Source of the DNA: Paracholeplasma brassicae
Lineage (GTDB): Bacteria; Bacillota_I; Bacilli_A; Acholeplasmatales; UBA5453
Direction of reading: 5' to 3'
NCBI RefSeq assembly: GCF_000967915.1
Contig: NC_022549.1
Location: forward strand, 980,366 to 1,044,365
Length of the DNA stretch: 64,000 bases
Shown: positions 1 through 64,000 of the stretch, one piece after another
How the letters are laid out: every line of letters begins with the position of its first letter
Numbering within the stretch: the first letter of the stretch is position 1
The notes under the pieces: model-generated
What the model was told of the DNA's origin: nothing
Databases searched by the model: none
Seen by the model: only the letters and a program-made list of their open reading frames with translations
Made by a program: the position numbers and the translations under genes

Positions 1-182
1 ATTCGTTTCTGTGGCACTTTATGGTTCCTGCATAACCTAAGTCTTAGCAAGATTGCCGCCGTTACATCCGAAGATGTACCCTAAGTTATTGTTTCCTTAG
101 GCACAAACACTACAACCATCACAGGTTGTGCTAGCATGGACTTTCCTAACCACCTAAGTGGCTCGATTACCTTCTACTGACT
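1..182 (-). ncRNA. rnpB: RNase P RNA, bacterial type B, 5' part (runs off the window)
   Basis: Catalytic RNA of ribonuclease P, which removes 5' leaders from pre-tRNAs. On the minus strand the universally conserved block GGAAAGTCCATGCTAGCAC is present, followed by GTAGTGTTTGTGCCTA and, further on, AAAGTGCCACAGAAACGAA. All three line up with the 5' half of the Bacillus-type (type B) RNase P RNA as I remember it. The 5' end is placed about 7 nt after the -10 box of its promoter. The 3' half lies beyond position 1, so the gene is incomplete only because the window ends. Confidence 0.93.
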
Positions 183-187
183 TGATT

Positions 188-216
188 ATATTAACCGATT
201 TTAAAGAATAAGTCAA
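188..216 (-). promoter_or_regulatory. rnpB promoter
   Basis: On the minus strand a TTGACT -35 box (211-216) and a TAATAT -10 box (188-193) are separated by exactly 17 nt. The predicted start falls at the conserved 5' end of the RNase P RNA, which supports both calls. Confidence 0.75.
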
Positions 217-219
217 TCA

Positions 220-552
220 CTATTTAATAATTACGTAGGTAATTCCTGGGTTTCCAATCATAAAGTCATGATCATTTTTTACATAATCACTATAAGTTCT
301 AATTACCTCATCAAAACCTAATAGTTCTTTTCTTGCTTCTCCAGGAATAAAGTCTAGTATATTTCCTTTTTTTCTGTGGTTTCTAAGCGATTTGTGAACC
401 AATTGTTTGATCGATCCACCTTCACCACTTGAGCCATACCCATGGATAATTTTAATTACTTTTTCCGATTGATTTTGTCTAATTAATTCAGCTAAACGCT
501 TGCCTGCATCCAGTTTTGAAGGTAGATCTGCTTTAATATTATATGTTTTCAT
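220..552 (-). CDS. Small Smr-domain protein
   Basis: About 110 residues. The centre carries the Smr (MutS2 C-terminal-like) signature KIIHGYGSSGEGGSIKQLV followed by a helix, as in stand-alone Smr proteins. Smr domains bind DNA or RNA and some have nicking endonuclease activity; the substrate here cannot be read from the sequence. The reading frame can be extended to a TTG at 567, but that extension contains the GGAGGAAAT ribosome-binding site itself, so the ATG at 552 is the likely start. It lies between rnpB and the pnp terminator and is probably its own short unit. Function beyond the domain name is not established. Confidence 0.75.
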   Translation of the reverse strand: MKTYNIKADLPSKLDAGKRLAELIRQNQSEKVIKIIHGYGSSGEGGSIKQLVHKSLRNHRKKGNILDFIPGEARKELLGFDEVIRTYSDYVKNDHDFMIGNPGITYVIIK

Positions 553-581
553 CGTATTTCCTCCCAATGATAAAAAATAGA

Positions 582-608
582 CAGAACATTTTATTGTTCT
601 GTCTTTAG
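582..608 (-). terminator. pnp terminator
   Basis: Hairpin with arms AGACAGAAC and GTTCTGTCT, followed on the minus strand by TATTTTTTA, directly after the pnp stop codon. Confidence 0.8.
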
Positions 609-615
609 TTTATTT

Positions 616-2748
616 TTAAGCTTCTAAAGCATCTTTTCTTGATAAATCAATACGGCCTTTATCATCAATGCCAATGCATTTAACTAAGATGATATCACCA
701 ACTGAAACAATTGATTCTACCTTCTCAACTCGTTCTTTAGCAAGTTTTGATACATGGACAAGTCCTTCAGTACCTTTCCATAACTCAACAAAACAACCAA
801 ATTTTTCAATTCTGACGACTTTACCTTCGTAGATTTCACCAATTTTGGCTTCTCTAACTAAAGACGCAATCATTTCCATCGCTTTATTGATCCAAACGGT
901 TTCTGAATGCATAATAAATACGCGTCCATCTTGTTCAATATCGATCTTGACTTGGTTACAGTCTTCAATGATTTGGCTAATGATTTTACCACCAGCACCA
1001 ATAACGTCTCTGATCTTATCAGGATTAATACGCATTGTTTTCACTTTTGGCGCATATTCTGATAATTCTGGTCTTACTTCATTAATGGTTTGCATCATAT
1101 GTTCTAAGATGTGTAAGCGTCCAGCTTTTGCTTGTTCAAGTGCTTCTTTTAAGATTTCTTCGGTTAAGCCATCAATCTTGATATCCATTTGAAGGGCAGT
1201 AATACCATTTTTCGTACCTGCTACTTTAAAATCCATATCACCAAAGTGGTCTTCTAAACCTTGAATATCACTTAAAACAGAGTAATTATTGTCGTGCATG
1301 ACTAATCCCATTGCAATACCAGCAACCGGTGCAACAATTGGAACACCTGCAGCCATTAAGCTCATTGTACCAGCACAGATTGATGCTTGCGAAGATGATC
1401 CGTTTGATTCTAAGATTTCAGAAACAACACGGATTGTGTATGGGAATTCTTCTTCGTTTGGTAGGACTTGTAATAATGCTCTTTCACCTAAGGCACCATG
1501 TCCAACTTCTCTTCTGCCTGGTGACATGTATCTACCAGTTTCACCAACAGAGAATTGAGGGAAGTTATAATGTAGCATGAAGCGTTTATTTGCTTCTTCA
1601 CCAAGACCATCGATGATTTGGTTTTCACCGAGTGAACCAAGGGTAGTTACACTTAGTGCTTGGGTTTGTCCTCTTGTAAATAGGGCAGAACCGTGTGCTC
1701 TAGGTAAAATATCCGTACGACTGTCAAGTGGTCTAATTTCGTCTAATTGACGGCCATCAGGTCTTACTTTATCAACAGTAATTAATCGTCTAACCTCATT
1801 TACTTCGATATTTTCTAAGGTTTGTTTGACGGATTTCATATAGAGTTTCTTAGCATCTAAATCAAGAACTTTAACGCCCTCAACTTCTTTAAAGAACCCT
1901 TTTTGATCGAATTTAGCAATGGTTTCATCCACTAAATCGTTAATTGCTTTTTGTCTTTCTAATTTACCTTTGATGCTTACCGCAGCAACGATACGTTCTT
2001 CAACAAATTCCTTTACTTCTTTTTCAACGGTAGGATCCACAACGAAAATGTCGACTGGTTGTTTTTCTTTACCGATTTCTCTAGCGATTTCTTCTTGGAA
2101 TTCGCAAAGTTTTTTGATCTCAGCGTGTCCAAACATTAAGGCTTCCAACATGTCTTCTTCAGAGACTTGTTTTGCGCCAGCTTCTACCATGTTGATTGCT
2201 TCTTTTGTCCCAGCAACAATTAAATCGATGTCCGATTTTTCAAGTTCTGCGACCGTTGGGTTAATGATGAATTTTCCATCAACGCGACCAACTTGAACCC
2301 CAGCAACAGGCATTTTAAATGGAATGTCAGATAGCACAACCGCAAGTGATGAACCGAACAATGCAGTCATTTCAGGTGTTGCATCTGGATCACTAGACAT
2401 TACAGTGTTAATGATCTGAACTTCGTTTCTAAATCCCTCAGGGAATAACGGACGGATTGGTCTATCAATTAATCTAGATGTTAATGTTTCATGCTCAGAA
2501 GGTCTACCTTCTCTTCTTAAAAATCCACCTGGAATCTTACCTGCGGCATATAGTTTTTCAACGTATAAAACCATTAATGGAAAGAAATCCATCGTTGACG
2601 GTTCATTTCTTGAAACGACAACAGACAATACGGCTGAATCGCCGTAGTAAATCATTGAACCAGCATTGGTTTGTTTAGCAATTTCGCCATTTTCAACGCG
2701 TAATACACGTCCACCAACTGTGGTCTCAAACACTCGTTTAACACTCAT
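616..2748 (-). CDS. pnp: Polyribonucleotide nucleotidyltransferase (PNPase)
   Basis: A 3'-5' phosphorolytic exoribonuclease and degradosome-type RNA turnover enzyme, also able to add 3' tails. At 710 residues it has the normal family length. Two RNase PH-like core domains are present, the second containing [14 protein letters not shown] and [15 protein letters not shown]. An alpha-helical linker lies between them, followed by a KH domain with [16 protein letters not shown] near residue 560 and a C-terminal S1 domain ([16 protein letters not shown]). The ATG is preceded by a GGAG-type ribosome-binding site. It follows rpsO in transcription order, separated by the rpsO terminator; rpsO-pnp adjacency is the classic bacterial arrangement. 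No oddities seen. Confidence 0.97.
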
Positions 2749-2841
2749 AATATAAAAATCTCCTTCATTTTATATTTTTTCTTCTATCTTATATTATCAT
2801 ACCTATTAATTATACAATATTTACGCTTGATTTACTAGAAG

Positions 2842-2868
2842 AAAAAAAAGATTGCTTACGCAATCTTT
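2842..2868 (-). terminator. rpsO terminator
   Basis: Minus-strand hairpin AGATTGC-GTAA-GCAATCT followed by eight T, beginning at the rpsO stop codon. It should limit read-through into pnp. Confidence 0.85.
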
Positions 2869-3137
2869 TAGCCTCTTAAGCCTAGTTTTGAAATTAACGC
2901 TTGATATCTAGCTAAGTCTTTGTTCTTTAAGTAAGTCATCAATCTTTTACGACGTCCGATTTTTTGGAATAGACCTCTTTTTGAATGGAAATCGTGGATA
3001 TGATTTTGTAAATGCGAATTTAAATCATTGATTTCTTTCGTTAAGATTGCGATTTGAACCTCTGCTGAACCAGTGTCACCATCTTTTGTAGCGTACTCGC
3101 TGATGATTGCTAGCTTTTGATCTTTTGTTAGTGCCAT
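2868..3137 (-). CDS. rpsO: Small-subunit ribosomal protein S15
   Basis: 89 residues, the family's usual length. Primary rRNA-binding protein of the 30S platform (three-way junction of 16S helices 20-22). The characteristic regions [20 protein letters not shown] and [17 protein letters not shown] are present. An AAAGGAG site lies upstream. The leader is about 70 nt long and could hold the autoregulatory S15 site known in other bacteria, but I could not fold a convincing one. Confidence 0.97.
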
Positions 3138-3209
3138 AATTGTATTTCTCCTTTACCCGTTAAACTAAAGATTGGGAGGCACCCACAACCCTTGTTTACG
3201 ACATTATCT

Positions 3210-3237
3210 ATTTTAACACATTATCAAAATAATGCAA
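3210..3237 (-). promoter_or_regulatory. rpsO promoter
   Basis: Minus-strand TTGCAT (3232-3237) and TAAAAT (3210-3215) with a 16-nt spacer, giving a leader of about 70 nt before the S15 start. Confidence 0.6.
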
Positions 3238-3246
3238 GTTAAAAAC

Positions 3247-3570
3247 TTAAATTTTTAAGAACTGTTCGACGTTCATTACAAAGACCGTCGCACCACCTAC
3301 TTTTACTTCTACCGGAAGCGATGAAAACATACCGAATTCAGATACAATTGAATTTGGGACTAATTTTGAACGCGTCTTACTGTGTTCTTCTATGATTTCT
3401 ATAATGCGAATAACTTTTTCATCGTTTGTACCAATTAGAAAAGTCGTATTTCCGGTTAATAGAAAACCACCTGTTGTTGCTAATTTGGTTACAAAAAAGT
3501 TTTCCTTAACCAATGCTTTTGATACTTTACCCGCATCGTCATTTGAGATAATTGCTAGTACTAGTTTCAT
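3247..3570 (-). CDS. darA: PII-like cyclic-di-AMP receptor (DarA/PstA, YaaQ family)
   Basis: 107 residues from the chosen ATG. The N-terminus MKLVLAIISNDDAGKVSKAL, the segment VTKLATTGGFLLTGNTTFLI and the C-terminal EVKVGGATVFVM are diagnostic of DarA, the trimeric PII-like protein that binds c-di-AMP at subunit interfaces in Bacillus and Staphylococcus. Its downstream target is not known even in model organisms. An upstream extension to 3621 is possible, but the AAGGTGGTG ribosome-binding site lies just before the ATG at 3570 and family homology starts there. It is followed closely by ribF in the same orientation and implies that this organism uses c-di-AMP signalling. Confidence 0.93.
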   Translation of the reverse strand: MKLVLAIISNDDAGKVSKALVKENFFVTKLATTGGFLLTGNTTFLIGTNDEKVIRIIEIIEEHSKTRSKLVPNSIVSEFGMFSSLPVEVKVGGATVFVMNVEQFLKI

Positions 3571-3621
3571 ATCCAACACCACCTTATATCTAATTATAGC
3601 AAAAATAATTAAGTATATCAA

Positions 3622-4524
3622 TTAAATACTAGATAATATTTTGACGTCCTCGATATCTTTTCTAAGCTGGGTCATTAATTCATCTTTTGATTTATACTGT
3701 TTTTCTGCTCGTAAGTATTTCTTAAAGAAGATTTCGACGGTTTCGCCGTATATGGTTTGATCAAAGTCAAGAATGTAAACTTCAACTCTCTTTTTTACTG
3801 AGTAATTAATGGTTGGGTTGTACCCAATGTTTAGAGCACCCGTGTAGGTTTGTCCTTTGACAATTACCCCAACAAAATAAACGCCATTCGGTGGTAAGAC
3901 ATAAGAGTCCACGTCTAAGTTTGCCGTCGGCATACCTAAGGTTCTACCAACTTTATCGCCATGAATGACCTCACCTCGAATGCTGTAGGTGCGACCTAAC
4001 AACCGTTCTGCTTTATCAAGTTCACCAGAATAGATTAAGTCTTTGATGTAGGTCGTTGATACACGTGTCTCAAGGTGTTTAATGTCGTTTACTATCACAA
4101 CTTCAAACTCGTCCATCAAGTCTTGAATATGGCCTTTTGCGTGTTGACCAAATCTAAAATCAACCCCAAGTACCAAACGAATGACATTCAGTGATTTTAA
4201 AATCCCAATAAACTCTTCTTTTGTGATTGATGCCGTTTTTCGATCAAAATCGGCAAGAAATAGATGATTAACACCACATTGTTCGATCAGTTCAATCTTT
4301 TGCTCGATTGAGGTCACTACTTGGTGTTGACTCATCTCTCTTAAGACTTTCATTGGATGAGGATAAAAAGTTAATACCGCAGAATCACTATCTTCGTACT
4401 TTAATTTATTAATTAGTGCGCGATGTCCAATGTGTAATCCGTCAAAATTTCCGATGGTCATTGTGAGCGGTTTACGATTAACAAAGGACTCAAAGCGCCC
4501 TTTATGTAAAATCATTTTGTTCAA
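3622..4524 (-). CDS. ribF: Bifunctional riboflavin kinase / FAD synthetase
   Basis: 300 residues. The enzyme phosphorylates riboflavin to FMN and adenylylates it to FAD. The N-terminal nucleotidyltransferase domain shows TIGNFDGLHIGHRALI near residue 23. The C-terminal riboflavin kinase domain shows GDKVGRTLGMPTANLD near residue 190 and GVYFVGV. The start is a TTG: AAAGGGG lies about 8 nt upstream of it, whereas the alternative ATG three codons later is too far from this site. It follows truB by 17 nt in transcription order, the usual truB-ribF pair. Confidence 0.96.
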   Translation of the reverse strand: MNKMILHKGRFESFVNRKPLTMTIGNFDGLHIGHRALINKLKYEDSDSAVLTFYPHPMKVLREMSQHQVVTSIEQKIELIEQCGVNHLFLADFDRKTASITKEEFIGILKSLNVIRLVLGVDFRFGQHAKGHIQDLMDEFEVVIVNDIKHLETRVSTTYIKDLIYSGELDKAERLLGRTYSIRGEVIHGDKVGRTLGMPTANLDVDSYVLPPNGVYFVGVIVKGQTYTGALNIGYNPTINYSVKKRVEVYILDFDQTIYGETVEIFFKKYLRAEKQYKSKDELMTQLRKDIEDVKILSSI

Positions 4525-4541
4525 TTTAAAACCCCTTTACT

Positions 4542-5405
4542 CTATAATTGAATGATTGGTTTGTAAGTCTTTCCGTCTTTAATGTAAATTGCTATTGCGA
4601 CATTAAAGTTATTCTTTACTAAAATCGGTCCGTCACTCGTGGTTTGTCTCTCATCTAGTCTGATGCCATTTCTAACAAGTTTACTCAAATAATCACTTAA
4701 TATGACTTCATCTAATGTCTTTGCATAATCCTCTAAAGAAAGCGAGGGTATCGTGAGTTCATTGACGTCATCTAATGTGTAGGCATCTTTTAAATCAAAC
4801 TGACCTGAGGCGGTTCGATTTAAAGAAGATAAATGCGACGGTATGCCAATTAACTGTCCAAAATCATTTGCAATACTACGGATGTAAGTGCCTTTTGAGA
4901 CAATGGATTTAAAACCTACGGTATAACCAAAGTCATCTTTTGTAAACGATGTACATTCAAAAGACTCGATCGAAATCGGTCTTTTTTGGACTTCAACGGT
5001 CTGATCTTTTCGAGCGTATTCGTATAATTTTTTTCCATTGACTTTGATTGCTGAATGCATTGGCGGTAACTGTGTTTCCATCGCCTTAATTTGATCAATT
5101 GCTTCATTAATCTCTCTTTTTGAGAGTTCAAATGCCTCAGATCGTAAAATTTCGTTACCAGTAAAGTCATAACTATCCGTACTATAGCCAATTTTGATTG
5201 TTCCTGTGTAGGCTTTTTTTTCAGATAACAACAAATCAGATAACTTTGTGGCTTTGCCCACCAAAACCACAAGCAACCCTGTGGCCATCGGATCAAGTGT
5301 TCCTGCATGTCCGATTTGTCTAGTCTTCAGTTTTCTTCTTAATATATTGACAACGTCATGCGAGGTCATGTCTTTTTCTTTATTTATTAAATAGATTCCA
5401 TCCAT
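4542..5405 (-). CDS. truB: tRNA pseudouridine(55) synthase
   Basis: 287 residues. Isomerises U55 to pseudouridine in the T-loop of tRNAs. The catalytic-aspartate motif HAGTLDPMATGLLVV is at about residue 36, and the conserved MDGIYLINKEKDMTSHDVV N-terminus and KGTYIRSIANDFG motif are present. The upstream ribosome-binding site is weak. It is likely cotranscribed with ribF. Confidence 0.97.
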   Translation of the reverse strand: MDGIYLINKEKDMTSHDVVNILRRKLKTRQIGHAGTLDPMATGLLVVLVGKATKLSDLLLSEKKAYTGTIKIGYSTDSYDFTGNEILRSEAFELSKREINEAIDQIKAMETQLPPMHSAIKVNGKKLYEYARKDQTVEVQKRPISIESFECTSFTKDDFGYTVGFKSIVSKGTYIRSIANDFGQLIGIPSHLSSLNRTASGQFDLKDAYTLDDVNELTIPSLSLEDYAKTLDEVILSDYLSKLVRNGIRLDERQTTSDGPILVKNNFNVAIAIYIKDGKTYKPIIQL

Positions 5406-5497
5406 CGTTAATCACCGTTACAATTATACACCATTATCATAGATAATTAGACAAAAACTCCTCATTTTGTGTATAATATTTTCTAAGGGGTGTTTTT

Positions 5498-5944
5498 ATG
5501 CGTATTTACCAAAAGCAATTTAATGAGCTTACAATTAATGAATTATATGATTTACTCAGGCTTAGAGCCAAAGTCTTTGTTGTTGAACAACAGGCTGCTT
5601 ATCAAGATTTAGATGATAAAGATCAAGAATCGATTCACCTGTTTATCAAAAACGATGAGGATTTGATTGTGTCTTATGTCAGGGTCTTACCTCGTGGGTT
5701 GAGCTATGAAACAGACGCTTCGATTGGACGAGTCGTAACCGATCCAGACTACCGAAAAAATAAATACACTAAAGCGTTAATTTCTCAAGGTATTCAAATT
5801 ATACTTAATGAGTTTAAGACGCGTACGATCCGTATTTCTGCTCAAACGTATTTAATCGATTATTACAGCTCCTTTGGTTTTAAAGTCGTCTCTGAGGAAT
5901 ATTTAGAGGACGGATTACCACATAAAGAAATGCTACTTGAATAG
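5498..5944 (+). CDS. ElaA-type GNAT N-acetyltransferase
   Basis: 148 residues. The order of segments LRLRAKVFVVEQQAAYQDLD, VSYVRVLPRG, SIGRVVTDPDYRKNKYTKAL and the C-terminal SSFGFKVVSEEYLEDGLPHK matches the ElaA family of GCN5-related acetyltransferases; the acetyl-CoA pocket corresponds to the VVTDPDYRKNKYTKA loop. The physiological substrate of ElaA proteins is unknown. It is one of only three plus-strand genes in the window. The ribosome-binding site is AAGGGGTG. It converges with trxA over a shared bidirectional terminator. Confidence 0.85.
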   Translation: MRIYQKQFNELTINELYDLLRLRAKVFVVEQQAAYQDLDDKDQESIHLFIKNDEDLIVSYVRVLPRGLSYETDASIGRVVTDPDYRKNKYTKALISQGIQIILNEFKTRTIRISAQTYLIDYYSSFGFKVVSEEYLEDGLPHKEMLLE

Positions 5945-5982
5945 AAAAAAGCAACAATTCCTCCGAATTGTTGCTTTTTAAT
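5944..5982. terminator. Bidirectional terminator between elaA-like gene and trxA
   Basis: Perfect hairpin AAAAAGCAACAATTC / GAATTGTTGCTTTTT with a CTCC loop, T-rich on both strands, lying between converging genes. Confidence 0.85.
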
Positions 5983-5985
5983 TAA

Positions 5986-6300
5986 TTATTTAAATGATTG
6001 AATCCATTTCCAAACGTTTTCTTTTGGAGCAAAACCACTTTGACGTCCGACTTCAACGCCATCTTTAAATAATACAAGTGTTGGAACACTTGTGATTCCA
6101 TAAGTTTCTTTAGCAAGTGCACGATAGTTATCGATGTCAACTTTAACCATAGGAACATCTTTTTGTTCTTCACTCAATGCTTCTAATTGTGGCATTAACA
6201 TTTTACAAGGTCCGCACCATGTAGCAAAGAAATCCACTAATACAAATCTGTCTTGGCCAATAACTTCGTTAAAATCCTGACCTTCATAAGCTTTAAGCAT
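5986..6300 (-). CDS. trxA: Thioredoxin
   Basis: 104 residues, single thioredoxin fold, no signal peptide. Active site WCGPCK at about residue 28 and the cis-proline segment ITSVPTLVLFKDG near residue 72. It reduces protein disulfides in the cytoplasm using electrons from thioredoxin reductase, which is not in this window. Strong GGAGGGG ribosome-binding site and its own promoter upstream. Confidence 0.97.
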   Translation of the reverse strand: MLKAYEGQDFNEVIGQDRFVLVDFFATWCGPCKMLMPQLEALSEEQKDVPMVKVDIDNYRALAKETYGITSVPTLVLFKDGVEVGRQSGFAPKENVWKWIQSFK

Positions 6301-6336
6301 AATTAAACCCCTCCATTTATTATCTTTACTGCCTTA

Positions 6337-6365
6337 ATTATAAAGCATGTAAGGTGAATATTCAA
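6337..6365 (-). promoter_or_regulatory. trxA promoter
   Basis: Minus-strand TTGAAT (6360-6365), 17-nt spacer and TATAAT (6337-6342), about 35 nt upstream of the trxA start. Confidence 0.75.
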
Positions 6366-6381
6366 GGCATAAGCAACTATT

Positions 6382-7053
6382 TTATTTCAATGTTACGACG
6401 GTGACGCCATTAAGTCCTTCACCCTCGACACCAGGACGATGTGATTTCACGTAAGGTGAACGTTTTAACGTTTCCATGACCGCTTTTTTTACGGCGCCTG
6501 TCCCAAAGCCGTGAATAATAATCACTTGATGTATGGCATTTAAACTTGCCGTATCTAAGAACTTATCAACTTCTTCATAAACTTCTTCGTATCTGAACCC
6601 TCTTAAATCAAGTGTCATTTTGGCCTCTGAGAAGGTTTTTGTTGTAACCGTCGATTTCTTAACTTCTTTTGAGGTAATTTTAGGTTTTTGCGATTTCGTT
6701 AGATTTGAGGCTTCAAACTCTAGCTCGAAGACACCAAATTTAACCTTATACCTGTTTTTATTTACACCAGTTATTTGACCGGTTTGGTTGTAAGATTTAA
6801 TGTGTACGTAATCGCCTCGTTTAAACGTTTTAACTTCCTCGTTAGTTGATATATCGTCTATTCCGAGTTGTTTTAAATTGTATTTTAAATCCGCTACCTC
6901 ATGATCTTTTAATGTCTGATCTTCGAGTGTTTTAATTAATTCACTTGCACGTCTTCTGACATCGATTAGCTCTTTGTCTGCCTTGTCTTTGACCTCTTTT
7001 AGAATTTTATCCTTATCTATCTCGATTTGCCTTGTTTTTTTGTTCATAAGCAA
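6382..7053 (-). pseudogene. mutS2: MutS2, C-terminal part (after frameshift), with KOW-like and Smr domains
   Basis: This reading frame continues the MutS2 protein that begins at 8698. It holds the end of the coiled-coil arm (DKDKILKEVKDKADKEL), a KOW/SH3-like segment (FKRGDYVHIKSYNQTGQITG) and the C-terminal Smr domain (TLDLRGFRYEEVYEEVDKF and IIIHGFGTGAVKKAV). The first codons in this frame overlap the upstream part. There is no plausible ribosome-binding site, so this is not an independent gene. The break is a run of seven A (minus strand; T7 at 7035-7041). Removing one A restores a single 771-residue MutS2, the normal family length. Confidence 0.85.
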
Positions 7054-8698
7054 CGATTTGGTTTTCTAATTCAATCAGACGTTTGCTTAATGCTTCTTCT
7101 TTTTCTTTGACTAAAAGTGTCTCTTCTTCAAACAGCTTGACTGTTTTTGATAAGTCAGAGTCTTTATCTTGCATGTAATTTCTTGCAATTTCGATTACCT
7201 TTAAATGAATGCCTAAACGTTCTGCAATAATTAAGGCATTCGATGAACCAGAAATACCAAAATTGATATGGTACAGTGGTTTTAAGGTCTCTAAATCAAA
7301 CGCCACACTCGCATTTGAAATGTGTGGGTGTGTGTATGCGTATAACTTTAATTGTGAATAGTGCGTTGTTACAATCATACGTAAATCATAAGGTTCTAAG
7401 TAATCCAGAATCCCCATCGCGAGCGCACTACCCTCGATTGGATCAGTTCCGCTACCTAATTCATCAAACAACACAAGAATGTTATCGCGTGCAACGGACA
7501 AGATGTGTTTTATTTTTGTCATGTGAGACGAGAAAGTCGATAACGATTGAACGATTGATTGTTCATCCCCTATATCGGCGTAGATGCCATCAAACAATGA
7601 AAGTGAACTTGTCTCCTTCGCAGGAACTAAAAGCCCTGATTGAGCCATTAATGATAGTAAACCGACCGTTTTTAAACCGACCGTCTTACCACCGGTATTT
7701 GGACCGGTAATCATGATGGTTTTCTTTTCTTTATCTAAGGTTAAATCGATTGGTACGACGTTTTTAGGATCCAATAACGGGTGCCTTGCTTTGACAAGAT
7801 TAATGTAACCCTCTTCATTGATTGAAACTAAATTTGCATCAATGGATTTAGCATATTTCGCCTTTGCTTGTATAAAATCAAGTCTTAATAAAGAAGCTAA
7901 ATTATCTTCAAGAGGGTCAATATAATCCGCAAGAAACTTAGATAAAGCAGTCATAATACGAAGAATCTCTTGTTGTTCGTCAAAAACGAATCGTTGTATT
8001 TTTAAAGTCACTTCGACGGTTTCGATTGGCTCGATGTAACAAGTCGTTCCACTGCTTGACTCGTCTTGAAGTATCCCTTTAAATGCGTGCTTGTATTCTT
8101 TTTTGACGGGTAAGCAATAACGGTCATTTCTTATGACGATGACGTTCTCATTTAACATTGAACTTTTTTTAACTAGAATCTGATTCAACTTTTCTTTTCT
8201 TGATTGTTCTAATTTCTTAATTTCTTTTCTTAGTTGATTTAATGCATCTGATGCTGTATCTAATACAACGCCATCTGGATCAAGTATTGACTCAATCTCT
8301 TTTTTAACTTCTTTTAACGGGTCTAAACCTTCAAATAAAGACCGTAACGATTCATAAACGATTTTAAGTTTTACAAACTCTTTTTCTTGCAATATAACGT
8401 CTTGAGTCATTGAAATAAAAAGCCGAAGTTGTAAAACATCCGTAATTGATAACACGCGATTTAATTTTAGTGAATTCAATATAGAATCGATATCAAAATC
8501 GTCGATTAAAGCGAACGACCCAATACGATAAATAACGTTTAATGCTTCATTGCTTTGAAGCAATTCATGTTTTACCTGTTCAATCGATTTATAGGGCGTT
8601 AAGTCCATAATCTCTTTTTTTATTGTTTGGGTATAGGCATATTTACTAATTTCGTTTAGTATTACATTGAATTCTAATGTTTTAAGGGCATAACTCAT
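7013..8698 (-). pseudogene. mutS2: MutS2, N-terminal part: MutS core and ABC ATPase domain, frameshifted
   Basis: MutS2 suppresses homologous recombination and, in Bacillus, rescues collided ribosomes by splitting them through its ATPase and Smr domains. This part has the MutS core/lever region and the ABC-type ATPase: Walker A GPNTGGKTVGLKTVG, the signature region and Walker B ILVLFDELGSGTDP, then STFSSHMTKI and VTTHYSQLK. It ends after 561 residues, 11 codons past an A7 run, inside the coiled-coil arm. The remaining KOW-like and Smr regions follow in the +1 frame. Whether the gene is really broken, is rescued by transcriptional slippage at A7, or reflects a consensus error cannot be decided from the sequence. 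Confidence 0.88.
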
Positions 8699-8709
8699 TT
8701 TATCACCAC

Positions 8710-8738
8710 TTACATTTTAACAAATTTTATGGTATAAT
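8710..8738 (+). promoter_or_regulatory. rnhC promoter
   Basis: Plus-strand TTACAT (8710-8715), 17-nt spacer and TATAAT (8733-8738), about 25 nt before the start codon. Confidence 0.7.
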
Positions 8739-8762
8739 GATATAGAAAAGTGGGTGATTTTA

Positions 8763-9635
8763 ATGCCAAATTATAGTCTAAGTGTTTCACAAGAGCAATT
8801 GAGTGCACTTTTAAACGAATATAAGACTTATGAAAAAGAAAATAGTAACCAGTATATCTTGTTTCAAGCTTCAAAAGAAGGTGTACTAATACAAGGTTAC
8901 AAAAGTGGCAAAGTAGTACTTCAAGGGGATTATCAGAATGAACTCGAATACATTAAATCAGTATTGGGGATAGAAAGTTATCAAGCGGTTGGATCAGATG
9001 AGGTTGGTACAGGTGACCTTTTTGGACCAATCGTCGTTTGTAGCTGTTTTACTTCTTTAGATGATATCAAGTATCTTGAATCACTTGGTGTAAGGGATTC
9101 TAAGAACATGACGGACAACCAAATCATCAAATTAGGTCCGATTTTGGCAAAGAAGTTGATTCATTCTATATTAATCCTAACCCCTGAAAAATACAATGAA
9201 ATGATTCGTAAGGGATTTAATATGAATAAAATAAAGGCTTATCTACATAATCAATCGATCTTAAAGACGGTTGAGAAATTAGAAGGGGACGTACCGGTCA
9301 TCGTTGATCAGTTTTGTGACCCTAGTGTCTATTTCAATTACTTAAAAGGGGAAAAGTCCGTATTTAAGAAAATTGAATTCTATACAAAAGCTGAATCAGT
9401 CCACATTAGTGTGGCTGCAGCATCGATCATTGCAAGGTACGCATTTTTAGCAAAAATGCAACAATACTCTAAATTTATCGGTGTTAAGTTATTAAAAGGT
9501 GCTGGTGCTGAGGTTGATCGTCAATTAATTGAAATCTATCGTTCAAGAGGCTATAAGTCCTTAAGACCAATAACAAAACTTAATTTTAAAAATCTAACAA
9601 AAAATAATGTTTTACCACCATCAAGATTATCTTAA
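8763..9635 (+). CDS. rnhC: Ribonuclease HIII
   Basis: 290 residues. Hydrolyses the RNA strand of RNA-DNA hybrids. The N-terminal TBP-like substrate-binding domain (residues 1 to about 75) is followed by the RNase H fold opening with AVGSDEVGTGDLFGPIVV, the RNase HIII form of the active site (Asp-Glu start motif), and containing RDSKNMTDNQI and SVAAASIIARYAFL. The ATG at 8763 is preferred over an in-frame GTG at 8754, since AAGTGGGTGA can serve as ribosome-binding site for the ATG. It diverges from mutS2, with its own promoter in the short gap. Confidence 0.95.
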   Translation: MPNYSLSVSQEQLSALLNEYKTYEKENSNQYILFQASKEGVLIQGYKSGKVVLQGDYQNELEYIKSVLGIESYQAVGSDEVGTGDLFGPIVVCSCFTSLDDIKYLESLGVRDSKNMTDNQIIKLGPILAKKLIHSILILTPEKYNEMIRKGFNMNKIKAYLHNQSILKTVEKLEGDVPVIVDQFCDPSVYFNYLKGEKSVFKKIEFYTKAESVHISVAAASIIARYAFLAKMQQYSKFIGVKLLKGAGAEVDRQLIEIYRSRGYKSLRPITKLNFKNLTKNNVLPPSRLS

Positions 9636-9640
9636 CCAAT

Positions 9641-9681
9641 GAAAAGAGTTAAACCGAAATTCGGTTTAACTCTTTTTTATT
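9641..9681. terminator. Bidirectional terminator between rnhC and glpK
   Basis: Long hairpin AAAAGAGTTAAACCGA / TCGGTTTAACTCTTTT between converging genes, T-rich on both sides. Confidence 0.88.
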
Positions 9682-11116
9682 TATAAAGTTGACTGATGCT
9701 AACTGCCTTTTGCCAACCTTGATAGAGACGTTTGGCGTTTTTTAATGACATTTTAGGCGTAAATAACTGTTTGATAACGGCTTGTTTCGCTATGATTTCC
9801 AATGATGGAAAAAAACCTGTTTTAAGTCCTGCTAAGTACGCAACACCAAGTCCTGTTACCTCAGGTGTCGCAATTCGTTTTAACGGACATCTAAGCAAAT
9901 CGGATTGAAACTGCATTAGGTAGTTATTGTTAGAAAGACCACCATCAATTCCAACGGTTTCAAGTGGTATTTCGGTATCTGATATCATCACATCTACGAC
10001 ATCCTTAACTTGATAGCCAACCGCATTTAAGGTGGCTCTAACAATGTCTTTTTTATCAATGTCTGCTGTAATACCAAACATCGTGCCACGGACATCGGTA
10101 TCCCAATACGGTGCACCTAAGCCAACAAATGCAGGGACAAAATATAAATCATGAGTGGCATCCATTGCCAATTTTTCCGACTCTTCCGCTGTTTTTATCA
10201 CTTGAAGTTGATCTCGTAACCATTTGACTGAACTACCCGCTACGAATATTGACCCTTCAAGCGCGTAGGTCACTTCATCATCAATTTGCCAAGCTACCGT
10301 AGATATCAATCCCTTTTTTGACATATGAACTTTATTTCCAGTGTTCATAAGAATAAAACAACCGGTCCCATAGGTTACTTTCATCTCACCAGGATTTAAT
10401 GCTAAATGACCAAATAATGCGCTTTGTTGATCACCCAATATACCAGTAATAGGTACACCATTGTAATAACCAAATAACGAATTTGATGGACAAACCTCTG
10501 GTAACATGTGCTTAGGAATGCCCGTTAAATCGAGTATTTTTTGATCATATCGCATTTGGTGAATATTATAAAGCATTGTTCTTGAGGCATTACTGACGTC
10601 GGTTTTAAATGACTTCCCACTGGTAAGACGATATAGAATATAAGTATCCATCGTCCCAAAATAACAGTTAGTTAAGTCTTTGTTTATGTGTTTATCTAAT
10701 AAATAACGTATTTTTGAGGCTGAAAAATACGGATTAATTACTAGTCCAGTGCTTTTCTTTATGTAGGGCTCAAAACCTAGTTGTCTCCAAGATTCACAGA
10801 TTTCTTCTGTGTGTTTGGATTGCCAACTAATCGCGTAGTCCAATGGGATACCTGTTTGATCAAATAAAACAGTCGTTTCACGTTGGTTTGTAATACCAAT
10901 TGCCAATACTTCGTCATTAATCGCATATTTAAACGCTTCATCTAAGCACCATCTAACCGTATCATATACAACCGATGCATCTTGAAGTACTTTAGCCCCA
11001 TCGTATAGTTGATTAAAATCTTTTTGGAAGATTTGTTGAATTTGACCTTGTTCATTGATGATTAGTACCCGTGAACTTGTCGTTCCTTGGTCAATTGAGA
11101 ATAAGAACTTTCTCAT
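9677..11116 (-). CDS. glpK: Glycerol kinase (FGGY family)
   Basis: 479 residues, slightly shorter than the usual ~500. ATP-dependent phosphorylation of glycerol to sn-glycerol 3-phosphate. The N-terminus FSIDQGTTSSRVLIIN, NQRETTVLFDQTG, GILGDQQSALFGHLA, the FGGY signature region AYLAGLKTGFFPS and the glycerol-kinase-type WQSKHT are present. Its start overlaps the stop of the upstream lipase-like gene (ATGA), implying translational coupling. The pair suggests use of glycerol released from glycerides. The histidine regulated by PTS phosphorylation in Firmicute GlpK was not identified with confidence. A different FGGY sugar kinase is less likely. Confidence 0.9.
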   Translation of the reverse strand: MRKFLFSIDQGTTSSRVLIINEQGQIQQIFQKDFNQLYDGAKVLQDASVVYDTVRWCLDEAFKYAINDEVLAIGITNQRETTVLFDQTGIPLDYAISWQSKHTEEICESWRQLGFEPYIKKSTGLVINPYFSASKIRYLLDKHINKDLTNCYFGTMDTYILYRLTSGKSFKTDVSNASRTMLYNIHQMRYDQKILDLTGIPKHMLPEVCPSNSLFGYYNGVPITGILGDQQSALFGHLALNPGEMKVTYGTGCFILMNTGNKVHMSKKGLISTVAWQIDDEVTYALEGSIFVAGSSVKWLRDQLQVIKTAEESEKLAMDATHDLYFVPAFVGLGAPYWDTDVRGTMFGITADIDKKDIVRATLNAVGYQVKDVVDVMISDTEIPLETVGIDGGLSNNNYLMQFQSDLLRCPLKRIATPEVTGLGVAYLAGLKTGFFPSLEIIAKQAVIKQLFTPKMSLKNAKRLYQGWQKAVSISQLYK

Positions 11117-11883
11117 AAGCTATCAATCCAAGTTTTTATATCTGTTAAAACCTCATTTTGATTTACTTCATTTAAAATCTCATGAAAGTCATTTTCATAT
11201 ATTTTAAGTAGTTTTTTCTTTTGAGGTAGTTTATGGAACATCGCTTCTGAGAATTTGGCAGGAACAATTTTGTCAAGTTTTCCGTGAAGGATTAAAATAG
11301 GTTTTCGATTTAAATGATGCTTCGCCTTTAAATGTCTTACCCCACGGACAAACATTTCACCAACCAAACGTATTGAAAATGACTTTAAGACTAAAGGGTC
11401 ATTCATGTAGTTGGTTTCAATGTCTTTGATGTGTGACAACTTGCCATAAGAAAGCTCATTTTTCTTATAGATAAAGCCAAAATATCTAAATCCTATAAAT
11501 CTTAGTAATGATACGTCCTTTATAAAATCGGTCGGTGCTCCACTAACAATGCAGGCATCAAAATCATCATAGGTAATCATATATAAGTGTGTAATTAAAC
11601 CACCCATGGAGTGACCTAGTAAAATATTTTTCACATGATTTGAGTGGTACTTATGAAACAATTCGTGTATATCATCTAAAAATACTTCATACTTATTGAT
11701 GTAGCCTCGTTTCCCTTCGGATTTACCGTGACCTCTTAAATCAAAAGTGATGACTGAATAGCCATTAGCGTTTAAAAATCCTACCACATGATCATAGCGT
11801 TTGCTGTGCTCAGCAATCCCATGGACAATGAATATTCGTGCTTTTTCATTCTCAACAAAATGTGTTTCATGATAGATTTGCAT
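11113..11883 (-). CDS. Alpha/beta hydrolase, monoacylglycerol-lipase-like
   Basis: 256 residues, no signal peptide. Typical lysophospholipase/MAG-lipase layout: HGIAEHSKRYDHVVGFLNAN, FDLRGHGKSEGKRG, nucleophile elbow GHSMGG, late acidic residue in ILILHGKLDKIVP, and the catalytic His in NDFHEILNE. The start is the ATG at 11883, preceded by GGAGG; a longer frame to 11916 would include that site. It is coupled through a 4-nt overlap to glpK, so hydrolysis of monoacylglycerol to glycerol is a reasonable inference, but no substrate can be proven from the sequence. Confidence 0.82.
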   Translation of the reverse strand: MQIYHETHFVENEKARIFIVHGIAEHSKRYDHVVGFLNANGYSVITFDLRGHGKSEGKRGYINKYEVFLDDIHELFHKYHSNHVKNILLGHSMGGLITHLYMITYDDFDACIVSGAPTDFIKDVSLLRFIGFRYFGFIYKKNELSYGKLSHIKDIETNYMNDPLVLKSFSIRLVGEMFVRGVRHLKAKHHLNRKPILILHGKLDKIVPAKFSEAMFHKLPQKKKLLKIYENDFHEILNEVNQNEVLTDIKTWIDSL

Positions 11884-11931
11884 AAGTAATACCTCCATAG
11901 TCTTATTATAATACAAGTTTGCTAAAAAAAA

Positions 11932-11956
11932 TAAAAAGCAGGCAAAATTGCCTGCT
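11932..11956 (-). terminator. obgE terminator
   Basis: Minus-strand hairpin AGCAGGCAA-TT-TTGCCTGCT followed by TTTTATTTTTT, directly after the obgE stop. Confidence 0.82.
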
Positions 11957-13224
11957 TAATCGATAAATTCGAACTCATATTCAAAGATACGAACATTATC
12001 ACCGTTTTTTACACCAGCGTTTCTTAGTGCTTCATCCACACCATAGCTACGCAATTGTCTCGCAAAACGTTTCACATTTTCATCTCTTGTAAAGTCAGTT
12101 TTACTAAATAATCTAAATAACCCATCACCTGTGATGTTATAAACGCCGTCTTCCCCACGCTCAATCGTAAAGAAGTTTTCTTCTTTATGTTTGATGTAGT
12201 TCATGTGAAGATCTTTTACTTCAAATTTTGGCGTCTCTTCGACCAATTGCATGGCACGATGACAAAGTCTATCAAGGCCTTCACCAGTAATTGATGAGAT
12301 TGGATATACTTCGTATGATTCACCAATTTGTTGCATAAAATGGCTTAACTTTTCATTAGCCTCAGGCATATCCATTTTAGATGCCGCAACGATCATCGGA
12401 CGTTTTAATAAGTCCAAATTATAGCTTTCTAGTTCTTTGTTGATTATTTCAAAATCACTAAATGGATCTCTGTCTTCGAGTGAATCCATTTCAACAACGT
12501 GTATAATGACTCGGCAACGTTCAATATGCTTAAGAAACTGAATACCTAAGCCAGCACCAAGTGACGCACCTTCAATTAAACCAGGTAAATCCGCCATGAC
12601 AAAGCTTTGATTTGGACCTTGATAAACTAAGCCCAAATGTGGCTGTAGCGTTGTAAATGGATAGTCTGCAATTTTTGGTTTCGCTTTTGAAACACGTGAA
12701 ATCAACGTTGATTTACCGACGGATGGAAAGCCAACTAAGCCGACATCAGCAAGTACTTTTAATTCTATTTTTAATTCTTTTGACTCACCTAGATCACCAC
12801 GTTCACAAATTTCAGGTGCAGGGTTTTTGTGCGTTGCAAACGCAACGTTACCACGACCACCTTTGCCACCTTTAGCCACCGTTAGAGTTTGTCCATGTAA
12901 AACCAAATCACCTAGTAAAAGGCCGGTTTCATTGTCATAAACCGCGGTACCAACTGGTACGCGAATGTATGTGTCTTTGGCATTCTTTCCATTTTGACTT
13001 TTAGACATACCATTTTGCCCGTTATCGGCACTAATGTGTTTGTTATAAGCCAAATCAAGTAAGGTAGACATCCCTTCATCTGCAGTAAAAATTACGGTTC
13101 CACCATTACCACCGGTTCCCCCGGCTGGTCCACCGTACTCAACGTATTTTTCGCGTCTAAATGCAACGATACCATCGCCACCTTTACCGCCTTTAACTTT
13201 TATGACTACTTCATCTTTAAACAT
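11956..13224 (-). CDS. obgE: Obg family GTPase
   Basis: 422 residues. Essential GTPase involved in late 50S subunit assembly and stress signalling. The N-terminal glycine-rich Obg fold spans about 1-158 (KVKGGKGGDGIVAFRREKYV, GGKGGRGN). The G domain spans about 160-330 with P-loop GFPSVGKSTLISRV, G3 DLPGLIEGA and a SKMD-type G4. A C-terminal OCT domain of about 80 residues, found mainly in Gram-positive and Mollicute Obg proteins, follows. It is downstream of rpmA in the same direction, as in many Firmicutes. Confidence 0.97.
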   Translation of the reverse strand: MFKDEVVIKVKGGKGGDGIVAFRREKYVEYGGPAGGTGGNGGTVIFTADEGMSTLLDLAYNKHISADNGQNGMSKSQNGKNAKDTYIRVPVGTAVYDNETGLLLGDLVLHGQTLTVAKGGKGGRGNVAFATHKNPAPEICERGDLGESKELKIELKVLADVGLVGFPSVGKSTLISRVSKAKPKIADYPFTTLQPHLGLVYQGPNQSFVMADLPGLIEGASLGAGLGIQFLKHIERCRVIIHVVEMDSLEDRDPFSDFEIINKELESYNLDLLKRPMIVAASKMDMPEANEKLSHFMQQIGESYEVYPISSITGEGLDRLCHRAMQLVEETPKFEVKDLHMNYIKHKEENFFTIERGEDGVYNITGDGLFRLFSKTDFTRDENVKRFARQLRSYGVDEALRNAGVKNGDNVRIFEYEFEFID

Positions 13225-13243
13225 GATTCCACCTCTTTAATTG

Positions 13244-13272
13244 AAAAAAAAGGATAAGTCAACTTATCCTTA
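13244..13272 (-). terminator. rpmA terminator
   Basis: Minus-strand AAGGATAAGT-TG-ACTTATCCTT followed by a run of T, just downstream of the L27 stop. Confidence 0.82.
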
Positions 13273-13279
13273 AAATTTA

Positions 13280-13558
13280 CTATGCTTCGTATACAGAAAC
13301 TTGTGTTTTTGTACGACCGACACGTTCATACTTCACAACGCCTGTTACTTTAGCAAATAAAGTATCGTCGCCGCCGCGTCCAACGTTGTTACCTGGATGA
13401 ATCTTAGTACCGCGTTGACGATAGATAATAGATCCAGATGTAGCAAATTGACCATCAGATAGTTTTAAGCCTAAGCGTTTTGAGTGAGAGTCACGACCGT
13501 TACGAGTCGAACCTGTACCTTTCTTAGATGCGAATAACTGAATGTTTAATTTTAACAT
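13280..13558 (-). CDS. rpmA: Large-subunit ribosomal protein L27, with cleavable N-terminal extension
   Basis: 92 residues. Located at the 50S peptidyl-transferase centre, where its N-terminal tail contacts tRNA. The protein begins [20 protein letters not shown]: the first ten residues are the Firmicute-type extension ending in a LQFFA-like motif (here IQLFA), which Prp protease removes so that the mature end SKKG can enter the active site. The protease gene is directly upstream, so substrate and protease are cotranscribed. Confidence 0.96.
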
Positions 13559-13559
13559 G

Positions 13560-13871
13560 TTATCCCTCCTTTTGATTTTTAATATATTTAGGGTATTGTT
13601 GTTCTAATTCAATTAATGTTTCGACCAAATTGATCAAAACCTGTTCTACCACTTCACTTGATTGATGGACTTTTAAATAAAAGTAGCCGTCATTCACTTC
13701 AAGTTCAATGTGTTTAATATAACCCATGCGCTCAATCAGATTAGCTGAGAGTATCAGGGCTGTCGATACTGAAGCACAAACGATGTCTTCCCCATGTTTT
13801 TTATAGTTCGCGTGTCCGCTGACTGTTAGTTCGACGATCGTCTTTACTTTTTTAAACTCGTACTTAATCAT
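13560..13871 (-). CDS. prp: Ribosomal-processing cysteine protease Prp (YsxB)
   Basis: About 103 residues. Removes the N-terminal extension of L27. The catalytic dyad is visible as His in [16 protein letters not shown] and Cys in [11 protein letters not shown], with the conserved GEDIVC spacing. The start at 13871 (MIKYEF) matches the family's usual N-terminus and lies just after the rplU stop. An in-frame ATG at 13895 would overlap rplU and is less likely; neither has a strong ribosome-binding site, so translational coupling to L21 is probable. The rplU-prp-rpmA order is standard. Confidence 0.92.
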
Positions 13872-13875
13872 CGGT

Positions 13876-14184
13876 TTATGCGTTGATTGCTTCAACTAAT
13901 AATTTTGTATACGATTGTCTGTGACCTTGTTTACGTGCATAGTTCTTTTTAGGTTTATACTTGAAAACGATAATTTTCTTCGCTCTTCCTTGTTTTAAGA
14001 CTTTTGCCGTAACGGTTGCGCCACTAACAACTGGAGTTCCAACTTTCGTGGTTTCTCCTCCAACAAGTAATACTTCATCAAAAGTAACCACTTCATCTAC
14101 TTGAACGTCTAACTTTTCAACGTAAATTTCTTGTCCAACTTCAACTTTTACTTGTTTTCCACCAGTTTTAATTACTGCGTACAT
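13876..14184 (-). CDS. rplU: Large-subunit ribosomal protein L21
   Basis: 102 residues from [20 protein letters not shown], the normal start and length, with TAAGGAGGTG upstream. The C-terminal [20 protein letters not shown] rRNA-binding segment is present. A longer frame to 14223 contains the ribosome-binding site and is rejected. First gene of the L21-Prp-L27 operon. Confidence 0.97.
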
Positions 14185-14275
14185 TACAAAACACCTCCTT
14201 ATTTTTTGAAGACTCACTATCAAAGGTACTCAAGATTGAGATTTATGACCTGTTCTATGTGGTATTCTTTGCAAC
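14185..14275 (-). promoter_or_regulatory. 5' leader of the L21 operon, possible L21 leader RNA
   Basis: About 90 nt between the predicted transcription start and the L21 start codon, with local pairing possibilities (for example CTCAATCTTGAG, nearly self-complementary). An L21 leader element is known in Firmicutes at this position. I cannot confirm the consensus by eye. Confidence 0.35.
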
Positions 14276-14281
14276 GATATT

Positions 14282-14310
14282 ATTTTACACTAGTTACTGA
14301 TTAATGTCAA
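14282..14310 (-). promoter_or_regulatory. L21 operon promoter
   Basis: Minus-strand TTGACA (14305-14310), 17-nt spacer and TAAAAT (14282-14287): a near-perfect housekeeping promoter, as expected for ribosomal protein genes. Confidence 0.85.
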
Positions 14311-14330
14311 TAAAATACTTTCATTTATTT

Positions 14331-15266
14331 TTATAAGTCAACGTTTTCTTCTGGTTTGTTCTTTTTAAACATATCGAAGAACTTTTGAGGTAAGCTAACG
14401 AGTGAATCTTTGATTAAGATTGGCAAGAATTTCATCGATTCGATGAAGGCGCCTTTACGAATGTCATTTCGTGTCAATTCCTTACTATCTGCGAATAAAA
14501 ACTTGCGAGTAACAATGCCAATACGGATGGTGAGTAACCCATTAGTTATGCCCTGTGCAACACTTGACATGACCGGTTTAATTAAGGGAATTTCACCAAG
14601 CATGTTCGCTGTTGAATTGGGAATTAGGTCATTGATATTAACATTTTCTAATCCTTCTGCAATCAACGCGGTTGTAAAGACATTAATTGTCAATTTTGCT
14701 AAGTTTTTATAACTTGGTCTAAACCCACAAAGGACGACTAGTTCTTTAATCATCTTAATGTTTACGACCAAAACAGTGAATAAATCAAGACGTCCGTTTT
14801 GAGAAATCGCTGTTGAAATCAAGACTGTCTTTGCATTTTTTAAAATGACTCGATTCATCAACTTTTTCATTGTCGAGTTGTAGATTTCATTCAATGTCTT
14901 TTGAAGTTCTTCAGGCTCTGACATTGCATTTTTTAATTTTTCTTTTTCTTTTTGACTGATGTCATCACGACTCATTAAATTGCTCGCAACTTTTTTGTAA
15001 GTTTGATAACGACGTCTAGATGGTTTATCCATCACCGTCTCAATTGAAAACGCCGGGGATACTAAGATTATTCTAACCGGATTAATTATTAAGAAATATA
15101 CCAGTATGACAGAAAGCACATAAAACCCATATTCTAGGTACACACTAATTGTTCTTAGGCGTTCGCCAACATTAATCACCGAACTGACTAAAATTAATAA
15201 AAATAACAAAATGACACCAAATGCAATGAGATACCAGATTCGGTTACGCTTCTTATCTTTGGTCAT
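14331..15266 (-). CDS. DUF697 (YcjF-like) membrane protein
   Basis: 311 residues. Two N-terminal transmembrane segments (about 11-29 and 44-65) precede a cytoplasmic helical stretch. The segment TVLISTAISQNGRLDLFTVL with LVVLCGFRPSYKNLAKL is typical of DUF697 proteins, which are often found near GTPases or as accessory membrane proteins of unknown role. Another hydrophobic amphipathic region follows (about 195-245). A clear AAAAAGGAGTG site precedes the ATG. It lies alone between the L21 operon and radC, so context does not suggest a job. Function unknown. Confidence 0.65.
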   Translation of the reverse strand: MTKDKKRNRIWYLIAFGVILLFLLILVSSVINVGERLRTISVYLEYGFYVLSVILVYFLIINPVRIILVSPAFSIETVMDKPSRRRYQTYKKVASNLMSRDDISQKEKEKLKNAMSEPEELQKTLNEIYNSTMKKLMNRVILKNAKTVLISTAISQNGRLDLFTVLVVNIKMIKELVVLCGFRPSYKNLAKLTINVFTTALIAEGLENVNINDLIPNSTANMLGEIPLIKPVMSSVAQGITNGLLTIRIGIVTRKFLFADSKELTRNDIRKGAFIESMKFLPILIKDSLVSLPQKFFDMFKKNKPEENVDL

Positions 15267-15322
15267 CGAATCACTCCTTTTTAAATATTATACTACAAGT
15301 TGGCAATAATAAATAGATTAAC

Positions 15323-16039
15323 CTACTTGAATTCGATGTGTTTTCGTTGCTCTCTTAGACTGTAATACTCATCTTTTCCGATAATGACATGATCGGTAAT
15401 TTGGATGGCCATTAATTTTGAACCATTCTCTAATAACTGCTGTACTTGTAAATCAGCTTTTGATGGGGTTGAGTCACCACTGGGATGGTTATGAGACAAA
15501 ATAATGGAGGCAGCTGCGTATTTTACCGCGTGTTTAAAGACTTCTCTAGGGTGCACAAGCGACTGATTAAGTGTCCCTATGAATAGGACTTTTTTGGCGA
15601 TAATTCGGTTTTTTGTATCCAGATACAGACAAACAAAATGCTCTTGCTCAAGCGACTCTAGTTCGTCTTTAAGATACAAATAAGCCTCGCGAGGTGAGGT
15701 AATCACTGGATTGGACTCTTTTTCAGCTTGATAAATTCGCTTTGATAATTCGACACAGGCCGTTAAAATGGATGCTTTTGCCGGCCCGATACCTCTGATT
15801 TGTATTAATTCTTCATAGCTAATCTTAAAAAGCTCTTTCAAATCATCTAATCGGTATAAGACCCTTTTTGATAGTTCGATTACCGATTCTTCCTTACTAC
15901 CTGACTGTAGTATTAGGGCCAATAGCTCATAATTTGCTAATGCATCCACCCCATAAGTTTGTAGCCGTTCTCTTGGTCGTTCTTCTTTTGGCATTTCTTT
16001 GATTAAATAGTTCATTTTTATACAGTGACTATATTTCAA
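15323..16039 (-). CDS. radC: RadC family protein (JAB/MPN domain)
   Basis: 238 residues. An N-terminal UPF0758 helix-hairpin-helix region (RGIGPAKASILTACVEL) is followed by a JAB-type metalloprotease-like domain with SHNHPSGDSTPSKADLQ, which holds the JAMM-like His and Asp ligands. Despite its name, a direct DNA-repair role has been questioned; the biochemical function is unknown. The start is taken as TTG at 16039, since GGAAAGG is well spaced from it. The ATG at 16015 matches the family's typical start (MNYLIKEMP) and is a real alternative. Confidence 0.88.
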   Translation of the reverse strand: MKYSHCIKMNYLIKEMPKEERPRERLQTYGVDALANYELLALILQSGSKEESVIELSKRVLYRLDDLKELFKISYEELIQIRGIGPAKASILTACVELSKRIYQAEKESNPVITSPREAYLYLKDELESLEQEHFVCLYLDTKNRIIAKKVLFIGTLNQSLVHPREVFKHAVKYAAASIILSHNHPSGDSTPSKADLQVQQLLENGSKLMAIQITDHVIIGKDEYYSLREQRKHIEFK

Positions 16040-16093
16040 GTCCTTCCTTTCCGTAGTTCTATCTATATACTACAAAGACAGCGCTAAAAATAA

Positions 16094-16121
16094 AGAAAAG
16101 AGACCAAAATTGGTCTCTTTA
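16094..16121 (-). terminator. Terminator after folC
   Basis: Minus-strand AAAGAGACC-AATTTT-GGTCTCTTT followed by TCTTTATTTTT, immediately downstream of the folC stop. Confidence 0.8.
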
Positions 16122-17378
16122 AGTAAACGATAAGAAATAAGGTCTAACCAAACTAACAAAGTAGAGTGATCCTGTAATTACAATGATGTCTTCTTCATTT
16201 TTGTCGATCAAAGTTTCTTTAATGGCTTCAAAAGGGTCGTTGTACGCGTACTTTTGTTTGAGATTTGTTTGTTTAATCAAATCTTCAAGTGGACTGACTC
16301 GTTTGTAGTCAAAGTGGGTCAAGGTAATTGAAGTCGCAATATCAGATAACATCCCTAACATCTCTTTGGTTTCTTTATCCGCCATTGCACAGAAAATAAA
16401 GTGAATCCGTTTGTTTTTATAAATCGTGCTGATTGTTTCAATCAATGCATGAATGCCGTGTGTGTTGTGTGCCCCATCAAGTATCACAAGTGGGTTTTGA
16501 TGCATCACTTCAAACCGACCTGGCCATGTGGTTTCTTTAATGCCATCCTTAATTAATTGTAGTGGCATCTTAGGCTCTAAATAGTTAATTGCCTTAATTG
16601 CCAGTACAGCATTTTTGATTTGATGTAATCCCTTTAAACTCAAGTGATATCGATGATACTCGTATTTAAACTCCACAGGATCAGGACAAACCAGATTAAT
16701 GTGGTCATCGGTGATAAAGTGGACTTGACTACCGACCTTTTTCGTATAAGTTCTAAAAAGATCCTGCAATTCGTCTTGAACCGTCGTAATTAGTGTGACC
16801 CCGTGTTTGACAATCCCTAGTTTGTTTAAAGCGATTTCTTCTAACGTATTGCCTAAGGTGTTCATGTGATCATAACCGATGTTCGTGATTAATGCCAACT
16901 GACTCGATACGACATTCGTCGAATCAAGTAAACCACCAATACCAACTTCTAAAACAACATAATCAACTTTTTGATCTTTAAAGTATAAGAAACCAATGAG
17001 TGTGATCAGTTCAAAGAATGATAATCGTTCTTGATGCTCATTAAAAAACTGTTCATTAAAATCATAGATAAAATTGATGTATTGTAGCAAGTGAACATCA
17101 TCAATCATTTCTAGATTAACGGATATACGTTCGTTGAATTTTACGATGTAAGGTGAAGTAAATCTACCTACCTTAAACTGTTTCATTAAGACTGTTGTCA
17201 AATAACTAGCAACCGAGCCTTTACCGTTTGTCCCAGCGATATGTATGATTTTATAGCTATTTTGTGGGTTTCCTAAACTTAAACAAGCCAAGTGCATACG
17301 TGTCAAATCAGTTTTAGGTTTAAACTTGACTTGGGATTCTATCCATTGAATCGCTTCTTTAATATCTATGAATTTCAT
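16119..17378 (-). CDS. folC: Folylpolyglutamate synthase / dihydrofolate synthase
   Basis: 419 residues. Mur-ligase-type ATP-dependent enzyme that adds glutamate to (dihydro)folates. Present are the P-loop HIAGTNGKGSVASYLTTVL near residue 46, the folate-site segment FTSPYIVKFNERI, YVVLEVGIGGLLDSTNVV, and the second-domain motif ILDGAHNTHGI. The start codon overlaps the valS stop (ATGA), the common valS-folC coupling in Firmicutes. Whether it has both activities cannot be told without enzymology. Confidence 0.95.
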   Translation of the reverse strand: MKFIDIKEAIQWIESQVKFKPKTDLTRMHLACLSLGNPQNSYKIIHIAGTNGKGSVASYLTTVLMKQFKVGRFTSPYIVKFNERISVNLEMIDDVHLLQYINFIYDFNEQFFNEHQERLSFFELITLIGFLYFKDQKVDYVVLEVGIGGLLDSTNVVSSQLALITNIGYDHMNTLGNTLEEIALNKLGIVKHGVTLITTVQDELQDLFRTYTKKVGSQVHFITDDHINLVCPDPVEFKYEYHRYHLSLKGLHQIKNAVLAIKAINYLEPKMPLQLIKDGIKETTWPGRFEVMHQNPLVILDGAHNTHGIHALIETISTIYKNKRIHFIFCAMADKETKEMLGMLSDIATSITLTHFDYKRVSPLEDLIKQTNLKQKYAYNDPFEAIKETLIDKNEEDIIVITGSLYFVSLVRPYFLSFT

Positions 17379-19936
17379 TTGTTAAGTCTCTTCAATAATG
17401 CATCGTACTGTTGTTGATAATTGTCTCTTTTTTCCTGTTCACTCTTGACTTTGTCAGGATTGGCTCGTTTGATGAAGTTTTCATTAGATAACATCTTAAC
17501 CACGCGATCAAGTTCACTCTTTACGTGTTCTAACTCTTGTCTAAGTTTCTTTTCCTCATCTTCTTTAGAAATGATGTCACTTTTTAGAACATAAAGCTCA
17601 TAATTACTGCCTGTAATTAAGATTGTTTCCTCGGTGATTTGTTGAGAAGTACCGATGGTTAACTCGCTTGTTTTCAAGAAGTATTCTAACATCGGTTTTT
17701 CATTAGCCAAATAACTAAGATTCGTTTTTATTTCGATTTGAAGTGGTTTAGATGGCGCAATGTTCATCTCTTGACGTAGATTTCTGGTTTTTGAGATTAA
17801 ATCAAAAATCAGTTTTGTTTGATCAACAACGTCATAGTTATGTGCTTGATTAATGGTCGGCCAAGCAGAAATGACAATAGACTCTTCTTCAGTAAACGCC
17901 TGATAAATACGTTCCGTAACAAAAGGCATGAACGGGTGCATTAGTTTTAGAATGGCTTTTAAAACGTAAGCCAATACCGCTTCAGTGTTTTCCTTGTTTT
18001 CCGTTTTTAACTGTACTTTAGCAATTTCAACGTACCAAGAAGCAAATTCATCCCATGTAAAGTTGTACAGTGTGCGTGCGACTTCACCAAATTCGTATTT
18101 CTCATAATTTAAATCCGCGTCTGTTATCACTTGATCAAGGCGTTCTAAGATGTACTTATCGTAGAGTGATAATTTTTCTTCATCAATTTCTCTATTTGAA
18201 TTTGTAACATTCATCATAATAAAGCGCGCAATGTTCCAAAGCTTATTAATGAAATTCCAACTAGATTCTACTTTCTCTGTTTCAAAACGTAGGTCTTGAC
18301 CAGGCGCACTATTTGTTGATAAGAAATAACGTAATGCATCGGTGCCATATTTTTCAGACATTTCGATTGGATCCACACCATTGCCTAAAGATTTTGACAT
18401 TTTTCTGCCTTGATTATCTCTAACTAAGCCATGAATCAATACGTCATGAAATGGTGATTGGTCTGTAAACTCAATGCCTTGAAAGATCATACGGGTTACC
18501 CAAAACAAGATGATGTCATAACCTGTAACTAGGACATTGGTTGGGTAATATCTTTCTAAGTCAGCTGTTTTTTCTGGCCAACCAAGCGTAGAAAATGGCC
18601 ATAATGCACTTGAAAACCAAGTATCTAAGACGTCTTCATCTTGAACATAGCCCTCTCCTGGACATTCGACTTGAACTTTAATCTCATCTTCTTTAAACCA
18701 AACCGGTATACGGTGTCCCCACCATAATTGTCGTGAAATACACCAATCTTCCATGTTTGCTAACCAATTTTGATAGACTTTTTCAAATCGCTTTGGCACA
18801 AACTCAGTCGTCGCTTTTTCCATCGCTTGTTCAGCTAGCGGCTTCATTCTGATAAACCATTGTAAAGATAAGCGCGGTTCAACTACTACACCCGTACGTT
18901 CGGAGTGACCGACGTTATGGATGTGTGTTTCTATTTTTTCGACTAATCCCAACGCTGTCAGATCAGCAACTAAATTCTTACGACATAAGAAACGCTCTTG
19001 ATTTTGGTATTTACCTGCAAGTTCATTCATATGCCCATCTTCTGTCATACAAAGTGGCATTTCTAGGTTATGTCTTTTTCCAACTTCAAAGTCATTTGGG
19101 TCATGTGCTGGTGTTACTTTAACAACCCCTGTACCAAAACTCATATCAACGTAATCATCTGTGATGACAGGAATTTCTGTTTTAGTTCCAGGGATAAATA
19201 CTTTTTTACCAACAAATGCTTGGTACCGTTCATCCTCAGGATGAACCATTAATGCTTGGTCAGCAAACATGGTTTCAGGTCTTGTTGTTGCGATGACTAA
19301 ATGACCTGAATTATCGGTAAATGGGTATCTAAAATAAAACAAATTACCGTTTGTCTCAACAAATTCAACCTCGATGTTTGATAAGGCTGTTTTTGCTTCA
19401 ACGTCCCAGTTAATGATTCGATTACCACGATAGATAAGTCCTTTATTATATAGGGTAATAAACACATGATTAACCGCATCATTTAATTTTTGATCTAAGG
19501 TGAAACGCTCTCTTGAGTAGTCGAGTGATAGCCCTAGTACTTTCCATTGCTCTTTAATGAAGCTTGCGTACTCTTCTTTCCATGCCCAAGCTTGTTCTAA
19601 AAAGCCTTCACGTCCGATTTCATAACGGTTTTTTCCCATTTGTTTAAGTCGTTCATCAACTTTTGCTTGAGTCGCAATACCCGCATGATCCATCCCAGGT
19701 AAAAATAAAGCATCAAACCCTTGCATACGTTTTCTTCTGATGATGATGTCTTGTAGCGTACCATCCCATGCGTGACCTAAGTGTAATTTACCGGTGACGT
19801 TTGGTGGTGGAATCACAATCGTAAATGGGACTTCTTTTTTTCCAGTCGCTTTAAAGTAGTCTTTTTCTAACCAATACTCATATAAACCTTTTTCGACTTC
19901 TTGATGGTCATATTTTGGATTTAATGTTGTTGCCAT
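17375..19936 (-). CDS. valS: Valyl-tRNA synthetase
   Basis: 853 residues. Class I synthetase: the HIGH-type motif is in PPPNVTGKLHLGHAWDGT near residue 43, the KMSKS motif in DNQGRKMSKSLGNGVDP. The large CP1 editing domain shows TTRPETMFADQALMVHP and DDYVDMSFGTGVVKVTPAHD. The anticodon-binding helical domain and the C-terminal coiled coil (about 790-853) are complete. It overlaps the preceding acetyltransferase gene by 16 nt and lies in the same transcript behind a T-box, so its expression should rise when uncharged tRNA-Val accumulates. Confidence 0.98.
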   Translation of the reverse strand: MATTLNPKYDHQEVEKGLYEYWLEKDYFKATGKKEVPFTIVIPPPNVTGKLHLGHAWDGTLQDIIIRRKRMQGFDALFLPGMDHAGIATQAKVDERLKQMGKNRYEIGREGFLEQAWAWKEEYASFIKEQWKVLGLSLDYSRERFTLDQKLNDAVNHVFITLYNKGLIYRGNRIINWDVEAKTALSNIEVEFVETNGNLFYFRYPFTDNSGHLVIATTRPETMFADQALMVHPEDERYQAFVGKKVFIPGTKTEIPVITDDYVDMSFGTGVVKVTPAHDPNDFEVGKRHNLEMPLCMTEDGHMNELAGKYQNQERFLCRKNLVADLTALGLVEKIETHIHNVGHSERTGVVVEPRLSLQWFIRMKPLAEQAMEKATTEFVPKRFEKVYQNWLANMEDWCISRQLWWGHRIPVWFKEDEIKVQVECPGEGYVQDEDVLDTWFSSALWPFSTLGWPEKTADLERYYPTNVLVTGYDIILFWVTRMIFQGIEFTDQSPFHDVLIHGLVRDNQGRKMSKSLGNGVDPIEMSEKYGTDALRYFLSTNSAPGQDLRFETEKVESSWNFINKLWNIARFIMMNVTNSNREIDEEKLSLYDKYILERLDQVITDADLNYEKYEFGEVARTLYNFTWDEFASWYVEIAKVQLKTENKENTEAVLAYVLKAILKLMHPFMPFVTERIYQAFTEEESIVISAWPTINQAHNYDVVDQTKLIFDLISKTRNLRQEMNIAPSKPLQIEIKTNLSYLANEKPMLEYFLKTSELTIGTSQQITEETILITGSNYELYVLKSDIISKEDEEKKLRQELEHVKSELDRVVKMLSNENFIKRANPDKVKSEQEKRDNYQQQYDALLKRLNK

Positions 19937-20472
19937 AGTAATAACTTCCTCTCATAATCTGATTTTAATAGTTCATAACACCTGGTTTCCCGTGTTAATT
20001 CGATGCCATATAACTTGATTATTTTTAGTTCATCGTTTGTGTAAGTAAATCCTAAACGCTCAATGACTCGTTGACTTCTCTCGTTGTATTTAAAGTGTTT
20101 GACAACAATCTTGTTAATCGATGAAAACTCAAACGCATGAACAATCAACGCTTTTGAGGCTTCCGTCACATAGCCATTGCCCCAATAAGCTTTATTTAAA
20201 ACATAACCGAGTTCTTTGACACCAGGGTCATAGTCTCTTTTGTGAAGACCAAGCGTGCCAATCATTTTATTCTCACTTTTTAATACAATCGCATAGACGT
20301 CATTTTCTCGCATCATAAAGTCGATTACCCCGGTTGTTTCATCGATTGTTTTGTGAGGCGTCCAGCCAGCGTATGGACCAATTTCATCGTCTGTTGCGTA
20401 TTCAAACATGTCTTTAGCGTCACTAATTGCTAGTGGTCTTAATAAAAGGCGTTCTGTGTTGATGTTTATCAT
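19921..20472 (-). CDS. RimJ/RimL-type GNAT N-acetyltransferase
   Basis: 183 residues. The N-terminus INTERLLLRPLAISDAKDMF and the acetyl-CoA region ELGYVLNKAYWGNGYVTEA are typical of the RimJ/RimL group, which acetylates N-termini of proteins or small amines. A good AAAAGGAG site precedes the ATG. It is the first gene behind the T-box and overlaps valS by 16 nt, so it is coregulated with valine-tRNA charging, an uncommon position for such a gene. The substrate is unknown. Confidence 0.85.
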   Translation of the reverse strand: MININTERLLLRPLAISDAKDMFEYATDDEIGPYAGWTPHKTIDETTGVIDFMMRENDVYAIVLKSENKMIGTLGLHKRDYDPGVKELGYVLNKAYWGNGYVTEASKALIVHAFEFSSINKIVVKHFKYNERSQRVIERLGFTYTNDELKIIKLYGIELTRETRCYELLKSDYERKLLLWQQH

Positions 20473-20492
20473 ATGTCTTTTCTCCTTTTAAC

Positions 20493-20735
20493 GTAAAAAA
20501 AAGCCCTTAGATTAAAATCTAAGGACGAATTATCGCGGTACCACCTTAATTCTGATTATAAAAAATCAGCTCTTCATTCGGCTTTAACGCAGCAAACGGA
20601 AAAACTTACTGATTGTTCAGCTTCTCAACTCAGTAGCTACCTTCAAAAAGGCTCATCAAACTTTTCACCAACCAGTTTGTCTCTTAAATGAGGTTCTTTT
20701 TTACTCCTCTACGTCTTCGTTTTATACATAATAAC
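20493..20735 (-). promoter_or_regulatory. T-box riboswitch leader, predicted tRNA-Val-responsive
   Basis: On the minus strand the invariant T-box AAGGTGGTACCGCGA lies at about 20532-20546, followed by an intrinsic terminator CCTTAGATT-TTAATCTAAGG with GGGC and eight T (20496-20524). Upstream is a stem I with the AGAGGAGTA specifier-loop 5' motif near its base and GAAGGTAGCTAC on the other side, where GTA can serve as a valine specifier codon. The downstream valS gene agrees. Uncharged tRNA-Val should bind and favour the antiterminator. Confidence 0.9.
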
Positions 20736-20756
20736 ATAAATTTATCTCGTTGTAAA
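20728..20756 (-). promoter_or_regulatory. Promoter of T-box / acetyltransferase-valS-folC unit
   Basis: Minus-strand TTTACA (20751-20756), 17-nt spacer and TATTAT (20728-20733) just upstream of the T-box stem I. Confidence 0.65.
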
Positions 20757-20762
20757 TCGTTA

Positions 20763-21611
20763 TTATTTCATCAGATACAAAATACCGATGGTGCCTTTGC
20801 CACAATGTGAGGAAATGACACAACCAGCCTGAGTTTCAATCAACTGCTTTGGTTGATAACGGCGGTTTACTTCTTCAATCATATACTGACTTGATTTTTC
20901 TGCAATTGAATGTGTGATCATCACATAGGTGTCATCAATGTCATCTTTTAAAGCCTCATAATCGTCAAGCATGATGTCTAATGCGCGGGTCATTTTTCCC
21001 ATTGCCTTTTTGTACACATCCATTGCGCCATCTTTGACTTGGATGATTGGTTTAACAAGTAAAACACCCCCAACAAGCATTGATAGTGTTGAACATCTGC
21101 CACCTTTGTATAAATAATCTAGCGTCGGAATTGCAAATTGACTACGCACTTTTGGAACTAATAGTTCAACGGCTTCTTTAATTTCTTTTGGTGTCATCCC
21201 TTTATTAATCATGTCTGACGCTTTTAGAACGAGTAGCCCAATCCCAGAAGACAAATTTTTCGAATCAATTACGGTGATTTTACCGTCATCAAAGCTATCT
21301 TTTGCAAGATTTGCAGAGTTGTAAGTACCCGATAATTTTGAACCTATTGAGATATAGATGACTTCATTTCCTTCTTCGATAAACGGTTCGAAAAATGAGA
21401 TAAAATCACCGGGTGAGATGGCTGATGTTTTTGGTAATTTACCCGTTTGATCTACTTTTTCATATAGCTCTTTTGTAGTTATATCAACGCCATCGCGATA
21501 AGTATTCTCATCGAACGTCACGTATAGAGGTATAATTTTAATATTCCTTTGTTCAATTATCTCTTTGCTTAAGTCGCAAGTCGAATCGGCAACTAGTACG
21601 ATTTTATTCAT
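20763..21611 (-). CDS. DegV family fatty-acid-binding protein
   Basis: 282 residues. The opening MNKIVLVADSTCDLSKEII, TSAISPGDFISFFEP, VIYISIGSKLSGTYNSA and TVIDSKNLSSGIGLLVL are diagnostic of DegV proteins, two-domain folds that bind one fatty acid; in Gram-positives related FakB proteins present fatty acids to the FakA kinase. No fakA is in the window. The ATG at 21611 is chosen because GAGGAGG lies just upstream; a longer frame exists but has no support. It overlaps engB by 8 nt. Confidence 0.92.
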   Translation of the reverse strand: MNKIVLVADSTCDLSKEIIEQRNIKIIPLYVTFDENTYRDGVDITTKELYEKVDQTGKLPKTSAISPGDFISFFEPFIEEGNEVIYISIGSKLSGTYNSANLAKDSFDDGKITVIDSKNLSSGIGLLVLKASDMINKGMTPKEIKEAVELLVPKVRSQFAIPTLDYLYKGGRCSTLSMLVGGVLLVKPIIQVKDGAMDVYKKAMGKMTRALDIMLDDYEALKDDIDDTYVMITHSIAEKSSQYMIEEVNRRYQPKQLIETQAGCVISSHCGKGTIGILYLMK

Positions 21612-22191
21612 GCGTATCCTCCTCAAAAATTTGATAGATTTTATTGAATCCAAACTTCTTTTGACTAGAGGTTAAGATCAGTTTAAGCGTTGGGTCATCA
21701 AACAGGGTTCGGATGATTTTTTCACCTTTTGCCCGTTCACTTTGATTTGCTTTATCTATTTTTGTCGCAATAACGTAAATGTCTTTCTTAAAATGTCTTA
21801 AGTATTGATACATGATGATGTCATCTTTTGTTGGACCAACTTTAAAATCGATTAGTAAAAAAACAGCACTCAAGTTTTCTCTTTTGCTTAAGTATTCCTC
21901 TATCATCACACCAAATTCTTCGATTTGAGATTTCGATCGTCTTGCATACCCATAACCAGGGGCGTCAACTAAATAGAAATCGTCATTAATCAAAAAAAAG
22001 TTTAGCGTGACTGTTTTACCAGGTTCACCTGAGGTTCTTGCGAGATTTTTTCGGTTTAAGAGGCCATTAATTAATGAACTCTTGCCGACGTTACTCCTAC
22101 CTAGCATTAAATATTCTCTTTTTAAGTCTTCTGGAAAATGCGACATGTTGGTGCCGCTTTTGATAAATTCAGAAGAATGAATTATAAACAT
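21604..22191 (-). CDS. engB: Ribosome biogenesis GTPase EngB/YsxC
   Basis: 195 residues. Essential GTPase in 50S assembly. P-loop LMLGRSNVGKSSLING, switch region with TSGEPGKTVTLNFF, G3 DAPGYGYARRSK and G4 ATKIDKANQSE are complete. Start placed at the ATG at 22191; a GTG at 22200 is also possible. An extended -10 promoter precedes it. The neighbour downstream is degV (8-nt overlap), upstream lon; lon-engB is a common Firmicute order. Confidence 0.96.
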   Translation of the reverse strand: MFIIHSSEFIKSGTNMSHFPEDLKREYLMLGRSNVGKSSLINGLLNRKNLARTSGEPGKTVTLNFFLINDDFYLVDAPGYGYARRSKSQIEEFGVMIEEYLSKRENLSAVFLLIDFKVGPTKDDIIMYQYLRHFKKDIYVIATKIDKANQSERAKGEKIIRTLFDDPTLKLILTSSQKKFGFNKIYQIFEEDTHE

Positions 22192-22214
22192 AGTAATCAC
22201 TCATTTCTTTTACA

Positions 22215-22223
22215 ATTATATCA
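22215..22223 (-). promoter_or_regulatory. engB promoter with extended -10
   Basis: Minus-strand TGATATAAT, an extended -10 element (TGnTATAAT), 24 nt before the engB start. No convincing -35 box, as is usual with extended -10 promoters. Confidence 0.55.
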
Positions 22224-22283
22224 AATATTTACACAATATAAAAGCGTAAATCGATTATTTCGTTTTCATTGTAAAAATGATTT

Positions 22284-22314
22284 AAAAAAACACATCGATA
22301 TGCATCGACGTGTC
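22284..22314 (-). terminator. lon terminator
   Basis: Minus-strand ACACGTCGAT-GCAT-ATCGATGTGT (one mismatch) followed by TTTTTTT, just downstream of lon. Confidence 0.75.
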
Positions 22315-22320
22315 TTAATA

Positions 22321-24627
22321 CTATTTAATTGCAATCTCAAATACTTCTAAAACATTTGAAACAGGAATGATAGATAATGCATTTTTCACTTCCGTTGGTA
22401 TTTCTTCAATGTCTTTTTCATTTTCTTTAGGGATAATGATTGTTTGTAATCCACTTCTGTGTGCAGCAATTGATTTCTCTCTTAACCCACCAATTGGTAA
22501 AACGTAGCCTCTTAGCGTCATTTCACCCGTCATACCAACTTCTTTTTTCACTTTTTTACCTGTGATTGCTGATAATAAAGCCGTCGTGATGGTAATACCC
22601 GCACTTGGACCATCTTTTGGTGTTGCACCTTCAGGTACGTGAACGTGGATGTCATTTTCTTGGAAGAATGTAGGGTTAATTTCGAATTTGTCTGCATTAG
22701 CCTTTAAATAACTGAGTGCCGTAATCGCACTTTCTTTCATTACATCGCCTAGCTTACCAGTTAAGGATAAGTTGCCTTTGCCTTTATAGAACGTGACTTC
22801 AATCGATAATGTATCGCCGCCAAATTGAGTGTAGGCTAGCCCTGTGGCAACACCAACTTGATCTTTTTGATCAGCAAGGTTGTGCATGAAGCGTGGTTTT
22901 CCTAAATAATGCTCAATGTTATCGATCGTAACGGCAATGGATTCTTTTTTATCCATTAGTATTTCTTTGATGCCTTTACGAATTAACGTACCAATAAATC
23001 GGTTTAATTCACGAACCCCAGCTTCCCTGGTGTAACGTTGAATGATGTAATAAATAGATTCATCAGTGACACTAAACTCTTTATCTGAGACACCATGTGC
23101 TTTTAGTTGTTTTGGAATTAAGTGATTAATCGCGATGTTAAATTTTTCGAATTCAGTATAGCTACTTAATTCAACAATTTCCATACGATCTCTTAATGGT
23201 GCAGGAATGTTTCCTAGATAGTTTGCTGTTGTGATAAACATCACTTGAGATAAATCATAAGGTTCTTCAAGATAGTGATCACTAAACTTAGCGTTTTGTT
23301 CCGGGTCTAATACTTCAAGCATTGCCGAAGCAGGATCGCCTTTGTAGTCAGACGCCATTTTATCGATTTCATCAAGTAAGAAGACTGGGTTGACAGTACC
23401 AGCGTCTTTCATTCCTTTTAGAATACGACCAGGAAGTGCGCCGATGTAAGTTCTTCTGTGTCCTCTAATCTCTGATTCGTCTCTGACACCACCTAAGGAT
23501 TGTTTAACAAACTTACGTCCAAGCGCATCAGCGATTGAAATTGCAAGTGATGTTTTACCAACCCCAGGAGGACCGACCAAACACAAAATCGTTTGTGGGT
23601 TTTTTCTCGTTTTGATTTTAACCGCTAGGTACTCAATGATACGGTCTTTTACGCTTGTTAATCCATAGTGATTTTTGTCAAGATTCTTTTGAACCTTATT
23701 TAAATCATTTGAATCTCTACTTGATTTTTTCCATGGCAAAGCCACAAGAAAATCGAGGTAGGTTTTGATAATACCAGATTCAGCCATTGCCGGTGGTGTT
23801 GAGCTATAACGTTGAAGTTCTTGAAGTGCTTTTTCCTCAATATCTTTTGGCATTTTAGCCTCTAATATTTTAGTTCTAAGTTCGTCAACTTCATCTTCTT
23901 TACGTGCTTTATCACCTAATTCTGACTGAATGGCACGCATTTTTTCTCTTAGGTAATACTCTTTTTGGGATTCATCAATTGAACGTTTGACTTCTTCGTT
24001 GATGTGTTGTTCTAATTCTGATACCATTTTTTGTCTTGCGATGTCCTCAAGAATCATTTTTAATCTGACGTTAAGGTTTAACTCACGCAAGTACTTGTAT
24101 TTTTCGATTTCATTGCCTCTTAAACCATTTGCAAGAATATCGACAACTTTTTCAGTTGTCACACCTGATTGCGCATTTCTAACGACTTCTTGTGGGTTAT
24201 TTAGAACCAAATTGGCATTTGAAACCGCTTCATTCATAACCATACGGACTAACGTCATTTCTTCGTCCGTATCACCAGCGATTGTTTGTGCTTCCTCATA
24301 TTCTGCAACAAAAAATGGATTGGTTAAGAAATACTCTTTAACTTTCACTCTTGATAGAATATTAAATTTCGCTTTTAGATTGCCATTTGGCAATTTTAAT
24401 TTCATTGTCGTTTTAGCCAAGACACCGTACTCTTCTATGTCATTCGGTGTTGGATTTTCAATCATGGGATTCTTTTGAATCAGAATTAAGACATAATTAT
24501 TAAATGATGTTTCTGATTCTTCTAATGCCTTAAATGAAATATTTCTTCCGATTTCAGTTCTGAAATCATTGTTTGGTAATGGTACTAAACCACGCACAAC
24601 GATGGCAGGTAGATTTTTCGATTCCAT
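22321..24627 (-). CDS. lon: ATP-dependent protease Lon (LonA)
   Basis: 768 residues. Cytoplasmic AAA+ serine protease for damaged and regulatory proteins. The N-terminal LON substrate-binding domain begins LPAIVVRGLVPLPNNDFRTE. A central coiled coil, the AAA+ domain with Walker A CLVGPPGVGKTSLAISIA and Walker B PVFLLDEIDKM, and the protease domain with the catalytic serine in TPKDGPSAGITITTALL and the lysine in TGEMTLRGYVLPIGGLREK are all intact. The ATG at 24627 follows AGAGGTGAACAC; an upstream in-frame ATG lies within the promoter and is rejected. The first gene upstream is tig. Confidence 0.97.
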   Translation of the reverse strand: MESKNLPAIVVRGLVPLPNNDFRTEIGRNISFKALEESETSFNNYVLILIQKNPMIENPTPNDIEEYGVLAKTTMKLKLPNGNLKAKFNILSRVKVKEYFLTNPFFVAEYEEAQTIAGDTDEEMTLVRMVMNEAVSNANLVLNNPQEVVRNAQSGVTTEKVVDILANGLRGNEIEKYKYLRELNLNVRLKMILEDIARQKMVSELEQHINEEVKRSIDESQKEYYLREKMRAIQSELGDKARKEDEVDELRTKILEAKMPKDIEEKALQELQRYSSTPPAMAESGIIKTYLDFLVALPWKKSSRDSNDLNKVQKNLDKNHYGLTSVKDRIIEYLAVKIKTRKNPQTILCLVGPPGVGKTSLAISIADALGRKFVKQSLGGVRDESEIRGHRRTYIGALPGRILKGMKDAGTVNPVFLLDEIDKMASDYKGDPASAMLEVLDPEQNAKFSDHYLEEPYDLSQVMFITTANYLGNIPAPLRDRMEIVELSSYTEFEKFNIAINHLIPKQLKAHGVSDKEFSVTDESIYYIIQRYTREAGVRELNRFIGTLIRKGIKEILMDKKESIAVTIDNIEHYLGKPRFMHNLADQKDQVGVATGLAYTQFGGDTLSIEVTFYKGKGNLSLTGKLGDVMKESAITALSYLKANADKFEINPTFFQENDIHVHVPEGATPKDGPSAGITITTALLSAITGKKVKKEVGMTGEMTLRGYVLPIGGLREKSIAAHRSGLQTIIIPKENEKDIEEIPTEVKNALSIIPVSNVLEVFEIAIK

Positions 24628-24649
24628 GTGTTCACCTCTTTTATTATTT

Positions 24650-24678
24650 ATTATAGACAACTTCTCTTGTCTTGTCAT
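24650..24678 (-). promoter_or_regulatory. lon promoter with overlapping inverted repeat
   Basis: Minus-strand ATGACA (24673-24678), 17-nt spacer and TATAAT (24650-24655). The spacer and -10 contain a perfect 6-bp inverted repeat AGACAA-GAGAAG-TTGTCT, well placed to be a repressor operator. No CIRCE or CtsR site is evident. Confidence 0.65.
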
Positions 24679-24749
24679 TAATATAGCATAATTCAACAAT
24701 ATTTGCAATCAAAACACAAGAGTGCCAATGCAATTTTTAAAATAATGGA

Positions 24750-24777
24750 CACAAGGCGTGTCCATTATGTGAATTTT
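24750..24777 (-). terminator. tig terminator
   Basis: Minus-strand AATGGACAC-GCCTT-GTGTCCATT followed by ATTTTAAAAATT; located between tig and the lon promoter. Confidence 0.75.
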
Positions 24778-24784
24778 GTGTGAA

Positions 24785-26068
24785 TTAAACTTCTTTGACG
24801 TTAGCTGTTAAGAAGTCAACCGCTTTACCAAAAGATACTTCGTTAGTTATAACGTCGTCAGTTAATTGTTTTTTAACTGCGTCAACAGGCATCTTGTACA
24901 TGTCAGCAATTTCTTGGTATTTTGCATTTATTTCTTCTTCAGTCGCACTCAAGTTTTCCTTGATAGCAACCGCTTCAATAACAAGTGAGGTTAACACGCG
25001 ATCGTTTGCTTGTTTTTCCATTTCTGTATTGAATTGTTCCATCGTTAAGCCATTAAGTTGAACAAACATTTCAAAATCAATTTGATATTGTTTTGCTTGG
25101 TTTTCAACGTTTTGTCTTAATTGTGCAACTTCCGCTTGAATCATTTCTTCTGGAATTTCAACTTTAGCGTTATCACAAGCGAATTTCACAGCTGATCCGG
25201 TAATACGATCTTTTTCAGAAACTTCTTTTTGTGAAGTTAATGATTTTTTGATGTCTTCTTTTAATTGTTCAACGGTTTCAACACCATCACGATTTAATCC
25301 TTTAACGAATTCATCTGATAACGTTTCACCTTTTTGAACTTTCAATTCGTGTAATTTCACTTTGAATACGGCAGGTTTACCAGCAAGTGACTCTGATTGA
25401 TATTGTTCTGGGAAAGTCACGTTAATGTCTTTTTCTTCACCAATTGTCATACCAACCATTTGTTCTTCAAATCCTGGAATGAATTGATTAGAACCGATAA
25501 CCATTTCGTAGTTTTCAGCCTTACCACCATCAAAAGCAACACCATCTTGGAATCCTTCGAAATCAAAAATAGCGGTGTCGCCATTTTCTAATACGTTTGA
25601 TTCTTTTGGTTCTAATGATGCGTTTTGATTTAATAATGTTTCAATTTCTTTGTTGATATCTTCATCAGAAACCGTTACGTCTTTTTTAGGCACTTCTAGT
25701 CCTTTATATTCACCTAACTCTACTTCTGGTTTGATAGCTGCAATAATTGATAATTCAAATGTTTCGTTTCTCTTAACCGCAGTTGGGTCTAAATCAAGTT
25801 TTGGTTCACCAACGATTACAATTGAATCTACAGTGAAAATTTCTTGATATTTATGTGAGATAACGTGGTTTAATGCGTCTTCGAATAATGATTCCACACC
25901 AAACTTTTGTTCAAAAATGTTTCTTGGTACATGACCTTTTCTAAATCCCTTAATTTCAACATCTTTTACCGCGTGTTCAAAAGCGTGGTCTAATCCATGT
26001 TCAAATTCGTGTGGGGTTACTTCAAACGTAAACTTTACACGATTACTTGATATTTTTTCAAATTTCAT
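24785..26068 (-). CDS. tig: Trigger factor (ribosome-associated chaperone)
   Basis: 427 residues, normal length. It binds at the ribosome exit tunnel and holds nascent chains. The ribosome-docking signature KGFRKGHVPRNIFEQKFG is at about residue 40. The FKBP-type PPIase domain includes NGDTAIFDFEGFQDGVAFDG and IPGFEEQMVGMTIGEEKD, and the C-terminal helical arms follow. A good TAGGAGGAA site precedes the ATG, and a promoter lies 25 nt further upstream. Confidence 0.97.
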   Translation of the reverse strand: MKFEKISSNRVKFTFEVTPHEFEHGLDHAFEHAVKDVEIKGFRKGHVPRNIFEQKFGVESLFEDALNHVISHKYQEIFTVDSIVIVGEPKLDLDPTAVKRNETFELSIIAAIKPEVELGEYKGLEVPKKDVTVSDEDINKEIETLLNQNASLEPKESNVLENGDTAIFDFEGFQDGVAFDGGKAENYEMVIGSNQFIPGFEEQMVGMTIGEEKDINVTFPEQYQSESLAGKPAVFKVKLHELKVQKGETLSDEFVKGLNRDGVETVEQLKEDIKKSLTSQKEVSEKDRITGSAVKFACDNAKVEIPEEMIQAEVAQLRQNVENQAKQYQIDFEMFVQLNGLTMEQFNTEMEKQANDRVLTSLVIEAVAIKENLSATEEEINAKYQEIADMYKMPVDAVKKQLTDDVITNEVSFGKAVDFLTANVKEV

Positions 26069-26092
26069 CTATATTCCTCCTAAGCCTATTTT

Positions 26093-26120
26093 ATTATAAC
26101 ATAACATAAAATTTTGTAAA
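26093..26120 (-). promoter_or_regulatory. tig promoter
   Basis: Minus-strand TTTACA (26115-26120), 16-nt spacer and TATAAT (26093-26098). Confidence 0.65.
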
Positions 26121-26279
26121 TGTTTTTAACCTAAAATCGTGCGTTATCACACAATTATTGTTGTTTTTTTATCTAACTTGAAATACATAAAATTATTCTT
26201 TTTGCTGGTCGAATACGAGCTTATTGTGTTATAATTATAACGAATTATTACTTGTGTTTATCGTTGGGGAGGGATTTAG

Positions 26280-27461
26280 ATGAAGAAATTCTTCAAAGCA
26301 ATTAAGAACATCTTTGTTGGCATGGGGTTGTTGTTTGTCGTCAGTTTTTTCGTGGATATCCGAATTGAAGGTCATTCACTGAATCAACTTTTTTTAGACG
26401 CAGGTAAAAATACTTATCAATTTGTTGATGATATGGTTGATTGGTTTAAAAAAGAGCCGACAGCTAGCGATTTTAAAATAAGAAAAGATGAAGAAAATCA
26501 ATACTTTGCTGTCGTAACAATGACATTTGTTAGTAAGGATGAACTGCTAGGGTTAACAATTGATGATGTTTATTATGACGAATTTGAGATAATAAAGTCA
26601 TCAAGTACTAAGTTAGTGGTTGAAATTCCTCTATTCGTTTCGTTTGAGGAAAATGAGCCTAACCAGACGCTTGTTCTTACCTCCATTAGTTACGAACGTA
26701 AAAACATGACGCAGTTACTTGAACTAAACCTAAAAGCATTTGCGTTTAAATCACTCGATGATGCCATTGTTACTGAGAAATCAAAAAGTGTCGTCGGTAT
26801 TAGAAATTGTACACAAGACTTGGCTGGTGTTAGTTGTAAATCATGGGGGTCTGGTGTGATTTTCGATATGATTGAGCGAACCGTTCAAGTATCACCTTTA
26901 ACGACAAAAACCTACTATGATTATTATATTCTTACTAACGCGCATGTTGTCTTAGGTGGGGATCATTTCCAAGTATATTTTTCAGAACACACGTACAAGG
27001 CCGGTGGTGAGTTAATCGGTCTATACACAATTGATACGGATCTTGCGATCATTAAGATTACTTATGATCAAAAAGTACTGACTGTTTTAGATGATGATCA
27101 GTTCATAACCAAAACCCCAGTGGATTTGGTATTAAATCAAACCATATTTGCCGTTGGTTCTCCAGGTGGTCCTGAAAACTTTAATGACGTCAAAGAAGGT
27201 GTGGTTGTCACACTAGACTATGACACATTCTTAGATGATCAAGATACCTTGTGTCAAACCGGTTGTGACGCATTTCAAACCAGCGCATCTCAAGGCCCTG
27301 GTTCTTCTGGTGGTGCCGTTTTTGATACCGCTGGTAGACTTGTTGGCATTCACTTTGCTGGGGATAAAGACAATACGATTAGCAGTGATATTCCAATGTA
27401 TAAAGTATTAGAAGCAATCACTCACATCATGTCACCCATTTATGATGAGATTAACGAATAA
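26280..27461 (+). CDS. Membrane-anchored HtrA-like trypsin-fold serine protease without PDZ domain
   Basis: 393 residues. A single N-terminal transmembrane anchor (about 12-26) is followed by about 130 residues without recognised features and then a chymotrypsin-fold protease. The triad is visible as His in YILTNAHVVLGGDHF, Asp in TIDTDLAIIKI and Ser in QGPGSSGGAVFDTAGRLVGI. Unlike HtrA/DegP there is no PDZ domain: the protein ends about 45 residues after the catalytic serine motif. Two cysteine pairs (NCTQDLAGVSCKS and CQTGCDAF) could form disulfides, which fits an extracytoplasmic domain. GGGGAGGG precedes the ATG. It has no cotranscribed neighbour; substrate unknown. Confidence 0.88.
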   Translation: MKKFFKAIKNIFVGMGLLFVVSFFVDIRIEGHSLNQLFLDAGKNTYQFVDDMVDWFKKEPTASDFKIRKDEENQYFAVVTMTFVSKDELLGLTIDDVYYDEFEIIKSSSTKLVVEIPLFVSFEENEPNQTLVLTSISYERKNMTQLLELNLKAFAFKSLDDAIVTEKSKSVVGIRNCTQDLAGVSCKSWGSGVIFDMIERTVQVSPLTTKTYYDYYILTNAHVVLGGDHFQVYFSEHTYKAGGELIGLYTIDTDLAIIKITYDQKVLTVLDDDQFITKTPVDLVLNQTIFAVGSPGGPENFNDVKEGVVVTLDYDTFLDDQDTLCQTGCDAFQTSASQGPGSSGGAVFDTAGRLVGIHFAGDKDNTISSDIPMYKVLEAITHIMSPIYDEINE

Positions 27462-27465
27462 GAGT

Positions 27466-27503
27466 AAAACTCGCCACACAGTCATGTGTCGCGAGTTTTT
27501 TTT
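27466..27503. terminator. Bidirectional terminator between the protease gene and copA
   Basis: Hairpin AAAACTCGC-C-ACAC / GTGT-C-GCGAGTTTT with T8 on the plus strand, between converging genes. Confidence 0.85.
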
Positions 27504-27520
27504 GTACGTTATGATTCGAT

Positions 27521-30181
27521 TTAAAGACTTTCTTCGATACTTAAAACATCATAGCCTGCGTCATCAATTACTGATTTAATGACTTCATCGTTAATTGAAC
27601 CTTGGTAGTCAACAGACGCTTGTTTTAGCTCTAAGTTCACGCTAACACCAGTCACACCATCAAGTGTCTTTAACGCTTGATCCACTCTTTTTACACAGTG
27701 CATGCAGCTCATTCCTTCTATTTTAATTACCTTTGTCATTTTAAAATTCTTCCTTTTTTGTAATTTTTTTAATCTCAATGCATTTAAAACCACGGATACA
27801 CTAGAAAAACTCATCGCAGCACCCGCAAGCATTGGGTCCAATAATGGCCCATTAAACAAATACAATACGCCCATTGCAACCGGGATACCAATCACGTTAT
27901 AGAAAAATGCCCAAAAGAGATTTTCTTTAATGTTTTTGATTGTCTTATTCGATAAATCAATTGCAAGTGCAACGTCATTCAAATCGGATTTCATTAAGAC
28001 GATGTCCGCCGATTCAATCGCTACATCGGTACCTGATCCGATAGCAACACCAACATCTGCAATGGCAAGTGCTGGCGCATCATTAATGCCATCGCCAACC
28101 ATGGCTACAATATTGCCTTCAATTTGAAGTTTTTCTACTTCGTCTTTTTTGTCTTCTGGCAGAACCTCTGCCACGTATTCAGTGATACCCACTTGATTAC
28201 TAATCGCTTTTGCTGTTATTTCATTATCACCTGTCAGCATGACCACTCGTAGGCCTTGTGCCTTCAATTGTTTTATGGCATTAACTGATGATGGCTTAAT
28301 TGGATCTGAAACAGCGATGATTCCTGATAGCGTTTTATCGATGGCCAAATACATCGGTGTTTTTCCAGCACTTGCTAATTCGTCGGTTATTTTAAGCGTT
28401 TGACCGAGTTTTATTTCATATTTTTCCATCAATCGCTTATTACCGATAAGAATTGTTTTTTCATCAATGATGGCTTCTATCCCATGTCCGACAACGTTTT
28501 TAAATGCCGTTGTTTCTTTAAGTTTAATGCCTTTTTGACTCGCTTTATCAACGATTGCCTTGGCAATTGGGTGTTCGCTTTTAGCTTCGATAGATGCTGC
28601 AATCTGTAATATTTGCATTTCATCGTAAATATTCGTTGTTACGATGTCTGTTAATTCTGGGACACCTTTTGTAATCGTTCCTGTTTTATCTAATACAACG
28701 ACATTCGTCTTGTGAAACACCTCAAGTGCTTCGCCACTTTTAATTAGAATGCCTAGTTCTGCGCCCTTACCAGTACCAACCATGATTGCTGTTGGTGTCG
28801 CAAGTCCTAAGGCACACGGGCATGCAATGACTAAAACGGCAACGAGAATTTCGATGGCAAATGTCAATTCCTTACCCATTAGTAACCAAAAGATAAAAGA
28901 CAAAATGGCAAGACTCATGACGATAGGAACAAAAATGCCTGAGACTTGATCTGCTAGTTTAGCAATTGGTGCTTTTGATCCTTGAGCTTCTTCGACGAGT
29001 TTAACAATTTGTGCAAGGACCGTGTCCTTACCTACTTTGGTTGCTTGATATTTGATTGAGCCGTTGGTGTTAATACTTGCACCAATGACTTTGTCATTCA
29101 CACTTTTTTCGATTGGCATTGATTCACCCGTAATCATCGATTCATCAATGGCAGTTTCACCTTCAATAATAATGCCATCGACTGGTAATCGCTCACCAGG
29201 TTTGACTAAAATGATATCGCCTTCAAATACCTGTTCGATCGGTGTTTCAATGATTTGATTATCTTTGACGACATTTGCCTTTTTTGGCGTCAAATCAAGC
29301 AGTTTTTTAATGGCCTCACTTGTTTTACCTTTTGAAACGGTCTCAAAGTACTTACCTAAGAGAATTAAAGTAATGATGACACCTGTTGTCTCAAAATATA
29401 AATTATGAACGTAATGGACGTCCCCTGCAATGATTCGAATAAATGCGTAGACACCAAAGATGAAAGCCGCTGAGGTACCCAAAGCAACCAGTGAATCCAT
29501 GTTTGGATTGCCTTTGATCAATGTCTTAAACCCAATCGTATAAAATTTGTAACCCACCATCACTATTGGGATGGTTAGAATTAATTGAGCAAGTGCAAAA
29601 TTAAAGGCTTCATGGGTCGGATGCAGTACGGCTGGTAATGGCAGACCGATCATGTGACCCATCGAGACATAAAGTAGCGGTAACATAAAGATAAACGCGA
29701 GAATCAGTTTAAATCGCATGACTGAGATTGTCTTATCTTTCTTCTTTTTGTTATCCTCATAAGATGCTGCTTTTGTTACTTTGTAGCCAGCAATCATCAC
29801 TTTTTTAAATAATTCATTCAAATTTAGTTCGTCGTTATATGTAATCGTCAGTTTCTCTTGAGCTAAATTGACATTAGCCTGTATGACACCTACTTGTTTA
29901 TTCGTGATTCGCTCGACAGTTCTACTGCAAGCACTACAAGTCATACCGCTGACATCAAAGGTCTCAGTTGTTTCGTTTTTCTTCACTTTATACCCGGTCT
30001 TTTCAATGGTTGATTTAATCTCATCTAGTGAAAGTTTCGATTCATCAAAATCGATTTGGAGTGTTTCAGTCGCTAAATTTACTGAAGACGAGGTAACACC
30101 TGATAGTTTTTTTGTTGACTTTTCAATACTGACAGCGCAAGCACTGCAGGTCATCCCTTCAATTTTTAACTGCTTCTTCAT
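27521..30181 (-). CDS. copA: Copper-exporting P1B-type ATPase with fused C-terminal copper chaperone domain
   Basis: 886 residues. Exports Cu(I) across the membrane. Two N-terminal heavy-metal-associated domains with GMTCSAC motifs (about 10-15 and 82-87). Eight transmembrane helices include the metal-site CPC in VIACPCALGLATPTA. The phosphorylation motif is DKTGTITKG and the hinge motif GDGINDAPALAIADV. The normal CopA end (LNALRLKK) is followed in frame by a complete third metal-binding domain of 72 residues (MTKVIKIEGMSCMHCVKRVD), which looks like a CopZ chaperone. An internal ATG at 27739 preceded by AAGGAAG could start free CopZ. It overlaps csoR by 4 nt. Confidence 0.96.
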   Translation of the reverse strand: MKKQLKIEGMTCSACAVSIEKSTKKLSGVTSSSVNLATETLQIDFDESKLSLDEIKSTIEKTGYKVKKNETTETFDVSGMTCSACSRTVERITNKQVGVIQANVNLAQEKLTITYNDELNLNELFKKVMIAGYKVTKAASYEDNKKKKDKTISVMRFKLILAFIFMLPLLYVSMGHMIGLPLPAVLHPTHEAFNFALAQLILTIPIVMVGYKFYTIGFKTLIKGNPNMDSLVALGTSAAFIFGVYAFIRIIAGDVHYVHNLYFETTGVIITLILLGKYFETVSKGKTSEAIKKLLDLTPKKANVVKDNQIIETPIEQVFEGDIILVKPGERLPVDGIIIEGETAIDESMITGESMPIEKSVNDKVIGASINTNGSIKYQATKVGKDTVLAQIVKLVEEAQGSKAPIAKLADQVSGIFVPIVMSLAILSFIFWLLMGKELTFAIEILVAVLVIACPCALGLATPTAIMVGTGKGAELGILIKSGEALEVFHKTNVVVLDKTGTITKGVPELTDIVTTNIYDEMQILQIAASIEAKSEHPIAKAIVDKASQKGIKLKETTAFKNVVGHGIEAIIDEKTILIGNKRLMEKYEIKLGQTLKITDELASAGKTPMYLAIDKTLSGIIAVSDPIKPSSVNAIKQLKAQGLRVVMLTGDNEITAKAISNQVGITEYVAEVLPEDKKDEVEKLQIEGNIVAMVGDGINDAPALAIADVGVAIGSGTDVAIESADIVLMKSDLNDVALAIDLSNKTIKNIKENLFWAFFYNVIGIPVAMGVLYLFNGPLLDPMLAGAAMSFSSVSVVLNALRLKKLQKRKNFKMTKVIKIEGMSCMHCVKRVDQALKTLDGVTGVSVNLELKQASVDYQGSINDEVIKSVIDDAGYDVLSIEESL

Positions 30182-30435
30182 TTTATCACCTTATCTAGTA
30201 ATTGTTTAATCTCATCGATTTTTTGTGTCGCATCTTTTGATTCGATTGCTTCTTTGACACAGTGATCTAGATGATTCTTAACAATGCTTTTTTGTGTTTT
30301 TCTCAATAATGAGACGACCGCTTCAATTTGATTGGATATATCAATACAATATCGGTCTTCTGTAATCATTGTTTGAATAAAATCAATTTGCCCTTTGGCA
30401 ATTTTGATGGAACTTAATGCGTCTTTATGTTTCAT
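30178..30435 (-). CDS. csoR: Copper-sensing transcriptional repressor CsoR
   Basis: 85 residues, all-helical DUF156/CsoR family. The Cu(I) ligand set Cys-His-Cys is present: Cys in EDRYCIDISNQIEAV, then His and Cys in NHLDHCVKEAIES. On copper binding these repressors leave their G/C-tract operator. The ATG at 30435 is chosen because GGGGGAGG lies upstream; a longer frame would cover the operator. It is the first gene of the csoR-copA operon and overlaps copA by 4 nt, so autoregulation with copA is expected. Confidence 0.93.
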   Translation of the reverse strand: MKHKDALSSIKIAKGQIDFIQTMITEDRYCIDISNQIEAVVSLLRKTQKSIVKNHLDHCVKEAIESKDATQKIDEIKQLLDKVIK

Positions 30436-30437
30436 TA

Positions 30438-30464
30438 TATACCTCCCCCCCTGGTAGGGTATCT
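30438..30464. promoter_or_regulatory. Predicted CsoR operator
   Basis: The pseudo-palindrome ATACC-TCCCCCCCCTG-GTAGGGTAT has the G/C-tract flanked by AT-rich arms that is typical of CsoR sites. It lies between the -10 box and the csoR start and includes the ribosome-binding site. Confidence 0.75.
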
Positions 30465-30466
30465 TT

Positions 30467-30495
30467 AGTATATGATATCTCATTGACTAAAACAA
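30467..30495 (-). promoter_or_regulatory. csoR-copA promoter
   Basis: Minus-strand TATACT (30467-30472) with a weak TTGTTT -35 (30490-30495) at 17 nt. The CsoR operator lies immediately downstream, consistent with repression. Confidence 0.5.
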
Positions 30496-30497
30496 GA

Positions 30498-30526
30498 AAA
30501 AAACCTCGAATTCGAGGCTATTAAGA
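30498..30526 (-). terminator. Terminator of the OYE-family oxidoreductase gene
   Basis: Minus-strand GCCTCG-AATT-CGAGGT followed by TTTTTTC. Confidence 0.8.
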
Positions 30527-30532
30527 AAAATT

Positions 30533-31546
30533 CTATTTTTTTGAACGTTCATACTGCTTGGGCCAAGGCAAATCAATGCGTAACTGTTTAGCAAATCGCA
30601 GTGGAAAATATGGTTCTCTTAGACTTAATCTTCCAAAATAAATTAAATCAGCTTCATTTTCCTGTAGCACACCACTTGCCATAAAAGGATCCTCAATAAG
30701 TCCACCTGCAATGGTCGGTATACGTGTCTCTCTCTTGATTTTTTTTGCAAATGACAGTTGATACCCTGGATAAGCGTCAATATCAACTAAAACAATGCCA
30801 CCAGAACTGACGTGGATTAGATCAACGTAACCATGAGGAATCAATTTGATTGCTTCAACCCAATCAGTTGGGTGTAGCCCTTCTTTGACATAATCTTCGG
30901 CACTAATTCTTAATGATACCGGTTTATCCATTGGAAATACATCCCTTACCGCTTCTACTACTTCACGCAGTAATCGTGATCGATTTTCAAGAATGCCACC
31001 GTAGTGATCCGTACGTTTGTTTGCTAGCGGACTCATAAACTCATGTAATAAATACCCATGAGCGGCGTGTATTTCAATCATGTCAAATCCGGCCTCAAGG
31101 GCTCGATGAGCCGCACTACGAAAAGCATTAATAACTTCTTTAATATCATCAATTGACATGGCAACAGGTACGTCATTCGTACCAAATGCAATTGCACTAG
31201 GTGCCATTAGTTTGCCATCCGCTTTTGATTTGCGACCGGCGTGATTCAATTGGATACAAGAAACCGAATCGTATTGCCTTATTTGTTTGGTTATCCATTT
31301 TAAGCTTTTGACGTGTTCATCTTCATAAAGGCCTAAATCTTGATTTGTAATTCGTCCGTTTGGTAGAACGGCGGTTGCCTCAACAATAATCAGTCCAACC
31401 CCACCAATTGCCCTGCTTGCGTAATGAATTACATGAAAATCCGTTGCATAACCACCCTCGGCACTATACATACACATGGGTGGCATCACAATACGATTTT
31501 TAATGGTTTGGTCTTTGATTGTAATTGGATCGAATAAACTAATCAT
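30533..31546 (-). CDS. namA: Old-yellow-enzyme family NADPH dehydrogenase (NamA/YqjM-like)
   Basis: 337 residues, FMN-dependent TIM barrel. The segments NRIVMPPMCMYSAEGGYATD, GVGLIIVEATAVLPNGRITN, EIHAAHGYLLHEFMSPLANK and RTDHYGGILENRSRLLREV match the YqjM/NamA class, including the cysteine near the FMN (MCMYSA) and the His-Ala-Ala-His substrate motif. YqjM reduces activated alkenes, nitro compounds and other electrophiles in oxidative stress; the native substrate is unknown. The stop lies 5 nt after the relQ... start side neighbour in transcription order (relQ upstream), so both may be cotranscribed. Confidence 0.9.
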   Translation of the reverse strand: MISLFDPITIKDQTIKNRIVMPPMCMYSAEGGYATDFHVIHYASRAIGGVGLIIVEATAVLPNGRITNQDLGLYEDEHVKSLKWITKQIRQYDSVSCIQLNHAGRKSKADGKLMAPSAIAFGTNDVPVAMSIDDIKEVINAFRSAAHRALEAGFDMIEIHAAHGYLLHEFMSPLANKRTDHYGGILENRSRLLREVVEAVRDVFPMDKPVSLRISAEDYVKEGLHPTDWVEAIKLIPHGYVDLIHVSSGGIVLVDIDAYPGYQLSFAKKIKRETRIPTIAGGLIEDPFMASGVLQENEADLIYFGRLSLREPYFPLRFAKQLRIDLPWPKQYERSKK

Positions 31547-31551
31547 GTCAT

Positions 31552-32220
31552 CTACCCCATCTTATCTAATTCAGCTTTGATTTTTTGCATCCGTTTATCT
31601 GTGTCTGCAATCACATCCGCACAAAGTCGTAATTCGTCTTTTAAACCTGGATCGAGATTATTGTTGTTTTTGTATTTCATGTCGTGTTCCAAACTTGCCC
31701 AAAAATCCATCGCAATGGTCCTAATTTGAACCTCAACTCGCATCATGCGCTTGGTTGTTGAAAAATACACCGGCAGTTCGACGACTAAATGTAAGCTACG
31801 ATACCCATTTTGTTTTGGTTTTTTAATGTAGTCTTTAATTTGGACTAAAATGACATCGTCTTGTTTAACTAACATGTTCGCTAACTCATAAATGTCATCA
31901 AAATAGGTACAAATCACTCTTACGCCCGCAATGTCATTGATTTGTTTGATGTTATCAAGTGTTTTTGATAACCCATAACGATGTAATTTTTGCATGATAC
32001 TGTCGGTCTTTTTTAGACGTACTTTGATCATTTCAATTGGATTACGACGTTTGACCACTTTAAATTCATCATTAAGGATTTCTAATTTGGTTTGAACTTC
32101 CCTCATTGCCGCAAAGTAGGTCATCATGAGTTCTTGGTAGCGTTCGGTTTCATCGATAAATTCTTTTGGTGTTTGTAATAAGGTTTCATGAAGTAATTTG
32201 TTTTCTAAATCGGTTGCCAT
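31552..32220 (-). CDS. relQ: Small alarmone synthetase RelQ (YjbM-type GTP pyrophosphokinase)
   Basis: 222 residues. Makes (p)ppGpp without a hydrolase domain. The synthetase core shows NDIAGVRVICTYFDDIYEL, DYIKKPKQNGYRSLHLVVEL and the metal/nucleotide-binding VEVQIRTIAMDFWASLEHD, with helical flanks as in RelQ tetramers. There are no HD, TGS or ACT domains. A GGAGG site precedes the ATG. Its start is about 115 nt after the terminator of the preceding operon; namA follows after 5 nt. Confidence 0.93.
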   Translation of the reverse strand: MATDLENKLLHETLLQTPKEFIDETERYQELMMTYFAAMREVQTKLEILNDEFKVVKRRNPIEMIKVRLKKTDSIMQKLHRYGLSKTLDNIKQINDIAGVRVICTYFDDIYELANMLVKQDDVILVQIKDYIKKPKQNGYRSLHLVVELPVYFSTTKRMMRVEVQIRTIAMDFWASLEHDMKYKNNNNLDPGLKDELRLCADVIADTDKRMQKIKAELDKMG

Positions 32221-32306
32221 ATGAAAACCTCCTGGTACTTCTATTATACAATAGAATCCGTCTTTTTTTAAGACGTAATCTAGAAATCACTTAATACCTT
32301 CAAAAA

Positions 32307-32334
32307 AAATAGCCAAGCAAATGCTTGGCTAAAG
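32307..32334 (-). terminator. Terminator of the thiolase-Liv-hydrolase operon
   Basis: Minus-strand TAGCCAAGC-ATTT-GCTTGGCTA followed by TTTTTTTT, right after the last hydrolase gene. Confidence 0.87.
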
Positions 32335-32335
32335 A

Positions 32336-33220
32336 TTATTTGATAAAATCATAAATCGCTTCTTTTAGTTCATCAGGTTTATCGACGAGTGGTGAATGAC
32401 CACAAGATTCAAAACGGATATACTTTGATTGATTTTTAAGCGCATTATAATTATCTAGTACCATGTATTCAGGTACTGTCTTATCCATGGCGCCCCAAAA
32501 CATTAGCACGGGTGCTTTAATTTGTTTAATTGTTCCATCACCTTTGTGATAAAGATTTGGAATATCAGACATATTTAGGTTTGCTAAAGCCCAATCGGCA
32601 TCCACTAAGCAACGTTGCTTGAGTGTTTCTTTGATGTAGAGGTCGTTGTCTTCTTGTGTTGGTTTGTGATTCGAGTAGATAGTTAAATCATAGACATAAG
32701 ACATAAAAAATTTGTTTTGAGTAGCCAATGCTTCAAGCATTGGTTTTACTTGAACCGGATCTTTTGCCATCTCATCCTTGTCTTTATAGCCCATGGTAAA
32801 GATTGGTGCGTTTGACTCGTCTTTCTTAAATATCGGATAGCCTTTATGTGTTGTTGAATTGATTAAAATTAATTTATCAACGGAACTGTGATGAATGGCT
32901 GCAAACTCCATCGCAACCCCACCACCTAATGACCAACCTGCAATACTCGCTTTCTCAATCTTTAATGCACTCATAAATAACTTAACGTCTGTCGCAAGTT
33001 CTTTTAACGAGTGATAAGGATTTTGGTAACTAGAGTCGCCAAATCCTCTTAAATCAAGAGAAAACACGTGAATATCATCAGGTAATCGATCCATTAATGG
33101 CTTAAAATAGAGCCCAGAGGATAAATTACCGTGAATCAAAATCAAAACGTTATCTCCGCTGCCTTTTTCAAGATACGCGTAGGTTTCACCGTTTTTTAGT
33201 TCTATGTATTTCTTTCCCAT
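32336..33220 (-). CDS. Alpha/beta hydrolase (last gene of the Liv operon)
   Basis: 294 residues, no signal peptide. Oxyanion region LIHGNLSSGLYFKPLMDRLP, SLDLRGFGDSSYQNP, nucleophile serine in ASIAGWSLGGGVAMEFA, acid residue in LMFWGAMDKTVPEYM and histidine in SCGHSPLVDKPDELKEA complete a canonical triad. A cap domain of about 110 residues separates the core halves. It follows another alpha/beta hydrolase by 12 nt with a GGAGG site. In this context (thiolase, CoA-transferase) a thioesterase, lactone or ester hydrolase role is possible; no substrate can be assigned. Confidence 0.85.
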   Translation of the reverse strand: MGKKYIELKNGETYAYLEKGSGDNVLILIHGNLSSGLYFKPLMDRLPDDIHVFSLDLRGFGDSSYQNPYHSLKELATDVKLFMSALKIEKASIAGWSLGGGVAMEFAAIHHSSVDKLILINSTTHKGYPIFKKDESNAPIFTMGYKDKDEMAKDPVQVKPMLEALATQNKFFMSYVYDLTIYSNHKPTQEDNDLYIKETLKQRCLVDADWALANLNMSDIPNLYHKGDGTIKQIKAPVLMFWGAMDKTVPEYMVLDNYNALKNQSKYIRFESCGHSPLVDKPDELKEAIYDFIK

Positions 33221-33232
33221 GAGAAATACCTC

Positions 33233-34051
33233 CTATATAAGATAGTTCGTATCTGCTGTGTTGATAAAGCCTAAACAAAACGTCATAAATAAAAGTGGTT
33301 TTTCATACATCGATGCGTGACCAGCCCCAGGTATCTTGACCCAAGAAGCGTTCTTTATTTGTCTTTGCAGTAATTCTTGATCTTTTACTGGCGTCAAATA
33401 GTCTTCTTCGGCTGAGATGATTAGCGTATATGCCTCGATTTCACTTAATTTGTCTGTGATGTCATAAGGTTCACTCGAGTTAGTTAATCGTTCCATTCGA
33501 TCTAGGAATTCAGGGTCACTAAATACCGGTTTTAATACTTTTCGTCTTTGTTCCATCCACTCAATGTTTTGTTGATAAAAGATTGGTGAATAAATCACTG
33601 GGATGGCCACATTGTAATACGCATCCGGGTTTCTAGTTCTTCCGGCCAAGATCCACCCTCTACCGATGTCTCTTAACCATTCCGATGTTCTTGATGTGGT
33701 GTTGTAAACCACCATTCGGTCAACGTTTTCTTTGTATTTAATCGCAAACTCTAAGGCAATTTCACCGCCATATGAAATCCCAACAATGTTTACCTTGTCT
33801 AAGTTTAAGTGATCGATCAGTGCTTTAACCAAATCCACTTGAATTTCATGTGTGTAATTACCCTCTAATCGATCTGAGCCACCCTGATCGAGGAAATCCA
33901 CACGAATCAATTGATTGTTTTTGGTAAAGCTATTGACAAACGGTTGCCAACTTTTGGTTGACATCATAATCCCATTGAGTAAAACAATCGGTCGTCCTTT
34001 TCCTTCAACACAATAATATACTTTATACTTATTATACCAAAAATGACTCAT
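33233..34051 (-). CDS. Alpha/beta hydrolase
   Basis: 272 residues. HG-type loop replaced by VLLNGIMMSTKSWQPFV; DFLDQGGSDRLEGNYTHE; nucleophile in VNIVGISYGGEIALEFA; acid in LIISAEEDYLTPVKDQELL; His in PGAGHASMYEKPLLF. The start at 34051 (MSHFWYNK) overlaps the end of the CoA-transferase gene by 20 nt; a still longer frame is possible. The ribosome-binding site is weak, so translational coupling is likely. It is distinct in sequence from the following hydrolase, so the two are not a recent duplication. Substrate unknown. Confidence 0.83.
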   Translation of the reverse strand: MSHFWYNKYKVYYCVEGKGRPIVLLNGIMMSTKSWQPFVNSFTKNNQLIRVDFLDQGGSDRLEGNYTHEIQVDLVKALIDHLNLDKVNIVGISYGGEIALEFAIKYKENVDRMVVYNTTSRTSEWLRDIGRGWILAGRTRNPDAYYNVAIPVIYSPIFYQQNIEWMEQRRKVLKPVFSDPEFLDRMERLTNSSEPYDITDKLSEIEAYTLIISAEEDYLTPVKDQELLQRQIKNASWVKIPGAGHASMYEKPLLFMTFCLGFINTADTNYLI

Positions 34052-35354
34052 GTAAGTAACCCACTTCAATCGCTTCTTTTAATAATTGTTCTCTAAACTT
34101 CGGATGTGCGATACTAATTAGTAGTAGTGCTCGCTCTCTAATGTTCGTTCCTCTAAGTGATACCATGCCATACTCAGTCACCACATAATCCACGTCGTTT
34201 CTAGATAAAGTGACTGCAGCACCGGTTTTTAATGTCGTTACAATTTTAGAGGTTTCTTCTCTTAATCCCGTCTCAGGGTTCTTCACCATCGCCGTTGAAT
34301 ATAACGCAATGAAACTTCTGCCGCCTTCGGATATTTGTGCACCAATGGCCGTATCTGCTTGACCACCAGTTCCTGAAAATTGTTGTGTACCCAAAGACTC
34401 ACTTGCGCATTGGCCAGATAAATCAATTTCAATGGTTGAGTTAATCGACACTTGTTGCTTATTTTTACCGATCACGTTTGGATCATTGACGTAGTGACCA
34501 TTCAAAATCCAAACCGACGGGTTGTCGTTAATGAAATCGTAAAGTTCTTGATTTCCATAGGCAAAACAACACACGTGCTTTCCTCGATGTAATGTTTTAT
34601 TTTTCCCTGTGATTACCCCTGCTTTGATTAATTTTGCCATTTCACTTGTAAACATTTCGGTATGAATACCTAAATCTTTTTTACCATAGAGTGATTTTGC
34701 AACGGCATTTGGCATCCCACCAATACCTAATTGAATGGTATCGCCATCATTGATTTTTTCAGCAATTAACTTACCAATAACCATGTCTTTTTCATTTGGT
34801 TCAATGTCTGGAAGGGTCGGCACTGGGTAGTCAACTTTAACTAAATAGTCCACTTCTGATAGATGAACCTCTAAGTCACCTAAGGTTCTAGGAAAATTCG
34901 GATTAATCTCTAATATCACAATGTCTGCCGCTTCAATCATTTGTTTTTCATAAACGTTTGATAACGATAAGGAAACATAACCATTGGCATCAGGCATTGC
35001 AGCCGCAGAGATAAAAATGTTTGGTTTTTTATGAAATAAACGTTTATACCCCGCCAAATGAAGATGGTTTGGGATAAACGATATATTGCCATGTTGATGT
35101 GCTTTTCTTAATACACCGGTATAAAACCAGCCATCAAGTGTAAACTTATGACGATATTGTTCGTCAATAAAAAAATCCGCATTTGTAATTGGTAAACAGT
35201 TTGTTACAGAGACGTGCTCAATACGATTTGCGATTTTGTGTAGATTCGCCATGAACGTTTGTGGTTCATTAGCTGCCATTCCTACCACAATCTCATCTTG
35301 ATCTTTAACTAAATCTAGCATTTCTTGAATGGAAATGTACGTTGGTTGTTTCAT
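34032..35354 (-). CDS. Acetyl-CoA hydrolase/transferase family CoA-transferase (4-hydroxybutyrate CoA-transferase-like)
   Basis: 440 residues, class I CoA-transferase of the acetyl-CoA hydrolase/transferase family. GDTIQLGIGGMPNAVAKSL, LGIHTEMFTSEMAKLI, the likely catalytic glutamate in SINSTIEIDLSGQCASES and the C-terminal segment VDYVVTEYGMVSLRGTNIRE are all recognisable. These enzymes move CoA between acetyl-CoA and short-chain acids. It follows the substrate-binding lipoprotein gene after a hairpin. In the operon it could activate an imported acid or release a product. Exact acid unknown. Confidence 0.88.
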   Translation of the reverse strand: MKQPTYISIQEMLDLVKDQDEIVVGMAANEPQTFMANLHKIANRIEHVSVTNCLPITNADFFIDEQYRHKFTLDGWFYTGVLRKAHQHGNISFIPNHLHLAGYKRLFHKKPNIFISAAAMPDANGYVSLSLSNVYEKQMIEAADIVILEINPNFPRTLGDLEVHLSEVDYLVKVDYPVPTLPDIEPNEKDMVIGKLIAEKINDGDTIQLGIGGMPNAVAKSLYGKKDLGIHTEMFTSEMAKLIKAGVITGKNKTLHRGKHVCCFAYGNQELYDFINDNPSVWILNGHYVNDPNVIGKNKQQVSINSTIEIDLSGQCASESLGTQQFSGTGGQADTAIGAQISEGGRSFIALYSTAMVKNPETGLREETSKIVTTLKTGAAVTLSRNDVDYVVTEYGMVSLRGTNIRERALLLISIAHPKFREQLLKEAIEVGYLHESFLV

Positions 35355-35382
35355 AAAAGAACCCTCTTTCTTATTAAAGTGA

Positions 35383-35414
35383 TTAAGGGAGCCTCACTGA
35401 CTCCCTTAATCATT
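35383..35414 (-). terminator. Intercistronic hairpin after the binding-protein gene
   Basis: Minus-strand GATTAAGGGAG-TCAGTGAGG-CTCCCTTAATC, a strong 11-bp stem but with a poor T-tract. It may stop part of the transcripts or protect the 3' end of the binding-protein mRNA, giving more lipoprotein than CoA-transferase. Confidence 0.6.
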
Positions 35415-35429
35415 GAGCTTATTTGTTAA

Positions 35430-36776
35430 TTATCTACCGTAGATTTCATCAAGTGATTGGATACCAGCCACTTTAACGAATGCGTGTGATGCTGGTGTAA
35501 CAAAGTCTGTTTCAACGACATCTGCTGTCGCTGGATTGTCACCCACACTTTCAGCAGTATAAACTAATTTTGATAGCGCCATGGATGCAATACCCCAACG
35601 TTTACCGTCTGAGAAATCAATTTCGCCACCCATTGGTACATCAATTGGACCAGCTTCCATTGCTTGAATGAATGTTTCAAACGTTAATTCGCCTTCAACT
35701 CTTTGAAGACCTGATAAGAATACGTTAGCGGCAACATAACCAGCCATCGCGAATGCGTTCGCTGCGTATTGTGCGTTACCTGAAGCGATCATTAAATTGG
35801 CAAAATCCCAATAAGATTGAGCAAAACCGGCAGTACCTTCTGGATCAACGATGTCAATCCATGCAGAACCATAAACATCAAAACCGTATTCTTGAACTGT
35901 AATGGTTGACGCATTTGTATTCACATAAGAGGTGATTACTGGTGTTTTACTACCTTGGTCATCTAATGCGATTAACGCTTCATTAAACGGTGCTTGGTTA
36001 CCAGCAACAATGATCACATCAGGGTTTTTAGCCATCATACTCTTAACCACTGATTCGGTTGTGTCCGTTAAGAATGACATAACGATTAAGTCATTTTCTC
36101 TCTTTTGATTCTTCGCTTCTTCAATGATACCAGCAGCAATTGACTTACCAGCATCATCATTTGTATAAAGGACACCAACCTTAGCATCGCTTGCTAATTT
36201 TTGATCGCCATTAGCACCGAATAATTTTTCATTGATTGCTCTAGCGTATGCGATACGTCCATCTGTCTTATAAATTGGTTGAACAGCGAAAATTGGGTTA
36301 CCTGGGGTGTCACCGAAATACAATTGGTTAATACCAGTAGCTGCGTAAACCATTGGAATGTGGTTTTCAAGTAAGTATGGCAAGGTTGCCCCAACGGTAC
36401 CTGTACCGACGTGGCCAACAAGTGCGAATACTTTATCTTCTTCGACTAGTTTTTTAACGTTAGTTTGACCAATTGAAGGGTCAGTTGCATCATCGTAAGT
36501 GATGTAATTAATCTTTTGAATCACATCTTCTCTAGCGTTGTATGCATCAAATACAGCTTTAATTGCCGCACTAAATGGCACACCGACTGCCCCGAAAACA
36601 CCAGTCTTTGAGGCTGTGTTTCCTACTTTAATTTCAGTGGCAGTGACGCCTTGAACTAAACCAGATGGTACAGCAGGCACATCTAATTCTTCAACATCAA
36701 GATTAGGTAGTGAAGTACCACATGCCGCTAACGTTAAAGTTAGCATAAAAACGAATACCAATACTAATTTTTTCAT
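35430..36776 (-). CDS. ABC transporter substrate-binding lipoprotein, LivJ/periplasmic-binding type I
   Basis: 448 residues. A lipoprotein signal peptide with lipobox (VFMLTLTLAACGTSLPN, Cys about residue 20) anchors it outside the membrane. The body is a type I periplasmic-binding fold of the LivJ/amide-binding family: ITYDDATDPSIGQTNVKKLV and ALVGHVGTGTVGATLPYL. The ATG at 36776 follows AAAGGAG; a longer frame to 36860 would overlap livF. The ligand in such systems can be branched-chain amino acids, amides or small carboxylates; context with thiolase and CoA-transferase makes an organic acid plausible. Confidence 0.93.
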   Translation of the reverse strand: MKKLVLVFVFMLTLTLAACGTSLPNLDVEELDVPAVPSGLVQGVTATEIKVGNTASKTGVFGAVGVPFSAAIKAVFDAYNAREDVIQKINYITYDDATDPSIGQTNVKKLVEEDKVFALVGHVGTGTVGATLPYLLENHIPMVYAATGINQLYFGDTPGNPIFAVQPIYKTDGRIAYARAINEKLFGANGDQKLASDAKVGVLYTNDDAGKSIAAGIIEEAKNQKRENDLIVMSFLTDTTESVVKSMMAKNPDVIIVAGNQAPFNEALIALDDQGSKTPVITSYVNTNASTITVQEYGFDVYGSAWIDIVDPEGTAGFAQSYWDFANLMIASGNAQYAANAFAMAGYVAANVFLSGLQRVEGELTFETFIQAMEAGPIDVPMGGEIDFSDGKRWGIASMALSKLVYTAESVGDNPATADVVETDFVTPASHAFVKVAGIQSLDEIYGR

Positions 36777-36834
36777 ATTTTTCTCCTTTATATTTTCCAA
36801 GTTTTTTTCTTGGATAGTTCCCTTTTTTAAATTT

Positions 36835-37605
36835 TTATTTCTTTTCACCAAGATAAGCATTGATTAGCTCATCGTTATTTAACAATGTAAGGGCTTTCCC
36901 TTCCATCTTTATTTTACCAAGTTCTAAGACATATGCATAGTCTGCAATTTTAAGTGTTTGATAGGCGTTTTGTTCAACAATTAATATTGACTTGCCTTCA
37001 TCTCTAATTTTCGAAATAATATTGAAAATATCTCTTACTATTAATGGCGCTAACCCTAAGGAGGGTTCATCAAGTAGTAAGAGCTCTGGATCGCCCATTA
37101 ACGCTCTGCCAATCGCAAGCATTTGTTGCTCACCACCTGAAAGTGTTGATGCCTGTTGTTTTTTTCTTTCTTTTAGAACTGGAAAGTAACCATAAACCAC
37201 ATCAAGTAATTGTGCAACTCTTTTTTTCTTAGACAGTTTGATTGTCGTTTTAACCCCATCAACCTCGACCTCTTTTTTAGTTGATTTGATCGAGTAAGCA
37301 CCGACTAATAAATTGTCCTCAACGGTTAACCCTCTTAAAATCATTCTTCCCTCAGGGGATTGCAACACTTGTTTTTGTGCAATCTTATATGGATCTTTAT
37401 TTTGAATAGCTTCGCCATTAAGTAAGATTTGTCCGGACTGTACCTTGACAGCGCCAGATATCGATTTAATTAAAGTGGTTTTCCCTGCACCATTGGCACC
37501 AAGTATCGCAACAATCGATCCTTTTTTAACTTCCATATTGATTTTTTTAATTGCTTTTACGATGCCATAATCAACCACTAAGTCTTTAATTTCTAGTGCA
37601 TTCAC
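36835..37605 (-). CDS. livF: Branched-chain-amino-acid-type ABC transporter ATP-binding protein LivF
   Basis: 256 residues. Walker A AILGANGAGKTTLIKSISG, Q-loop with LQSPEGRMILRGLTVEDNLL, signature STLSGGEQQMLAIGRALM and Walker B ELLLLDEPSLGLAPLIV. The PEGR and LSGGEQQMLAIGRAL sequences identify LivF rather than LivG. The start is placed at GTG 37605 (VNALEIKDL), with GGGAGG 8 nt upstream; a longer frame to 37671 would give an unusual N-terminus. It overlaps livG by 20 nt. A Lys-rich insert (about 110-135) is longer than in most LivF proteins. Confidence 0.94.
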   Translation of the reverse strand: MNALEIKDLVVDYGIVKAIKKINMEVKKGSIVAILGANGAGKTTLIKSISGAVKVQSGQILLNGEAIQNKDPYKIAQKQVLQSPEGRMILRGLTVEDNLLVGAYSIKSTKKEVEVDGVKTTIKLSKKKRVAQLLDVVYGYFPVLKERKKQQASTLSGGEQQMLAIGRALMGDPELLLLDEPSLGLAPLIVRDIFNIISKIRDEGKSILIVEQNAYQTLKIADYAYVLELGKIKMEGKALTLLNNDELINAYLGEKK

Positions 37606-38689
37606 GACATTCACCTCCCAAATAGGCCGTTTGAACTTGTTCATTGGACTGTATTTCTTTTGGTGTACCAACGGCTAAGCGTTGGCCAAATGACATGGCA
37701 CAAATTCGATCACAGATGTCCATGACTAACCCCATATCGTGTTCAACTAAAATGATGGTTACGTCGTATGTTTGACGAATTTCCTTGATTGTTTTTGCAA
37801 GTTCCATCGTTTCTTGATCATTTAGACCTGCGGCTGGTTCATCTAGAATAATCAATCTTGGGTTTGTCATCAAGACACGTGCAAGTTCAATTTTCTTAAG
37901 AATACCGTAGGGAAGCCCATAGGGGATTAAATCTTTATAGGCTAAGAGTTGAAGTGATTCTAGAATGGTTAATGCTTTTTCTCTTAATAGTCGTTCTTCT
38001 TTTTTCAATTTTGGTGTGTGAAACAATTGATCAAAGAATGACGCAGTAAAGAGAGAATGTGCACCAACGAGTAAATTATCTAAGATCGATAGTTCCCAAA
38101 CAAGTTCGACGTTTTGAAACGTACGAGCGATACCTAAGTCGATGATTTGATGGACTTTAAAATCATTTAGGTTATGAACATCACCAAACTTATCGGTGTA
38201 ATAGATGTTACCTTCGGTTGATTTGTAAAACTGTGTCATACAGTTAAACACCGTCGTTTTACCCGCACCGTTGGGTCCAATTAAACCAAATATTTCACCT
38301 TTTTTTACTGAAAAGCTTAAATCATCCACCGCTCTTAAACCACCAAACTTCATGGTTACGTGCGAAAGTGAAATCAAATGATGTTCGTCATTAACAGCCG
38401 TTTCTTTATCTTCAAACACCGAAAGTTCTTTTTGTAATTTTTCAATTTCTGTCAAACTAGTTTCGTTTTGAAGCTTTTCTTTGACTGCATTAATTCTTAA
38501 TAAGGTTTCTGATTGAATGTTTGACGATCGTTTGGTTGCTCTCTCGTCAAGTTGATTGATTCGATTTTTCAACCGATTGATTTTATTTGATTGGTCTTTT
38601 TCTTCTAATTCGTAAAACTTGATTTTCTTTTCAAGTCTTGCCATTCTTCTGGTATCTCTAGCAAGTATTTTTTCATTTAAATTCATCAT
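37586..38689 (-). CDS. livG: LivG-type ABC transporter ATP-binding protein with N-terminal coiled-coil extension
   Basis: 367 residues, against about 255 for ordinary LivG. Residues 1 to about 103 are a highly charged predicted coiled coil (MARLEKKIKFYELEEKDQSN, then EKLQKELSVFEDKE). The ATPase follows: Walker A IGPNGAGKTTVFNCM at about 137, TFQNVELVWELSILDNLLVG, a degenerate signature region (LPYGILKKIELARVL, not LSGGQ) and Walker B LIILDEPAAGLNDQE. The LivG-type sequence YGILKKIELARAL is normal for the subfamily. No internal ribosome-binding site suggests a shorter start, so the extension seems real. It overlaps livM by 4 nt. Confidence 0.92.
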   Translation of the reverse strand: MMNLNEKILARDTRRMARLEKKIKFYELEEKDQSNKINRLKNRINQLDERATKRSSNIQSETLLRINAVKEKLQNETSLTEIEKLQKELSVFEDKETAVNDEHHLISLSHVTMKFGGLRAVDDLSFSVKKGEIFGLIGPNGAGKTTVFNCMTQFYKSTEGNIYYTDKFGDVHNLNDFKVHQIIDLGIARTFQNVELVWELSILDNLLVGAHSLFTASFFDQLFHTPKLKKEERLLREKALTILESLQLLAYKDLIPYGLPYGILKKIELARVLMTNPRLIILDEPAAGLNDQETMELAKTIKEIRQTYDVTIILVEHDMGLVMDICDRICAMSFGQRLAVGTPKEIQSNEQVQTAYLGGECRECTRN

Positions 38690-39714
38690 GATTTTTTACC
38701 TGCCTGACGTTCTAATTTAATTTTCTTTAGTTTAAACTTGATTTGATTAATCAATCCAACCAAGCCATTTGGGTAGTACATGGTTACTAAAATAATGAGT
38801 AGTCCGCTAAAGACAAATGAAAGATTCGCCCATTTGGATTCTTTTAAGAAATCAATGCCTTTAAACACCATTAAATCAAGCCCAAATATCATGAAAGTCC
38901 CTAGTAATACACCCCAAATAGACTTCGCACCGCCAACAACGACTGCCGCAAGTATGTTTAACGAGATTGCAAGTCCCCAGGTTGAGCCCATCGAGAATCT
39001 AACATAACCCATGTAGAGGATCCCCCCAATAACGGCGTAAACGGTGGATACCACAAAGGCTAGTAAGCGATACTTGATCACGCTAATGCCCATGGCTTGC
39101 GCCGCAGAATCGTTATTTTTAATTGATAATAAGGCTCTACCCATGGGTGAATTGATTAGATTGTACGTTAGCAACATCGCAATCACTACCGAAACAATCA
39201 CCAAAATCAAGGTTTGATTTGAGTTTAGTGAGGTCCCAAACAGTTTGATTGCTGAGGAAGTCGTACCCGAGACACCACCGGTGTAATCATCAAAGTTTTT
39301 GAATAGTTCAATCATGATTTCTGAAAGACCTAAGGTGACAATCGCCAAATACATTCCTTCAATTCGAAGTGAGACAATCCCAAAAATCGATCCAACGAGT
39401 AATGCAATCACAATACCTAACACCAGTGTTAGAATAAACGGTAAGTTGAATTCATCAAGTGCGGCATAAGTAACAAACGTGCCTATCGCAATAAACGATG
39501 ACGTTCCTAAGGAAGCAAGTCCACCATAACCAATCAATAGTGCAAAGCCAAGCGCAACAATAAAGAAAATTAAGGTCTTAGCAAATGCATCTAAGATGGT
39601 GACACTAATAAAGCTTGAAAAAATCGGAATTAATAATAGTAAGAATCCAAACCCAATAAATTGATACAGTGGATTCTTCAGTTTTTGTTTTAAAATAGTC
39701 ATTATATTTTTCAT
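38686..39714 (-). CDS. livM: Branched-chain-amino-acid-type ABC transporter permease LivM
   Basis: 342 residues, about ten transmembrane helices. LIGYGGLASLGTSSFIAIGT and the permease loop RIEGMYLAIVTLGLSEIM, with RALLSIKNNDSAAQAMGISV, are the LivM hallmarks. It overlaps livG by 4 nt (ATGA) and follows livH by 2 nt, so all permease and ATPase genes are translationally coupled. C-terminus is Lys-rich and cytoplasmic. Confidence 0.95.
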   Translation of the reverse strand: MKNIMTILKQKLKNPLYQFIGFGFLLLLIPIFSSFISVTILDAFAKTLIFFIVALGFALLIGYGGLASLGTSSFIAIGTFVTYAALDEFNLPFILTLVLGIVIALLVGSIFGIVSLRIEGMYLAIVTLGLSEIMIELFKNFDDYTGGVSGTTSSAIKLFGTSLNSNQTLILVIVSVVIAMLLTYNLINSPMGRALLSIKNNDSAAQAMGISVIKYRLLAFVVSTVYAVIGGILYMGYVRFSMGSTWGLAISLNILAAVVVGGAKSIWGVLLGTFMIFGLDLMVFKGIDFLKESKWANLSFVFSGLLIILVTMYYPNGLVGLINQIKFKLKKIKLERQAGKKS

Positions 39715-39716
39715 AG

Positions 39717-40676
39717 TTACACCTTCTTCGCAATCTTCTTACCAAATAGACCTAGTGGTTTTACAAGGACGATGGCCATAATGGTTAGATAAAGTACTGT
39801 GGTTCCCCAAGGGTTAAAATAAACACCAAAGAGGTTATTCAGTACTGCAAATATCACAGCACCAATCACTGGACCATAAAACGTTGAAAACCCACCTAAG
39901 ATGGCAGAGAAAAAGGCTTGAACTTGAATTGATATCATGAAATAAGTCGTGACGTTACCAAACGTATTTTTACTGGATGAAATTAGGATTGCTGCAATTG
40001 CACCGAGGCCACCAGCAATCGCCCAACTCATTGCAGTAATAAATTTCGTGTTAACCCCCATCATACTTGCAACCTTTTCATTCGATGCGGTCGCACGTAC
40101 GCCGAGTCCCCATTTTGTAAATCGAAGCATCACAAATAAGATCGTTAGTAATGACGCACTTAGGAAAAATGAGATCATCGTGTGCAAACCAACACGGATA
40201 TTTATTTTGGCAAACAAATCGACAAAGAAATAAAAGAATGCCCCAACTCCTTCTCTTGATAGGTTCGATCCGATTCGAGGTAATGAACGATCAAGAATAC
40301 CAAACACGATTGGTAGTAACCCTGTAATGATTAAAACCACACCCATGGTAACGATTTGTTTTCCCACAGGACTGATGAACTTGGAGTTTCTAAAAATCAA
40401 CACATCAATTAGCATTGAGATAAAGAAACTCACAACGACCCCAGCTAAAATCGCAATTAAATATTGGAAAAACGTCGGGGTTGGAAGTAAGCCCGTTAAA
40501 TCTGGTGAGGGCATTAATAAGTAGGTAACAACAAATGCCGCAACCGTACCGACCATCCCTTGAGCAAAGTTGGTTGTAAATGAGGTTCTAAAGATTAAAA
40601 CGATTGCAAACGTTGCTAAGGCCAGTGGGGCACTTTGTAATATGCCCGAAATGACTATATCAATAAAAAACGCCAT
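39717..40676 (-). CDS. livH: Branched-chain-amino-acid-type ABC transporter permease LivH
   Basis: 319 residues, eight to nine transmembrane segments. FTTNFAQGMVGTVAAFVVT near the N-terminus, the permease-loop segment GVRATASNEKVASMMGVNTK, WAIAGGLGAIAAILI and AFFSAILGGFSTFYGPVIGA are typical of LivH. GGGGGTAAT precedes the ATG and lies within the end of the preceding KAS III-like gene (3-nt gap). Confidence 0.95.
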   Translation of the reverse strand: MAFFIDIVISGILQSAPLALATFAIVLIFRTSFTTNFAQGMVGTVAAFVVTYLLMPSPDLTGLLPTPTFFQYLIAILAGVVVSFFISMLIDVLIFRNSKFISPVGKQIVTMGVVLIITGLLPIVFGILDRSLPRIGSNLSREGVGAFFYFFVDLFAKINIRVGLHTMISFFLSASLLTILFVMLRFTKWGLGVRATASNEKVASMMGVNTKFITAMSWAIAGGLGAIAAILISSSKNTFGNVTTYFMISIQVQAFFSAILGGFSTFYGPVIGAVIFAVLNNLFGVYFNPWGTTVLYLTIMAIVLVKPLGLFGKKIAKKV

Positions 40677-40679
40677 AAA

Positions 40680-41711
40680 TTACCCCCATCTAACAATGTT
40701 AGCTGCCCATACATAACCGATCCCTGCCGCAAGCATACAAACAATGGTGCCTTCTTTAACTTGTTTGCTTTCTAATGCGAGGTGAAGGGATAAGATTTGG
40801 TCAATTTGTCCAATGTGCCCATAATTTTCTAAATAAATCGATTGTTCTTTTTTTAACCCCAAATCATTTAATAACGACACGTGACCAGAACGTTTCATGT
40901 GAAGGATTGCCAAAAAGCCATCATTACTAAATTCTTCTCTTGTGATTTGTGATTTTCTCAACGATTCGTTAATGCATTTATACCAGTTTGGCATGGATAC
41001 TTCATTCAAACGATTTTTCATCTTGATGGGATCCATTAAACGAAGCGACATTTTTGCTTCTTCGATGTTATCTTTTGTAATTGGGTTACAAATACCACCA
41101 ATCTCAACACCAGCCGTTCTGGCCAATGAACCATCACCGATGATGTGATGTCCGAGTAGCATGTTTTTGCCATAGTTTTTCTTTAAAATAATGGCACCAC
41201 CACCGGCAGCTAAATCATACATCATTGACATATTTTTATCTGAGTAATCAACAAAATCAAGATTACGATACCCACCAACGACCATGATGACGTGACATTC
41301 GTCATCGGCAATTAACATATCTTTCGCCATTTTTAATGCCGAAACGGTCGTGCAGCAACGGTTTTGAACATCAATCCCCCACGCATTTGTCGCACCAATG
41401 CGATCTTGAACGTATAAGGCTGATGTGGTTAGAGGGTATTCTTTCCATTCCTCTGTGACACATAAAATCACATCGATATCTTTTGGATTTATCCCTGTAT
41501 TCTTTATTGCGTCTAAGGCAGCAAGTGCCCCCATTTCTTGTGTACCATCGGTTTCCATTGAAGCTGGAATTACTTTTTCAACGATACCAAGTTTATCGAT
41601 GATTGCCTCTGTAGACCAAACACCATTTGTCTTTTCTGCGATTTCTTTAGCAGACATACGACCCTTTGGTAGATAAATCCCGGTACCGACAATCCCAACG
41701 TGTGTCTTCAT
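40680..41711 (-). CDS. 3-oxoacyl-ACP synthase III-like (thiolase superfamily) enzyme
   Basis: 343 residues. KAS III layout: N-terminus THVGIVGTGIYLPKGRMSA, likely nucleophile cysteine in WGIDVQNRCCTTVSALKMA, His in LHMKRSGHVSLLNDLG and Asn/His region in YLENYGHIGQIDQILSL. Differences from FabH (a double Cys and no classical ACP-binding arginine patch that I could identify) make a role other than fatty-acid initiation likely. Similar stand-alone proteins sit next to thiolases in acyl-CoA pathways. It lies between a FabG-like reductase and livH; substrate unknown. Confidence 0.85.
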   Translation of the reverse strand: MKTHVGIVGTGIYLPKGRMSAKEIAEKTNGVWSTEAIIDKLGIVEKVIPASMETDGTQEMGALAALDAIKNTGINPKDIDVILCVTEEWKEYPLTTSALYVQDRIGATNAWGIDVQNRCCTTVSALKMAKDMLIADDECHVIMVVGGYRNLDFVDYSDKNMSMMYDLAAGGGAIILKKNYGKNMLLGHHIIGDGSLARTAGVEIGGICNPITKDNIEEAKMSLRLMDPIKMKNRLNEVSMPNWYKCINESLRKSQITREEFSNDGFLAILHMKRSGHVSLLNDLGLKKEQSIYLENYGHIGQIDQILSLHLALESKQVKEGTIVCMLAAGIGYVWAANIVRWG

Positions 41712-41747
41712 AATTTACCTTCTTTCTATATTGCTAGCTTATTAGAG

Positions 41748-41766
41748 AAGCCAAACCGAGGTTTGG
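41748..41766 (-). other. Intercistronic hairpin between fabG-like and KAS III-like genes
   Basis: Short perfect stem GCCAAAC-CGAG-GTTTGGC without a T-tract on the minus strand. Possibly an mRNA processing or stability element. Confidence 0.45.
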
Positions 41767-41777
41767 CAACTTTTATT

Positions 41778-42497
41778 TTATAAGCGCATACCGCCATTCA
41801 CACTGATGGTTTGACCTGTGATATAGGAGGCGTCATCGGATGCTAAGAATAATGCAACTTTAGCCACTTCCTCAGGTTGTCCAAGTCTTCCAAGCATTGT
41901 AAGCTTAGCAAAACCATCAAGAAGTTCCTGTGGCACTGTTTTTAAAATGTCTGTCATGACATAGCCAGGCGCAATCGCGTTGACACGCACTTGAGCACCC
42001 TTTCTTGCGAATTCTTTAGCCCAAGTCATGGTTAAACCAATAACACCTGCTTTGGTTGCGGCATAGTTAGCTTGACCAATGTTGCCAAATAAGCCAACAA
42101 CACTTGATATATTAATGATTGATCCACTTCCCTGTGCTTCCATTTTTGGACCAACGTAACGTGTTAGATTAAACACGCCTTTAAGATTTACATTGATCAC
42201 TGCATCCCACTGTTCATCAGTCATTTTACGTGTCATTGCATCTTTTGTAATACCTGCGTTGTTAACTAAAATATCGATTTTTCCAAATTTACTGATAATT
42301 TCATCAAAGAATGCTTTGCAACCCTCTGAATCAGTTACATTTAGTTTATAGCCATGTACATTTTTTTCTTCATATGCCATGTCACCCATATCTGCTGCAA
42401 TCACAATTGCGCCTTCTTTAGCAAAGGCTTTGGCAATTTCCATGCCAATCCCTTTAGCTCCACCGGTAACAACAGCTACTTTATTTTCTAATTTCAT
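41778..42497 (-). CDS. fabG: FabG/PhaB-type 3-oxoacyl reductase (short-chain dehydrogenase)
   Basis: 239 residues, classical SDR. NADP(H)-binding motif VVTGGAKGIGMEIAKAFA, NNAGITKDAMTRKMTDEQWD, catalytic Ser in GSIINISSVVGLFGNIGQAN and Tyr-Lys in NYAATKAGVIGL. The TKDAMTRKMTDEQW segment is shared by FabG and acetoacetyl-CoA reductase (PhaB). Its position directly after an acetyl-CoA acetyltransferase favours reduction of acetoacetyl-CoA or a related 3-oxoacyl-CoA, though a fatty-acid FabG role is possible. Confidence 0.92.
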   Translation of the reverse strand: MKLENKVAVVTGGAKGIGMEIAKAFAKEGAIVIAADMGDMAYEEKNVHGYKLNVTDSEGCKAFFDEIISKFGKIDILVNNAGITKDAMTRKMTDEQWDAVINVNLKGVFNLTRYVGPKMEAQGSGSIINISSVVGLFGNIGQANYAATKAGVIGLTMTWAKEFARKGAQVRVNAIAPGYVMTDILKTVPQELLDGFAKLTMLGRLGQPEEVAKVALFLASDDASYITGQTISVNGGMRL

Positions 42498-42499
42498 GT

Positions 42500-43714
42500 T
42501 TATTCTCCTCTTTTAATTATGAGCGCTGTCCCCATGCCGCCGCCAATACAAAGGCTAGCGAGGCCATAAGTCAGACTTCTTTTTTTCATTTCATGCACCA
42601 ACGTAACAATAATACGGTTACCAGAAACACCAACAGGGTGTCCTAGTGCAATTGCCCCACCATTCACATTGGTCTTTTGCATAAATGTTTCTTTATCGAC
42701 GTGGTGTTCAGCAATCACTTCTTCAATCACACCTAAACTTTGTGAAGCGAATGCTTCATTAAGTTCAACTAAATCAATTTGACTTAGTTTTAAATTCGCA
42801 TGATTAAGCGCATGTTTCACTGCTGGAACTGGACCTAAGCCCATCACATTTGGATCAACACCTGCTTGTCCAATGCCTACGACCTCAGCAATCACCGTCA
42901 AATTATGTGCTTTAACCGCTGATTCGCTTGCTAATATCACAAAGCTTGCACCATCATTAATTCCAGAGGATGAACCGGCAGTCACAAGACCGTCTGATTT
43001 AAACGCTGGACGAAGTTTTGTCATCTTTTCTAAACTTGTCTGACGGTTTGGGTATTCGTCTTGATCAAATATTATTGTTTCTTTTCTTGTTTTAATCTCG
43101 ATTGGAACAATTTCATCTTTGAAACGACCTTCGTCTACCGCTTTGATTGCCTTTTGTTGACTTTCGTAAGCAAATTGATCGAGTGCTTCTCTTGAAAGAC
43201 CATGTTTAGACGCAATATTTTCAGCAGTGATGCCCATATGCATGCCTTCAGTAAACGAGTCATGAAGCGCATCCTTTAAGATTGAATCCTTCATTTCCAA
43301 GTTCCCCATCTTATTACCACTGCGTATTTTAGCATCGACAATATACGGTGCATAGCTCATGGATTCAACCCCACCAGCAACAACCAAATTAGACATACCT
43401 GCTTTTATACTCACGTATGCGTTCATCACGGTCTTCATACCACTACCACAGACCATATTGACAGTGTAGGCTGGCACTTCTTGAGGTACACCTGATTTGA
43501 TCGCAATTTGTCTAGCAACGTTTTGTCCTAAACCGGCTTGGATCACATTACCAACAATCACTTCATCGATTTGATCTCTTGGTATCTTAGACTCGATGAA
43601 AAGCTGTTTTAACACTTGCACACCGATTTCCGCCGGGTGTAAATCCTTTAACGTACCAAGAAAACTGCCGATTGGACTTCTCTTTGCACCTACAATATAT
43701 ACTTTATTACTCAT
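42500..43714 (-). CDS. Acetyl-CoA acetyltransferase (thiolase)
   Basis: 404 residues. Condenses two acetyl-CoA to acetoacetyl-CoA or the reverse. Catalytic Cys in PAYTVNMVCGSGMKTVM near residue 90, His in NVNGGAIALGHPVGVSGNR and the second Cys in GLASLCIGGGMGTAL are all present. Length is normal for the AtoB/ThlA class. It is the first gene of the operon, with CAGGAGGAG before the ATG, a consensus promoter and a palindrome in the leader. Confidence 0.95.
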   Translation of the reverse strand: MSNKVYIVGAKRSPIGSFLGTLKDLHPAEIGVQVLKQLFIESKIPRDQIDEVIVGNVIQAGLGQNVARQIAIKSGVPQEVPAYTVNMVCGSGMKTVMNAYVSIKAGMSNLVVAGGVESMSYAPYIVDAKIRSGNKMGNLEMKDSILKDALHDSFTEGMHMGITAENIASKHGLSREALDQFAYESQQKAIKAVDEGRFKDEIVPIEIKTRKETIIFDQDEYPNRQTSLEKMTKLRPAFKSDGLVTAGSSSGINDGASFVILASESAVKAHNLTVIAEVVGIGQAGVDPNVMGLGPVPAVKHALNHANLKLSQIDLVELNEAFASQSLGVIEEVIAEHHVDKETFMQKTNVNGGAIALGHPVGVSGNRIIVTLVHEMKKRSLTYGLASLCIGGGMGTALIIKRGE

Positions 43715-43750
43715 TGGCTCCTCCTGTTTCTTAAATCGTCAATGATTTTC

Positions 43751-43766
43751 ATGAATAAAAATTCAT
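43751..43766. promoter_or_regulatory. Candidate operator palindrome of the thiolase operon
   Basis: Perfect 16-bp palindrome-like inverted repeat ATGAAT-AAAA-ATTCAT, about 12 nt downstream of the -10 box and so near +5 to +20 of the transcript: a typical repressor roadblock position. The cognate regulator is not in the window. Confidence 0.5.
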
Positions 43767-43777
43767 ATCACATTTTC

Positions 43778-43806
43778 ATTTTAAATTAATATAAACAAGA
43801 TGTCAA
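43778..43806 (-). promoter_or_regulatory. Thiolase-FabG-Liv operon promoter
   Basis: Minus-strand TTGACA (43801-43806), 17-nt spacer and TAAAAT (43778-43783), close to consensus. The segment TGTAAGCGCTTGACA (43801-43815) overlaps the -35 and resembles a CcpA cre site, but carries one extra base relative to TGTAAGCGCTTACA. Confidence 0.8.
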
Positions 43807-43867
43807 GCGCTTACATAATTATATTTTAAAAAAGAGGTAAGAACTTCAAAATAATATGAGAAATCAT

Positions 43868-43904
43868 AAGAAAAAAAGATTGCACGTAAGATGCAATCTT
43901 TTTA
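43868..43904. terminator. Terminator between the Msr unit and the thiolase operon
   Basis: AAAAAGATTGCA / TGCAATCTTTTT hairpin with a short loop, T-rich on both sides. Confidence 0.8.
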
Positions 43905-44148
43905 GTTCTTATATTTTTGTTTTCAAAATGTCGCTTTATCGCCATTTTAAAGAGTTTAATATGATTAAATAGACAGATAAATACGCACCTATAGGTGAGC
44001 TGTCAATTGAATGAAAATACTATCATAAAAGCCGTTTAGTTGATATCTATCGTTTTATAAGGAATTCACAGGACTTTACTATGAAAATTAACATGAAAAT
44101 ACATTCATATATCAAATAATATTTTATACGCGTTTGAAAGCCTTTTTA
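43905..44148. other. AT-rich intergenic stretch without recognisable gene
   Basis: No reading frame of useful length. The only striking element is a perfect 12-bp palindrome CACCTATAGGTG at 43986-43997. The rest of the gap (43715-43904) holds the promoter, operator and terminator listed separately. Confidence 0.6.
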
Positions 44149-44616
44149 TTAAATCTTACACTTGGCATTTTTCACTTCTTTTAGTAACCATAAAAACCCA
44201 ATTGCTAATATCACGAGTGATAATAGTTTATATGGTAGACCAGCAAATGGTAACACCGCCACTGAAAAAGTAATGCCAATGACAGCAAAAAATGAAATAA
44301 CGCAACTCGTGCATCCGTAAGTAAGCACACCAAATAATACCGATACCATCGTCATAAATGTGCCTTTACCTTCTTTTTTAGTTACATCAAACAAAGCGGT
44401 CGATAAATTAAACATAAGCGCTGATACAAGTGCCATCACAACATTTAATATGACATTAATAATCACCAAGTAAGTGCCATAATCGCTTACCATTTTTGCA
44501 TAACCACCATTAAAATAATCTAGCGTGGTGTAAATACCAATAAAGAAACTAAAAAATAATAGTCCCACGAGCATAAACTTGGATGTTTTTAGTCGATCTT
44601 TTACTTCATACATCAT
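44149..44616 (-). CDS. Small four-helix membrane protein with a Cys-x2-Cys motif
   Basis: 155 residues. Four predicted transmembrane helices (about 13-32, 46-69, 85-112, 118-147) with a short charged N-terminus and a Lys-rich C-terminus. A helix boundary holds [12 protein letters not shown], a Cys-Thr-Ser-Cys pair that could be redox-active or bind metal. It overlaps the msr gene by 4 nt and is therefore translationally coupled to it, suggesting a role linked to methionine sulfoxide repair or disulfide exchange, but I do not recognise a family. Function unknown. Confidence 0.6.
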
Positions 44617-45509
44617 AAGTTTTTTTGAAATAAGGCAAGATACGCCTTAAAGCCTTCCTTTTCGAGATCTTTTAAAGGAATAAAACGAAGTGCAGCACCA
44701 TTGATACAATAACGCAAGCCGCCTTTTTCAATTGGGCCATCATCAAATACATGGCCTAAATGGCTATCTGAGTGTACGGACCTAATTTCAATTCGGTGCA
44801 TACCATATGAAAAGTCGTTTTTCTCTACAATTTGTGTGATTGGTTTAGTAAAACTAGGCCAGCCACAGCCAGCATCAAATTGGTCTATCGTTGAAAATAA
44901 AGGCTCATTTGAAATGACATCAACATAGATACCTGGTTCATTGCCCTTAGAAAATGAACTTGTAAAAGGTCGTTCGGTGTGATTTTTCTTTGTAACTTCA
45001 AAGGCAAGCGGCGCTAATGTCTTTAGCTTTTCTTTGTAAGAATCCTTCCAAAGCAAAGCAATCGTTTGAAGACGACCCTCTTTCTTTTTTAGTAACTCGT
45101 GCTTTAAAATGCGCTGTTGATCCGTCATTAGTGGATCACTACTAGCAATCTCAAATGAATCGATTTGCTGATATTCAACAAGCACATTAGAAAACCGTTT
45201 TTTCAGTTTCTCTAGTGAATCTTGAATGACGAGTAATTCACTATCGGTTTGATAGAACATGATGGGTTTAAATGCCTCACCACGATCACTAAACTGACCC
45301 AAATTATCCGTAAAATCGATTTGTTTTAAGTAGTTGTCTACTAGTGAGTTGTAATCAAGCAACAATGAGTCATAACTGACTTCAACTACTTCTGCTTTGT
45401 TATTACGATAATGACCTGTTCCCCCAGTCACTGTTATCACACCTGGGGTAAATCGGAAGATTTCAATTAAACCATAAAATCTGCCACCTGAAAAATAAGC
45501 TTTTCTCAT
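44613..45509 (-). CDS. Peptide methionine sulfoxide reductase MsrAB-like fusion with degenerate MsrA half
   Basis: 298 residues from the ATG at 45509, which is preceded by AAGGAAGGAA. The C-terminal MsrB domain (about 165-290) is well conserved: [30 protein letters not shown] and the catalytic-cysteine motif [14 protein letters not shown]. The N-terminal half follows the MsrA order ([51 protein letters not shown]), but the catalytic cysteine of the GCFWG motif is replaced by arginine. So only reduction of Met-R-sulfoxide is expected. The MsrB zinc CxxC pairs seem absent. Not named msrAB because of the lost MsrA site. Confidence 0.88.
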
Positions 45510-45608
45510 CTTATTCCTTCCTTCCTGTCTTAATTCTATTAAAACATATTTCACGCCATTTTACTTTTCATTTGCTTACTAAGCGGTACTTTAATTGAAA
45601 TAGTAAGA

Positions 45609-45637
45609 AAAAAAACACCAGATTTCTCTGGTGTTAA
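45609..45637 (-). terminator. Terminator of the giant surface protein gene
   Basis: Minus-strand AACACCAGA-GAAA-TCTGGTGTT followed by TTTTTTTC, overlapping the stop codon. Confidence 0.85.
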
Positions 45638-48600
45638 GTCGTTGGATTAAAATCAACAATTTCTTGTTGTCCCCACGGCGGTGTTTGATTGGTTCTAACC
45701 ACCGTAATGGTTAGCGCATATTTCCTTGGAATGATATCCGATGGGATGTTAAATGAATCAGCAGATACATTGATTGAAGAAGATTCAAACTGAATCACAA
45801 ACGTAAAGCCCTCTGGTAGATCAATACTGACTTTATAGTTTCCACTCATTGAACTTCTAAACTGTAGGTTACTACCCACATTTGAACCACTAAAATGACT
45901 AAATAACGACATTGAAGTCTTTTTTGTTCCACTTTGGAATAAATCAAAGGTAACAAAGACTTTTTCTAAACTGAAATTAACAATGTTTTGATCGTAACGA
46001 ATGGTCAAGTCAAAATAGACGTTGTTCGTGATGTCTTGTACCGCAACAAAGTAATCAGTGTAATGTGTATTATAATTAGAGTCAAATTGGTCATAGTCTT
46101 CAGCATACACACGGTATTGAATGAAATTAAAGACCGAGTCGTCATCGCCTGGACTAAAATCTGTTGATAATAATTCTGATTGTAATTCCGGATTTGCTGC
46201 ATTATCTATATCTGTAATTCGTCTGATTATTGAACCAAATGGCAAATAAAACGTTGGGCTATAAAATGATAAATCACTCATTTGTACTTGCCCGATAATG
46301 TAGTAGGCATTGTAATCGTCATACGCGTTATAATTAATACCTGTTGATGGTAGTGTGACGATTGTTCTTGAGGCAGGGTTATCCAAATACGCCACATAAT
46401 CGATAGTTGAAATATACTCATAGTCCATAATAATGTTTAATCCAGCGTATACCGTATCTGAGATGAACGTCACATTAGAAATAAGTGAATCGTCACTCTT
46501 TAGTTTGCGAACAGTAAAATCTTCATACGCTTGATAGTTCCAAGTTAAATTAAAGCCCGCTACGTTTACTTGTTGAACATAAGAAACGTTAAATACATAA
46601 TCACCGATCGACGCACTTTGATTAAAATCAACTTCAAATCCGACCTCATCAATTCGGTTGATGAAGTAATCAAGTCCCAAGACAGCCGTTTGAGGTTCTG
46701 GCCCTTGATAAGTTGAACTAATTGTAAAGTTATCATCGTTAACAAAGGCATTTAACAAGTTATATTCCACGCGAATATTGGCAATTTCTTGTCTTAACAC
46801 ATTAAATTCAGATAATAGTCCTGTGCTTGCATCCCCATTTTTAAATGATTTGGTGATGTTCGGCTCTGGTGCTGCTTCTTCTAATCGATGTGTAAACGTG
46901 GTTATTGAGTTATCCTCAGCTCTAATTGTATAAACAATCGTATAACGATGTTGGTTTGTCGTTGTGTTAAACACAACTGGTGTTTGTAATACAACACTCA
47001 CAATCGTCGCTTTATGAGATAACGTTAACCCATTGATGTAACTTGGATTATCTGTGTTTCCCATCGTTGAAAAATCTACGATAAATGTCTCTGGGTTTGA
47101 AGCATCAAAATAGATCCCATAAGGTATGGTAGTTGTTAAGGTTTGATTATTCGTTATTTCATACGTAATGCCACCATAAGTAATCGATTTAATCAGTTTT
47201 TCACTACTTGGTCGTTTTGTAAAATTAACCACGTAATCTTGTTGGTTTGCAGCAAGTACTGATAAGCTGCTCACTAGTTTGTAGTTCCCACTATCGAGTT
47301 CGTCATCCAAATAAACTTGAATGTCTAAGGTCCCATTTGCATACGTTGCGTTTGCATTATTAAACCCACCAGGCGCACTGACAATGCCACCTTCGATTCT
47401 ATAAAGTGATGGGTCTATTAAGACATCATTTGCATCATAGAGCTTAATTTGATCCAATAGCTCATAAGTATCTTTTAAATTGACCGTGTTGTATCTAAAT
47501 GAAACCGATGGGTTATTTGTCGCTTGATAGTTCACTTGAGTATTAAGAGTCACATTTGTTGGGTTAGACCCACTAAACGTCGTGTTTACACCATCAACTT
47601 GCACGTTTGTAATCGATGATAATGATTGATCATTTGTTCGTTTGATTAATATTTTATAATCTCTATAAGTAACGTCATAATCAAAATCACTCTGATCACC
47701 TGTAAATGATTCACTGTAGACCCGCACGGTTCCATAGTGCTCTTGATAACTGTCTAATCCTGGCGAAGCTGAATGCTCACCATCAATGTTATAAGGACCA
47801 TAAGTAGTTAAAATCGTCGCTTTATCGTTTCCACTGTGAGGTTGACCATTAAACTTTAATGATGCACCATATGCGAGTTCATACGTACTTTCGTCGTTGT
47901 AGTTGATTGCAAAATTACTTGAAGGTGTGTATTCGGTCATTGTCGTTGTAATTCGTTGGTAGGTGACCTCTTGATTAGGTCCTGCGTACTCGTAATAATT
48001 GTAAGTCACAGTCTCCCATGTCAAACAAAATCCCCAAAACTGACGAGTACAAACTTCATAAGTGTCTTGTAATTGACGATACGCCCCATACCCAGCACCA
48101 ACGTTTGTAGCCGAACTAACTCGTCTACCGTTTCCTGAGGAACGCACTTGAAATAACTCATATGACGTACCCGAACGGTTGAATGTGGACCGATTATACG
48201 TAGGGTTTCCATCCTCATAACTTTGATTGTTTGATGTAAATGTCACATTATGTGTCCCATCGGTTGTGTTATACAAACGATTGGTATCATAAACATAATT
48301 GCCAGATGCTTGATCAAAGTAATAATGACCAACCCAGGTACCCGTATTCGATCCATAGCTATTTGGTACCCATGTCGCAATACTTGTGTTTGCCGTTTGT
48401 TGATTGATTGGTACGTATGAGTCTGTTACAACCGTTTGAAGTTGTGTTTCATAAGCCGCATCACTGTTACTAGCAACGTAATAAATAATTGTTCCATTGA
48501 CGTTATCAATTTCAGGTTCACCTAGTGTCACGCTCGGATCGTCTTCTTTGTATAATTCTAAATCGAATATGGTTGTTGCTATCGCTTTTTCAAGTTGTTT

Positions 48601-50982
48601 CATACCACTAAAGAATTTATAGTAGATACTTTGTCCTCTTGAAACAATCTCATCTTGCCAGGTTTGATCACTCATTGCAACCCCATCCACATAAGTGATT
48701 GGATTTAAGGCATTCAAGTCAATGTTATCTGGCATAAATAACCCATTACCAATACCTTTGGTTGATGATAATGCGTAAATACCAGCCGTTTGATTGATGT
48801 TTTGGAAGCCAATCTTATTTAGGAGTGGCGCACTAACTTTTGATTTCGGTATAAACTGAATAAAGTTTGAAATGTATTGATCGGTCATGAAGTTATTAAC
48901 CGCTGGTGCTGTTCTAAGTGGAAATGAGGTATGGAAAATACCACTGAATGTTGTATTATTAAGCCCACTTTGTCCAGTAGGTGCTGCTGCATCTAGTGAA
49001 TAACTCTTAATTAAATTAAATGGTTCTTTTGATGTGTCATCCGCTTTAGTCGTTGCCATATTGCCACTAACTTGGTTAATAATCGTTTGATTAGAACCAG
49101 TGATGGCTGGGGCGTTTCCTAAAACGTTAACAGTGCTATCAAAGTTGACTAAATAAGAAAACGTGACACGGGCAATTGAGAAGTTACCGGTACTGTAGTT
49201 CCAGTTATTGTTGCTACCTGTGTGAATTTTAGCGATTAGACCACCAAATGCATTGGCATTAGTTGATAAATTCGATGCTACGACAAATGAATGATTGATT
49301 GAAATACCCTGATTGATGCCATTGTAAACAAATGCATTTGCGCTAGTAATACGTCTAACGTTGCCATAATTAATCGAGTTTGAAATGAAAATTTCATTAT
49401 TATTTACGGTACCATACTTCACGAATTTATCAACAAATACAAATCCGTAAATGCCACTACCCAAATTTTTACCATAAATGTTACCATAATTTAGGTTATT
49501 AACACTACTTAACAACCCAAGTGACAAAATGCCCGATGATTTATTATGTGTTTCGTTAGCGATGTTTAATCCATCGCTATTTCTTGCGTTGTAGGCAATG
49601 ACGTCACCATAATTAATACTAAACGCAATTTTTGCAAAATATTGGAAATTATTTTGAGAACCTGCATCGACGTTATATTCATTTTTATCATTTCTTGTTG
49701 CGATCCCCGAGGCATTGACCCAACCATTTGTTGTTGAACTATAGGAAACGATGTTTCCATAATTAACAGAGTCTCTAATTTGAGCATATCTAGTTGCCAT
49801 CAAGAACGTAATACCGCCTGTTTCAACTTCAAATTCCCAACTCACACCTGTTCCACTTGATGATTGAATGGCGTTAGAATTATAGATATCCCCGGTGTTT
49901 GCTACACCTGTAAGCATGGATTCGTTAATTAAAACGATACCAGCCATGCGAGACTGTCCCTTAATTCGTGCATCGACATATATCTCACCGTCATTGACTG
50001 CGTTGTGGATTGATCCTTCTACTGGTGAGAAATCAACAGAGGTATAATCGATACCTTTTTGTTGATATAAATTCGTATTAGCATTTTTGTAACCAATACC
50101 TGAAATGAATAGGTTGGCTACTAAATTAGTATTGGCGTTGTAAAACGAAAGTCTACCACCATTATAAATGTTTCTTGCAGTTCTGTTTTGTGAGACTTCT
50201 TCAAATACACCATTAACTTTAAAAGTCTTTTGTGGGTTTGCTAAACCATCAATTGATCCACTTGGCAAGTATAATAATGCATTTGGCATCTCATTTTGTA
50301 AGTTAATCGAAATCGAACCGTTATTTCTTAATTGTTCGAAATCCATATTTTTACCTACCACAACACCACTGATTTTCACCCAATTGTGATAAATGGTATT
50401 ACTTGAGGTAACTGAAATATTCCCTTTATTGTATGCCTGAAAAACCTTGATATAACTACTACTAGCGTTAGTTACACCTAAGTTGTTATAATTACCTGTT
50501 GATACAAAATCATTGTTTGCTAACAAGACGCCAGCATAACGATTAAATAGACTTAAGTTCATTTCAAAATTCTTATTATTATAAAGCCCATAAAATGAAC
50601 CTGTTGAACCATAAGCAAACACACTACCAGCAACCTCTAAAGAGCCATTTGAAACGATAGCATTTAAATTTACGTTTGTGAATGTCGGATAAGTAATGTT
50701 AATAATCGCGTCATTCGTAAGTCCGTGCATCACAAAATCATTGACTAAATGAAGGTTTAAAACACCAGAAATTCGTGAACTTGTCGATGACTGATAATGA
50801 AAATTAAGATTACCTTTGTTCGTGAGGTGATTTAACTCACCACCAACAGATAAGACGTTACCGATAATACCAGCAGCATAAATGCTTGTGTGCGCATGGT
50901 TTTGATTGTATGTTTGTATTTGTCCTAAATTGATGACCTGATTCATTTGATTGATATGGCCATAGCCAACAATTCCGCCCAC
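45634..50982 (-). pseudogene. Giant secreted repeat protein, C-terminal three quarters (continues the gene starting at 52757)
   Basis: 1,782 residues from a GTG, but homologous coding continues upstream in the same frame to about 51180 (starting GFGLINETSFNGFIDTG), where it meets the other part of the gene. The first 500 or so residues are Asn/Gly-rich repeats of the type GGIVGYGHINQMNQVINLGQ and AGIIGNVLSVGGELNHLTN, resembling GLUG-type repeats of right-handed beta-helix surface proteins. Later parts are Tyr/Thr/Ser-rich with beta-sandwich character. No LPXTG signal, transmembrane helix or known enzymatic domain at the C-terminus. It is the last gene of the tandem-riboswitch unit. Joined length would be about 2,374 residues. 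Confidence 0.78.
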
Positions 50983-51104
50983 ATAAGAAATAGACGATTG
51001 ATTCGTCGTTAAATAGCTAAAGCCTGTGATTGGTGCTTTATTGGTTGATTTGATTACACTAATGCCTTCAGCATAGCCAATTAACCCACCAACTGCGGAT
51101 TCAT

Positions 51105-52757
51105 TTACATTACTTCGATATGTATGAACACCTGTGTCAATAAATCCGTTAAACGACGTTTCATTGATAAGACCAAAGCCTTACCAACTAAACCACCAAC
51201 ATAGGTTTTTGGGTTAGTCCCATTAGCGATTTGAATACCCGCATAGACATGCACGTTATTAATTGATCCACCACTTAAATAACCAGCAATTGAACCAATG
51301 GATACCTCAGGACGTTCGCTGTGTGTGGTAATATTTGTAATTCCCATTTTCATATCAATCACATTCAAATTTGCAACTCGTCCGAATAAGACACCAAATA
51401 AGCCATAGGTCACTAAGTTATTAATCATTACTTCTTTGTTGATTTCTAGATTAAGAATACTATAGTAGTTACTTGCGCCAACTATGAAATTTCTTGTGTA
51501 GAGCGTCGTCTGACTAGGATTTGAAATAGGTAATGATTCTAACGAACCTGAAAAACCAAACTTAGGCGTAATGTAAGCGTCTTTACTAACCGAATCATAA
51601 TTGATGTCATTATTGATACGGTAGTTTTGATTTCTAAAATAATTCGTTTCATTCAATAGTTGTGACATCACAACTAAATCTCTTGCGTTTGAAATCAATA
51701 GGTTGCCAGTTAGGTCTTTCTTTAGACCTTTTAATGTTGGGTAAATCAATGTTCTTAACGCTTGCGGGTTATTAGTAGAATAAGAGTTATTAAAATACCA
51801 TTTTGAATCAAAACGGTTACTCTCTTGAAATTGTGCCGTCGTTAAACCAACACTTAAATCCGTTGATAACTTGTTTTTTGTATATTTTTGTTGGTCATAA
51901 TACACATTTACTAATGATTGACCATTATTTGTATTGATGACCGGTGTGTGATTGATTGTTGAGGTTGACGCGTCCGATAAAACGGTAACCAATGAAACAA
52001 ACGCCTCTTTAAAGATCCCATTATTAATCGATATCAATCCAGATACCTCAAAATCACCATCCACGTTTAACCCTGGTTCTAAGCGGTCATCGATGTAGTA
52101 GACGTGAGAAACAAGGCCGTCATTTTTCCCAATCATGGTTGAGGCGTAAATCATTTGACCCCAAGCAATCGGTTGATACATCCAGACGTTTTTTAACCCA
52201 AGATTAACCACTTGTCCAGTGGCTCCAACGTTTGAAAACATCGAATAATGGACGAGTGCTTCGTCGTATTCATTGATGTAAACGGACTCTTGGATAATTG
52301 GTGAGAAAAATAGATTTGTAATTTCAAAACCTTGGCCATCAAACGTCCCATTGAACGGGGTATTAAACCCCACCGGAATAAAGAATAAACCTTGAGTTGA
52401 TGCTTCATTATAATCGATGTCTTTACCTAAAACGTAATTGAGATTCAAATACGTTTGTGGTTCTTCTTTGGACTTTAATGAAAAATAATAGAGATCAACG
52501 GCATTTTCAATTACGTATGTTTTAGCCGGATTAACAGCTTCTTGTCCTAAGTAGAGACGACTAAATTTAATAAAGTTATTTGTAAAGGCGATTGGTTGAA
52601 CAGGTGTTTTTAGACCTTCGCCATCAAATGTTGTTGTTTTTTCATAAATGCTATCTTGTGCAATAATTGTTTTTTCATTCACGTAGGAAACAATACCAAA
52701 AAAGCTTATGAAAACATAAGCTGCGATCATTAATTTGATTAAATAATGTCGTTTCAT
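51105..52757 (-). pseudogene. Giant secreted repeat protein, N-terminal part with signal peptide (frameshifted)
   Basis: 550 residues. N-terminal signal peptide (about 6-34: IKLMIAAYVFISFFGIVSYV). The mature part has segments such as PVGFNTPFNGTFDGQGFEIT and SIAGYLSGGSINNVHVYAG, i.e. a GLUG-like beta-helix pattern. The last 25 residues (from KALVLSMKRR) are out of frame: adding one G near 51178-51182 would continue as GGLVGKGFGLINETSF and join the gene to the frame ending at 45634 without any stop. So these are two pieces of one gene. It follows the two small SipW-type proteins in one operon behind the tandem riboswitch. Confidence 0.8.
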
Positions 52758-52774
52758 ACGATCAACTCCAAACG

Positions 52775-53437
52775 TTAATTAAAGAAAGTTTCACTGATTT
52801 GCCAACGTTCGCTAAATCGGTTGGCTTGTACAATATCAAAATAGAAATCGAGGTGTACAATACACTCTTCATAGTAATTGTCAGTTTCACGAACGTTATA
52901 TCTCGTGCCTCGATCAATTATCTTAAACTCATATGCCACATTAGGTATCAATATGTTGTCATAATAGATATATCCGTTATTATCACTAAGATATGAGAAT
53001 CCTGAATCCACAATGAATGGGTTATCGATTGGTCCCTCAGGCGTTCTTTCATGATAAATCACACTTGAGACAGTAGTATTCGATTGATAGTAATGTCTAA
53101 ATAATTGCCACTCATCTTGAAGTCTTAAGCGAAACCTAGAGGCAATAGAACTTGTGACTTCTACGCTTATATTTAATTTACCTATGTAGTTAGGTGCACT
53201 TGAATCGCCACCATCAATGATGATAATCTTTTTTTGATTGTCATAGTAAGGACTATTTAAACCAACCTCTAAGCCATCAAAATCAACTTTGAGCACAACA
53301 TCAAACTCACCATTTTCTAAAATAATCGGCAAAACTCTTTGACTGCGATACCAGGCAAAACTGCTGATGGTCAAGAGTAATGCCGATAAACTAAATATAA
53401 TCACGGTGACGATTATTTTTTTTGAAATGTACTTCAT
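52775..53437 (-). CDS. Secreted protein with SipW-type signal peptide
   Basis: 220 residues. Signal peptide KIIVTVIIFSLSALLLTISS followed by FAWYRSQ, the FAW pattern of SipW-processed (TasA/camelysin-type) proteins. The mature part is mostly beta strand, with an IDGGDSSAPNYIGKLNISVE stretch and repeated acidic loops; no enzyme motif is seen. It starts within the stop region of the preceding small protein and is followed after 17 nt by the giant surface gene. A minor fibre component or an anchor for the giant protein is an inference from context only. Confidence 0.72.
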   Translation of the reverse strand: MKYISKKIIVTVIIFSLSALLLTISSFAWYRSQRVLPIILENGEFDVVLKVDFDGLEVGLNSPYYDNQKKIIIIDGGDSSAPNYIGKLNISVEVTSSIASRFRLRLQDEWQLFRHYYQSNTTVSSVIYHERTPEGPIDNPFIVDSGFSYLSDNNGYIYYDNILIPNVAYEFKIIDRGTRYNVRETDNYYEECIVHLDFYFDIVQANRFSERWQISETFFN

Positions 53438-54111
53438 TAGAACTCACCATCCACTTGGATTGAGTCGATATTTAAGGCTAAATTATAGACATGGTCTAAA
53501 TAATTAGGGCCTTGATATAAATCATAATCTGCCCAAAACACCAATTGGAAGGTTAAAGTTTCAGAGGCAAATAATGAAACAGACTCTATATATTGTAACA
53601 TATTTTGATTGTGTGAGTCGATTAAGTTTCTTTGTTGTTCGAGTGTAGATCCACTTGAAATGATGGTTTGAATGTAGTTGTAATAGTCACGAATGTATTC
53701 ATGAGTTTCTTCGATGTTTTTGCCTTCTACAACGACTAAATAAATGAGGGCTTGCTCATTTAACGTATCTAAATTAATTCTATTTTTAACGGTGATGCTG
53801 TCTTCACTATTTGATAAGGTAATACCAATAGATGAAGCGATGTGGTTTAGTGCACCTGAGGTATTTAAGACAATATCTTTATTAAAATCTATGTATGTAA
53901 GTGTGTTTGTCGTAATGGTTTGACTAATCACTTGAACTGATTGATTTTCATCTACTTCAATCGATACATCCATTTGACTCGTTTCAAGGTTCACTAGTGT
54001 GACGTTATTTTGGAAGCTAAACCAAGCAAAAACAGACGTTGGTAATAACATCATTAATGACAAAACGATTAAGATTGATGGGATTAACGAACGTTTTTTC
54101 ATCACTAGCAC
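53437..54111 (-). CDS. Secreted protein with SipW-type signal peptide, first gene behind the tandem riboswitch
   Basis: 224 residues. Starts from GTG (or the ATG three codons later) with GGAGG upstream. Signal peptide IPSILIVLSLMMLLPTS then VFAWFSFQNNV. The mature region is predicted mixed alpha/beta: a beta-rich start, then a helical middle (SEDSITVKNRINLDTLNEQA, HEYIRDYYNYIQTIISSG) unlike the mostly beta TasA-like paralogues, then ETLTFQLVFWADYDLYQGPN. The FWADYD segment is at the place where other proteins of this locus have W-x-EG-x-D. Function unknown; probably a structural surface subunit. Confidence 0.72.
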   Translation of the reverse strand: MLVMKKRSLIPSILIVLSLMMLLPTSVFAWFSFQNNVTLVNLETSQMDVSIEVDENQSVQVISQTITTNTLTYIDFNKDIVLNTSGALNHIASSIGITLSNSEDSITVKNRINLDTLNEQALIYLVVVEGKNIEETHEYIRDYYNYIQTIISSGSTLEQQRNLIDSHNQNMLQYIESVSLFASETLTFQLVFWADYDLYQGPNYLDHVYNLALNIDSIQVDGEF

Positions 54112-54120
54112 CTCCTTTAT

Positions 54121-54215
54121 AAAAATAAAAAGCCAGCGATCTAATTTCTTAGATGCAACTGGCTACCATTTTTAGGCCCTATAGCTTTGCGTCACTAGGT
54201 TTCCCTAGTTTTGCC
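54121..54215 (-). promoter_or_regulatory. Class I c-di-GMP riboswitch (GEMM-I), second copy of tandem pair
   Basis: Minus strand: GGCAAAA, a stem with GAAA-type tetraloop (CTAGG-GAAA-CCTAG), the invariant GACGCAAAGC, GGGCCTAA and ATGGTAGCCAG, ending TTGC which pairs with GCAA at the 5' end. This is the GEMM-I consensus. The 3' strand AGCCAGTTGCATCTAA is also the 5' arm of an intrinsic terminator closing with TTAGATCGCTGGCTTTTT. Ligand binding should hold AGCCAGTTGC in the aptamer and permit read-through, so I predict an ON switch. The Shine-Dalgarno of the next gene follows 10 nt later. Confidence 0.93.
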
Positions 54216-54241
54216 GAGATTAAAAATAATCCTTAAGGGAC

Positions 54242-54331
54242 AAAAAAAGCCAGCCACTTAAAGATTAAGTGCAACTGGCTACCGTTTTCAGGCCCTATAG
54301 CTTTGCGTCGCTAGATTTCTCTAGTTTTGCC
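54242..54331 (-). promoter_or_regulatory. Class I c-di-GMP riboswitch (GEMM-I), first copy of tandem pair
   Basis: Minus strand: GGCAAAA, stem CTAGA-GAAA-TCTAG, GACGCAAAGC, GGGCCTGAA, CGGTAGCCAG, then TTGC. Its own terminator AGCCAGTTGCACTTAA / TTTAAGTGGCTGGC with T7 follows at once. It is nearly identical in core to the second copy 27 nt further on, and the two terminators in series would require both aptamers to be occupied for full expression. Confidence 0.93.
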
Positions 54332-54350
54332 TATATAATTTTCTATTTAT

Positions 54351-54379
54351 ATTATACTTTTAATGAACACATAAGTCAA
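54351..54379 (-). promoter_or_regulatory. Promoter of the tandem-riboswitch unit
   Basis: Minus-strand TTGACT (54374-54379), 17-nt spacer and TATAAT (54351-54356), located between the end of the upstream signal peptidase gene and the first riboswitch. It makes the downstream three genes a separate transcription unit. Confidence 0.8.
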
Positions 54380-54384
54380 GAAAT

Positions 54385-55035
54385 TTAATCTGTTGTATCT
54401 TCTTTTTTTAATTCTTCTTCGAGTTCTTTTCTTAATCGTTCTTTTTCTTCACTTATTATACGCGCTTTTTCCGCTTCAAACTGCGCATTAAGCTTTAGTT
54501 CGTTACGTTCTTTTACTTGTTTAAAAATAGAAGAAATTTCCATGACTAATAACACAACAAATGCAAGGATTGCCACTAAGAAAATTAAGCTTCTTGAGTT
54601 GACTAGTAACTTCCCAAGTCCAAATGCCATCGTTTGACCTATCACTATTCCAACAAGGTTATCTTGTGTTACTAATTCACTGTCAACAGGTGCTTTAGGG
54701 TTATCACCTTTCATTAGAATACTGCCATCAGAAATATCAATGGCTCTATGAACGATGTGAATTCCACGAGACGATTTATAGACTAACACAGGATCTTCAT
54801 CGTTTTCGACCATTCGATAAGCCTCATCATAGCTAATAGTTTTTACTATGATGAACTCACCCACTTGAATGGTCGGTTCCATTGAATCCGTCATAACGAC
54901 TGAATAGCCACGGTTAAACAGCGTTACAATTCCATTGTTTCTTACCGCTTTCGTCCCTGCGTAAACAAGTGAAAATATGATCACAAGCATGAAAGCAGTT
55001 AATAGGTAAGTTGTGATTTTCATGATTTTTTTCAT
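54385..55035 (-). CDS. sipW: Signal peptidase I, SipW-like (ER type), copy 1
   Basis: 216 residues. Two transmembrane helices (about 9-27 and 143-165) enclose an extracytoplasmic catalytic domain. The ER-type serine-histidine pair is visible: Ser51 in VVMTDSMEPTIQVG and His96 in GIHIVHRAIDIS, with Asp111 in LMKGDNPKAPVD; bacterial-type Lys is absent. Such SipW enzymes process TasA-type precursors, six of which lie in this locus. The cytoplasmic tail (170-216) is a charged predicted coiled coil containing EKERLRKELEEELKKE, nearly the same as in copy 2. Symbol given for the family, not for a demonstrated ortholog. Confidence 0.9.
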   Translation of the reverse strand: MKKIMKITTYLLTAFMLVIIFSLVYAGTKAVRNNGIVTLFNRGYSVVMTDSMEPTIQVGEFIIVKTISYDEAYRMVENDEDPVLVYKSSRGIHIVHRAIDISDGSILMKGDNPKAPVDSELVTQDNLVGIVIGQTMAFGLGKLLVNSRSLIFLVAILAFVVLLVMEISSIFKQVKERNELKLNAQFEAEKARIISEEKERLRKELEEELKKEDTTD

Positions 55036-55037
55036 AA

Positions 55038-55775
55038 TTAATCCTCGTAATCAATCAAGAGTTGATCGATTTTAAAGACTTGGTTCATAAATGCATTAGA
55101 ATTATTCTGAAGGACATTATTTGTATCATAAGAACCAATACTTGGATCAAAATATAAATCAAAAAATATAATTACCACACTATTAGCGTCATTTTGTTTG
55201 GCAAGCGAGACATCATCAATTAACGTGTAATTGCTGACCTCAGGCACAAAGTAAGTGTTTGCGTAACTAAATAAGGTCTTTTGATCGGCAGATTCTACGC
55301 TGTTGTTTAGATATTTCACGGCTTTAACTTCATATTTAAAAGCGCGTTGTATTTGATTGTTGATTTGGTTAAACCCGAGTGACATAACACCATTAAGTTT
55401 TAAATCGAGTGTCGTATCGGTTGTTGAACGATTACTAATGGTAATCGCAAAACTAAGTTTATCAGAAGGTTTTAATTTTTGAGGTATAACCGCACTTGCT
55501 GTAGGATTTTCTAAGAAATCGTAACAAAACGTTGTGTTATTACACGTATTGTTTTCTAATGTGTATGAACTACTACCATCAAATGTATCTTCATCGTTAT
55601 ATCTATAGAAATCAAAGTCGATTGCTAAATCTTTGACGCTTGCCACGAAAGGAGAAACACTTGCGTTTCTTGACTGTGAAATCCATGCGAAAACAACGCT
55701 CGTAAATAGACCAAGGGTTAATATGAATAACCCAATGGTCAAGAAGAACAAACGATTACTTTGGTTTCTTCTCAT
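55038..55775 (-). CDS. Secreted protein with SipW-type signal peptide
   Basis: 245 residues. Signal peptide LFFLTIGLFILTLGLFTS followed by VVFAWISQSRNA. The mature region is predominantly beta, with a possible disulfide loop (NNTCNNTTFCYDF), KLSFAITISNRSTTDTTLDL and VVIIFFDLYFDPSIGSYDT. It ends 3 nt before the signal peptidase copy 1 start, so the substrate-like protein and peptidase are coupled. GGAGGG precedes the ATG. Distant relative of TasA/camelysin-like proteins; no direct evidence for function. Confidence 0.75.
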   Translation of the reverse strand: MRRNQSNRLFFLTIGLFILTLGLFTSVVFAWISQSRNASVSPFVASVKDLAIDFDFYRYNDEDTFDGSSSYTLENNTCNNTTFCYDFLENPTASAVIPQKLKPSDKLSFAITISNRSTTDTTLDLKLNGVMSLGFNQINNQIQRAFKYEVKAVKYLNNSVESADQKTLFSYANTYFVPEVSNYTLIDDVSLAKQNDANSVVIIFFDLYFDPSIGSYDTNNVLQNNSNAFMNQVFKIDQLLIDYED

Positions 55776-55793
55776 AATTAACCCTCCTTACTT

Positions 55794-57788
55794 CTATTTC
55801 TCTTTTTCTTTTTGGTTCTTTAACTTCAAGACATTTTCATAGGCAGTCTTTTCAGCCTCAAGTTTGTGAAGCGTGCGCTCTTTTAGTTTTTCAAACTTAC
55901 TTTCAAGCTTAACTTGATTATTTTCGTGTTGTGCACGCAGTTTGACTTTAATGTGCGCTTCTTTTTGACGTTTTTCTTCTTTAATTTGTTTTAATTCTGC
56001 CATGTAATAAGCCTTAATGCGTTTCTTTTCTTCTTTAAGCTTATCTGCTTGTTCCTTTTTAAATGCTTTGATTTGCTTTTCTACTTCTTGAGATTGTTGT
56101 TTCTTTTCAAGCTCAAATTTGGATGTTATTTTAGCGAGTTTTTCTTCATAAGACTTATCAAGCTTCTCTTTTTCAGCCAAGAGTTTCACATTTTCTAAGT
56201 GATTTCGCTCTTCAACTGATTTTTTGAGTAGTTCTTCTGTTTGTTGGCGTTCTTTTTGAAGTTCTTCTTTCATTTTAGACGTATACTTTAAGCTTTCAGC
56301 CAACAGTTTATCGTTTTCTTTGGCCATTTGTCTTTCATTTTTTAATCGTTCAAGTTCTTTTTGTTCGGTTATTGATTTTTCTTGGCGTTTGGATAAACTT
56401 GAGATCAATCGTTGGTCATTCTTTTCGATTTCTTTTAACAAACTACGTTCAAGACGGATGGCATTGTTGTAATCGACTTCTTTTGTCTCTCTAATGATTC
56501 GAGCAATACGTTGTTTTTCTTTAAGTTCTTTTAACAAAACCTCAGGATCATCATTTTTGACTAGTTGTCTAAACACATCAGTTTCAGTATCTAATTGAAA
56601 ATGTGACTCATAAACCCCATTCGTAATATTGATTAAATCACGAATGGCACGTTTTAAGCCCACTTCATAGGTGGATGACTTTTCTAACTGTTCGTCCAAA
56701 TCCTTCTTAAACAACTTTTTGTTTTGTTCTAAAAAGTATTGATTTAGGTTGGTATCTTCGAGTTCAATTCCTGAAGGTTCTTCAATCACATCATCAATGT
56801 GTTTTGTTGATACATTAAAGTGTTTCTTCCGATACGCTTTAAGCTCAATTTCATCGTATAATTCTTTACGCTTGTTTTGATTTGCAGTAATGGTAATAAA
56901 CGACGTCATTGCAAGACGTTCGACGTCTTTTAAATACGCCTTATCAAAAGTTAAATCCTTTTCTTTAACCGTTACGTCGTAGGCAACTAAATTATAACGA
57001 TCAAGAAATAACCAAAGCATGTAAGCATTTCTAAAATCCACATTCTTTAAGATGATTTGTGTTTTTATAATCGGTGGAATGACTTTTTTTTGCCCTTCCA
57101 TTAATTGCATAAACTGTGAACCTTTTAAAGAAGCAACCAGTTTGTCTAAGTGTTCAACCCGTTTTAACAGCTTTTTATTGTATTCGTTTAATTCAGGGTT
57201 ATCAAGTTCATCTTTTAATGTCACATCAATCGATAGATCCACATTTGTTTGATTTAGCTTAAACGCTGATTGGTAATTAAAATGTTTCTTTTCATACGAA
57301 TCAAAATTCTCTTTGATCGTATCTAAACGAGATCTCACAAAATGAAATAAACGTTCAATTAACGTCATAATAAACCGGTTTTCATAAATGCCGTAATCAA
57401 TGTCGGATTCTTGAACCATAATCTTTTTAGGCATCACAGAACCGTCTCTTCTAACTTCTTTAATCATATGAGTATGTGAGGCTAAATGTCTGATTGATTG
57501 ACTATTGACTTTTTTTGCCCTTTCAATCGCAACGATTTCTTCATCGTATTTTAAAGACGATTTCGGATTTTTTGTGATTTTATCTAAACTAGGAAAATAG
57601 GATTCAATGGTTTTAATCCATGTTTCATCAAACGCTTTTGATTCTGACATGTTTTTTTGATAAACCGTATTTGACCCACTCTTTAACGCCTTATAAAACT
57701 GAGTCGTGAATGGATCATTTTCGACTTGTGTGAGTAGATCGATGTAATTTTGGTAAATCAAATCCAACTGGTCCTGTGGTTTTTTCAT
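55794..57788 (-). CDS. DUF2357-like protein with long C-terminal coiled coil
   Basis: 664 residues, no signal peptide or transmembrane helix. The N-terminal ~400 residues are helical, with the segment DIDYGIYENRFIMTLIERLF at about 129-148, which resembles the ENRF-type core of DUF2357 proteins that accompany McrB-type ATPases (McrC-like partners). From about 430 to the end there is an uninterrupted Lys/Glu-rich coiled coil (LEKKQQSQEVEKQIKAFKKE and similar), where other DUF2357 proteins have a PD-(D/E)xK nuclease; I see no nuclease motif. It follows the AAA+ gene by 15 nt. I infer a cytoplasmic adaptor or scaffold partner of that ATPase. The family call is moderate. Confidence 0.62.
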   Translation of the reverse strand: MKKPQDQLDLIYQNYIDLLTQVENDPFTTQFYKALKSGSNTVYQKNMSESKAFDETWIKTIESYFPSLDKITKNPKSSLKYDEEIVAIERAKKVNSQSIRHLASHTHMIKEVRRDGSVMPKKIMVQESDIDYGIYENRFIMTLIERLFHFVRSRLDTIKENFDSYEKKHFNYQSAFKLNQTNVDLSIDVTLKDELDNPELNEYNKKLLKRVEHLDKLVASLKGSQFMQLMEGQKKVIPPIIKTQIILKNVDFRNAYMLWLFLDRYNLVAYDVTVKEKDLTFDKAYLKDVERLAMTSFITITANQNKRKELYDEIELKAYRKKHFNVSTKHIDDVIEEPSGIELEDTNLNQYFLEQNKKLFKKDLDEQLEKSSTYEVGLKRAIRDLINITNGVYESHFQLDTETDVFRQLVKNDDPEVLLKELKEKQRIARIIRETKEVDYNNAIRLERSLLKEIEKNDQRLISSLSKRQEKSITEQKELERLKNERQMAKENDKLLAESLKYTSKMKEELQKERQQTEELLKKSVEERNHLENVKLLAEKEKLDKSYEEKLAKITSKFELEKKQQSQEVEKQIKAFKKEQADKLKEEKKRIKAYYMAELKQIKEEKRQKEAHIKVKLRAQHENNQVKLESKFEKLKERTLHKLEAEKTAYENVLKLKNQKEKEK

Positions 57789-57803
57789 AGTTATCCCTGC
57801 TTA

Positions 57804-59324
57804 TTAAAATTGTTTTCTTAAATCATTAATGAATAATGTACATTCTTTAAAGGCATTTTTACCAAATAGTTTATCCATCACGGTAATTAATTCTGCAAGT
57901 TCATCTTGTAAGAATGGTAAGTTTAACGTTTCAAACTTTCTTAAGATCTTTCTTGCGACCATATAATCTAAGCCTTCAATTTCAGACCCACCACAGGCAA
58001 CAAACACAGGCACAAACGCTTTAATTTGTTTTGTGATACGGTTACCGAAAGTGATTTTAAATTTCGCTGCAATGAAATCATCTAATTTTTCAAGATTATC
58101 CATGGTCTTTGGCGTAATTGGGTTTGCTTTTTGAGCCGTTAGGAACAACGACTCTAAATATTCATGACTCATTGTTATACCATCTGTTGGTGGCGCATCT
58201 ATGAATTCCGCCTTTTGGTTCATGATGATCGATACCGCACGGTCATAGACCTTATCAGTAATCGTAAAGGTAGAGTCATCTTTATTAGCCGTGCCAACAA
58301 ACCAAACGTTTTGTGGCACCAATAACTTACCATTTTCAAAACGTCTTGGATCACCAGGTTGAGTATCCGGCACAATATCGATTTTCCATTCACTCACGTT
58401 TGGCATTTCCATAATTGATAAGAACTCAGCAAAATAGTATTCAATACGAGCTAAGTTTAATTCATCTAGGACGATGAAGTTTAAATCTTCGCGATACGTT
58501 GTTTCATAAAGTTCTTTTAAGAAGTCAGTTTCATTAAACTTCTTTGTAAATTCGTTAAGGTATCCAATCATTTCGGCACGATCACGCCATGACGGTTGAA
58601 CCGATATGATGGCTGAATCGTTACTAAAAAACTTCCCCATTGCGTAAGGTAAACTGGTCTTACCAGTCCCAGAAATACCTTCTAATATCATAATTTTCGA
58701 TGTAGCCATACCTGAAAAATAGGTTGCGATTGTTTTTTTATCGTAATAAAGTCCCAGTTTAGATGCTGAGAAATTGATAAAACGATTAATTAATTCTGGT
58801 AGACCAATCATATCCTCAGGACTCATTGTAACGGATGTAATTTGATTCTTATAGGTGTTATCTACTTGAATCAATTTAGCAAAACGGGACGTAATGACTT
58901 TTGGTTTATCATCAAATGGGTTATCTTGTCCTGAATAACCAGTGACATTGCCCATTTTGAGTTGAAGAATTTTATTCTTTTCATCCGCAAGTTCTACGGT
59001 CTTTTGGCTTAAAAGAGCAATTTCTTCTAAGAGTTCGTCTTTATCTAGCTCAGACTTCGCAAAACGAATGTAATGTCTTAAAAACTGGTAAAGTCTTATG
59101 ACAATAAAAATAATGAATATGACGTTGATTCCAATTACGACAATGGCGATTAACCAGTCTAGGAATCCGAACGTTTTACTCGCATCGATTAAATTTTTAA
59201 AATAATTAACGACGTCATTAAAAAGTAAATCGGCAAACGCTTCAAAAATTCTTTTGAAAAATTCGCCGATGTTTGAAAATAACCTTCTAATAAAGTCGAC
59301 ATAATAACGTGCAAAATTGACCAT
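57804..59324 (-). CDS. Membrane-anchored McrB-type AAA+ ATPase
   Basis: 506 residues. An amphipathic N-terminal stretch (1-50) and one clear transmembrane helix (about 54-78) are followed by a short coiled coil (93-122) and the AAA+ module: Walker A LEGISGTGKTSLPYAMG (216-223), Walker B FIVLDELNLARIEYYFAEFL (DELN at 287-290), the McrB-like NLAR..YYF continuation, and sensor 1 VWFVGTANKDDSTFTITDKV. McrB proteins are GTPases of restriction systems; the GTP-specific NTxD motif is not evident here, the loop reads GTANKDDS. No DNA-recognition domain is present. Membrane anchoring and the neighbours point to a role at the secretion site. Confidence 0.85.
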   Translation of the reverse strand: MVNFARYYVDFIRRLFSNIGEFFKRIFEAFADLLFNDVVNYFKNLIDASKTFGFLDWLIAIVVIGINVIFIIFIVIRLYQFLRHYIRFAKSELDKDELLEEIALLSQKTVELADEKNKILQLKMGNVTGYSGQDNPFDDKPKVITSRFAKLIQVDNTYKNQITSVTMSPEDMIGLPELINRFINFSASKLGLYYDKKTIATYFSGMATSKIMILEGISGTGKTSLPYAMGKFFSNDSAIISVQPSWRDRAEMIGYLNEFTKKFNETDFLKELYETTYREDLNFIVLDELNLARIEYYFAEFLSIMEMPNVSEWKIDIVPDTQPGDPRRFENGKLLVPQNVWFVGTANKDDSTFTITDKVYDRAVSIIMNQKAEFIDAPPTDGITMSHEYLESLFLTAQKANPITPKTMDNLEKLDDFIAAKFKITFGNRITKQIKAFVPVFVACGGSEIEGLDYMVARKILRKFETLNLPFLQDELAELITVMDKLFGKNAFKECTLFINDLRKQF

Positions 59325-59342
59325 CGTATTACCTCTACTTAG

Positions 59343-60065
59343 TTAGGATTGTTTGTTTTGTTGTTCTTTCTTTAATTCTTCTAATAATTCTTTTCTTAAT
59401 TTCTCTTTTTCGGCTTCGAGTTCTTGTAAAACTTTTTCTTTATCTTGTTGATGTTTTTCTTCCATCTTATTCTTACTAATTGATAATACCGCTCTTGCAA
59501 GGTTTATGCCTTGAATCACTAGTAAAACAAAGACTGGTAGAATGATTGCGATTGCAAATCCAACCGGTGTTTGAAGTCTATCAAGTGTTGTACCTGCATT
59601 TGACCAAGTACTTCTGTGTACTGCGATTAGATCGTCATGTAATACTGTTTCATACTGTTTACCTTCGTTGTTTTCACCCTTGACGTATGCCGCACTATTG
59701 GCTGCTTTATCCCCTTGTGTGATCACGTAGTTTGATCCAATATCAACGATTCTGTGGGTATTAATTCTTAAAATATTCCAATCATAGAAGGTAACAATAT
59801 CGCCTTCTTTTAAATCTTTAATTGATTTATCATTTAACATACGTACGATGATTAAATCGCCTTTATCAAATGAGTTTTCTTTTGAACCTTCCATTGAGTC
59901 TGAAACGACCGATAAGAACCCATAACCTAATGCGTTAGGGATGTCGTTAGCCTTCTTAATTCTCATATTCGCAATTGAAAAAATCAATAAAGCTGCAAGG
60001 ATAATGTAAAATACTACATTTCCAGTAATACTTAATATTCGTTGAACCGTGTTTTTGTTTTTCAC
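59343..60065 (-). CDS. sipW: Signal peptidase I, SipW-like (ER type), copy 2
   Basis: 240 residues, GTG start with AAAGGAG upstream. Transmembrane helices at about 13-33 and 167-188. Catalytic Ser57 in LSVVSDSMEGSKENSF, His104 in LRINTHRIVDIGSNYV and Asp119 in ITQGDKAANSAAYV, i.e. the SipW/ER-type pattern. The cytoplasmic tail (from about 197) is a charged coiled coil ending EKEKLRKELLEELKKEQQN, closely matching the tail of copy 1 although the catalytic domains differ a good deal. It follows the TasA-like genes and precedes the AAA+ gene by 18 nt. Confidence 0.9.
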   Translation of the reverse strand: MKNKNTVQRILSITGNVVFYIILAALLIFSIANMRIKKANDIPNALGYGFLSVVSDSMEGSKENSFDKGDLIIVRMLNDKSIKDLKEGDIVTFYDWNILRINTHRIVDIGSNYVITQGDKAANSAAYVKGENNEGKQYETVLHDDLIAVHRSTWSNAGTTLDRLQTPVGFAIAIILPVFVLLVIQGINLARAVLSISKNKMEEKHQQDKEKVLQELEAEKEKLRKELLEELKKEQQNKQS

Positions 60066-60170
60066 TTAACGCATCTCCTTTTAAATTAGCCGAATTTATC
60101 TAATTTAAATTATAATATAAAAACGCTTTAAAATCTATATTTTATTGATTTTTTCTATTGGTTATTAGAA

Positions 60171-60208
60171 ATTTGGTTAGATCCACTACTTGTGAGTAGA
60201 TCTAACCA
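60171..60208 (-). other. Strong hairpin between major TasA-like gene and signal peptidase gene
   Basis: TTGGTTAGATC / GATCTAACCAA arms with further partial pairing inside. There is no good T-tract on the minus strand, so it may be a partial terminator or an RNA-stability element that lets the TasA-like subunits be made in excess over the peptidase and ATPase. Confidence 0.6.
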
Positions 60209-60242
60209 ATGTTTGTCTAATAAAATTCAGTTATTAAATATC

Positions 60243-61154
60243 TTATTCTTTTCCTTCAAATGATAAGGTTATAGCAATTGCTTCTTTTAAAATGGCATTA
60301 AAAGTGTCGGCATCCCATCCTTCAATCCATACTTTAACATCTAGATTACCTGTATTATATGTAATTCCATTTTCAGTAGCTGCACCAGCTAAGTTAAGAA
60401 CATCAAATCCATTAGGTGTTCCTGTTGTGCCAGCTGGGAAGCTTGTTTCTGTCGCAAGCATCGTTTGACCACTTAAAGCTGGGAACTGATTATCTGGGTT
60501 TTTAGCATTATGATAAGCGATTGCTCCATCAGTAATAATAATTTGGCTTCCGCTGTTTTCTACACCTTCAATTACACCATCGGCTAATTGAAATGCTTTT
60601 GTGACTGTCCCAACAACTGCTACTCTCACTGCATTTGCTGCTCTAACATCAACTGGAGCTGCAGGTGTGGCTTGTGATCCATCAGCCATTAAAAACGTTG
60701 TGTCTGGTGTCCACGATTTAACATCAGAACCGATTGTTGCATTTTGCCAATATAATTTAGTTGCATTTTGTGATCTAAAATACAAAGTAAACGATATATA
60801 TGAACCGGCAGGAGCTGTGTTTGATACCAAAGTTCCGACAGGATTATCTGTAACATCGGAAACTGAGATTTTAGTGAAGTTTATCGCATCAGTTGTAGTT
60901 ACGTCTGATAACACCGGTGTTTCACCACCATTTTGTGATTCTAAAAATGCATTAATCACACTACTTGGAAGTGTTGAATACCAATTAGTTTGATCTAGAG
61001 ACACTTCAATACCTTCACCTGCTGTAACTTCAGCATTGAACTGACCAATTTCTGCTCTATTTGATAATGTGAACCAAGCGAATGTGCTTGTTCCTAAAGC
61101 CGCAACCGTAATGATTACAGCTGTAATTGATAATAATAATTTTTTCATTTTCAT
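60243..61154 (-). CDS. TasA/camelysin-like fibre-type protein with SipW-type signal peptide (paralogue A)
   Basis: 303 residues. Signal peptide KKLLLSITAVIITVAALG then TSTFAWFTLSNRAEI, the clearest SipW-type signal in the locus. The mature protein is beta-rich: INFTKISVSDVTDNPVGTL, SYISFTLYFRSQNATKLYWQ, AANAVRVAVVG and a C-terminal VKVWIEGWDADTFNAILKEA. The WIEGWDAD motif recurs in the neighbouring paralogues and, altered, in the first gene of the operon. AAAGGAG precedes the ATG. It is about 70-80 percent identical by eye to paralogue B directly upstream, a recent tandem duplication. Likely a major structural subunit. Confidence 0.85.
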   Translation of the reverse strand: MKMKKLLLSITAVIITVAALGTSTFAWFTLSNRAEIGQFNAEVTAGEGIEVSLDQTNWYSTLPSSVINAFLESQNGGETPVLSDVTTTDAINFTKISVSDVTDNPVGTLVSNTAPAGSYISFTLYFRSQNATKLYWQNATIGSDVKSWTPDTTFLMADGSQATPAAPVDVRAANAVRVAVVGTVTKAFQLADGVIEGVENSGSQIIITDGAIAYHNAKNPDNQFPALSGQTMLATETSFPAGTTGTPNGFDVLNLAGAATENGITYNTGNLDVKVWIEGWDADTFNAILKEAIAITLSFEGKE

Positions 61155-62082
61155 TTTTCTCCTTTATTTTAATTCTTATTTTTTTTACTTTTCCTTCGAA
61201 AGAAAGTGTAACATTAATCGCTTCTTTTAAAATTGCATTGAAAGTATCTGCATCCCAACCTTCAATCCACACTTTTACAACTAAATTACCTGTATTATAG
61301 TCTATACCATTATCAGTAGCTGTACCATTTAAATCGAGTATGTCAAATCCATTAGGTGTTCCTACAACAGTACTTTCAGGGAAACTTGTAGCTGCTTCTA
61401 ATATGCTAACACTAGATAATTCAGGATACACATTGTCTGGGTTTTTTGCATTGTGATATGCAATTGCACCATTTAAAACGATTGAGTTACTAGCACTATT
61501 CACAACACCTTCAACTGAACCTGATGCTACTTGAAATGCTTTTGTTACTGTTCCCACAACTGCAACTCTAACTGCGTTTGCAGCTCTAACATTGACTGGA
61601 GCTGATGGATTTACACTTGTGCCATCTGCCATTAAGAAAGTTGTGTCTGGTGTCCATGATTTGACTTCGGATCCTATCGTTGCATTTTGCCAATATAATT
61701 CAGTTGCATTTTGTGATCTGAAAAATAATGTAAATGAAATGTAGGAGCTAGCAGGAGCAGCAGTTGGTACTAATGTCCCAACAGAATCACCTGTAACATC
61801 TTGAATTGATACTTTAGTGAATGCCACTGCATTGGTTGTTGTTACTGCTTCTAAAATTGGCGTTTCTCCATCATTTTGTGATTCTAAAAATGCATTAATA
61901 ACACTACTTGGAAGTGTTGAGTACCAGTTCGTTCCATCGATAGATACTTCAATACCTTCCCCTGCTGTAACTTCTGCATCGAATGAACCAATTTCTGCTC
62001 TATTTGATAGAGTAAACCATGCGAATGTTGATGCGCCAAGTGCTGCAACGACTAAGGTTACTGCAACAATGCTCATCACCAA
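61057..62082 (-). pseudogene. TasA/camelysin-like protein, paralogue B, disrupted by two 1-base indels at its ends
   Basis: The central sequence (GASTFAWFTLSNRAEIGSF to WIEGWDADTFNAILKEAINV) is an intact paralogue of the neighbouring gene. At the 5' end the true start is probably the ATG at 62104 (MKNLYKK..., GGAG upstream), but an A7 run (62083-62089) has one A too many to join it to the signal peptide. At the 3' end the frame misses the expected stop after SFEGK (61185-61187 in the shifted frame) because of one extra A at 61189-61192, and reads into the next gene's signal-peptide region. Corrected span 61185-62104 gives 305 residues, like paralogue A. Confidence 0.8.
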
Positions 62083-62128
62083 TTTTTTTGTATAAGTTTT
62101 TCATTTTCTTTTTTCTCCATTTTCTCTT

Positions 62129-63097
62129 TTATAAGTTTTCATTTATTTCGGTAAGACTGTTTGCTGGTTTGAATGTGAGTTGTATTTTGATTGTGTCATT
62201 CAAAATGGCATCAAACATATCCGCGTCCCAGCCTTCAAGCCAAATGTTGATTGTTAGTAAGCCTTTGTAGTAAACTCTACCGTACTCATCTAACTCGTTT
62301 GTTTCTATGAGCCTTAACAACAAGGATTCATCACCTAAGGCTAAGTTTGGGTTATATTCTGCAAACTTTGATAGCTGATATATCGTTTCAGGTATGATCT
62401 TTGGTGGGGTTAGATTACGACTGGTTACTTGATTGTAGTAAGCAAGCCCGCCGTAAGGCTTACCAAAACCTCTTAGCTCATTTTCACTTGGATCATAAAT
62501 GGTTGTAAGTAGACTGTCTTCTTCTCTTAAGTCTTGTTCGTTAAGCTTTTGCTCAACAAATGATACCCGAACTGCGTTTGATGCAAACGCCTTAAATGTT
62601 TCACCTGCATTCACGATTCTTGTTTCTGAATGCTGATATGTGACTTTTGATCTAAAATCCACACCCTTAGATAAGAAGTAGGTCCCCTCATCTGGTGGTG
62701 TGTCATAGATCGCACCTACGTTTACGTTTTCATATAGATATACGTTACGATAGGGAGAGGTTGATCTGAAGTAGAAATCAAGCGAGATATAATCACGATT
62801 CTTTCCTGCTTCTTTTAAATTTTGTTGGATACCAGTATAGAAAGTCTTGCCATCATAACTGGTCACATCCGTTAATTTTAACTTAGACAACTCGTCTAAG
62901 ATTGCTTGCCCTTGAAGGTTTTGCTCATAGTTTATGCCATCAAGAGACATTTCAAGTCGGTTACCTAGTGTAGCATTGATGCCAATGCCTTCGACTCTAT
63001 TAACCGTTGTAATGGTAATCCATGCGAAGGTCGATGCGCCAAGTGTGATTGTTAAGAGTGTAAATGAAATCGATAATAACAAGATTTTTTTTATCAT
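62129..63097 (-). CDS. TasA-like protein with SipW-type signal peptide (divergent paralogue C)
   Basis: 322 residues. Signal peptide KKILLLSISFTLLTITLGA then STFAWITITTVNRV. The mature domain follows the paralogues' order at lower identity: DGINYEQNLQGQAILDEL, RDYISLDFYFRSTSPYRNVY, FASNAVRVSFVEQ and the C-terminal NIWLEGWDADMFDAILNDTI. It overlaps the preceding gene by 4 nt (ATGA) and is translated second from the riboswitch-controlled promoter. Possibly a minor or tip/base subunit of the same fibre. Confidence 0.82.
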   Translation of the reverse strand: MIKKILLLSISFTLLTITLGASTFAWITITTVNRVEGIGINATLGNRLEMSLDGINYEQNLQGQAILDELSKLKLTDVTSYDGKTFYTGIQQNLKEAGKNRDYISLDFYFRSTSPYRNVYLYENVNVGAIYDTPPDEGTYFLSKGVDFRSKVTYQHSETRIVNAGETFKAFASNAVRVSFVEQKLNEQDLREEDSLLTTIYDPSENELRGFGKPYGGLAYYNQVTSRNLTPPKIIPETIYQLSKFAEYNPNLALGDESLLLRLIETNELDEYGRVYYKGLLTINIWLEGWDADMFDAILNDTIKIQLTFKPANSLTEINENL

Positions 63098-63804
63098 CTA
63101 TCCGCATTTGAAATTTCAAAGTTGATTTGAAACCTTATTCTTCCACCTAACATCTCATCACTTGAGTCTTGACCTTCAATCCACATAAGATAAGTAAATT
63201 TTCTAATTTGTCCTGCTTGTAATTTGTTAATATCTCTTTCGGCAACTGTCGTTCCGCTAAAGGTGACTGCCTCAGGAAGGTTCACATAATTTTTAGGAAA
63301 TGGGTCTTCTTTTTGATACATGGTCCTGGTGACTTCACCTTGGAGGTTGTCCTCAATCACAAGTATTCGAATCGCATCATCTAAATTATTGTGAATATCA
63401 TTTAGTGAAATGGTGTAAGTCAAATCAACCATTTCAAGCCCGCTATTCTTTATATAAAATGTGTACGCGGTATAGTCTTTGTTGTTTGGATCAGTGTATC
63501 TACCGTCAGTATTAATTGCGGCTTCCACATTCAAAAATAGATAAGTTGTATCAAGTGCATCCATCGTTGGGTTTACAAAGAGTCTAGATGCTGCATTTGT
63601 AAAATCCAAACTCTCAGACAATTGAATATTCTTTTCACTTGCCTCAGGACTCATTGTTAATGCATAAGTCCCAGTTTGAAGCCCATAGAATGTCACAAAT
63701 CCAAATCCTAAGGAAAGTAGACCACTGATCAAAATGATTAATGTGACGTATCTTCTTTTTAATTTAGGTTTTTTTTGTGCACCAAGTACTTCAGATAGCC
63801 TCAT
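63094..63804 (-). CDS. Single-TM surface protein, first gene of the riboswitch-controlled locus
   Basis: 236 residues. A basic N-terminus (KKPKLKRRYV) precedes one hydrophobic segment (about 19-42) that lacks the FAW pattern, so it may stay as a membrane anchor. The exterior part is beta-rich, with LDTTYLFLNVEAAINTDGR, YTFYIKNSGLEMVDLTYTIS and RKFTYLMWIEGQDSSDEMLG; the MWIEGQD segment matches the W-x-EG-x-D motif of the TasA-like proteins. So it appears to be a related fold that is anchored rather than released. A GAAGGTG site precedes the ATG, immediately after the riboswitch terminator. Confidence 0.75.
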   Translation of the reverse strand: MRLSEVLGAQKKPKLKRRYVTLIILISGLLSLGFGFVTFYGLQTGTYALTMSPEASEKNIQLSESLDFTNAASRLFVNPTMDALDTTYLFLNVEAAINTDGRYTDPNNKDYTAYTFYIKNSGLEMVDLTYTISLNDIHNNLDDAIRILVIEDNLQGEVTRTMYQKEDPFPKNYVNLPEAVTFSGTTVAERDINKLQAGQIRKFTYLMWIEGQDSSDEMLGGRIRFQINFEISNADR

Positions 63805-63832
63805 ATAATCACCTTCTATCTATGTCTTAGTA

Positions 63833-63923
63833 TATAAAAAAGCCAGTCGCTCACTTAACGTGTGCAACTGGCTACCATTTCAGGCCCTATAGTTTTGCGT
63901 CACTAGATTTCTCTAGTTTTGCC
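63833..63923 (-). promoter_or_regulatory. Class I c-di-GMP riboswitch (GEMM-I), single copy
   Basis: Minus strand: GGCAAAA, stem CTAGA-GAAA-TCTAG, GACGCAAAAC, GGGCCTGAA, ATGGTAGCCAG, TTGC, then a terminator in which AGCCAGTTGC-ACAC pairs with GAGCGACTGGCT, followed by TTTTTT. The core has ACGCAAAAC where the tandem copies have ACGCAAAGC, so one expected pair of the second helix is an A-C mismatch; ligand affinity may differ. As in the tandem copies, overlap of aptamer and terminator predicts an ON switch for c-di-GMP. Confidence 0.9.
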
Positions 63924-63930
63924 TTTTAAC

Positions 63931-63957
63931 ATGACATACTTTTCGATACAGTGTCAT
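63931..63957. promoter_or_regulatory. Inverted repeat downstream of the -10 box, possible operator
   Basis: ATGACA (63931-63936) and TGTCAT (63952-63957) arms separated by 15 bp, between the -10 and the riboswitch. Spacing of about two helical turns is typical of dimeric regulator sites. Confidence 0.4.
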
Positions 63958-63984
63958 TTTAGCATGATGGATTATCTTTGTCAA
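63956..63984 (-). promoter_or_regulatory. Promoter of the first riboswitch-controlled surface operon
   Basis: Minus-strand TTGACA (63979-63984), 17-nt spacer and TAAAAT (63956-63961), close to consensus. Confidence 0.82.
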
Positions 63985-64000
63985 TAACTTTGTATTATAT

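Follow-up and report, generated by a model that had tools for sequence, protein, structure and literature searches.

A tandem c-di-GMP-I riboswitch leader, probably acting in series, at a surface-protein locus of the wall-less bacterium Acholeplasma brassicae

The locus and its signalling setting

The window, by which we mean the whole stretch of 64,000 nucleotides that was analysed, belongs to Acholeplasma brassicae 0502, a wall-less mollicute with a genome of 1,877,792 bp in one contig, whose nearest relative found is Paracholeplasma vituli. Two units lie one behind the other on the minus strand (Table 1). Unit 1 is preceded by a single c-di-GMP-I aptamer and combines genes for secreted proteins and SipW-like signal peptidases with an AAA gene and a DUF2357 gene. 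Unit 2 encodes two small secreted proteins and a giant surface protein, and is preceded by a leader with two such aptamers in tandem.

Table 1. Features of the two units and their leaders (positions in the window)
Feature	Position	Strand	Remarks
Promoter P1 of unit 1, TTGACA-17-TAAAAT	63956..63984	-	11/12 match
Single c-di-GMP-I aptamer of unit 1	63933-63860	-	RF01051 61.9 bits
Unit 1 switch terminator	63835..63872	-	stronger than terminators 1 and 2
Unit 1, whole	54385..63804	-	
Unit 1 secreted proteins	63094-63804, 62129-63097, 61057-62082, 60243-61154, 55038-55775	-	
Unit 1 SipW-like signal peptidases	59343-60065, 54385-55035	-	
Unit 1 AAA protein	57804-59324	-	
Unit 1 DUF2357 protein	55794-57788	-	
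Promoter P2, TTGACT-17-TATAAT	54379-54351	-	11/12 sigma-70 match; start expected near 54344
c-di-GMP-I aptamer 1	54341-54267	-	RF01051 58.1 bits; order-specific covariance model R1 86.6 bits
Terminator 1	54280-54248 + U7 tract (to 54242)	-	5' arm AGCCAGUUGC from aptamer 1, 3' arm GUGGCUGGCU
c-di-GMP-I aptamer 2	54225-54151	-	RF01051 61.3 bits; order-specific covariance model R1 85.5 bits
Terminator 2	54164-54131 + U5AU5 (to 54121)	-	5' arm AGCCAGUUGC from aptamer 2, 3' arm AUCGCUGGCU
Shine-Dalgarno of first unit 2 gene	54118-54109	-	sequence AAAGGAGGTG
Unit 2 gene 1, small secreted protein	53437..54102	-	N-terminal helix ending FAWF
Unit 2 gene 2, small secreted protein	52775..53437	-	build as gene 1
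Unit 2 gene 3, giant surface protein	45634..52757	-	two ORFs: 51105-52757 and 45634-50982
Terminator ending unit 2	45614..45635	-	9-bp hairpin, then T run

The first gene of unit 2 most likely starts at the ATG at 54102, behind AAAGGAGGTG, rather than at the listed GTG at 54111. A family search returned no match for its product, and homologs were found at the related loci L060, L070, L067 and L058. At these same four loci unit 2 as a whole is conserved as a cassette, with two genes for secreted proteins and one for a giant protein, the last being one uninterrupted ORF. In the window a frame break near 51180 (minus strand), with no homopolymer at the site, splits this gene; it could be a sequencing error (the assembly is from 454 and Sanger data) or a real mutation. 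Pfam and NCBIfam gave no match for the controlled proteins. TasA does appear among their weak fold matches (8aur at E 0.099 and 5of2 at E 0.10, with models of modest confidence), and as neither the sequence nor the fold matches are significant, a TasA identity is not supported.

In unit 1, the AAA protein is a membrane protein and weakly McrB-like, and its gene lies with that for the DUF2357 protein between the SipW-like genes (55794-59324, minus strand). This placement is conserved in the order and recurs in numerous further records of Bacillota or Mycoplasmatota. Possibly it is a restriction-like pair that has been repurposed, for example for the assembly of a surface structure. Unit 1 also contains a hairpin of 15 bp (60209-60173, minus strand) that separates its secreted-protein genes from the SipW-like gene and may reduce expression of the genes downstream.

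Cyclic di-GMP enzymes are numerous in this genome, with about 20 GGDEF and 8 EAL matches (some of the latter partial); for A. laidlawii, 14 GGDEF/EAL proteins have been reported (PMC2408644). PilZ had zero matches genome-wide, with positive search controls, and only three c-di-GMP-I aptamers were detected genome-wide, all at this locus. The two genes directly upstream of unit 1, just past the end of the window (L146, 361-4348), encode products in which a GGDEF domain has lost its GGDEF motif, while the EAL domain is full and carries EALLRW or EALIRW. Several relatives have pairs of similar size upstream of unit 1, mostly with EAL-like motifs, and others have a giant ORF there. It is possible that the pair in A. 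brassicae provides local breakdown of c-di-GMP beside its own output.

Aptamers, terminators and promoters

The preliminary description had claimed two GEMM-I aptamers before unit 2, each with its own intrinsic terminator on a shared aptamer strand, and one aptamer before the other unit. All of this is confirmed by our analysis. The Rfam model RF01051 (c-di-GMP-I, or GEMM-I) matches the minus strand of the tandem leader twice and the unit 1 leader once, and the 58.1 and 61.3 bits of the tandem pair are well above the gathering score of 35. The distance of 27 nt given for the pair needs correction: by the Rfam bounds 41 nt separate the aptamers, whose starts are 116 nt apart, and 27 nt is correct only if one counts from where terminator 1 ends to where the core of aptamer 2 begins.

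According to the aptamer alignment, the window aptamers contain the conserved GEMM-I core, that is GGCAAA, a GNRA-capped helix, GACGCAAA and AGCC. Column 11 of the alignment, which by matching it to Bc3 G11 we take to be the ligand-specificity position (G for c-di-GMP, A for c-AMP-GMP), retains the G preceding GCAAA in 3/3 window aptamers. One aptamer of a relative (L052, 1501-1576) has A in place of this G and may prefer c-AMP-GMP. In Bc3-5, a triple-tandem c-di-GMP-I riboswitch before the cspABCDE surface-protein operon of Bacillus thuringiensis CT-43, exchange of the same G for A was used as the disabling mutation (PMC4759541). Aptamer 1 has a single A-C mismatch within its GAAA-capped helix; hence the affinities of aptamers 1 and 2 may differ.

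The terminators overlap the aptamers, since AGCCAGTTGC occurs at 54280-54271 and again at 54164-54155 and is the 5' arm in both. Folds of chosen stretches gave hairpins of -10.7 kcal/mol for terminator 1 (z -2.1) and -14.3 for terminator 2 (z -3.7), and the terminator of the single unit 1 switch reached -21.3 kcal/mol in a comparable fold; folded from AGCC onward, the three values are -15.3, -14.7 and -20.8. The switch terminators were missing from the output of a simple terminator scan, probably because of their internal bulges and long stems. When aptamer 1 is held in the bound form in a constrained fold, terminator 1 is abolished and terminator 2 stays intact (0.96), and when aptamer 2 is held bound, terminator 2 is abolished and terminator 1 stays intact. 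The shared AGCCAGUUGC, the constrained folds and conservation of the overlap in 79/91 related aptamers indicate that terminator and ligand-bound aptamer are mutually exclusive. As a point against ligand control, the ligand-free calculation strongly favours both terminators, which means that the effect of c-di-GMP must be either kinetic or large.

Each aptamer therefore has an expression platform of its own, and a single promoter lies upstream of aptamer 1 only, as is expected of a serial tandem. A platform common to both aptamers, as in the tandem glycine riboswitch, is ruled out by the position of terminator 1 between them. That riboswitch likewise has two homologous aptamers in one leader, but they feed one common platform and bind cooperatively, while here the terminators are separate. 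Between 45 and 64 kb, on either strand, only two promoter sites match at 11/12 positions, and each of them precedes a switch region.

Variation across the Acholeplasmatales

Relatives were collected as 80 loci by means of the unit 1 AAA gene, together with as much as 10 kb of sequence to either side, and the order-specific covariance model R1, which was built from 33 aptamers of the order, gave 117 matches across these loci, some of them in overlapping records. The aptamer helices covary among the relatives. An overlapping terminator with AGCC as its 5' arm follows 79/91 related aptamers against 16% of shuffled downstream sequences, and with a threshold of dG <= -10 the figures are 76/91 against 2.8%, so that chance does not explain the overlap. 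Where the spacing exceeds 110 nt, every non-last tandem aptamer (25/25) is followed by a terminator of its own. Promoters matching at least 11/12 positions lie within 120 nt of 45/63 first or single aptamers; the corresponding figures are 2/27 for later tandem aptamers and about 0.3% for shuffles.

Other arrangements occur as well. In L090 (5936-6090) and L145 (5698-5856) the aptamers are spaced only 81-84 nt apart, lack an intervening terminator and have one terminator in common, a possible cooperative, glycine-like arrangement. The single unit 2 aptamers of L098 (13928), L099 (13941), L102 (13935) and L087 (14972) have no terminator and adjoin the start codon of the first gene. These four are probably translational switches, the expression platform having changed within the order.

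Copy number was compared for 14 loci with aptamers at both switch sites, placed on a tree of the AAA protein; as these loci are related, the counts are not a statistical test. Six of them (L058, L067, L069, L070, L072 and L098) have the tandem at unit 1 and a single aptamer at unit 2, and five, namely the window, L064, L066, L068 and L071, have the reverse. The remaining three (L087, L099 and L102) are single at both units, and 0/14 are tandem at both. The tandem array thus flips between the units across the order and is not tied to the giant-protein unit. We also considered whether tandem copies offset weak terminators. This holds in the window, where the values are -15.3 and -14.7 for the tandem and -20.8 for the single switch. 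Across relatives, however, terminator strength tends to track the unit, unit 2 having the stronger ones, and not the tandem state. Nor is the arm of the first terminator systematically weakened, as it is weaker at 9 junctions, stronger at 6 and equal at 9.

Mechanism, precedents and significance

In our opinion it is highly probable that the leader consists of two transcriptional ON switches in series, both of which must pass, so that read-through multiplies. Transcription would begin near 54344. The AGCCAGUUGC segment of aptamer 1 would either be kept in the ligand-bound aptamer or pair with GUGGCUGGCU to form terminator 1, and bound c-di-GMP would let the polymerase pass. A second, identical choice would follow at aptamer 2 and terminator 2, just upstream of the Shine-Dalgarno sequence of the first gene. 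The response to the ligand, and its direction in the cell, we infer from terminators that exclude the ligand-bound fold; this anatomy bears out the serial ON switches proposed in the preliminary description. At high c-di-GMP the operon for the secreted and giant proteins would then be switched on together with the adjacent single-switch operon for SipW and secreted proteins.

Read-through should be approximately the product of the two decisions to pass. Compared with one switch, the leak would be low, the midpoint raised about 2.4-fold and the curve slightly steeper. For two equal and independent 1:1 switches we calculate a read-through of f^2 and an EC50 of 2.41 times the single Kd, while EC90/EC10 falls from 81 to 40, an effective Hill coefficient of 1.19. 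The response had been described as steep and AND-like; the serial gating stands, by anatomy, but the steepness was overstated, given a Hill coefficient this low. By analogy, the main gain of doubling would be a lower background and not a sharp step, in agreement with the measurements for Bc4-5, whose background of 0.070 compares with 0.342 and 0.168 for the switches taken singly (PMC4759541). Different c-di-GMP thresholds for units 1 and 2, which had also been suggested, are possible.

How far the tandem leader acts for itself is a separate matter. The preliminary description gave it a private promoter, and P2 is indeed strong, but the leader is not insulated from unit 1: there is no terminator in the few bases between the unit 1 stop codon (54385) and the -35 box of P2 (54379). 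Read-through from unit 1 can therefore enter the leader, and transcripts arriving in this way can meet three switches in series. Hence the leader could be mainly a regulated boundary within one long operon, unit 2 standing behind three serial switches plus P2. The gap without a terminator speaks for this, and so do the unit 2 arrays of L064, L068 and L071, which have no strong promoter of their own (7-8 of 12) and fit operon-internal gating there. However, the strong match of P2 in the window leads one to expect transcripts of its own. We regard the boundary as somewhat unlikely to be the leader's main role, and it would supplement the two serial switches rather than replace them.

The switches might instead be coupled, the freed 3' arm of terminator 1 pairing with AGCCAGUUGC of aptamer 2 and partly disarming the second switch; such pairing would precede completion of terminator 2 and block both terminator 2 and aptamer 2. 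The two strands can form a duplex of 10 bp (-13.6 kcal/mol), and as long as aptamer 1 is bound and terminator 2 has still to be transcribed, the calculated cross-pairing is 0.96, or 0.62 with a looser constraint. In the full-length RNA, however, terminator 2 is favoured by 0.96-0.97 against 0.01-0.02. Strong transient cross-pairing is seen in only 9/24 tandem junctions of relatives and is kept at full length in 3, and the Bc3-5 data fit independent switches (PMC4759541). Since it is unfavoured at full length and not conserved, we rejected cross-talk as the main mechanism and consider coupling improbable. Equally, one aptamer could be a decaying or redundant duplicate, making the array effectively a single switch. 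A search of six other members of the genus, several of whose genomes are incomplete, gave no tandem array, so the array may be young, and the mismatched pair of aptamer 1 would suit decay. Yet both aptamers clear the cut-off by a wide margin with the conserved core intact. The terminator stems differ between the copies while both stay complementary, the difference in the capped helix is a compensated pair, and tandem arrays whose aptamers are separately terminated are found repeatedly across the order. These points make a redundant copy very improbable, and we retain two switches in series as the most probable reading.

The serial c-di-GMP-I ON design is already known from other bacteria. The switches of Bc3-5 were shown to be ON switches that act in series (PMC4759541), and the present leader resembles Bc3-5 in its serial c-di-GMP-I aptamers, each with its own terminator on the aptamer 3' strand, and in the surface-protein operon downstream. 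It differs in having two copies and not three, a wall-less host, a setting of SipW and secreted proteins and a neighbouring single-switch operon. A catalogue lists 347 c-di-GMP-I doublets and 12 triplets and terms the architecture 'pseudo-cooperative' (PMC9481103), and its doublets agree with ours in class and architecture. The c-di-GMP riboswitches also belong to the three families for which contiguous arrangement is enriched (PMC12452182). The c-di-GMP riboswitch Bc2 precedes the collagen adhesion protein gene cap (PMC4933901); as described there, it controls a surface protein, but as a single switch and not a tandem. The genes in turn recall the tapA-sipW-tasA matrix operon of Bacillus subtilis, where a SipW-like peptidase also stands beside small secreted proteins, although the present locus has additional AAA and DUF2357 genes, c-di-GMP riboswitch control and no significant TasA match.

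What is unusual is the setting, a conserved c-di-GMP-controlled locus for SipW and surface proteins in wall-less bacteria. Our literature search, which covered mainly open-access papers, turned up no account of c-di-GMP riboswitches or of TasA in either Acholeplasma or Mollicutes. One may speculate, as a rather doubtful extension, that the large set of c-di-GMP enzymes acts via this one locus, where three riboswitches would govern first the SipW and secreted-protein operon and then the giant-protein operon, the number of serial switches per unit being tuned in evolution so that two parts of a surface structure appear at different c-di-GMP levels. The locus, conserved, rich in surface-protein genes and with EAL genes at its flanks, provides the wall-less Acholeplasmatales with an identifiable c-di-GMP output. 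As the switch number flips between the units in relatives, they form a natural test set for the gain and loss of tandem riboswitches, which also bears on whether copy number tunes the threshold or the leak.
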